Below, piece by piece: positions 1 through 32,007 of a stretch of 32,007 nucleotides of DNA (the stretch's first letter is position 1; the number at the start of each line of letters is the position of its first letter). The position numbers were made by a program, and so were the translations under genes. The notes under the pieces were generated by a model that ran no database searches, had not been told where the DNA came from, and saw only the letters and a program-made list of their open reading frames with translations. The DNA is taken from assembly GCF_018918095.1 (NCBI RefSeq), contig NZ_JAHLPV010000028.1, positions 1 through 32,007 on the forward strand, written 5' to 3'. This DNA is from Acetivibrio sp. MSJd-27 (GTDB lineage Bacteria; Bacillota; Clostridia; UMGS1840; HGM11507).

Positions 1-183
1 ATAGGTGTAACACCTCTGTTCCATTCCCTCCATACCATGATATTGATATTTTGCTACCCATTTGCTGATATCGCTTTTATGAATACAATATGTTTCTGAT
101 ATCTCATCAATGGATTTTCCTTTTTCCAATATCAAACTCACGATTTCCATTTTCAATTCCACTGTATATTTTCTTTTCCCCAT
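1..183 (-). CDS. IS3-family transposase OrfA (HTH subunit), partial
   Basis: Sixty-one codons are visible, starting at ATG 183-181 behind a GGGGGGT ribosome-binding site; the 3' end lies outside the window. The peptide begins MGKRKYTVELKMEIVSLIL and carries a helix-turn-helix (SIDEISETYCIHKSDISKWV, about residues 25-44), the usual layout of IS3 OrfA, which binds the terminal repeats and is normally fused to the DDE OrfB by -1 frameshifting. Whether the element is intact cannot be judged. It is transcribed away from the surface-protein operon to its right. Confidence 0.7.
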   Translation of the reverse strand, partial: MGKRKYTVELKMEIVSLILEKGKSIDEISETYCIHKSDISKWVAKYQYHGMEGMEQRCYTY

Positions 184-193
184 AAAAAGTACC

Positions 194-248
194 CCCCAAT
201 TATTAGATGGTTATGATTTTATTTTATCATATTGTCTAATATTTGGGG
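194..248. repeat. Inverted repeat between IS end and OrfA
   Basis: CCCCAATTATTAGA (194-207) faces TCTAATATTTGGGG (235-248), a 14-bp inverted repeat with one mismatch and a 27-nt AT-rich spacer. It lies between the presumed IS end and the OrfA start. It may be a transposase site or a transcript fold that limits expression; the role is inferred. Confidence 0.5.
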
Positions 249-372
249 AGCACTTCATTTTTACCGGCTCTTATGTATACAACTGCTTTCATTTTTGGCT
301 TATTACGCTATTTTCTATACTCCTATTATATCATATTTCGCATGATTCGAATAGACTTTTTTACAAAAATTT

Positions 373-401
373 GACCGCTGACTTTGCCTTTGTCAGCGGT
401 C
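373..401 (-). terminator. Intrinsic terminator of the surface-protein operon
   Basis: A perfect 10-bp stem (GACCGCTGAC and GTCAGCGGTC) with a 9-nt loop lies about 55 nt past the stop of the SLH protein gene. On the minus strand it is followed by AAATTTTTG, a short U tract in RNA. It is probably the last terminator of the TetR-led operon. Confidence 0.7.
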
Positions 402-403
402 TG

Positions 404-430
404 ATCCCCGTTTGATAATCAAACGGGGAT
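404..430 (-). terminator. Second hairpin, tandem with the terminator
   Basis: A perfect 12-bp stem (ATCCCCGTTTGA and TCAAACGGGGAT) with a 3-nt loop lies 27 nt after the SLH gene stop and just before the next hairpin. On the minus strand it lacks a U tract; on the plus strand TTTG follows. It probably stabilises the 3' end of the transcript or acts with its neighbour as a bidirectional terminator. Confidence 0.55.
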
Positions 431-456
431 TTTGAATATAACATTAAACTACGGTT

Positions 457-3400
457 TTACTTGTTTGCTTCTGAAAATCTCTGCAGTATTGCTGCGGTTT
501 CCGCTCTTGTTGCATTGTCCTGCGGATTGAGGGTTTTATCTGTCTTGCCTTTGATAAGTCCCATACCAACGGCATACTGAACGGAAGCTACCGCATATTC
601 GGATATGCTTTCTGCGTCATCGTATGAAAGTATATTTGTATTTTCACCGGCGCTGACGTCATAACCCTTGTACTGTGCATATCTGTGAATAATTGCCGCT
701 ATCTGCTCTCTTGTAATACTGTCGTCGGGCGCAAATTCCGTTTCAGATATACCCTTTACAATTCCGTTTTTGATTGCCCATGCAACTGCATTTGCATAAT
801 ATGCATTATCCGCAACGTCACTGAATATATTTTCGCCTTCCTGTTTTTCGCCGTCAATTCTATGCAGAATTGTTACAAACATCGCTCTTGTAACGGCTGT
901 CTGAGGCTCAAATTTCGTATCTGATGTGCCAAGCATAAACTTGTTTTCAAAAGCGCTCTTTACATATGGATAGAACCAGTCGGATTCAATAACGTCTGTA
1001 AACGGAAGCGGTGATTTCTTTGCGAAAACAACCTTAACTTCGGTATCTTCTTTTACGGATTTTATGGTATAAATCTCGTTTCTGCCGACTGATTTACCGT
1101 TTATCAGCATATCTGCCACAGTGTATCCGTCGTCCGGAATTGCTGTGATTGTAACACTGTTTCCACTGTACACCTTGTTTTGCGAAAGCTCAACCCTGCC
1201 GTGCTCTGTATCCAGAGCGATGACCGTGTATACTCTTGCTGAGCCGCCGCTGCTTCTGCTCTGTCCGTCGTTTCGCCAGAAATCGGATATTGCCTGCATA
1301 AGCTTTGTGACGCCGTCTGTAAAGTCGCTCTCTGCAACCTGCGGATTGTTTATAAGAGTTTCAGCCTCATCTATTGCCGCCTGCAGCGCATTGATTTTGC
1401 CTGCCGACGCATTCGGATTATTTGCAATAATACTCTTTGCTTCTTCGATTTTTTCCGCAAGGTCGGACTTGGAATTGTTTCCTATGTTTACAACAACGTA
1501 ATCGGAAAGCCCCTCCGTGCGCGAACCGTTTGAAGTTTCGGCATTTGCTGTTGCAAGCTTTGCTTTAACCGCCGTTTCTCTCGGAATAAGCGCCGTTATT
1601 TTGCCGCCGTTTATCTGTATTGCGCTCTTTTCGTATAAGATACTCCAGTCGATTAAATCCGGATCAATATTAAATGCTTTGCCGTTTTCGGTAACAGCTG
1701 CCACGGTAAGCATTGCAGTCCGGCCGTTTTTGATGTTAATTACTTTTTCTCCGTTTTCATTCGGAGTAATTTCATTGCCGTCAAGATAAATCTTCAGCGA
1801 GTCAAATGAAAATCCGCCTGTCCTTACCGCATAAACTGTCATCTGCGAAACATTGCCCGCCTTGTCTGTTGCAGTGAGCAAATGTTCCTTAAACAATTCA
1901 TCTGCGCCGAGTGTTTTTTCTATTTTAAAACTTCCGTTGGACGCTATTGCCACGCCTTCGTCCGCCTCGCTGATTTTTACGCCGTCAAGCATCAGCTCTG
2001 CCGATTTTTCGGTAATTCCCTCAATGGTATATTTGCCGTTTTCATCAGCAATGACCGTATTTGCACCAAAGACCACCGTTATGTCATCCGTACCCATTTT
2101 TCTGTCAATACTTTTTTGTGAAAGTGACAAAACAGGAGCGGATGAATCAATTGTAAAGCCAAGGTACGCATTTTCAACATCTGTGATTTCGCTGCCCTTT
2201 ATGTGGTCTTTTGACGAAGTATATGCCGTGAAGTTAACAACATAATCTCCGTCGTCAAGGTCGTCTAACACAAATTTCCAGTTCTTTCTGAAGTAGGAAA
2301 AATCCGCGTCATTCGGATTCGGATCGACACCAAAGGCATAGACCTTACCGCCGTTTAAATCCATTTCCATAAACACATCATTTTCAAAGACATATTCTAT
2401 CACAACGTCCTTGACATTTGTGTTAATCTCATTGCCCGAAGTATCGAAATTAACCTTTACTTCCTTGAGCTTAGGCATATCCGCCACCGGAAGAACAAGT
2501 GAATTTGACGAAACGGTTGCAGTTCCGTAGTAATAATGCGTTTTGTACTCTTCGCCCGACTTTTTGTATTCTTCTCTGAGCGTCTTGATGTTTACATGAT
2601 AGCTTTTGCCTGCCTCAAGAGCCGCTTCCTTCCCGAATACAAAGTTTGCGCCTTTTTCAAACTGACCGATGTTATTTTCAAGCACCGTTCCGTCCTCGGA
2701 AACGATTTCCGCGAGATAGTGCGTGTAGTCTGCGTCACCGGGATCGGTAACCTTTACAAAGATTTCACCGTTGCCGCCGTATGCGATTTTTACGCCCGAA
2801 ACCTCTTTGGGAAGATTGCTGTTTTTAAATTTGAATCCCGTGTTGCTTACGGCAAGGCTTATTCCCTCGGTTGTAGTAAGAGTTGTAACCGCATAGTATC
2901 TTTCATTCTCGCCTACCGTATCCGGCAGTGAATCCGGAAGAGTTATTTTTTCTGTTGCCGCCGCCGAATTCAATACCACATTTTCTTTATGAAGAATATT
3001 TTTTCCAAGAACATCTCCGTTGTTTTTGCTTGTTTTGATTTTTGAAAGCACGTCTTTGTCCTTTGTGAGATAAACGTCTATTGTGCCTGTCTTGTCACCC
3101 TTTGCGCCGTTTATCTTCCAGCCTGCCGTAACGCTTTGCGTTTTTGTTGCGGGGTCCTCTGCATTGAGCTCTATAGTTGTGCTGTCTTTGTCAAGCTCTG
3201 CGATTTCATCGACGCCGTTCATCTTAAATGTCGTGATTTCAAAATCCTTATCGGCTGCATATTTTACCGTCCAGCTGCCGTCTTTTATCTGCGCTGCATC
3301 CGTTACGGTAACATAAATGAAATTGCCGTCCTCTCGGCTCTGCAAAAGCATATTGCCGTTGCCCATTCCGTCATCGGGTGTAAGCGTTATAATCCTGCCG

Positions 3401-6400
3401 TCCGGATTTATAAGTGTAATATCTTCTGCTGACGGCGTTCCGACGCCGGAATAAGGAATTTCAAGAAGAAGTGCGCTCTGACCGCTTGCGCCGTCAACCT
3501 TGACCTTTGCTTCTTTTTCATTTCCGCCCGCGGATGTGTCTGCAAGAGTTACAACCGAAAGCGCGTAAATGTTCGTTCCGTAGTATGCCGTAACGTCGTC
3601 TGCATTTGCAAGCGACATACCTTCAATTCCTTCGCGGTGCGGAGGACTCAGATCGATGTTTTTGCCGAATGATACGCTTTCGCCCCAGTAATAAATCACG
3701 CCGAAACGTATACCTATAATTTTGATATTGGCGCCGACAAATTCATGCGATACCGCCGCCTCGACTCCGGCAAGCTCTTTTCCGCCGACAAGCGGAATAC
3801 TGTCGGGTATGCATATACTTGCAAATATATAACCGTAGAAATAGTTATCCGCAATGGTTACGGTAATACCTCCGGTTATGAGACCGTCAATAATGCTTGC
3901 GTTTCCGTACAGGTTAAGCTCCCACGGCTCTATCCACCTTGCGCTTATACCTGCCTTTACGTCGATAAGCTTTTCAAGACCTTTTGTCTTAAGCTTCATA
4001 TCTCCGGTAAGCGACAGGCCCTCAAGGCTAACCTTTGCGTTAAAATCGCCTGTCAATACGCCTATCGCTTCAAGGCGCGTAAACAAAAGTATTGTGAGCG
4101 GCGGAAGTTTGTCAAATTCACCGCCGATTGTGTCGGCAAGCCCGTTTATTCCGCCACCGAGACCGGCTATAAAGAGCACCGGCGGCGCAACGGGAATTTT
4201 AAGACCGTCACGGATATAAAATTCTATTTTATCGGGTACGATTACATCTTTGTTTTTAACGTTGACCTGTTTAAATGCAAGGATACCTTCGCACTCGATA
4301 ATTTTGATGTTCAGACCTGCATTTATCTCGTATTCGTTTTCTATCGTGTTGATTTTTACACTTGCGTAAATTCCGGGAGAATTTGCAACAAGCGAGCCCA
4401 GGACGTCCTTTGGAAGCGCAAGCGAGAAAGCGGCGTCAATGCCGATAAATCCCGTATCGCTTACCTTTACATATCCGTCCTCAACATCGCCTTTCTCACC
4501 GAAAAGCACATTGTCTACCTCTGCCGAAAGCTGACCCTCCGACAGCTTCGTGTCCTTTTGGATTTTGTCACCCGTAGAGGTTCTTTTCGGCGGATTTTCG
4601 TCAAACATGCTTGTCATCTCGCCCGAAATATCCTCCTGGTCGGCAGTAAGACTTTCGTCAAACAGATTGTTAAGTTCTTCGCCTATATCCTCCTGGTCGG
4701 CGGTAAGGTCCGGCTGTTCTTTGTTTTTCGGTGCCTTAATCGGTATGCTTATGCTTCCTCCGAAGCCTATTCCGTGAGTGACCATGCCGTCCGAATCGTC
4801 ATACCACTGCGAGCTTAAAACACCGTATTTCAAATCTACGGCAAAGCCGCCGAGCGACTGAATCATGGTTGCCGCTCCGTCAAGAGAAAGATTGAGAGAA
4901 CGCACTGTTACGCCCTGACCGATTGCGTCCGAAAGGCGTTCCTCGTCAAGAGTATACGCAATGCCTTTGGTCGCCGAGATACTCCACTTGCTTCTCCAAA
5001 CGTTTATTGAATTTACAACCTTTAAAAGTCCGTCGCCTTCAACCCTGCAGGAAGAGCCTCTTCTGTAAAGTTTAAGCGGTTTTTCGCCCTCATAGGAAAG
5101 CATGTTGTTTATGATGATGTCGCCCGACTGAAAGTCTGCCTGCCAGAAGGTTTCGCCGGTAGCCGCATCCTTCATCTCGCGGAGGTTGGCGCGGACTGTA
5201 AGCAGAATTTCATGCTGCTTTATGGACTCTTTATCTTTGCCGAAGTTGTATTTTACCGTTTTGCCGTCAAGCCTGCCCTTTGATGCAAGCTCGCCTTTAT
5301 AAAAGCTTAAATATTCGCTTTCGTTTCTGAACGTATGGAAATCATACGAACCTGCCTCAGCCCCGTCGGTTGTGCGGACGAGCGCCGCCATGCCGTAGGA
5401 TTTAAGCTGATATTTTTTGTCTGCCGATACCTGAAGTTTTTGGCTGCATGTTAAGGATTTGCATTTCAGATTATCCTGCAGACGGGTATCGTTTATTTCA
5501 AATACGATTTTATAATCACCCACATAAAGCTGTTCTTCGGTTGTGAATGTAAGCGTTTCGCCCGTTTCATCCAAAAACGCAATGTTTTTCTTATCAATGG
5601 TTACGCTTTCGCCTGTTGTATCATGAACAAGCTTCAGCTCCACGGCCGCGTCGTTTGCCAGTACAGCCTCAAGCGGCTTCATTTTTCCCGAAATCGTTAC
5701 AGCCTTTTCGCCGTCTGTATACACGATTTTGGGATTTATTTTGTTAAACTGGATTTTAGAAACTTCGCCGACAGACGGTAGTATAAGACTTCTCTGCGCC
5801 GCTGTTTCAAAATCCTCCTGATTGCCGTCCGAGAGCGTCTTTACACCGCTTAACGATACATAAACCGTGCCTGCCGTGAGATCGTCCTGGGGAAGCGCTT
5901 TAAGGGTATATTTAAGGGTTTTTATCTCTTTGCCCAGGCCCACATATTTAATCTGTTCCTCTCCGTCAACAAGTTCAAACTGTTTATCGTCAACAGTGAG
6001 ATTTACCACTACATTGCTAAGCTCTGCTGCATTGTCAACGGTATTGTCAATGTTAACGGTAACATTGATTTTGCCGTCGTTTTTGTATGACTTTTTGTCT
6101 GCGGAAAGCTCAACGCGCTCTGCCGTGATGTCAATGCCCATTGCCTCGCCGGTGGTATTTGAAAAGTTACCCACACCGTAGAGCATTTCCCCGGTAAAGC
6201 TTTCGCCGTTTTGCAGGGTATTGTTTTCCCAGTAAATTGCCGCCGCACTGTCCGGCTCGCGGTAGTCATTTGAATAGTTCGTAAAATCGCAGTACGGGTC
6301 GGGTGTGTAGTCGTAGCGTACATTCGCAAGGTTTGCCCAGTGTCCGAGTATAACCTTGCTCGGTCTTGTTCCCCCGTTCCAGCCCTGCGCCTGCATCAGA

Positions 6401-7068
6401 ATGTACGAAAGCCTCGTCGGGTTTGTGAGCGAATCCACGCTTCGTATCTGCTGCGGAATAGCGTCCTGCGAAAACTCCGTTTCGGTAAACGTAGGCTGTA
6501 TATCTTTGTCAATTACAAAATACGGTGCGTCAATCCTGTTTCCGAGAGCGGTGTCAAGAAGAAGTCTTACGCTGACATCTTCATTTTTTCCGCTGTTGTT
6601 TTCAACCTTGAATGACAGACCGACATTTCCGGTAGTATTGCTGTCATTGTTGTGGTCAAGAGCCGCAGTGAGAGTCACTGTTACGCCCTTTATTGTCCAC
6701 GGGATTTCTATGAGCCTGTTTTGCTCGCCCACCTTAACCGTGCCGAGTGATGACTCTATACTGAAAAACGAATAGTTCTGCCCGAAGATATAGTCCTTAT
6801 CCCCTATCCGCACGGTTATAAAAGATGTTCCGTTGCTGCGCTCCTTATCCTCGGCATATAAAAGAGGAATGTTGTCGTCAAGCACTTTTTGAGGATTTCC
6901 CTCGGCGGTTTCTATCGCGAAACCGCCCGTTTTTTGGTTAAAAGTGAAGCTTAAATACTCGTTTGAAATTTTATACTCGTCCTCGTCTGCAAATGCAACT
7001 CCGGGAAAAACCGAAACAAGAACGGCGAGTATCAGAATATATGATATAGCTTTCTTAAATACGTTCAT
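457..7068 (-). CDS. Giant secreted surface protein with C-terminal SLH domains
   Basis: The 2203-residue protein starts with a signal peptide (residues 1-27, cleavage after AFA). A long beta-rich region of no recognised family follows. Near the C-terminus are a FIVAR-like helical segment (about 1865-1930), a bacterial repeat of the InlB B/Flg_new type (about 1945-2015) and three SLH domains (about 2020-2203, with TRAMF, TREQI and TRAET motifs). SLH triplets bind pyruvylated secondary cell-wall polymer, so the protein should be displayed on the cell surface. It starts 18 nt after the upstream giant gene, with a GGGGGGA site about 11 nt before the ATG, so the two are co-transcribed. Around residues 795-850 a short acidic unit (LTADQEDI...FDE) occurs twice. 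Ligand or enzymatic activity is unknown; no catalytic domain was recognised. Confidence 0.85.
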   Translation of the reverse strand: MNVFKKAISYILILAVLVSVFPGVAFADEDEYKISNEYLSFTFNQKTGGFAIETAEGNPQKVLDDNIPLLYAEDKERSNGTSFITVRIGDKDYIFGQNYSFFSIESSLGTVKVGEQNRLIEIPWTIKGVTVTLTAALDHNNDSNTTGNVGLSFKVENNSGKNEDVSVRLLLDTALGNRIDAPYFVIDKDIQPTFTETEFSQDAIPQQIRSVDSLTNPTRLSYILMQAQGWNGGTRPSKVILGHWANLANVRYDYTPDPYCDFTNYSNDYREPDSAAAIYWENNTLQNGESFTGEMLYGVGNFSNTTGEAMGIDITAERVELSADKKSYKNDGKINVTVNIDNTVDNAAELSNVVVNLTVDDKQFELVDGEEQIKYVGLGKEIKTLKYTLKALPQDDLTAGTVYVSLSGVKTLSDGNQEDFETAAQRSLILPSVGEVSKIQFNKINPKIVYTDGEKAVTISGKMKPLEAVLANDAAVELKLVHDTTGESVTIDKKNIAFLDETGETLTFTTEEQLYVGDYKIVFEINDTRLQDNLKCKSLTCSQKLQVSADKKYQLKSYGMAALVRTTDGAEAGSYDFHTFRNESEYLSFYKGELASKGRLDGKTVKYNFGKDKESIKQHEILLTVRANLREMKDAATGETFWQADFQSGDIIINNMLSYEGEKPLKLYRRGSSCRVEGDGLLKVVNSINVWRSKWSISATKGIAYTLDEERLSDAIGQGVTVRSLNLSLDGAATMIQSLGGFAVDLKYGVLSSQWYDDSDGMVTHGIGFGGSISIPIKAPKNKEQPDLTADQEDIGEELNNLFDESLTADQEDISGEMTSMFDENPPKRTSTGDKIQKDTKLSEGQLSAEVDNVLFGEKGDVEDGYVKVSDTGFIGIDAAFSLALPKDVLGSLVANSPGIYASVKINTIENEYEINAGLNIKIIECEGILAFKQVNVKNKDVIVPDKIEFYIRDGLKIPVAPPVLFIAGLGGGINGLADTIGGEFDKLPPLTILLFTRLEAIGVLTGDFNAKVSLEGLSLTGDMKLKTKGLEKLIDVKAGISARWIEPWELNLYGNASIIDGLITGGITVTIADNYFYGYIFASICIPDSIPLVGGKELAGVEAAVSHEFVGANIKIIGIRFGVIYYWGESVSFGKNIDLSPPHREGIEGMSLANADDVTAYYGTNIYALSVVTLADTSAGGNEKEAKVKVDGASGQSALLLEIPYSGVGTPSAEDITLINPDGRIITLTPDDGMGNGNMLLQSREDGNFIYVTVTDAAQIKDGSWTVKYAADKDFEITTFKMNGVDEIAELDKDSTTIELNAEDPATKTQSVTAGWKINGAKGDKTGTIDVYLTKDKDVLSKIKTSKNNGDVLGKNILHKENVVLNSAAATEKITLPDSLPDTVGENERYYAVTTLTTTEGISLAVSNTGFKFKNSNLPKEVSGVKIAYGGNGEIFVKVTDPGDADYTHYLAEIVSEDGTVLENNIGQFEKGANFVFGKEAALEAGKSYHVNIKTLREEYKKSGEEYKTHYYYGTATVSSNSLVLPVADMPKLKEVKVNFDTSGNEINTNVKDVVIEYVFENDVFMEMDLNGGKVYAFGVDPNPNDADFSYFRKNWKFVLDDLDDGDYVVNFTAYTSSKDHIKGSEITDVENAYLGFTIDSSAPVLSLSQKSIDRKMGTDDITVVFGANTVIADENGKYTIEGITEKSAELMLDGVKISEADEGVAIASNGSFKIEKTLGADELFKEHLLTATDKAGNVSQMTVYAVRTGGFSFDSLKIYLDGNEITPNENGEKVINIKNGRTAMLTVAAVTENGKAFNIDPDLIDWSILYEKSAIQINGGKITALIPRETAVKAKLATANAETSNGSRTEGLSDYVVVNIGNNSKSDLAEKIEEAKSIIANNPNASAGKINALQAAIDEAETLINNPQVAESDFTDGVTKLMQAISDFWRNDGQSRSSGGSARVYTVIALDTEHGRVELSQNKVYSGNSVTITAIPDDGYTVADMLINGKSVGRNEIYTIKSVKEDTEVKVVFAKKSPLPFTDVIESDWFYPYVKSAFENKFMLGTSDTKFEPQTAVTRAMFVTILHRIDGEKQEGENIFSDVADNAYYANAVAWAIKNGIVKGISETEFAPDDSITREQIAAIIHRYAQYKGYDVSAGENTNILSYDDAESISEYAVASVQYAVGMGLIKGKTDKTLNPQDNATRAETAAILQRFSEANK

Positions 7069-7086
7069 TCTTTTTCACTCCCCCCT

Positions 7087-10000
7087 TTAATTACTCAGAT
7101 ATACGCAAAGTGTAAAGTAATCGCGCTTGTCGGTCTGAACATAGAAGGTATACCAGCCTTCGGAAAGGTCCGGAACCTCAAAATCGCCGTTTTCGTTTTT
7201 ACTTACCATTATGCCGTCTTTTTTCATCTGTCCCATTGTTTTAACGCCGCTTTGGTACCTTACATATGCTGTTCCGGAAAAGTTTGCAAGCGATATTTTT
7301 ATACTGCTGCCGGTAACTTCGCTTCGTCCGGCAAAGTCCGGAAGCGAGCCGTTTACAAATGCGACCGTGTCATTAATGCCCACAAGACGGATTGTTCTCT
7401 TTGCAGTCATTGTGTTATGAGCCGAATCCGTTACCTTGTAGGTAACTGTATACGGTTTGCTTGAGTCAAATTTGTTTTGGCTCAAATCGCTTGCATTAAA
7501 TCCGCCCCAGTCTATCTCTACATTTTCGGTAAGGTCTGTCTTTTTGCCGTTAAACACATCATATGCCTTATATGCAGTGTACTTGCCGTCCTTTACATAT
7601 TTGAGCATGCTTATGTCATAGTCGGAGTTCATTTGTGGATTTTCATAAAATACCAATTCCGCCCCCAGTTCCGAAAGGTCTATTACAGGTGCGGTCTTGT
7701 CGATAATCTCAATATCGATGCCGTAGCTTGCCGTAAGCCCGTTTTTCTTTTCCGTGTTGAAAATAAACAGTCCGTTCCGGTCGTAAACCTTTTCCTTTAC
7801 CTTGTCATAACCGTCATTGCTGCCGATAAGACGCGTATCGTCATCGGTTTCGACAGTTACCGTAACGTCTTTGTTTGTAATCTTGTGTATATCCGAGCCT
7901 ACGATATAGCCTGCCGTACCGTCAACGGGAGTTTTCTGCCCGTTTGCGGTTTTTGTAACCCAGTTTTCGCCGTCAAACTCGTCATAATCATAGCTCCATT
8001 TTACACTTGTGATTTTCGGAGCCTTTTTGTCTATACCGTCAATGTTGATTGAAACGAAAGACGACAGACCTTCTTTGTCATGAACCTTAAAGGTATAGTT
8101 GCCGTTTTCGTAGAATGTGTAGCTGTTTTTATTCCCGTCCTCATCCGCAACCGGCTTTGTTATACCGCCGTAGGTTACGAATATGTCGGATTCTTTTCTT
8201 TGCAGATCCATTGCGCTTGTCAGAACGTCAACCTTATCAAAGGTTACCGAAACAACCGATGGGTCTGTGGTTGTATCATATACCGGTTCGAGAACAGGAG
8301 GAGTTTTGTCAATATTTTTCACTGCCACAATAAGCGGATTATCACTGTTTGAATTGCCGTAATCGTCCTCATAGCAAACTCCGACAGTTCCCGATTTTGT
8401 AAACGTTATGACAGATGTGCTGTAATTTACGCTGTAATCCGCCGCCGTAAGCGGTGCGACAGGTTCAATGTTTACAATCTTTACATTCGGTTTTGAAAAG
8501 CTTACGGTTGCGTTTACCGGACGCGAGGTATATTCCTCCGTGCTGTAGGTAACTGTCGCCTCAGGTATAACAGTGTTGATGTTTTTAATGTTAAAGCTTT
8601 TTACCGTTTTGTTTGCAACCCTGTCAAAAAGCGTTATGCTGTATGTGCCGTTTTGAGAAATATCGCCTTTGTATACCGCATATTTTACTTTTTCCGTTCC
8701 CTCGGTGCCGAGCTCATATTCTTCAATCTTAGTAAGTGTAACTTCATCCGCTCCGCTTGTAAGCTTAACTGTTCCTATTCCGCTTTTTGCGTCCGAAACG
8801 GTAACGGTAACCTCAACGGGTTTATTTGTCTTTGATGTTGTCGAAAGCTTGTAATCAACCGTACCCGGTTCGTTGTCAAAGTTTTTGAGCGAAACGTTAA
8901 CGTCTGCGCGATAGTTGTACTTATCTTTGAGATTGAAGGTAAACTCATTTTGGTAGCTGTTTAATATCTTCTCATTGCTTCTGTTATTGTTTGTAACCGC
9001 AAGTGCTCTTTCTTCTCCGCGGCTTCCTTCCGGAATCTCTATTACCGCTTTTGCATTTTTGTAATATGTATTTTCAATGTCGGTAAATTCTTCCCAGCTG
9101 CCTTCGGAATTTTCAAAGAAGTATTTGACATTGTAGTCCTTACCCTCTTCTATAGGCATTTTGTAAATTATGCCGACTGTCGAAAGTCCGCTCTCGCTTC
9201 CGCCGCTATCGCCTCCGGCTCTGAAATAGATGCCGGGGTATGCGTCTGCGCCGCAGGTGTTTGTAAATATTCCCGCTTTCTTTAGCGAATAAGCGTCGGT
9301 GAAGGTATAGGTAAGTGTTTTTTCGCCGTATATGTCGCCGTCGCCGAAGTATTCAATCTTGACGGGAATAGGTTTTGCCGCTAAAACAGGTGCTCCGTTT
9401 TCTTCGTCATATTCTTCGACGCCGCCCATATGTTCGTTTCCGTCCCAACTCCAGTATTCTGTGGGGTTTCCGTTTTCATCCGTCATAGGAACGTAAACCT
9501 CTTCATAACCGCCGTCGGGCGTCATATACACCACTGCCAGTATCTTGCCTATGCCCGATTCCTTATCCTGCGCACGGAGTGTATATGTTACATCTTCGGG
9601 TGTGGGATGCGGTACGAGCGCGGTATAAAATTCGCCGTTTCCGTAATCAACCGTTTCATAGGTTAAGACCTCCGGAGTAACCGACCATTTAATTATCGGA
9701 GCGTCATTGTCAATACCGCTTAAAACAACGCTTCTTTCCGCCACCTGACCGGGGTCGCTGATGTCTGCATTTCTCTGGAACGCACGAACGTTTATGATAC
9801 GCTCAGTAACGTCCGAAAGCCTGTAATATCCGCTGCCGTCGTCGATTTCGATAGGTTTCAGACTGTACACAAGCTTCGTATAACCCTTTATTTCGCCATT
9901 ATCATACGGATCGTCCTCCGACGGTTCTCTTGAGTAAACCGCATAATCTTTTGACGAATATTCGCTGAATATAAGGCCGTTTGTGTACCATGCTTCAATA

Positions 10001-13000
10001 ATGCTTGTTTCTTCGGGCAGATACAGTGTATTTCCGTCGCCGCCGTCTGCCTCGACTATTACATAATAGTCATCGCTTGACTGTGCGATTTCAGCACATA
10101 TTTCTTCGTTTTTAACCGGGATATAATTGTAAGTGTACGGATCTGGCCATTCCTTAAAGTAAACCCCTGCTTTGATGTCGCTCTGTGCATTGAATGTAAC
10201 ACCGCTGACTTCAGCTGTGAGGTGTTTCGTTCTGCCAAGATCATCTGCGGTGTATAAGTCGTAAACCTTGTTTTCTCCTGCCGAGAATGTGTGTTTGTCG
10301 GAATACGACAAAGCATATTTTTTCGCAAGCTCAAAGTTTGCCGCTTCAACCTTTTCGGCTGCGGAAAGAGTTTTCCAGATATCTTCGTCGATTTCAAGAG
10401 TGTTGTTTTTAACAACATCACTGTTTTCATCCACTATTTTATCCTGCGGAAGTGTGTAGACGGGAACGTTGTAGCTTACGCGTGCAACCGTTCTCGCCGC
10501 GGTTTCCTTAGGAGTCACCGTTGTCACTGCGGTAAGCTCTGCGTCCTGAGAAACAAGCGGTGTTTCAAATATAACGTCATTAGTGTTTCCTAGGCTGTCC
10601 GAGGAACGTACGCCGAGGTAACGTGTATCGGTAATTCCCGAAATCTCTACATTATATATAATGTTATATTCGCCGTCCCATTCGCCATCCTCGGTGCGTG
10701 CCTGCGTAACCTTATAGAAATCGCCGTCCGGAAGATTTTCTTTGAAATACTTCTCCGGGATATTTCCGCCGGATACTTTATCCTGCGGAATAAATGCGAA
10801 TTTTACGGTTTCGGGCAATACTCCGCTAATTTTAACCGTTGCCAGAGCGTCTTTTCTCTCACCCGACATTCTTTCCGAAGAAGTAATTTCCACTTCGGGA
10901 GCTTCCACGTCAATTCCCCTGATAACAGGCTTGATATAGGTCTTGTTGCCCGCTTTGTCCGATACGGTTATCAGAGTATCCTTGCCGGTGTTCTTCAAAG
11001 CGGTGATGTCAAACGCGCCGTTTGCAAATTCACCGATTTTGATGGTATCGTCATTGCATACCGCGGTAACGCCTGCTCCGAGATTGTCGCTCACATATAT
11101 TTTGCCCGATATGCTGTCGGTTGTGTGAATATCGTTTATAACGAGCGTTGCGTCTGGTGCGCTGCTGTCGTAATAAAACACGATTTCATCATTTTTAACC
11201 GTGGTCAGGTCTATCTTTGTCTTGTCTGCGTCTTCGTGACATATTGCAGTCTGCACAAATATTGTGTTTTCTCCGTCCGTAAGCGCAATTTCCGGTGCGT
11301 CAACGGTTAAGTTGGCAGTAAGTGTATTTCCGTTTGATTTTACAGCGCCTGCCTTTAGCCATTCGCCGTATTCGCCCGCCGTTGTGCTTACACTGTAGTA
11401 CAATGCCTGATTTCCGGCAGCGGACGAATTTGCAAAATCCTCGGTAATGTCAAAATCAAGCTTGATTTTGCCATCGGATATGAGTGCTCTGGCGTTGTGC
11501 CTGATGCTGCTTGACACATCCACCGTGCCTGTCGGCTTGCTGTTTCTTATAAAGAACGGTTTGGAAATTTCTGTCGCGGAAAGTCCGTTTGTGTCGGTTG
11601 CCGTGATTTTAAGTGCATAAGCGCCGCCGGCAATATCCGAAATGTTCACATTCTGCGAAAGTATGCCGTTTGCAATGCTGAGCGCGGTTTCTCCTCTGCC
11701 CTCAATATCCCTTCCGTCGGGAGTTACAATCTTTGCCGTTGCCGACACGATGTCAGACATATCCGTTGCATAAACGGTAACCGTCTGACTTGACTTATAA
11801 GTGTCGCCTCCGGCGGGTGTGACATTTATTACAGGTCCTTCATTGTCGAAAGCATAGCTTACCGGAACACACGGTATGCTTTTGCCGGACGGAGGTACGA
11901 TTATACATTCAAGAATGTACGTTCCGTTTAAGTTTTTGGTAGCCTCGTCTTTTGCCGTTTTAATAATTCCGTTGTACAGCTTATCTTTGACTATGTAATT
12001 TTCTTTCATTTTTCCCGTTGCTTCGTCTTTTACATAATTTTTCCAACTGTAGTAAACCTTGTTGTTTCCGTTTGTTGTAACGGAAATGTCATACGATGAA
12101 CGCGGCTTGGCGGGGTTTTTCGGTGTTATGTCATATGCAGTGTCTTCATTGTTTATATTTATATCCTCTACAGAGATATTTGTTTTGTTGCCTGCCTCAT
12201 CAACCGCAAAGTATACAAGATGTCCTATAAAGGTCTGTCCTTTTTCAACCTCCAGATACGCAGCGGCGGTTTTGCCGTTTTCGGTATCTTTCTGCTCTAT
12301 ATATGCCCATTTATCAAGCGTAGTGTCCATATCTCCGCTTGTCAGACTTCCCGAACCGTCATATTCGGGAATATCGGCAATGTTCTTTTTGGTAAACATA
12401 TAATAAAGTCTGCCGGTCCCCGACGCGTCTGAAATTTTCACGTTATATATATTGCCTTTTTTGCCGTCAATCTTTGGATTGGCTTTTTCCGTAACCGTCA
12501 CTTCGGGAGCCTTATTGTCAAGCTTTATTCCCTTATACACGGTTTTAAGCTGATTTCCTGCATAATCGTAACCCGAAAAAACGAGGTCAAAATTGCCTTC
12601 TACCTTGTCGCGGAGCGCCAAAGTGATTTTCTGTGACAGACTTTTAAGCGCAGGCACCTTCTGCATTGATGATGCTGTGCCGGGGTTCTGCTCCGTATAG
12701 TTAAATCTGTAAATTGCCGGTGCGTTGGTACCGTCGCTGAGGTTCATATCCAAAAGACCCCGTGTGAGTCCGCTTGCAGTTTGCAAATAAATATCTTCAC
12801 TCGGCACGGCAGATAACGTAACCGTTTTGTTCCATTTGTTCAAATCAGTACCGTCTGCCGGAGATACTGCAACGGTCGGGTTTTGCGAGTCGATTTTGTG
12901 AGTCGACATAAGGTAACCGCCGATTGACCGGTTAGAAAATCCCGGAATGTTGTAGTTTTCGTCCCACATTATGAGTTCTTCTTCTTCTCCGGTATACGGC

Positions 13001-14268
13001 GTATACCTCAGCCTTGCTTTTTCAAACATAAGCACCACGCCGGCATTTTGCGAATCCAATCCCTCGGTATACGGAAATTCAAGTTTAAACGATTTTCCTT
13101 CGTCAACCTTTACGGACGAAATCGGTTTACCCGACGAATCTGCGGCATTAATGACTGTATTATCTCCGGCTTTCAAATAAGCTTTATCAAAATAAAGCGT
13201 TGCGTCCTTAAGAGCGCCGGATCCGTAATCTGAGCTGCTTCCTGTGGTCTTAATGTTCGCAGTAACGGATATTTTTTTGTCGCCCGAGTTGTTGTAGAAA
13301 TAATTGTCCGTACCGGCATGGTAGTAGTTACTGCTGAAATTTACACTCTCCAGCGCGAAAGCATTACGGTGTATAACAGTGGAAGTACCGCTATAGAATA
13401 TACCGCCGTACATAGAGGTACTTTCAGGCGGGAACTTAATGTTAAAACCGATGTCAATGCTGTATATATTGTTTTTATTCATATACTGCGAAACCAAAAG
13501 GCGGTTGGCAGTATAACCGAAGCCGCTATCTTTGTCGTTAAAAAACTGAAATCCGTTTTTCTCAAGTTCGCTTTTGGTTATCTTTGAATTGTCGCCCTTT
13601 TTGCCGCCTACCGAAATTTCAATCTCCGGTGCGTCCGGGTATTCCATACAGTTATATGACGAACCCATAATATCCGCATAACTGTCGCTGATTTTGCAGT
13701 CCCATTTATGACTTATATTTCCGCTCTCTCCCATGGGTTCAATAAAGATGTCCTTGCCAAATTCATCATAAAAGTTTCCGGCTTGGTAAATTTTTCTTTT
13801 TGTGCCGGTGTAAACCGTATACGACTCTTTACGTCCGTTATCCTTATCAATCCATTCACCGCTGCTGGTGTCATTTGAATTTCCGGGATACCAGTCGAGA
13901 ATGTTTTTTGATTTACCGCTTTTGCTGACTTCTATTCTGATACGGTGTATTTTGTATCCGTCTTTGGTGTTGTTTTTAAGCGTAATAGAATCAAGCGTCC
14001 ACGGTGCACGGGAGGATTTTGTGCTGTATTTTGCATCGGCGCCTTTTTTGTTTACGCCGTCGTCAAGCTTTCCGCCCTCATCGCCGCCGTTGAATTTAAG
14101 CGTGACTTGAATTGCACCTTTTTTGGTGTGCGGATCGCTTCCGCCCGTTGCAGTGGTTACCGTTACTTTGTATTCCCAATCGGTATCGGCCGATGCGGGC
14201 ATAACGTAATTAAACGGTATAAGCATGCAAACCGCAAGCAAAGCACACAATAATCTTCTCAGCTTCAC
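7087..14268 (-). CDS. Giant secreted multi-Ig-like repeat protein without visible anchor
   Basis: The 2393-residue protein begins with a signal peptide (residues 1-27, PASA cleavage) and a unique N-terminal region of about 450 residues. Ig-like beta modules follow, many opened by an ID/LD-x-x-x-P-x-V phrase, for example near residues 458, 581, 806, 1033, 1118, 1517, 1984, 2077 and 2187. Such modules act as spacers or adhesive stalks in Gram-positive surface proteins. No SLH, LPxTG or choline-binding motif is visible at the C-terminus (ends CVYLSN), so it may be released or held by the SLH protein encoded next. The GTG start overlaps the TGA stop of the TetR gene (GTGA), which suggests translational coupling. 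No catalytic domain was recognised. Confidence 0.82.
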   Translation of the reverse strand: MKLRRLLCALLAVCMLIPFNYVMPASADTDWEYKVTVTTATGGSDPHTKKGAIQVTLKFNGGDEGGKLDDGVNKKGADAKYSTKSSRAPWTLDSITLKNNTKDGYKIHRIRIEVSKSGKSKNILDWYPGNSNDTSSGEWIDKDNGRKESYTVYTGTKRKIYQAGNFYDEFGKDIFIEPMGESGNISHKWDCKISDSYADIMGSSYNCMEYPDAPEIEISVGGKKGDNSKITKSELEKNGFQFFNDKDSGFGYTANRLLVSQYMNKNNIYSIDIGFNIKFPPESTSMYGGIFYSGTSTVIHRNAFALESVNFSSNYYHAGTDNYFYNNSGDKKISVTANIKTTGSSSDYGSGALKDATLYFDKAYLKAGDNTVINAADSSGKPISSVKVDEGKSFKLEFPYTEGLDSQNAGVVLMFEKARLRYTPYTGEEEELIMWDENYNIPGFSNRSIGGYLMSTHKIDSQNPTVAVSPADGTDLNKWNKTVTLSAVPSEDIYLQTASGLTRGLLDMNLSDGTNAPAIYRFNYTEQNPGTASSMQKVPALKSLSQKITLALRDKVEGNFDLVFSGYDYAGNQLKTVYKGIKLDNKAPEVTVTEKANPKIDGKKGNIYNVKISDASGTGRLYYMFTKKNIADIPEYDGSGSLTSGDMDTTLDKWAYIEQKDTENGKTAAAYLEVEKGQTFIGHLVYFAVDEAGNKTNISVEDININNEDTAYDITPKNPAKPRSSYDISVTTNGNNKVYYSWKNYVKDEATGKMKENYIVKDKLYNGIIKTAKDEATKNLNGTYILECIIVPPSGKSIPCVPVSYAFDNEGPVINVTPAGGDTYKSSQTVTVYATDMSDIVSATAKIVTPDGRDIEGRGETALSIANGILSQNVNISDIAGGAYALKITATDTNGLSATEISKPFFIRNSKPTGTVDVSSSIRHNARALISDGKIKLDFDITEDFANSSAAGNQALYYSVSTTAGEYGEWLKAGAVKSNGNTLTANLTVDAPEIALTDGENTIFVQTAICHEDADKTKIDLTTVKNDEIVFYYDSSAPDATLVINDIHTTDSISGKIYVSDNLGAGVTAVCNDDTIKIGEFANGAFDITALKNTGKDTLITVSDKAGNKTYIKPVIRGIDVEAPEVEITSSERMSGERKDALATVKISGVLPETVKFAFIPQDKVSGGNIPEKYFKENLPDGDFYKVTQARTEDGEWDGEYNIIYNVEISGITDTRYLGVRSSDSLGNTNDVIFETPLVSQDAELTAVTTVTPKETAARTVARVSYNVPVYTLPQDKIVDENSDVVKNNTLEIDEDIWKTLSAAEKVEAANFELAKKYALSYSDKHTFSAGENKVYDLYTADDLGRTKHLTAEVSGVTFNAQSDIKAGVYFKEWPDPYTYNYIPVKNEEICAEIAQSSDDYYVIVEADGGDGNTLYLPEETSIIEAWYTNGLIFSEYSSKDYAVYSREPSEDDPYDNGEIKGYTKLVYSLKPIEIDDGSGYYRLSDVTERIINVRAFQRNADISDPGQVAERSVVLSGIDNDAPIIKWSVTPEVLTYETVDYGNGEFYTALVPHPTPEDVTYTLRAQDKESGIGKILAVVYMTPDGGYEEVYVPMTDENGNPTEYWSWDGNEHMGGVEEYDEENGAPVLAAKPIPVKIEYFGDGDIYGEKTLTYTFTDAYSLKKAGIFTNTCGADAYPGIYFRAGGDSGGSESGLSTVGIIYKMPIEEGKDYNVKYFFENSEGSWEEFTDIENTYYKNAKAVIEIPEGSRGEERALAVTNNNRSNEKILNSYQNEFTFNLKDKYNYRADVNVSLKNFDNEPGTVDYKLSTTSKTNKPVEVTVTVSDAKSGIGTVKLTSGADEVTLTKIEEYELGTEGTEKVKYAVYKGDISQNGTYSITLFDRVANKTVKSFNIKNINTVIPEATVTYSTEEYTSRPVNATVSFSKPNVKIVNIEPVAPLTAADYSVNYSTSVITFTKSGTVGVCYEDDYGNSNSDNPLIVAVKNIDKTPPVLEPVYDTTTDPSVVSVTFDKVDVLTSAMDLQRKESDIFVTYGGITKPVADEDGNKNSYTFYENGNYTFKVHDKEGLSSFVSINIDGIDKKAPKITSVKWSYDYDEFDGENWVTKTANGQKTPVDGTAGYIVGSDIHKITNKDVTVTVETDDDTRLIGSNDGYDKVKEKVYDRNGLFIFNTEKKNGLTASYGIDIEIIDKTAPVIDLSELGAELVFYENPQMNSDYDISMLKYVKDGKYTAYKAYDVFNGKKTDLTENVEIDWGGFNASDLSQNKFDSSKPYTVTYKVTDSAHNTMTAKRTIRLVGINDTVAFVNGSLPDFAGRSEVTGSSIKISLANFSGTAYVRYQSGVKTMGQMKKDGIMVSKNENGDFEVPDLSEGWYTFYVQTDKRDYFTLCVYLSN

Positions 14269-14855
14269 TCTTTCTCAATCCCTTCTTTTTTAAAATTTTT
14301 AATCACCGAAAATACCGAAAGCTTCAGCGCCTCCATCTGCATTTTCATATAATACTCATCCTCAAACAGTGCAAAATGTACTGCCGCACGCACGAAGATA
14401 AATATAAAACCCGATAAAATATCAACGGGAACACCGAGTCTCGGCGAAAGCTCACGCGCATACTCCGTATAACGCTCGCTCACTCCGTTGACAAACCTTT
14501 TGCCGTGTTCGACATATTTCGGATGTGTGTATACCTGATACATCAGACGGTATTTTTTGCCGTGATGTTCAGCCGTCCAATACGGTACTTCATCTATAAA
14601 TCTTAAAATATCCCGCGGATTTTCCGGCGCTAGAGCCATAAACTCATCTTCCACCTTTGCCATGCAGTATGCGGTAGACTGCACAATCAGATCATCCACA
14701 TTGTCAAAGTACGCATATAAGTTGGCGCTTGTCATGCCGCAGTATTTCCCAAGTTCCTTTATGCCCGTGTCCCTGAGCCCGTTGTCACAGTAACATTCAA
14801 AGCATTTTTGCATTATTTCCTTCTTCTTTTCTTCTTTATATCCTGCGCTTCTCAT
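14265..14855 (-). CDS. TetR/AcrR-family transcriptional regulator
   Basis: This 196-residue protein has the TetR layout: an N-terminal three-helix DNA-binding domain (about residues 9-58, with IKELGKYCGMTSANLYAYF as the recognition region) and an all-helical C-terminal domain likely to dimerise and bind an effector. The start is set by a strong AAGGAGG site 4 nt before the ATG. It is the first gene of an operon with the two giant surface proteins and overlaps the next start by 4 nt. An inverted repeat sits over its expected transcription start, so it probably represses its own operon until an unknown ligand releases it. The ligand cannot be inferred, since no transporter or enzyme is linked. 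Confidence 0.88.
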   Translation of the reverse strand: MRSAGYKEEKKKEIMQKCFECYCDNGLRDTGIKELGKYCGMTSANLYAYFDNVDDLIVQSTAYCMAKVEDEFMALAPENPRDILRFIDEVPYWTAEHHGKKYRLMYQVYTHPKYVEHGKRFVNGVSERYTEYARELSPRLGVPVDILSGFIFIFVRAAVHFALFEDEYYMKMQMEALKLSVFSVIKNFKKEGIEKE

Positions 14856-14868
14856 TTGACCTCCTTAT

Positions 14869-14888
14869 AATTTATTAATTGATAAATT
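14869..14888. promoter_or_regulatory. Putative TetR operator (7-6-7 inverted repeat)
   Basis: AATTTAT (14869-14875) and ATAAATT (14882-14888) form a perfect inverted repeat with a 6-nt spacer, just downstream of the -10 box and over the expected +1. Position and symmetry fit an autorepression site for the TetR protein encoded directly downstream. Assignment to this regulator is inferred. Confidence 0.55.
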
Positions 14889-14889
14889 A

Positions 14890-14919
14890 ATTATAACACA
14901 AAACCTTTTTTTATTTCAA
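14890..14919 (-). promoter_or_regulatory. Promoter of the tetR-surface protein operon
   Basis: On the minus strand TTGAAA (14919-14914) and TATAAT (14895-14890) are separated by 18 nt, a near-consensus sigma-A promoter. The expected start of transcription is near 14883, giving a leader of about 28 nt before the TetR ATG. Confidence 0.75.
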
Positions 14920-15257
14920 TAGAATTTTTCAAAATTTATAACAAACTTTTGATAAAAATACTGTACATTTTAACCTGCGGTTAATATTATTATGATTAAA
15001 CTCATTATCATGCCCTCACAAAAATATTTGCGTGCAAATAATTAATAAATTTCAAATATTTTGATTACATAGTAACATTTCCTAAAATAAAAACACCCGC
15101 TCCGGGATGCCTTTATTGACCTGTCAACATAACTGCTGTTACAGATAACCACAATCTTTAAATTAGCACAAACAGCCTTTCCGCCAATGAATGCTTTATA
15201 CTGCAAGTCAAGCTTGCCGTAAAACGAGTCTTACTATTGCCGAATTACACAAAAGAC
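14920..15257. other. Gene-free intergenic region with small palindromes
   Basis: No convincing ORF was found here. Two short symmetrical sites are present: TTAACCTGCGGTTAA (14970-14984) and a 7-2-7 repeat TATTTGC/GCAAATA (15025-15040). They lie upstream of the tetR promoter and could be regulatory sites. No riboswitch or tRNA fold was recognised. Confidence 0.4.
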
Positions 15258-15293
15258 GCCCGGCAATAAAGGCATGTTGCCTCTATGCCGGGC
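15258..15293 (-). terminator. Intrinsic terminator of the redox operon
   Basis: GCCCGGCA (15258-15265) pairs with TGCCGGGC (15286-15293), with further inner pairing. On the minus strand the stem is followed by GTCTTTTG, and on the plus strand by GGCTTTTTC, so it could stop transcripts from either side. It lies 47 nt past the stop of the thioredoxin-like lipoprotein gene. Confidence 0.8.
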
Positions 15294-15339
15294 GGCTTTT
15301 TCTGCCGTCTGAAAACCTCTTTTAAAAAGGCGTTATTTA

Positions 15340-16236
15340 TCATCTTGTATCGGCAGCAATACATTGGTCGATTAACGATTTCAGCTTTTCCATTTGTGTT
15401 TTGCCGGTAACGGCGCCGACTATCGGTTCTCCTACGATACTGCCGCTGCGGTCAACCACATATGTTGTGGGATAGGCATATACATTTTCGACAAACTTTC
15501 CTGCCTTGCTGCCGGAATCAAAGTATACGTTACGGTAGGAAACACCTTTCTTTTTCAAAACCGCCTTTGCCTCGGATATTGCCGCCTCATCTCCGTCCAG
15601 CGTGAAAGAATTTATTCCGATAAGTGAGCCGCCTTTCCCGGAAAGCTCCTTATTCAGCGCATCAAGTTCGGAAAGCTCACCCACACAGGGAGAGCAGGTA
15701 GTAAACCAAAAGTTTACCACCGTGACAGCATTGCCTGAAAACAGCTCATCACTCTTTATTTCGTTCCCGTCCAGATCCTTTCCTTCAAAGGACGGAAAAT
15801 TCCCCGTACTGCCGTTATCGGATGGCATACTCATATCATTATCCGACGATTTTTGCGCTGCATCCGGATATTTTTTTTCAATCATAGTCAGCTTATTTTC
15901 AATATCCCGGATTTTCTCTGCTTCACCCTTAAGCAATTTAAGCTCGTCCTCTGTAAACCGTTCCTTGACGGTGTCAATGGTTTTGAGAAGAAAATCACCA
16001 TAGTTTTTACCGTCCTCCTGCAAAGTCATACCTTTGTCCGCCGCCGCAAAAACCTGTTCCCAAAGCTTTGTATTCTCCGCTAGAATCGCATTTTCCTGCG
16101 CCATCAGTTCTTTATGCATTGCTACCGCTTCTTCGGCGTTTTTCGGTTCATTTTTGTCCGCTGTCCCGCAGGCTCCCAGAGCCAGCACCGGCAGCATAAG
16201 CATCAGCACCGCTGCTGCAAGTTTCCTTATACTCAT
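15340..16236 (-). CDS. TlpA-like thioredoxin-fold lipoprotein
   Basis: The start is taken at ATG 16236 (GGAGG site 7 nt upstream), giving 298 residues; a longer frame from 16275 lacks a good site. Residues 1-22 are a lipoprotein signal with lipobox LGAC (Cys23). A helical region (about 25-125) and a Ser/Asp/Asn-rich linker lead to a TlpA/AhpC-TSA-type thioredoxin domain with active site CSPC (Cys181, Cys184) and a YPTTYVVD segment holding the cis-proline. The family reduces or exchanges disulfides outside the membrane. It is the last gene of the operon, 19 nt after the polyferredoxin gene, and may receive electrons from it. The specific partner is unknown. Confidence 0.88.
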   Translation of the reverse strand: MSIRKLAAAVLMLMLPVLALGACGTADKNEPKNAEEAVAMHKELMAQENAILAENTKLWEQVFAAADKGMTLQEDGKNYGDFLLKTIDTVKERFTEDELKLLKGEAEKIRDIENKLTMIEKKYPDAAQKSSDNDMSMPSDNGSTGNFPSFEGKDLDGNEIKSDELFSGNAVTVVNFWFTTCSPCVGELSELDALNKELSGKGGSLIGINSFTLDGDEAAISEAKAVLKKKGVSYRNVYFDSGSKAGKFVENVYAYPTTYVVDRSGSIVGEPIVGAVTGKTQMEKLKSLIDQCIAADTR

Positions 16237-16255
16237 ATTTATTCCTCCTGATTTT

Positions 16256-17170
16256 TTATTTATTATCAGCGGCATTTACGCCGCTTTTATCTTTGCCTTC
16301 TCCGAAGCCGTACCGAAAGCTAACGGCGTTCGCCGGGCACGCCCGGACGCACATACCGCAGCGGATACATTCGGTATGGTTAGGCGTTTTCGTTACGTCC
16401 ACAGCCATTTTGCAAGCTTCTGCGCATTTTCCGCAGGCTACACATTTGCCGGTATCCACTTTCATTCGAAACAGCGAAACCTTGTTCAGCAGGGCATAGA
16501 ACGCACCAAGCGGACACAGCCATTTGCAGAACGGTCTGTAAAACAACACGCTTACCGCAATTACCGCAATCAAAACACTGAATTTCCAAGCAAACAATAC
16601 TCCGAGTGCAGATCGAATACCGGAATTGACAACAGACAGCGGAATTGCCCCCTCCAACACACCCTGCGGACAAATATACTTGCAGAAAAAAGGGTCACCC
16701 ATTCCGACATCGTTTACCGCCAACGCCGGCAACAGAAACACCGCTACCAAGAGAACGGCATATTTTATCCAAGTCAAATATTTAAGCTTTTTGGTTGAAA
16801 ACTTTTTTGTCGGGATTTTATGCAGCAGCTCCTGAAACCAGCCGAACGGACACAAAAAGCCGCAGATAAAGCGTCCCAGCAATACTCCGAGCAATATAAG
16901 AGTTCCTGTAATATAATATGAGAAACCATACTTTGCAGATCCCGCCACCGTCTGAAGCGCACCGATAGGGCAGGCTCCGGATGCCGCAGGACAGGAGTAG
17001 CAGTTAAGTCCCGGCACACATACTTTTTTTCCGGCTCCCCGATAAATTTCGCCCTTCAGAAAATTTGGCAGATGCAGGTTGCTAAACAGAGTCGCCGCTG
17101 CCTGAATGTACCCGCGGAAGCGAGTCAGTTTTTGTGATACACCTGAAAATTTCTTACCCAATTCCCACAC
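16256..17170 (-). CDS. NapH/CcoG-like membrane-bound 4Fe-4S polyferredoxin
   Basis: The 304-residue membrane protein has several hydrophobic segments (about 84-104, 134-152 and 185-212). Its cysteine motifs are an N-terminal cluster (C51, C57, C60, C67), three CxxxCP loops (103-108, 163-168, 215-220) and two ferredoxin clusters (C243/246/249/253 and C268/271/274/278). This is the NapH/YccM-type quinol or thiol electron-transfer layout. The GTG start at 17170 overlaps the end of the CXXC peptide gene by 17 nt; an in-frame TTG at 17161 with GGAG about 10 nt upstream is an alternative start. With a CXXC membrane peptide before it and a TlpA lipoprotein after it, it likely passes cytosolic electrons to extracytoplasmic thiols. 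That route is inferred. Confidence 0.87.
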   Translation of the reverse strand: MWELGKKFSGVSQKLTRFRGYIQAAATLFSNLHLPNFLKGEIYRGAGKKVCVPGLNCYSCPAASGACPIGALQTVAGSAKYGFSYYITGTLILLGVLLGRFICGFLCPFGWFQELLHKIPTKKFSTKKLKYLTWIKYAVLLVAVFLLPALAVNDVGMGDPFFCKYICPQGVLEGAIPLSVVNSGIRSALGVLFAWKFSVLIAVIAVSVLFYRPFCKWLCPLGAFYALLNKVSLFRMKVDTGKCVACGKCAEACKMAVDVTKTPNHTECIRCGMCVRACPANAVSFRYGFGEGKDKSGVNAADNK

Positions 17171-17297
17171 ACTCCAGACATAATCTGATTGCCTTGCTCA
17201 GCACGGTCGCCGCCTCACCACGCAAAGCTCCGGAACACAGCATTGCTGTTCCGACAGCCAAAAGCAAAGCCTGCGCCGCCGCCTTTTTCCAATGCAT
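17154..17297 (-). CDS. CD1871A-family small CXXC membrane protein
   Basis: A 47-residue peptide beginning MHWKKAAAQALLLAVGTAML, with one hydrophobic helix (about 8-25) and a C-terminal CLECVGIG tail holding a CxxC pair. Size, single helix and tail match what I recall of the CD1871A CXXC-motif family of Clostridia. The start at 17297 is preferred because an AGGATGAGG stretch lies at a suitable distance; a Met four codons upstream (17309) is possible but has AAAGG directly touching it. Its stop lies inside the beginning of the polyferredoxin gene, so the two are translationally coupled. It probably shuttles electrons between that protein and the TlpA lipoprotein; this is inferred from linkage and the thiol pair. 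Confidence 0.78.
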   Translation of the reverse strand: MHWKKAAAQALLLAVGTAMLCSGALRGEAATVLSKAIRLCLECVGIG

Positions 17298-17331
17298 ATA
17301 TTGCCTCATCCTTTCTTTATCCTTTTTCGGA

Positions 17332-17589
17332 TTATATATTGTTTTCCGTTTTACATTCCGGGCGGATTCCTTCGAACACGGCTCTGTGACAAAATACCGT
17401 ATAACCGATTCCCGAAATCTCCTTAAACCAAAGCTTGGCGTGCTCCTCCTCGTTCTCAGCAATTTATTCAAAACCCTGCTTTTTGCAGCAGAGGTAAATA
17501 TGTATATTTGTTTCTTGCTTGCGGCTTGCCGAAAAATGCCCCAAGTAAGTTTTTCTCAGTTCTTGTTATCGCATATTTCTGTTTTTCAT
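17332..17589 (-). pseudogene. Degraded rubrerythrin gene
   Basis: Pieces of a rubrerythrin can be read in successive frames on the minus strand. First comes KYAITRTEKNLLGAFFGKPQ followed by ARNKYTYL, then after a stop and shift AENEEEHAKLWFKEISGIGY, then VFEGIRPEC. Intact rubrerythrin reads TEKNLLEAFAGESQARNKYT... and carries an NExEHAKLWFK helix, so both four-helix diiron segments are recognisable. The gene is dead: the ATG at 17589 runs into TAA after seven codons (one A apparently lost), a stop follows GF, CAA appears as TAA, and about half the normal length is missing. It is first behind a strong promoter, ahead of the CXXC peptide gene. Rubrerythrins reduce peroxide in anaerobes. Confidence 0.75.
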
Positions 17590-17619
17590 AATCACTTCAT
17601 CCTCTCTATTTCATTTTTA

Positions 17620-17650
17620 TATATTATTAGAAATTATTCCTAATAATATA
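17620..17650. promoter_or_regulatory. 31-bp palindrome at the redox promoter (probable operator)
   Basis: TATATTATTAG (17620-17630) and CTAATAATATA (17640-17650) are perfect inverted arms, and the 9-nt centre is itself nearly symmetrical, giving a 31-bp palindrome with one mismatched pair. It touches the -10 box and covers the expected +1. AT-rich palindromes here suit a Fur/PerR-type repressor, and rubrerythrin operons are classical PerR targets. The regulator is inferred; none is encoded in the window. Confidence 0.6.
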
Positions 17651-17677
17651 TATACCGTAATCTATTCCTCTTGTCAA
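17649..17677 (-). promoter_or_regulatory. Promoter of the rubrerythrin/redox operon
   Basis: On the minus strand TTGACA (17677-17672) and TATATA (17654-17649) are separated by 17 nt, a near-consensus sigma-A promoter. The first gene behind it is the broken rubrerythrin frame, but the promoter still faces the CXXC peptide, polyferredoxin and TlpA genes. Confidence 0.75.
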
Positions 17678-17792
17678 GACAAACAGCCAAAATCTTTACT
17701 GTTCTCTGTTTTTTCCATGGAAATTCTATTTTACTGCGGCTTTAAACATTATCTCGGGGCTCTGTTGCAGGTCTGCCGTTATTTTCGCGGTA

Positions 17793-17987
17793 ATACGGTC
17801 TTCGCTTTCAAGAATTATAAAAAACAAAACGGTCCTTGTTATCGCATACCGAATGAAAACGGTTGCCGGTGAGAATAAAATCGTCGTTTTGTCGGACGGC
17901 GTTGTTGCGGAACATGGCATACCCAATGAGCTTCTTTACAAAGAAGGAATATTTAAAAGAATGTCCGGCCTTCAGCTTACGGGATAA
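17793..17987 (+). pseudogene. C-terminal fragment of an ABC exporter ATPase
   Basis: About 64 in-frame codons end at TAA 17985-17987 and read SLSRIIKNKTVLVIAYRMKT, VAGENKIVVLSDGVVAEHG, then a short tail with GIFKRMSGLQ. This is the H-loop end (normally IAHR, here IAYR) and C-terminus of a fused membrane/ATP-binding exporter subunit. Walker A, the signature and Walker B are all missing, and no start or ribosome-binding site is present. It is a remnant left by a deletion, lying between the redox operon and an HsdM fragment. Confidence 0.75.
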
Positions 17988-18147
17988 AGCCGGACGGTGT
18001 AATTGGCGGCTTGCTTTTCAGAAGCAAAAAACAATGCGGAAAAATTTTTCAAAAATGCCGGAAAGTGCGGAAACGCGCCGTGCTGAAAGCGTATCCGGAG
18101 CAGGCAGCTTTCATCATGTGCAGGCATACAAAAATAAGAAGGAATTG

Positions 18148-18498
18148 CTATGTCCCAGGGTTCGTTTTTTCAATAGTGTATAATGCGGTATCTATTTTGA
18201 GTGCAATATCGTCTTGCTTTGCGTTTTCTATAATATAAGACCAACGGCTTTCGGGTGGGATAAAGAATACATTGTCTTTTGTGTAAGCAAAGGTCTTTTC
18301 AATCTGTGATTCATAACCCATATCAATAAGCTTTTGTCTTTGTTTTTCGAATTTATCACTTGCAAACTTAAGGAAGAACAGAGAAAGAACAACGTGCTTA
18401 TACTCCGCAGGCTCAACGGAGCCACGAAGCTTGTCCGCTGATTTCCATAACGCTTCTTCCATAGTTATTTCTTTTTTAGGTTTAGCAGCTTTTGCCAT
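18148..18498 (-). pseudogene. N-terminal fragment of type I restriction methylase HsdM
   Basis: The 116-residue frame matches the N-terminal helical domain of HsdM: EEALWKSADKLRGSVEPAEY, a VVLSLFFLKFASDKFE segment, then FFIPPESRWSYI. It breaks off at EKTNPGT just where family members continue with NPxLKGxLP. The S-adenosylmethionine-binding and NPPF catalytic regions are absent, as are hsdS and hsdR. The start is intact (GGAGG about 8 nt before ATG 18498), so a short peptide may still be made. The join at about 18152 leads straight into unrelated sequence, marking a deletion or insertion breakpoint. Confidence 0.8.
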
Positions 18499-18666
18499 TA
18501 TATCTTCCTCCGGTTCATTCCTTGTGTCATTCGTTTATTGAGGTGGAATACAAAAAATTTTATAGAAACGGTAATTTGAGATATTGTTAAAAAAATTAAA
18601 GATATGTGTTGACATTTTAAGCGTTTTTTATCGCATAAAACAAGGGGTTTCAGAGGTCAAAACGGA

Positions 18667-18692
18667 CAAGGTAATGGTTATATATTACCTTG
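18667..18692. repeat. 9-bp inverted repeat
   Basis: CAAGGTAAT (18667-18675) pairs with ATTACCTTG (18684-18692) across 8 nt. Its right arm region (ATATATTACCTT followed by GCCCGAAAA) resembles the inner loop of the relaxase leader fold at 26361-26391. It lies in the roughly 525-bp gap between the HsdM fragment and the broken BspA gene. Confidence 0.5.
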
Positions 18693-18736
18693 CCCGAAAA
18701 TGCATTTTTCGTTTTCTACACACATAAAAATTTACA

Positions 18737-18779
18737 CTTGATGTTTTGTGTCAAACTTGTTTTGATACAAAACATCAAG
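18737..18779. repeat. Long hairpin, 19-bp stem
   Basis: The arms 18737-18755 (CTTGATGTTTTGTGTCAAA) and 18761-18779 (TTTGATACAAAACATCAAG) pair over 19 positions with a single G-T wobble and a 5-nt loop. No U tract follows on either strand, so a simple terminator is unlikely. It may be an RNA structure or the relic of a mobile element. Confidence 0.65.
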
Positions 18780-18792
18780 CATGCAAAAGGGG

Positions 18793-18818
18793 TATGGGGA
18801 AAAGACATTTTCCCCATA
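18793..18818. repeat. Hairpin, 11-bp stem with tetraloop
   Basis: TATGGGGAAAA (18793-18803) and TTTTCCCCATA (18808-18818) pair perfectly around GACA. It lies 14 nt after the 19-bp hairpin, and a third, weaker stem (GACAGC 18839-18844, GCTGTC 18853-18858, then CTTTT on the plus strand) follows, so the three may form one structured unit ending in a terminator. Confidence 0.6.
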
Positions 18819-18882
18819 GAATTATGCAAACTAAAAAAGACAGCTTCAATTGGCTGTCCTTTTGGATATATCATAGTGTTAA

Positions 18883-19044
18883 TTATTTCCGACTTTTCGT
18901 TTTTGTGATAATTACCTTCTGCTCTCTTTCAAGCCGCTCAACGCTTGCGCCGGGACACCCTGAAATAAAGCGGATGGAAGAGTAGGTTCTGTTGCTTGTA
19001 AATTTCGGTGCGATGTAATCTGATTTTATTTTACAATTTTGAAA
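18883..19044 (-). other. Open frame without start codon, unidentified gene remnant
   Basis: An open minus-strand frame of about 53 codons contains YIAPKFTSNRTYSSIRFISG and ends EREQKVIITKTKSRK. It has no ATG, GTG or TTG with a ribosome-binding site and overlaps the end of the broken BspA gene in another frame. I do not recognise it. It may be the 3' end of a lost gene, or chance. Confidence 0.2.
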
Positions 19045-20644
19045 TCACATACAGGTGACATTCCGCTAAGGCTGTTCCAAATCATAACCTTTGCGCACGT
19101 ATAGGGTTTGGTCGGTATGAATGTTATTTCTCTATTGGTTTCACTGTACTCGTTCGACTGCTGCATTTCGACAAATTTATCGCCGTCATAAAGAGCAAGG
19201 ATAACAGACTTGCCTGCGGCTATGTTTATCGGTTTAACAACTATGTTTCCGTTCTCGGAACGTCTTGCGCTTATGCCTCTGAGGTACGTAATACCTATAT
19301 CGGTTAAAACATATTTTCCGTCTCCTATTAATTCATTATTCCAATCGGTTTCACTTCCGATATAATAAACCTGTTGTAAATTCGTACAATCCTTAAACGC
19401 ATCCGTGTCGATAATCAGCACGCTGTTCGGGATTGTTATGCTTGTTAATCGCCGGCAGTTGCATAAGGTACTTTCACCGATTTTCATCACGCCGTCCGGA
19501 ATTGTTATGCCGGTCAATTTCGAGCAATTCAAAAACGCACGGTCACCGATACTGGTTACGCTGTCCGGGATTGTTACTTCTTCCAAACCGATTTCAGAAA
19601 CTATTTTGTAGTTCTTATACGTTGCAAAATAGCAATTTTCAAATGCACGATTGCCGATACTTATCACACCGTCCGGAATTGTTACGCTTTTTAAGTTTCA
19701 GCAATCTTCAAACGCTCCGTCGGCAATTTTTATTACACCGGTCGGGATTGCAAATGAGTCACCCGCTTTTTCTTTTGGGAAACGTATAATCTCGGTTTTT
19801 TCTTTGCTGTATAAAACGCCGCTTTCGGAGCAATAAGCAGGATTATCAGGATCAACGGTTATGCTCGCTAAATCTAAACAAGAATAAAACGCCTCATCAC
19901 CAATGCTTGTCACGCTTTTCGGAATTGTTATGTTTGGTAAATCACCACAAGCGAAAAATGCACTGTCGGCAATGGTTTTTGTTCCGGATTTTATGTTACA
20001 CGGAGTCGATTTGCCCTGATATGCTGATATAAAATGATTTCCTATATACAGCACATCATCATCACTGTCCTCCCAATCATTATAGCAGCCGGTATCGTAA
20101 AACGTCCAATAACCGATGCTTTTTACGCTGTCGGGAAGTTCTATCGCGTTTAATTTTTACACATATAAAAAGCCTGAACGCCAATAGTTTCTACGCCGTC
20201 TTGAATGATAACTTTTTCCAGACCTCTGCTGTAAGTTATGTTGTAATCATCATCCGTTTCCTCATAATAACAGTTGGAAAACGCACCCATACCGATACTT
20301 TTTACGCTGCTTGGGATTGTTATATTTTTCAGGTTTTCGCAATAGTAAAATGCGTGTTCGCCGATACTTGTCACGCCATCGGAAATTACGACTGTTTCAA
20401 GATAATTATAAATATTGTTATTTTTTACCTACGGCGCAAGCGTTCCGCCTGTCTGCCAATCAAAGTCACTCATAGCTCCTGTGCCGCTTATCGTAAGGAC
20501 TTTTGTTTCGGTATTATATTCCCATGTCAGATTAGCGCCGCATGATACACCGGTTGTTTCGTTGCTTATAATCTCGGCGAACGCCGGAAAAGGCATACAT
20601 AAAACCGCCATGAAAACGATGCATGCTAAAATTCTTTTTTTCAC
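19026..20644 (-). pseudogene. BspA-type leucine-rich repeat surface protein, broken in three places
   Basis: The GTG at 20644 opens a signal peptide (residues 1-23) and a typical BspA start (CGANLTWEYNTETKVLTISG). LRR_5 repeats of the form ITIPxSVxSIGxxAFxxC run through the rest, closing with a beta domain ending CDFKIVK. Reading is interrupted by TAG at 20431-20429 (in frame), a one-base loss near 20150-20158 (CKN|LNAIELPD) and TGA at 19700-19698 (in frame). Conceptually joined, it would be about 535 residues with no SLH anchor. It lies 23 nt after the intact LRR/SLH gene and was probably its operon partner. BspA-like LRR proteins mediate adhesion to host or matrix. Confidence 0.85.
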
Positions 20645-20667
20645 AATTTACACCACCCTTTTATCCG

Positions 20668-22554
20668 TTAATTGTTGTTCAGTACATAAGAAAATTTCAA
20701 AAACATTGTTGCCGTATCGGCTCTTGAGGGTGCAACTTTCGGATAGATTGCGTATTCATATCCGTTTACGGAGTGAATATACATAATGCCTTTCTCAAAG
20801 CACCAGTTCATGGCAGACAGTGCGTAGTCAGCAATGTCGCCGCTGTCGTTGTAGCCCGATTTTGACAAGTCCCAACCGTCACCCACGCTCATGTCAAGCC
20901 CTTTTGACTGCGCATACCGATAGAAGATAGCCGCAATCTGCTCTCTTGTAATAACATCATCGGGCGAAAATGTTGTATCGCCCGTGCCGTTCAACACGCC
21001 GTTTGCTGCTGCCCATGCAATCGGTTTTTTGTACCAATCCTGCGTTAAATCCGAAAATTTTGAATTTTCGCTTGTTTCGGGAGAGCCGGCAAATCTGTAA
21101 AACATTGTTGCAAACTGTGCTCTTGTGATACTGTCATCGGGATTAAAGGTGTCCGCTCCTGTGCCTGCCATAATGCCGTTGTCAAGGCAAAACTCAATTC
21201 CGTAATGGTTGTGGTCACCGTCGGCGCTTTGTATATCCTTAAAGCGTTTCACCGCACAATTATTTCCCTTTTCTTCACAGGTGAATCTGCCGTCTGCCGC
21301 AGCGGTCGGTTCGCCTTTTTCTATTGTTTCGCCTGTATCGAGCAAAACGCACTTAAATCCGTTATCCTTAGCATACTGCTCCGCTGCAGTGCCGCTGTGG
21401 CACTTGATAACAAAATTCTCGTTTCTTACATCATAATCATTTACATAATCCCAGCCGAATGCGTGCAAATCGATTTGAGTTACGCTTTTCGGAATGGTAA
21501 CTTCATTTAAATTGTTGCAACGGAAGAATGCCGCCTCGCCAATGTGCTCAACGCCCTCTTCAATGGTAAGATTTGAAAGGCTTTCGCACCATGAAAAGGC
21601 ATTGTCGCCGATTTCTTTTACCGTGCCGGGAATAACAACATTGTTTAAGTTTTTGCACCAGTAAAACCCGAGCTTTGAGATGGATTTTAAGGTTGACGGA
21701 AGTTTAACCGATGTAATATCCGACATTTCAAATGCGTCAACACCCATAAGAGTTGTACCCTCGCGGATTTCAATATCGCCGACAGCTTCCCATTCGTGAA
21801 TCTGTTTGTTTTCGGTCGGTGCGGATGGGTCGGGATTGTCAATTTCGGCATAGCCGATTCTGATTCCCGCGATTAAATACTGCCCGTGATACTGAATGCC
21901 GTCAACGCGGTTATTTGCATCCTTATCATATGCCGAGCCGAAAAAGATTCTTTTTCCCATGTATTCAACATTGCTCGGCATGGTTATATTTTTAAGTGCT
22001 TCGCCGCTTATTGCCTCGCTGCCTATGTACTTTACACTTTCGGGAATAACAAGCGTTTCAAGCTCATCGCCGCAGTCTATGGCAAAGTCTTTTATAACCT
22101 CAAGTCCGTCATTTAATTTAAGATACTTTAAATAACGTCCGTAAATCGCCCTGTTTCCGATTTCCTTAATCGTCGGCGGAAGCGTAATGCCCGAAATTTT
22201 TGTTGCACTCTCACGAAGCGCTCCGTCGCCTATCGCCGTAACCGGGTGCCCGTCTATTTCGGACGGAATATTAAGTTCAACCGTGAAATTCGGATCGGGA
22301 TCGTGCCAGAATTTCGCCGAATAACTTGTAATCATCGCCGAGCCGTCATCACGAATAGTATAAACCACCGAATCAATCGAATCCTTTTCACGATACTCCT
22401 CCATATCATCGGTTACGGCAGTTTTACTTTGCTCGTTCCATTCCATACCATAATCCGAATCGTAAATACTCCACGCATTTGCCGTTGGCACAAATGCCGC
22501 CGAAGCCAGTATTGCCGTGCCGAGTGTGATAGAAATAAGTTTTTTTAAGTGCAT
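20668..22554 (-). CDS. BspA-type leucine-rich repeat protein with SLH anchor
   Basis: Taking the second ATG (22554, 9 nt after AAAGG) gives 628 residues; the ATG at 22560 is only 3 nt from the site. A signal peptide (1-27, TANA) is followed by a short linker, LRR_5 repeats (about 85-400: DGALRESATKISGITLPPTI, DAFEMSDITSVKLPSTLKSI and similar) and three SLH domains (about 435-625, with TRAQFATMFYRFAG and TREQIAAIFYRYAQ). The protein should be held on cell-wall polymer and display an adhesive LRR face. It has its own promoter and is divergent from the tandem-HTH regulator, which may control it. The broken BspA gene follows in the same operon. Confidence 0.9.
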   Translation of the reverse strand: MHLKKLISITLGTAILASAAFVPTANAWSIYDSDYGMEWNEQSKTAVTDDMEEYREKDSIDSVVYTIRDDGSAMITSYSAKFWHDPDPNFTVELNIPSEIDGHPVTAIGDGALRESATKISGITLPPTIKEIGNRAIYGRYLKYLKLNDGLEVIKDFAIDCGDELETLVIPESVKYIGSEAISGEALKNITMPSNVEYMGKRIFFGSAYDKDANNRVDGIQYHGQYLIAGIRIGYAEIDNPDPSAPTENKQIHEWEAVGDIEIREGTTLMGVDAFEMSDITSVKLPSTLKSISKLGFYWCKNLNNVVIPGTVKEIGDNAFSWCESLSNLTIEEGVEHIGEAAFFRCNNLNEVTIPKSVTQIDLHAFGWDYVNDYDVRNENFVIKCHSGTAAEQYAKDNGFKCVLLDTGETIEKGEPTAAADGRFTCEEKGNNCAVKRFKDIQSADGDHNHYGIEFCLDNGIMAGTGADTFNPDDSITRAQFATMFYRFAGSPETSENSKFSDLTQDWYKKPIAWAAANGVLNGTGDTTFSPDDVITREQIAAIFYRYAQSKGLDMSVGDGWDLSKSGYNDSGDIADYALSAMNWCFEKGIMYIHSVNGYEYAIYPKVAPSRADTATMFLKFSYVLNNN

Positions 22555-22615
22555 AATCATCAGCCTTTCCGTTAATTTATAATCATTGCATACAACAACC
22601 CCACTATACTTATTT

Positions 22616-22644
22616 ATTATAACATACTTTTTAATTTAAGTAAA
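22616..22644 (-). promoter_or_regulatory. Promoter of the LRR/SLH operon
   Basis: On the minus strand TTTACT (22644-22639) and TATAAT (22621-22616) are separated by 17 nt. It leaves a leader of about 55 nt before the LRR/SLH start. Confidence 0.6.
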
Positions 22645-22666
22645 TGCCATTTCCTGAATTGGCATT
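22643..22666. promoter_or_regulatory. Inverted repeat at the divergent promoter region
   Basis: AATGCCA (22643-22649) and TGGCATT (22660-22666) form a perfect 7-bp inverted repeat with a 10-nt spacer. It abuts the -35 box of the LRR/SLH promoter and lies between the divergent genes, so it is a candidate site for the tandem-HTH regulator. This link is inferred. Confidence 0.45.
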
Positions 22667-22721
22667 GCCAAACACGGAAAACTTTTTTTGGTTTTCTATT
22701 TATTATTTCAAAAAAATATGG

Positions 22722-22727
22722 TATAAT
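22722..22727 (+). promoter_or_regulatory. -10 box of the tandem-HTH regulator gene
   Basis: A perfect TATAAT lies 28 nt before the ATG, behind a good AAGGAAGTGA site. No clear -35 box is present at 17 nt (TTTATT), so the promoter may need an activator. Confidence 0.5.
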
Positions 22728-22755
22728 TAAAAAAAGAGCATAAGGAAGTGATAAA

Positions 22756-24486
22756 ATGTTTCGTGAAAAGCTGAATAAATATATGGAGCTGCTGCATTGC
22801 TCCGGCAAAGAATTTGCAGAATACTCCGGAATATCCGAAGCTACCGTAAGCCGATACAGATCCGGTGCAAGAACACCAAAGGCAAATTCGGAAGATATGA
22901 AAAAGCTGTGCCACGGGATTTGTGCAGCGGCAGAGAAAAAGGAAATTGACTTATCGTACAAAACCGTGTTGTCGGAATTGAATACTCTTGCGGAAGCCGT
23001 GTCGTTTGATTATGATTCTTTGCAAAAAAAACTGAATGTGCTTTGCACTGTCTTTTCGGTGAACCTTGCAGATATGTCGAAAAGCCTGAAATATGACTCG
23101 TCATATATTTCAAGAATACGAAACGGCAAACGCAGACCTGCAAATCCCCAAAAGTTTGCCTATGATGTTGCAGGGTATTTTTCGGTTTGCTATAATTCCG
23201 ACGGTGATAAAAAAATCATTGCGGAAATCTTAAACATAAAGCCAAGTTTGATTAAGGCAAGGGATAATTATGTGTCCGAGCTTACAAGCTGGCTTACGGA
23301 CAGTAAGGTAACGAAAAAGCCGGAAAATCCGATTGGCAATTTTTTATCTGCTCTTAATTCATTTGACTTGAATGAGTACATAAAAGCAATTCGTTTTGAC
23401 GAATTGAAAGTTCCGTCGCTTCCGTTTCAGCTTCCGACAGCAAAAAGCTATTATGGGATTGATGAAATGAAAAACGGCGAGCTTGATTTTCTGAAAGCGA
23501 CTGCTCTTTCAAAATCAAATCACGATGTATTTATGTATAGCGATATGCAGATGGACGATATGGCAGCCGATATGGAATTTTCAAAAAAATATATGTTCGG
23601 TCTTGCCGTAATGCTGAAAAAGGGATTGCACCTCAATGTTATTCATAATCTCAACCGCCCTTTTAACGAGCTTATGCTGGGGCTTGAGTGCTGGATACCT
23701 CTTTATATGACAGGGCAAATTTCACCGTACTACCTGAAAGGTGCACACAATCAGCTTTTTTGTCATTTTTTGAATGTGTCCGGTGCGGCGGCATTATCCG
23801 GAGAGTGTGTTTCGGGTTTCCACGCAAAGGGCAGATATTATCTGACAAAAAACAAAGATGAACTTTCTTATTATCAAGAGAGAAGCTCATTTATATTAAA
23901 AAAAGCGTACCCGCTTATGGATATTTACCGTGAGGATAAATCGGCAGAACTTGCCGCATTTATGATTTCCGACTCTCATACAGACGGCAATCGGCAAAGC
24001 GTACTTTCGGCACTTCCGATTTATACGGCAACTAATGAGTTTTTAGAAAGCTTTCTTGACAACAGAAATGTACCGAATGACGAAAAGCAAAAAATCCTTG
24101 ACTACGCAGCAACACGCAGAGAACAGATTTTTGAAATTCTTAAAAACAACTCTGTTTCGGATGAAATTCCACGGCTGAGCAAGGAGGAATTTAATGACAA
24201 TCCCCAAGCTCTTTCGTTATCGCTTATGTTCTGCAATGAAAATCTTGAGTATACATATAATGAATACGCCGAGCATCTAAGGCTCACAAAAGAATTTGCG
24301 GAGAAAAACAAAAATTATTCCGTCACACGGACAAAAGAAAACGTATTTGCCAACATACAAATAACAATGCACGAAAACGAATATGTTATGATTTCAAAAA
24401 ATAAAGCGCCGACTGTTCATTTTGTAATACGCCATCCAACGCTTCGGAAGGCAATAGAAAATTTAGAATTTCCAATGTTGAATTGA
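22756..24486 (+). CDS. Large regulator with two N-terminal helix-turn-helix domains
   Basis: The 576-residue soluble protein carries two XRE/Cro-like HTH segments: residues about 16-41 (GKEFAEYSGISEATVSRYRS) and about 103-128 (LADMSKSLKYDSSYISRIRN). The remaining 430 residues form a domain I recognise only as recurring in clostridial regulators, with a conserved-looking stretch LHLNVIHNLNRPFNELMLGL. The start follows AAGGAAG at a normal distance. It is divergent from the LRR/SLH operon, with a palindrome between them, so it may regulate surface-protein expression. It could instead be cargo of the neighbouring mobilizable element. No enzymatic motif was identified. Confidence 0.75.
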   Translation: MFREKLNKYMELLHCSGKEFAEYSGISEATVSRYRSGARTPKANSEDMKKLCHGICAAAEKKEIDLSYKTVLSELNTLAEAVSFDYDSLQKKLNVLCTVFSVNLADMSKSLKYDSSYISRIRNGKRRPANPQKFAYDVAGYFSVCYNSDGDKKIIAEILNIKPSLIKARDNYVSELTSWLTDSKVTKKPENPIGNFLSALNSFDLNEYIKAIRFDELKVPSLPFQLPTAKSYYGIDEMKNGELDFLKATALSKSNHDVFMYSDMQMDDMAADMEFSKKYMFGLAVMLKKGLHLNVIHNLNRPFNELMLGLECWIPLYMTGQISPYYLKGAHNQLFCHFLNVSGAAALSGECVSGFHAKGRYYLTKNKDELSYYQERSSFILKKAYPLMDIYREDKSAELAAFMISDSHTDGNRQSVLSALPIYTATNEFLESFLDNRNVPNDEKQKILDYAATRREQIFEILKNNSVSDEIPRLSKEEFNDNPQALSLSLMFCNENLEYTYNEYAEHLRLTKEFAEKNKNYSVTRTKENVFANIQITMHENEYVMISKNKAPTVHFVIRHPTLRKAIENLEFPMLN

Positions 24487-24507
24487 GCAAACAGAAGTCA
24501 TTCCCAG

Positions 24508-24547
24508 GGCGGTTTTGGGTTAGGGTATTACCTTGTTCAAAACCGCC
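24508..24547. terminator. Hairpin between convergent genes
   Basis: GGCGGTTTTG (24508-24517) pairs with CAAAACCGCC (24538-24547) around a 20-nt loop that contains TATTACCTTG. It lies between the HTH regulator and the relaxase gene, which converge. Neither side has a clean U tract, so termination is only probable. Confidence 0.45.
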
Positions 24548-24614
24548 TTAAAAAGCGTTGATTTTGCGATGTTTTCAGTTGCCTGTTTGCTCAATTATGC
24601 CCTGAATATTACGC

Positions 24615-26303
24615 TTACCGTTCATTTTCTTTTTCTTGTTTACGGCGGATATTTTCGGTTTTTTGCACACTTTTCTTGTTTCTGTAATTTTCAAGCCGTT
24701 TGCGTACGGAATACCTGTCTGCTTCACCTATGGCTTTATCGGTTTCGGATTTTGCGGTATTAAAGATTTCTCTTGAAAATGAATTGCCGTAAATTTTTTG
24801 CAGTTCGGATATTGTTTCACTTTCAGCCTGTGGTCTGATGTCATAACGCAAATCTTGTAATTCTTCCGTATCAAATTCCTGTGCCTGTTCCTTTAACTGG
24901 GCATATTCCTTTTGAGCGTTGTCAAGCCTTGTTTTGCTTTCGTTTGAGTGTCTTTCCATAATGGGAACGGCTTTTTGAATATCGTTTAGTTTACTCTTAA
25001 CTGTCTGAATATCATTTGTATTGAGGTTTGCTAAAACCGTGTTTTTCTCTGTACGCAATTCCTCAATTTGCTCCGACAGTTCATTGACAGCTTGCGTTAA
25101 TTCCTTATGCCTGAAAATCTTAATCGGCGGCGTTTTTGCCTTTTCGTCCTGTTTCTGCTTGCGCTCGCTGATTTTTGATTTTAATTCAGCGATGATTTCA
25201 GAATAATCATCGCAGTGAAATTTCAGCCTTGCGGCTTCTGCTGTCTTTGCGGTTTTCCACTTATCCGCAAAATTTATGACATACCGACAATGAATCATTG
25301 TACTGCGTAATTTTTCAAGCGTTTCCGCAACGGCGGGCAGGGTGCGTTTAACAGCCTCCGTCAGCTTCTTTATCCGTTTTTTGATTTCACGCAAAATACG
25401 GTTGTCCTCTTTAATCTGCCGATTTAATTCGCACCGTTCGGAAACACCGCCTTTTTTCTCGATTATCCTTGCGGAAATCCCCTCATAAATTGTCGGCTGT
25501 TCATCAATGCCCCTTGCTTTATGACTTCGGTGGTCAATACGGCTTTCGGATTTTGCAAGTTCAAGATATTTATTTGAAATACCAGCCCAATTTTTTCGCC
25601 ATATCTGCAACTGCTCCTCGCTGTTCCAACGCTCCGTTATGGGATTTTGTCTGCCGTAGCGTGTGCTTTTCGGATATTTTGAAACACGCTCCAACCCCTC
25701 TGCCTGTGACGGCGGCATATATACTTTCTTTTTCCCGACAAAATACTGATATTGTTTTTCCCAGCCGTCAGCCTGTGCTGCCTTAAACTCGGCTGATGTA
25801 AAACCCCGTTCCTCACCGTTTTTAACGCACAAATATTCTTTTTCGGTTTTGCTCTGCCACTTGCCGTTTTTGTCAAGCGGTCGGACGGTCAGCATAATAT
25901 GTGCGTGTGGGTTGTGTCCGTCCGTATCGTGAATACAGAAATCGGCGCACATTCCGTCTGCTGCAAAATTGTCCTTTACATATTCGGATATTAAGGATAT
26001 ATTTTGTTCTCTGCTCAGCTCAACAGGCAAGGCAACAACAAATTCCCGTGCAAGCCTGCTGTCCTTTGTTTTCTCGGCTTCTTCAACGGCATTCCATAAC
26101 ACACTTCGGTCTTGCCATTCCGGCGGAGCTTGCGGTGGCAGCAGCACCTGTTCATAGACAAGACCGTGCTTTCTCGTATAATCGTGCTGCACTCCGTCAT
26201 AATCGTTGAAAATCTTGGAACAGCTCATATATGCGGAAGCTGCAACGGCACTTCTGCCGACACCCCGACTTATGACCTTCGCTTCCAAATGATAAATTGC
26301 CAT
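24615..26303 (-). CDS. mobA: MobA/MobL-family (MOBQ) relaxase
   Basis: The 562-residue protein starts MAIYHLEAKVISRGVGRSAV, the hallmark N-terminus of RSF1010-type relaxases. Tyr25 (AASAYMS) is in the position of the nicking tyrosine, and HNPHAH (H130, H133, H135) supplies the metal-binding histidines. The C-terminal half is Lys/Glu-rich and predicted coiled coil, without a recognisable primase. It should nick the candidate oriT at about 26716 and pilot the strand into a conjugative pore supplied by another element, since no type IV secretion genes are present. AAAGGG precedes the ATG. The upstream 470 nt are packed with inverted repeats, and TnpW and DUF3847 genes lie before them in the same direction. 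Confidence 0.93.
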   Translation of the reverse strand: MAIYHLEAKVISRGVGRSAVAASAYMSCSKIFNDYDGVQHDYTRKHGLVYEQVLLPPQAPPEWQDRSVLWNAVEEAEKTKDSRLAREFVVALPVELSREQNISLISEYVKDNFAADGMCADFCIHDTDGHNPHAHIMLTVRPLDKNGKWQSKTEKEYLCVKNGEERGFTSAEFKAAQADGWEKQYQYFVGKKKVYMPPSQAEGLERVSKYPKSTRYGRQNPITERWNSEEQLQIWRKNWAGISNKYLELAKSESRIDHRSHKARGIDEQPTIYEGISARIIEKKGGVSERCELNRQIKEDNRILREIKKRIKKLTEAVKRTLPAVAETLEKLRSTMIHCRYVINFADKWKTAKTAEAARLKFHCDDYSEIIAELKSKISERKQKQDEKAKTPPIKIFRHKELTQAVNELSEQIEELRTEKNTVLANLNTNDIQTVKSKLNDIQKAVPIMERHSNESKTRLDNAQKEYAQLKEQAQEFDTEELQDLRYDIRPQAESETISELQKIYGNSFSREIFNTAKSETDKAIGEADRYSVRKRLENYRNKKSVQKTENIRRKQEKENER

Positions 26304-26320
26304 AGCGATTTTCCCTTTCC

Positions 26321-26432
26321 GTCACGCAATAGACAGCTGTTTTCGGGGACTTTAAGTGGTATATATTACCTTTGCGAAAGCAAGCCCGAAAACAGTTGAT
26401 TTTACTTGATAAAATCCGTCCTGTTGCGTGAC
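26321..26432. repeat. Nested multibranch inverted repeats in the relaxase leader
   Basis: An outer stem GTCACGCAA (26321-26329) with TTGCGTGAC (26424-26432) encloses CTGTTTTCGGG (26337-26347) with CCCGAAAACAG (26385-26395), and beside that a hairpin GATTTTA (26398-26404) with TAAAATC (26410-26416). Inside the 11-bp stem are GGTA/TACC (26358-26370) and CTTT/AAAG (26370-26380) hairpins. The fold ends 17 nt before the relaxase start, so it may hold a relaxase binding site or an mRNA switch limiting relaxase synthesis. Confidence 0.7.
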
Positions 26433-26439
26433 ATTTTTG

Positions 26440-26460
26440 TTTCTTTTTTTCAAAAAGAAA
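26440..26460. repeat. AT-rich hairpin next to the leader fold
   Basis: TTTCTTTTT (26440-26448) pairs with AAAAAGAAA (26452-26460) around TTC. It might be a weak terminator between the upstream genes and mobA, but it lacks the GC stem usual for that job. Confidence 0.4.
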
Positions 26461-26496
26461 GTGGGCGGAAGATGTATGACAGATAACGCACATTTG

Positions 26497-26525
26497 AGAT
26501 AAAAGCTGTGAAGCAGGTTTTATCT
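26497..26525. repeat. Hairpin adjoining the cloverleaf fold
   Basis: AGATAAAA (26497-26504) pairs with TTTTATCT (26518-26525), with a short inner GCT/AGC stem. It ends 2 nt before the cloverleaf-like fold, so the two may act as one structure. Confidence 0.55.
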
Positions 26526-26527
26526 TT

Positions 26528-26606
26528 GGTCGGCGGTACAACTTTGTACCAAATTGAAATAAGGCTGTTGTTTCAATTTATCTGCGGTAAAGCAGATATG
26601 CCGACC
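26528..26606. repeat. 79-nt cloverleaf-like (four-way junction) fold
   Basis: GGTCGGC (26528-26534) and GCCGACC (26600-26606) close three abutting hairpins: GGTACAA with TTGTACC (26535-26550), AAATTGAAA with TTTCAATTT (26551-26579) and ATCTGC with GCAGAT (26580-26597). All arms are perfect, and only two bases are unpaired at the junction. It is not a tRNA: no T-loop, no anticodon arm geometry and no CCA. Likely roles are an accessory part of oriT, a single-strand origin or a structured RNA. Confidence 0.7.
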
Positions 26607-26609
26607 ATA

Positions 26610-26638
26610 GCAGACAATGCGATTTTTGCGTTGTCTGC
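26610..26638. repeat. Hairpin between the cloverleaf and oriT
   Basis: GCAGACAA (26610-26617) pairs with TTGTCTGC (26631-26638). A further small stem, CTTGCC/GGCAAG (26662-26676), follows before the oriT repeat. Both continue the hairpin-dense track. Confidence 0.5.
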
Positions 26639-26679
26639 TTGCCCTCTGCAAGAGCGCACGGCTTGCCAACGGCAAGTAC

Positions 26680-26720
26680 CACCACTTGACCTGCGGTCAA
26701 GTGGTGAGTAAGCGCGCCTT
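26680..26720 (+). other. oriT: Candidate origin of transfer (oriT, MOBQ type)
   Basis: A perfect 12-bp inverted repeat, CACCACTTGACC (26680-26691) and GGTCAAGTGGTG (26695-26706), is followed at once by AGTAAGCGCGCCTTTA. RSF1010/pIP501-type origins have the same order, an inverted repeat and then (G)TAAGTGCGCCCT, with the nick after the GCG. By analogy the nick here would fall between 26716 and 26717 on the plus strand. The MOBQ relaxase gene about 375 nt away supports this. Nicking is not shown. Confidence 0.75.
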
Positions 26721-26732
26721 TATAGGGAAATT

Positions 26733-26760
26733 AAGGGGATTTTCGCATAGAAATCCCCTT
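26733..26760 (-). terminator. Hairpin after the DUF3847 gene
   Basis: AAGGGGATTT (26733-26742) pairs with AAATCCCCTT (26751-26760) across 8 nt, 15 nt past the DUF3847 stop. On the minus strand AATTTCCC follows. It probably ends or attenuates the tnpW-DUF3847 transcript before oriT. Confidence 0.55.
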
Positions 26761-26774
26761 GAAATAAATTGCTT

Positions 26775-26984
26775 TTACATCAGATTTTCCGTAAAATACC
26801 GATGCAAAAATTCCTCCAGATTATCGGTTTCTACCGTTTTTATTTCGGGTAAAACCTTTTCCAAAGCCGCACCCTCAACGATAAGCCTGTGCGTTCTCGC
26901 CTTGCGTTCCTTTACTCTGTCACGGGCGATTGCTTCTTCCAATCTGTGCTTTTCCTGCAATAATTTTTTCTCGTCCTCTGTCAT
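26775..26984 (-). CDS. DUF3847-family small protein
   Basis: The start at ATG 26984 (AAAGGAG 11 nt upstream) gives 69 residues; a longer frame upstream overlaps the tnpW-like gene and is not used. The product is a charged helix (EDEKKLLQEKHRLEEAIARD) followed by RTHRLIVEGAALEKVLPEIK, which fits DUF3847 proteins encoded beside MobA/MobL relaxases in Firmicutes mobilizable elements. Such small basic proteins may act as accessory oriT-binding factors; that role is inferred from position. Its ATG overlaps the TGA of the TnpW gene (ATGA), indicating coupling. Confidence 0.75.
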   Translation of the reverse strand: MTEDEKKLLQEKHRLEEAIARDRVKERKARTHRLIVEGAALEKVLPEIKTVETDNLEEFLHRYFTENLM

Positions 26985-27151
26985 ACTGCTTTTCGCTCCT
27001 TTACCTTGTTTTTCAGCATTGATAAAATCAAATCGTCTGCCGTTTGTTTCGTATCGGGATTTCCGAATGATGAAACAATAAATGTAATCTTGCCGCATTT
27101 TCTGCGGTATGCGTTTCCGATAGGCGCTGCTCTCGGTTTATTATTGAACAT
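26981..27151 (-). CDS. TnpW-family transposon-encoded small protein
   Basis: A 56-residue product starting MFNNKPRAAPIGNAYRRKCG, continuing KITFIVSSFGNPDTKQTADD and closing with a short basic tail. The RRKxGxxxxxVxxxFxxxxxxTxxDxILxxL pattern matches what I know of the TnpW family of clostridial transposons. The start has a strong AAAGGAGG site 7 nt upstream, and the stop overlaps the next start as ATGA. It lies 88 nt downstream of the STAND gene and probably shares its transcript. Its molecular function is unknown. Confidence 0.7.
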   Translation of the reverse strand: MFNNKPRAAPIGNAYRRKCGKITFIVSSFGNPDTKQTADDLILSMLKNKVKERKAV

Positions 27152-27210
27152 AAAAAAGCCTCCTTTCTCTGCAAACTGTAATTTCAGTTTACAGGAAAAG
27201 AGGCCGTTTT

Positions 27211-27245
27211 ACATTGAGCGCAAATTGAGCGTAAATTGACTAATT
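27211..27245 (+). repeat. 11-bp direct repeats at the 3' end of the STAND gene
   Basis: ATTGAGCGCAA (27213-27223), ATTGAGCGTAA (27224-27234) and a partial ATTGAC unit (from 27235) follow each other at exactly 11 bp. The last unit runs into the stop codon of the STAND gene. A matching set in opposite orientation lies upstream of that gene's start. Confidence 0.65.
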
Positions 27246-29519
27246 TTCCGATATTAAATTTTGTGTATTGATTCCGTATGCGGAAACAGCGTCTTGCAGT
27301 TCGGATATTTTCCGCTGCGTAAGCTCCGGCTCGTCCTCATAAATTTCGGCATAGATATTCAATGCCCTTTTCAAATACGGTACGGCGTTTGCCTTATCGT
27401 CCATCTGCAAATATATAATACCTGTATTCCATAAAAGCTCCGCATAAATACCGCTGTTTTCTTCCGTGTATTCGGTGCATTTCTTTAATGCCATTATTGC
27501 TTTTTCCGGCTCGCTTAAGTTTGCGGCAAGGTTGGCATAATTGCAGATTTGAGCGATACTGTCGGCTGTGTACTGCAAGTTATTTTCTGTTAAAATATAA
27601 TATGCCTTTTCCATATATATTTTCGCATTTAACATATCGCCTGTTGCGTGATACAAGCCGCCCATATTAGCGCAGATATTGGCGGCAAGGTGCGGATTTG
27701 TATTTTCATCGCATAAATTTACGGCTTGCAGCTCATATTCCAAAGCGGCGGATATGTTTTGATTACAGATGTGCTCATACGCCGATTTATAATCAAAAAG
27801 CAAAGCACGGTCATCATTGTTATGCGCCATTGTTTCAAGCTCTGCAATAATCAGCTTCATTCCGCTTTGATATGCGTACTTTTCCATATACGCAAATGCG
27901 TCTTTTATGAATATCTTGTATTTGTCCGTATCGTCCTTTTCTGCAAGCAGGATTATATTTTCAATTACCTTAAACATTGTATTGTGATACGGCAGGTCTG
28001 CTCCGTGCATAAGGCACAGGTTATGTATGCCGGCGATAAAAATTTCGCAGTTTGAAATACTCGGCTTTTTATCGTCAAGCGTGATTTCCCTTATCAGAGG
28101 GTGCAGGGTGATTTTGTGTAATTCATTTCGTTTTATCGTTCCGTATTCTATTAGCCGGTTAAGGCTGTTGAGATTTTTTAAGTTCAGCCATCGTGCAAAA
28201 AGCCTTGGATCTATGCCCTCGTCGGGAACAAAGGTCATACATTTTAATATTTCGCCGCACTCGCCGTCAAGTCCGGCAATATACATCAGTCTGTGGATAT
28301 GCTCGTAATAGGTTGCCTTTCGGTTTCTGCCGTCCTTTACGATATTTATTTTATCCTCGCTTTGCAGTATGCTTTTTAATTTTTTCAGCTCCGCAAGCAG
28401 TTTTTTCGGCTTTAATATTCCGCATGCAAGCAGACGGGCGGCAAGCTCGGCTGACAGAGTGTGACGGTGTACCTCATTAATGATTTGCGTTACAATTTCA
28501 ATTTTCTGTTCGGTTTTGTCATAGAATTTTCCGGCAAGCCCGACAAGGGTACTTTGCGGCATTTCCAAAGCCTCAAATTCCGTGTATTCGGAAAATCTGC
28601 ACCTTGTTGTAAAGAGAATTTTACAGCGGTATTGCATAATATCGTCAAAGCCGCTTTCGGGCGTGGGGACAATATCAAAATTATCAATGATAATCAGCGT
28701 GTCCTCTTTCAGACTTTTCAAAAATCGGCTGTGCCTTTCAAAACGGCTGTCAGCGTCGGTTTCCGTATCGTCGGCAAAATCGCAGTCTGCAATCATCTGT
28801 TTTAAGTTTCCGCCATACCGTAAATACAAAATATTCGTATATTCTTTTTTATATTTTTCGGCATACATTTTGGCAAGCTCACTTTTGCCTATGCCCGCAA
28901 CTCCCGTTAAAAATATTTTATCGTTTTCTTTCAGTAATTCGTGTATATTTTCAAGGTCGGTTTCCCGTCCGCAGAAATGACGGCAGGGCTTCGGTACAAT
29001 GTCATAGATGTAATCTTTCACAATGGGTGAGAGCGCTCCCGTTGATAATAATTCTTTCGTTTTGACATCGTGTTTTATAAATGTCCTGCTCATTGTAAAT
29101 AACAGTACGCGGCTTATGAAATTTGAAAGGTCAATATCATTGTTACAGGGATAATTTTCTGTAAGTTCACTTTTTAGATTTGCCGATACGGTCGTATCGT
29201 TCATCAAAATATGATACAGTTCCTCTGCCGCCATAAATTTATCATAAAGCAAGGGCAAAATATTTTGTTCAATGTCAATCGCCATTGCCTCAATATTTCC
29301 GTTTGCGGAATAATAGCTTGTAAGGCGAGAGCTTATTTTCGCCGTTCCGTTCAGCCAACGGCACACAAGCCCGTTGTCGAAATCAAAGTCAAGACCTTCG
29401 TCGCTTTCGATAAAGTCCTTGAATAAGTCGTACATAAAATCAAGCTGGCTTATACTTTTGCCGACTGCAACAAAATCAAGTATTATTTTTGCAGCCGTGC
29501 AGAAATCGCATATTCTCAT
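27240..29519 (-). CDS. STAND-family (NB-ARC-like) ATPase with TPR repeats
   Basis: The 759-residue protein has three parts. Residues 1-175 form a helical N-terminal region of no named family. A FCGRETDLENI entry (182-192) leads to a nucleotide-binding domain with Walker A GVAGIGKS (206-213), Walker B LIIIDNFD (275-282) and an FTTR sensor (303-306). After a winged-helix-like stretch, residues about 580-745 carry tetratricopeptide repeats (ANICANMGGLYHATGDMLNA, LLWNTGIIYLQMDDKANAVP). STAND proteins are signal-triggered switches, as in regulators and Avs-type phage sensors. Here it lies between recombinase and mobilisation genes, so it may control transfer or guard the element. GGAAGTG stands 11 nt before the ATG. 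Oppositely oriented 11-bp repeats flank it. Confidence 0.85.
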   Translation of the reverse strand: MRICDFCTAAKIILDFVAVGKSISQLDFMYDLFKDFIESDEGLDFDFDNGLVCRWLNGTAKISSRLTSYYSANGNIEAMAIDIEQNILPLLYDKFMAAEELYHILMNDTTVSANLKSELTENYPCNNDIDLSNFISRVLLFTMSRTFIKHDVKTKELLSTGALSPIVKDYIYDIVPKPCRHFCGRETDLENIHELLKENDKIFLTGVAGIGKSELAKMYAEKYKKEYTNILYLRYGGNLKQMIADCDFADDTETDADSRFERHSRFLKSLKEDTLIIIDNFDIVPTPESGFDDIMQYRCKILFTTRCRFSEYTEFEALEMPQSTLVGLAGKFYDKTEQKIEIVTQIINEVHRHTLSAELAARLLACGILKPKKLLAELKKLKSILQSEDKINIVKDGRNRKATYYEHIHRLMYIAGLDGECGEILKCMTFVPDEGIDPRLFARWLNLKNLNSLNRLIEYGTIKRNELHKITLHPLIREITLDDKKPSISNCEIFIAGIHNLCLMHGADLPYHNTMFKVIENIILLAEKDDTDKYKIFIKDAFAYMEKYAYQSGMKLIIAELETMAHNNDDRALLFDYKSAYEHICNQNISAALEYELQAVNLCDENTNPHLAANICANMGGLYHATGDMLNAKIYMEKAYYILTENNLQYTADSIAQICNYANLAANLSEPEKAIMALKKCTEYTEENSGIYAELLWNTGIIYLQMDDKANAVPYLKRALNIYAEIYEDEPELTQRKISELQDAVSAYGINTQNLISEN

Positions 29520-29536
29520 AATTAAAATTTCACTTC

Positions 29537-29573
29537 CTTTTTACTCAATTTCAAGTCAATTTACGGTCAATGT
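29537..29573 (-). repeat. 11-bp direct repeats upstream of the STAND gene
   Basis: On the minus strand ATTGACCGTAA (29571-29561), ATTGACTTGAA (29560-29550) and ATTGAGTAAAA (29549-29539) follow at exactly 11 bp. They lie between the promoter and the start codon, about one helical turn apart on the same face. With the set at 27211-27245 they form an inverted pair, each beginning ACATTGA, with about 26 of 35 positions equal. Confidence 0.65.
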
Positions 29574-29596
29574 TTTTTACTGATTCTTATTATACA

Positions 29597-29602
29597 ATTA
29601 TA
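29597..29602 (-). promoter_or_regulatory. Extended -10 promoter of the STAND gene
   Basis: On the minus strand TGGTATAAT provides an extended -10 (TGn) and consensus box; a second TATAAT follows 2 nt later. No good -35 box is seen. The expected transcript would carry the 11-bp repeats in its leader. Confidence 0.5.
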
Positions 29603-29651
29603 CCATAAACCGATAAAAAAAGATATATTCAGAACAGAAATTTTTGATTAG

Positions 29652-31343
<1,692 letters not shown>

Positions 31344-31344
31344 A

Positions 31345-31363
31345 GGCGGCACGCACAGCCGCT
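31345..31363 (-). terminator. Short hairpin between convergent genes
   Basis: GCGGC (31346-31350) and GCCGC (31358-31362) pair around 7 nt just after the recombinase stop. On the minus strand CTTTAATTCT follows, so it could end the XRE transcript. The stem is short, so the call is tentative. Confidence 0.35.
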
Positions 31364-31397
31364 GTATAAATTTAGGCTCACCACCGCAATATACGAA

Positions 31398-31625
31398 TTA
31401 CTTGATTGATTTTTTGTTATTTTCCGTGTGTATAACTTCCACAATATCACCAATGTCACATTTGAGTGCTTCGCAGATTTTCAAAAGCATTGTAAAAGAA
31501 ACCACTTCGTTTTTATTTAGTTTTGTAAGTATTCCGGGAGTAATTTCTGCCATTTTTCGTAAATCAACTTTTGACAAGCTTCTTTCCGCAAGTAAAATCC
31601 ATAATTTTTTATAGTTTACACTCAT
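31398..31625 (-). CDS. XRE/Cro-type small HTH regulator
   Basis: A 75-residue single-domain repressor-like protein: MSVNYKKLWILLAERSLSKV opens it, and a Cro/C1-type helix-turn-helix spans about residues 17-60 (DLRKMAEITPGILTKLNKNE). It ends in a short basic tail. GGAGG lies 7 nt before the ATG. It follows the truncated gene at 31651 by 25 nt in the same direction, so that gene and its promoter were probably upstream partners before the insertion. It may regulate the recombinase or a lost neighbour. Confidence 0.85.
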   Translation of the reverse strand: MSVNYKKLWILLAERSLSKVDLRKMAEITPGILTKLNKNEVVSFTMLLKICEALKCDIGDIVEVIHTENNKKSIK

Positions 31626-31650
31626 TTCAATTCCTCCGTTTGTTTTAACT

Positions 31651-31769
31651 CTAAAATAGGGTTGGATTTATTCTATGCTTAATTCTTGATATAACTTCAT
31701 CTGTAGATGGGTTATTTGCATCTGATACTTTATTTAGAAATTCTCCAATCTCGTTTTTAATGGTTGTGG
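31651..31769 (-). pseudogene. C-terminal remnant of a gene cut by an IS
   Basis: About 39 in-frame codons ending at TAG 31653-31651 read TIKNEIGEFLNKVSDANNPS followed by a tail with RIKHRINPTLF. The frame runs straight into the presumed end of the IS3-family element at about 31770, so the 5' part was lost or displaced by insertion. I do not recognise the family. It lies directly upstream of the XRE gene and may have been its operon partner. Confidence 0.55.
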
Positions 31770-31788
31770 TGGTGTTATATTAAAAAAG

Positions 31789-31817
31789 TAGACAGAAAAT
31801 ATAAAATATGATATCAT
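31789..31817 (+). promoter_or_regulatory. Promoter of the right-hand IS
   Basis: TAGACA (31789-31794) and TATCAT (31812-31817) are 17 nt apart, about 30 nt before the OrfA ATG. Confidence 0.5.
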
Positions 31818-31847
31818 TTTTTACACCCCCTACAAGGAGGTATTTGT

Positions 31848-32007
31848 ATGTCAACTTCACCAAAAAATATGATGAAAATTTCAAGAAGAGCATTGTCACG
31901 CTCCATCAAAATGGTAAGACGCAAACACAGCTTGCAAAAGAATACGGCATCTCCCTCACAGCCATCAGCCGCTGGGTAAAACAATACTCTGAAATCAAAA
32001 TCGATGA
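31848..32007 (+). pseudogene. IS3-family transposase OrfA, frameshifted after the third codon, partial
   Basis: ATG 31848-31850 follows AAGGAGG at a normal distance and begins ATGTCAACT, but that frame meets TAA after 43 codons. From 31850 the other frame reads VNFTKKYDENFKKSIVTLHQ, NGKTQTQLAKEYGISLTAIS, then RWVKQYSEIKID, a clear IS3 OrfA HTH. Adding one T (ACTTTC in place of ACTTC) would restore MSTFTKKYDENFK, the usual start. Either one base was lost or translation uses the TTG at 31844, which is only 3 nt from the ribosome-binding site. The 3' end is outside the window. Confidence 0.7.

Follow-up and report, generated by a model that had tools for sequence, protein, structure and literature searches.

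Why should a gene for a STAND NTPase be bracketed by two opposed sets of short repeats? The question is raised by a 32,007-nucleotide stretch of the Acetivibrio sp. MSJd-27 genome (hereafter, "the window"), in which three ATTGA-type units at a pitch of exactly 11 bp lie just past the stop codon of such a gene and three more, in the opposite orientation, lie before its start. A first-pass annotation had noticed these two arrays and proposed that they might be the ends of a small cassette carrying only the STAND gene, arm sites for a recombinase, or paired operators that loop the gene. The repeats are present as it described them: both arrays follow the pattern ACATTGA-N4-AAATTGA-N4-AAATTGA (27211-27239 on the plus strand, 29545-29573 on the minus strand), both start with ACATTGA, and its estimate of about 26 matching positions in 35 is reproduced by recomputation (26/35). 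The full 29-mer pattern, allowing up to three mismatches, has two sites in the window and none in 100 dinucleotide shuffles. With up to two mismatches, it has 2 matches in the whole 3.05-Mb genome, both of them these arrays, and a reversed control has 0. As the sole matches in the host genome even at two mismatches, the arrays are not background, and a random scatter of the motif through this genome is excluded. The first array adjoins the STAND stop codon (the gene ends at 27240, minus strand) and separates it from the next operon's promoter; the second is upstream of the STAND start (29519). Below, we argue that the arrays are matching operator or switch sites of two co-regulated promoters, Pint and Pmob, that would read outward from the cargo slot of a mobilisable element, a reading to which we give a probability of roughly 70%, and that the STAND gene is most likely one of several, often anti-phage, cargoes carried between the two promoters.

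Judged by its genes, the element is a small integrative mobilisable element with a MobL relaxase, a DUF3847 protein, a TnpW-like ORF, a cargo slot, and a large serine recombinase (Table 1). It carries its own relaxase and no conjugation apparatus, and the genes from MobL to the recombinase are otherwise only the TnpW-like ORF, DUF3847, and the cargo. The mobilisation operon (24615-27151) and the recombinase gene are both transcribed away from the STAND gene. The right end of the element (ACCACCGCAATATACGAATTACTTG) is conserved and lies 3' of the recombinase gene, ~1.8 kb from the nearer array; a left end and an empty site were looked for and not found. The TnpW-like ORF has no Pfam or NCBIfam match, and the N-terminal ~175-aa domain of STAND has no Pfam match. 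In the distant STAND relatives at L090, L091, L092, L093, and L094, TIR-like or kinase-like domains (assigned by eye) replace this N-terminal domain. The gap of ~470 bp between the relaxase and DUF3847 genes (26304-26774) holds no clear gene and recurs in relatives; it may contain the transfer origin. On the left side of the element, the product (576 aa) of a gene convergent with the relaxase gene (22756-24486) combines an HTH_3 domain with a further HTH-like motif.

Table 1. Coordinates of the features discussed, in window positions
Feature	Position	Strand	Description
MobA/MobL relaxase	24615..26303	-	MobQ-type
DUF3847 protein	26775..27098	-	PF12958
TnpW-like small ORF	26981..27151	-	56 aa; first gene of the mobilisation operon
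Long-stem hairpin	27158..27204	-	GCCTCTTTTCCTGTAAACTG-AAATTA-CAGTTTGCAGAGAAAGGAGGC, then T6
Pmob	27186..27239	-	array TCAATTT-ACGC-TCAATTT-GCGC-TCAATG (27212-27239) and -10-like TAAACT (27186-27191)
STAND NTPase (cargo)	27240..29519	-	759 aa; NB-ARC/AAA-like core, C-terminal TPR
Pint	29545..29598	+	array TCAATTT-CAAG-TCAATTT-ACGG-TCAATG (29545-29572) and -10-like TACAAT (29593-29598)
Extended -10	29597..29605	-	TGGTATAAT; probable inward STAND promoter, from sequence
P2, second recombinase promoter	29655..29683	+	near-consensus TTGAAA-17-TATAAT; conserved in 8 elements
Large serine recombinase	29730..31343	+	Resolvase, Recombinase, zinc ribbon, DUF4368 domains
Conserved right end of element	31380..31404	+	25 bp, ACCACCGCAATATACGAATTACTTG

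The case for promoters comes from what follows the arrays. When 37 arrays, gathered irrespective of downstream sequence so that the -10 played no part in their collection, are aligned in the outward direction, they give the consensus TCAATTT-nCgc-TCAATTT-nCgc-TCAATG. A -10 box TAnnnT lies exactly 20 nt after the array in 32 of the 37, and in 20 of the 24 that remain after removal of near-duplicates; because many of these promoters are homologous, the independent count is smaller, at about eight kinds of downstream gene. TAnnnT is a loose definition of a -10, and the stricter TAnAHT is found in 18/24. Over 2000 shuffles, TAnnnT at +20 occurred 0.9 times on average and 5 times at most, and no other offset exceeds 5 among the de-duplicated arrays. 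Several array matches do not have the -10 at +20 (L117, L064, L038). A distance of exactly 20 nt places the proximal unit at the -35 position (about -38 to -33); no -35 consensus overlaps this unit, and both Pint and Pmob are without a -35 hexamer.

Pint reads outward to the serine recombinase gene and is conserved in L034, L035, L036, L114, L115, L118, L120, L121, and L122, while Pmob reads outward to the TnpW-like/DUF3847/MobL operon and is conserved in L034, L035, L036, L037, L082, L115, L118, L121, and L123. The same array is thus found upstream of both integration and mobilisation operons, and the genes downstream of outward arrays comprise the large serine recombinase (LSR), a 39%-identical LSR, TnpW-like operons, a CHC2 primase, ParM operons, a tyrosine integrase, and small ORFs. 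A composite pattern of array plus -10 has 12 matches in 391 Clostridia genomes and none in its reversed control; 11 of the 12 fall within these elements or what is left of them, and one is inside a long ORF. With one mismatch allowed, 130 genomes sampled from the G278 family yield 8 matches and one control match. The idea of a host regulon was rejected, as the 391 genomes contain hardly any other instance of the composite promoter. The array is not the only start of the recombinase gene, because P2 is also present. The extended -10 that probably serves the inward STAND promoter overlaps the -10 of Pint, which would put the right-hand array in the 5' leader of the STAND gene.

Between the Pmob array and the start codon of the TnpW-like gene there is a hairpin with a 20-bp stem and a folding energy of -33.5 kcal/mol (z -9.8), and a consensus fold of 11 elements retains it, with compensatory change in 7 of 16 pairs. 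The 5' arm includes part of the Pmob spacer and the -10, and the 3' arm includes the Shine-Dalgarno of the TnpW-like gene. As RNA started at Pmob is without the 5' arm and read-through RNA has both arms, the hairpin would form only in cargo read-through RNA. It probably blocks read-through from the cargo, which suggests that cargo transcription is unable to switch on mobilisation. A simple terminator scan reported no terminator in this region, although the hairpin and its T6 are very stable; a hairpin in the recombinase leader is not above shuffles.

Array loci were collected by pattern and protein searches of Clostridia genomes, which are drafts and come partly from metagenomes. Related opposed pairs in other Clostridia bracket different cargo. 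In L034, L035, L118, and L120, a STAND gene (56-77% identical) is alone between the arrays; the slot holds STAND, AbiE, and Lamassu in L036, a flavin reductase and an acetyltransferase (GNAT) in L115, and sigma-factor genes with the last 65 residues of a STAND in L121, and AbiE adjoins the recombinase-side array in L122. Opposed arrays in L176 and L177 enclose STAND with transporter and sensor-kinase genes on a different chassis (ParM, RepA_N, DnaC, DUF3847, MobL). Arrays precede a primase, a ParM operon, and a tyrosine integrase in L116 and L124, and in L124 both arrays face the same direction. Searches of plasmids and phages returned only distant STAND and LSR relatives, and those checked were without arrays except L082, which has STAND, a TnpW-like gene, and an array with 3 mismatches.

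The first-pass annotation had suggested checking whether gain or loss of the STAND gene breaks at the repeats. Similarity between loci with and without it does end at or just inside the arrays, yet across cargo swaps the arrays remain with the flanking mobilisation or recombinase genes. When L118, L115, and L122 are compared, similarity on the recombinase side covers the recombinase and the array and is lost at the array's inner edge; on the mobilisation side, it extends for another ~75 bp beyond the array, enters a terminator-like inverted repeat, and is then lost. These breaks indicate that the arrays belong to the chassis. Remnants of STAND occur inside swapped cargo in L036, L121, L123, L066, and L078. 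Cargo is thus exchanged within the slot, also within STAND, and not as an array-ended cassette; the arrays are unlikely to be cassette ends because they follow the chassis and because exchanges also break inside STAND.

Some individual loci deserve mention in their own right. In L036, the AbiE and Lamassu insertion lies between near-perfect direct repeats of 84 bp from the STAND 3' end (4047-4130 and 8776-8860), with a copy of that 3' end beside the mobilisation-side array, as though a module had inserted at the stop codon and a copy of the target end had come with it. L078, a prophage contig, has opposed arrays at 360 (+) and 4416 (-) around a STAND remnant slot that contains a sigma-factor-like and ABC-transporter operon, with the right array upstream of the sigma operon. 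L066 (1836-6383) has an array and then a STAND remnant between AbiE and McrBC-like genes (by resemblance), forming a small defence cluster. Similar 11-bp units were also seen in G125, where long tandem arrays (9-14 overlapping matches of an AAATTGA-N4 unit; L019 1450-1650 and L062 1500-1700) lie upstream of two near-identical gene pairs. Four to five such units occur in G117 (L039 7783-7816), upstream of a gene beside a very long ORF (2206 aa), and in G064 (L040 1727-1762), upstream of a nitrogenase-reductase-like gene. After examination, the arrays in G125, G117, and G064 were set aside as different contexts.

The array, its fixed -10, its association with chassis operons, its independence of the cargo, and the hairpin are read from the sequence. 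On our preferred reading, one and the same operator array would stand at the start of both divergent chassis operons of the element: a protein bound on one face of three turns would recruit RNA polymerase, and integrase and mobilisation genes would be switched on together. Cooperative binding along one DNA face, as the first-pass annotation had suggested, fits the 7+4-bp direct repeats and the fixed distance to the -10. The paired operators of its looping proposal also fit, with the same array at two promoters. That the arrays resemble inverted repeats around the slot would follow from the divergence of the two operons. The hairpin in cargo read-through RNA would sequester the ribosome-binding site, leaving only Pmob-started transcripts to be translated. 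Since the inward cargo gene probably has an array in its leader, binding there could also block cargo transcription. We infer activation rather than repression, as well as the insulation and the identity of the binder, for which the candidates are a protein encoded by the host, by a helper conjugative element, or possibly STAND. None of the arrays found lay at genes recognisable as those of a helper element; a regulator supplied by a helper would account for elements that have the operator and no regulator of their own.

Several other readings of the arrays have to be weighed against this one. Opposed 29-bp arrays with a common outer end, T-runs on both flanks, and a cargo breakpoint that coincides with the array inner edge on the recombinase side could be the terminal inverted repeats of a MITE-like or mobile-insertion-cassette-like STAND cassette, with a transposase or recombinase acting on it in trans. 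However, the arrays are conserved with their chassis flanks although the cargo differs, even entirely, and this holds equally against the STAND-only cassette of the first-pass annotation. The STAND remnants within swapped cargo and the same-direction arrays of L124 also speak against such a cassette, an outward -10 at exactly +20 is not expected of transposon ends, and no empty site, transposase, or target duplication beyond the T-run was found; we consider this reading highly improbable. Arm or att sites of the recombinase were rejected, as 1.8 kb separates the nearer array from the conserved end of the element and arrays are also found ahead of unrelated genes (tyrosine integrase, primase, ParM). 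LytTR-type operators do not match in spacing. Three-unit arrays beside mobilisation and primase genes would also suit repressor operators, or relaxosome or plasmid-type maintenance sites, that silence int and mob, the -10 then marking overlap with the promoter; similar repeats could serve a repressor or a relaxosome protein. Prophage-like repressors often overlap both divergent promoters, and basal transcription of the recombinase would need no activator, because P2 has a good -35. We still find silencing improbable: Pint and Pmob have no -35 hexamer, the single exact distance from proximal unit to -10 is typical of activator contact, and the elements share no repressor gene.

The arrays might instead be bound by STAND itself, as the regulator of its own leader, Pint, and Pmob, with an N-terminal HTH-like domain, the NB-ARC as switch, and the TPR as sensor; elements without STAND would then hold relic arrays or borrow STAND from another element. 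All close homologues (42-77% identity) with a readable upstream region have an array ~25-150 bp ahead of the STAND gene, on several chassis, an association that is partly circular because several of these homologues were found via the array. A diverged array of TTGAC units that retains the 11-bp pitch (shuffle p 0.001) accompanies a homologue of 32% identity (G209, L095), and five distant TIR- or kinase-headed relatives have no upstream array; the repeat upstream in L096 is too weak to count. The STAND N-terminus has an XRE-like motif (VCRWLNGTAKIS), and SARP/AfsR-type NB-ARC/TPR regulators use repeats of this kind. On the other hand, STAND was undetected in 8 of the 12 array-bearing genomes tested, of which some are 98-100% complete; others are incomplete, and some of the arrays are in decayed elements, which weakens this count as evidence against STAND. 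Intact arrays drive elements that have no STAND (L115, L122, L124), the N-terminus has no Pfam DNA-binding domain even at E 10, structure prediction of STAND failed (mean pLDDT 46), and an R. albus homologue (26%) has no array. Binding by STAND is thus doubtful. We think it unlikely, by a shade more, that the element-encoded STAND is a sensor switch tying a defence-like NTPase to the decision of the element to leave, in which one nucleotide state would keep its own leader active, with cargo on and mobility off, and the other would turn on the integrase and mobilisation promoters and block its own gene.

If the arrays are the operators of two co-regulated outward promoters, as we propose, they would amount to a simple code for when defence-carrying mobilisable elements of Clostridia excise and move, and the guard hairpin would keep the expression of cargo apart from that of the mobility genes. 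The specificity of the motif suffices to locate such elements and, through them, new cargo: the slot in relatives holds AbiE, Lamassu, sensor kinases, and transporters, and on a prophage contig McrBC and AbiE adjoin an array-STAND remnant.

Individual parts of this arrangement have counterparts in known systems. A hairpin present only in read-through RNA hides the ribosome-binding site of the IS10 and IS50 transposase genes, and the Pmob hairpin would do the same; here, it would guard a mobilisation operon from cargo transcription, and it also overlaps the promoter. With the operators of the OmpR/PhoB family (pho box, M. tuberculosis PhoP, KdpE), the arrays share 7-bp direct repeats, a 4-bp spacer, an 11-bp pitch, and a fixed position relative to the promoter, and PhoB places its proximal unit at the -35 position, as is seen here. 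The differences are the sequence, TCAATTT, and the use in mobile elements rather than host genes. For M. tuberculosis PhoP, sites of 7-bp repeats with 4-bp spacers have been reported (PMC4832192).

As a chassis, the element resembles the mobilisable transposons Tn4451/Tn4453 (TnpX-type), which are small and have a large serine recombinase, Mob, a TnpW-like gene, and one cargo slot (described in part in PMC5704250). In contrast, reference plasmids yield LSR matches of no more than 42% identity (TndX-type), and the arrays are absent from the seven plasmid or phage LSR loci checked, one of which has an annotated TnpW gene immediately before the LSR gene. The first-pass annotation knew of no described element of this form, which holds for the motif in the literature searched and does not extend to the principle, since integrative mobilisable elements (IMEs) tuned by a helper are known. 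A review of IMEs argues that most are probably timed by helper regulators and lists SGI1, the MGIs, and NBU1 as cases, all in Gram-negative bacteria (PMC5704250). In SGI1 and the MGIs, which respond to AcaCD of IncA/C plasmids and SetCD of SXT ICEs, one operator serves integration/excision and mobilisation promoters, the promoters have no -35 box, and the IME may use the regulator of its helper (PMC5704250, PMC5058578); the AcaCD promoters of SGI1 have no -35 box and share an activator site (PMC5058578). What sets the present elements apart from SGI1 and the MGIs is their occurrence in Clostridia, their serine recombinase, and an operator of three direct heptamers at an 11-bp pitch.
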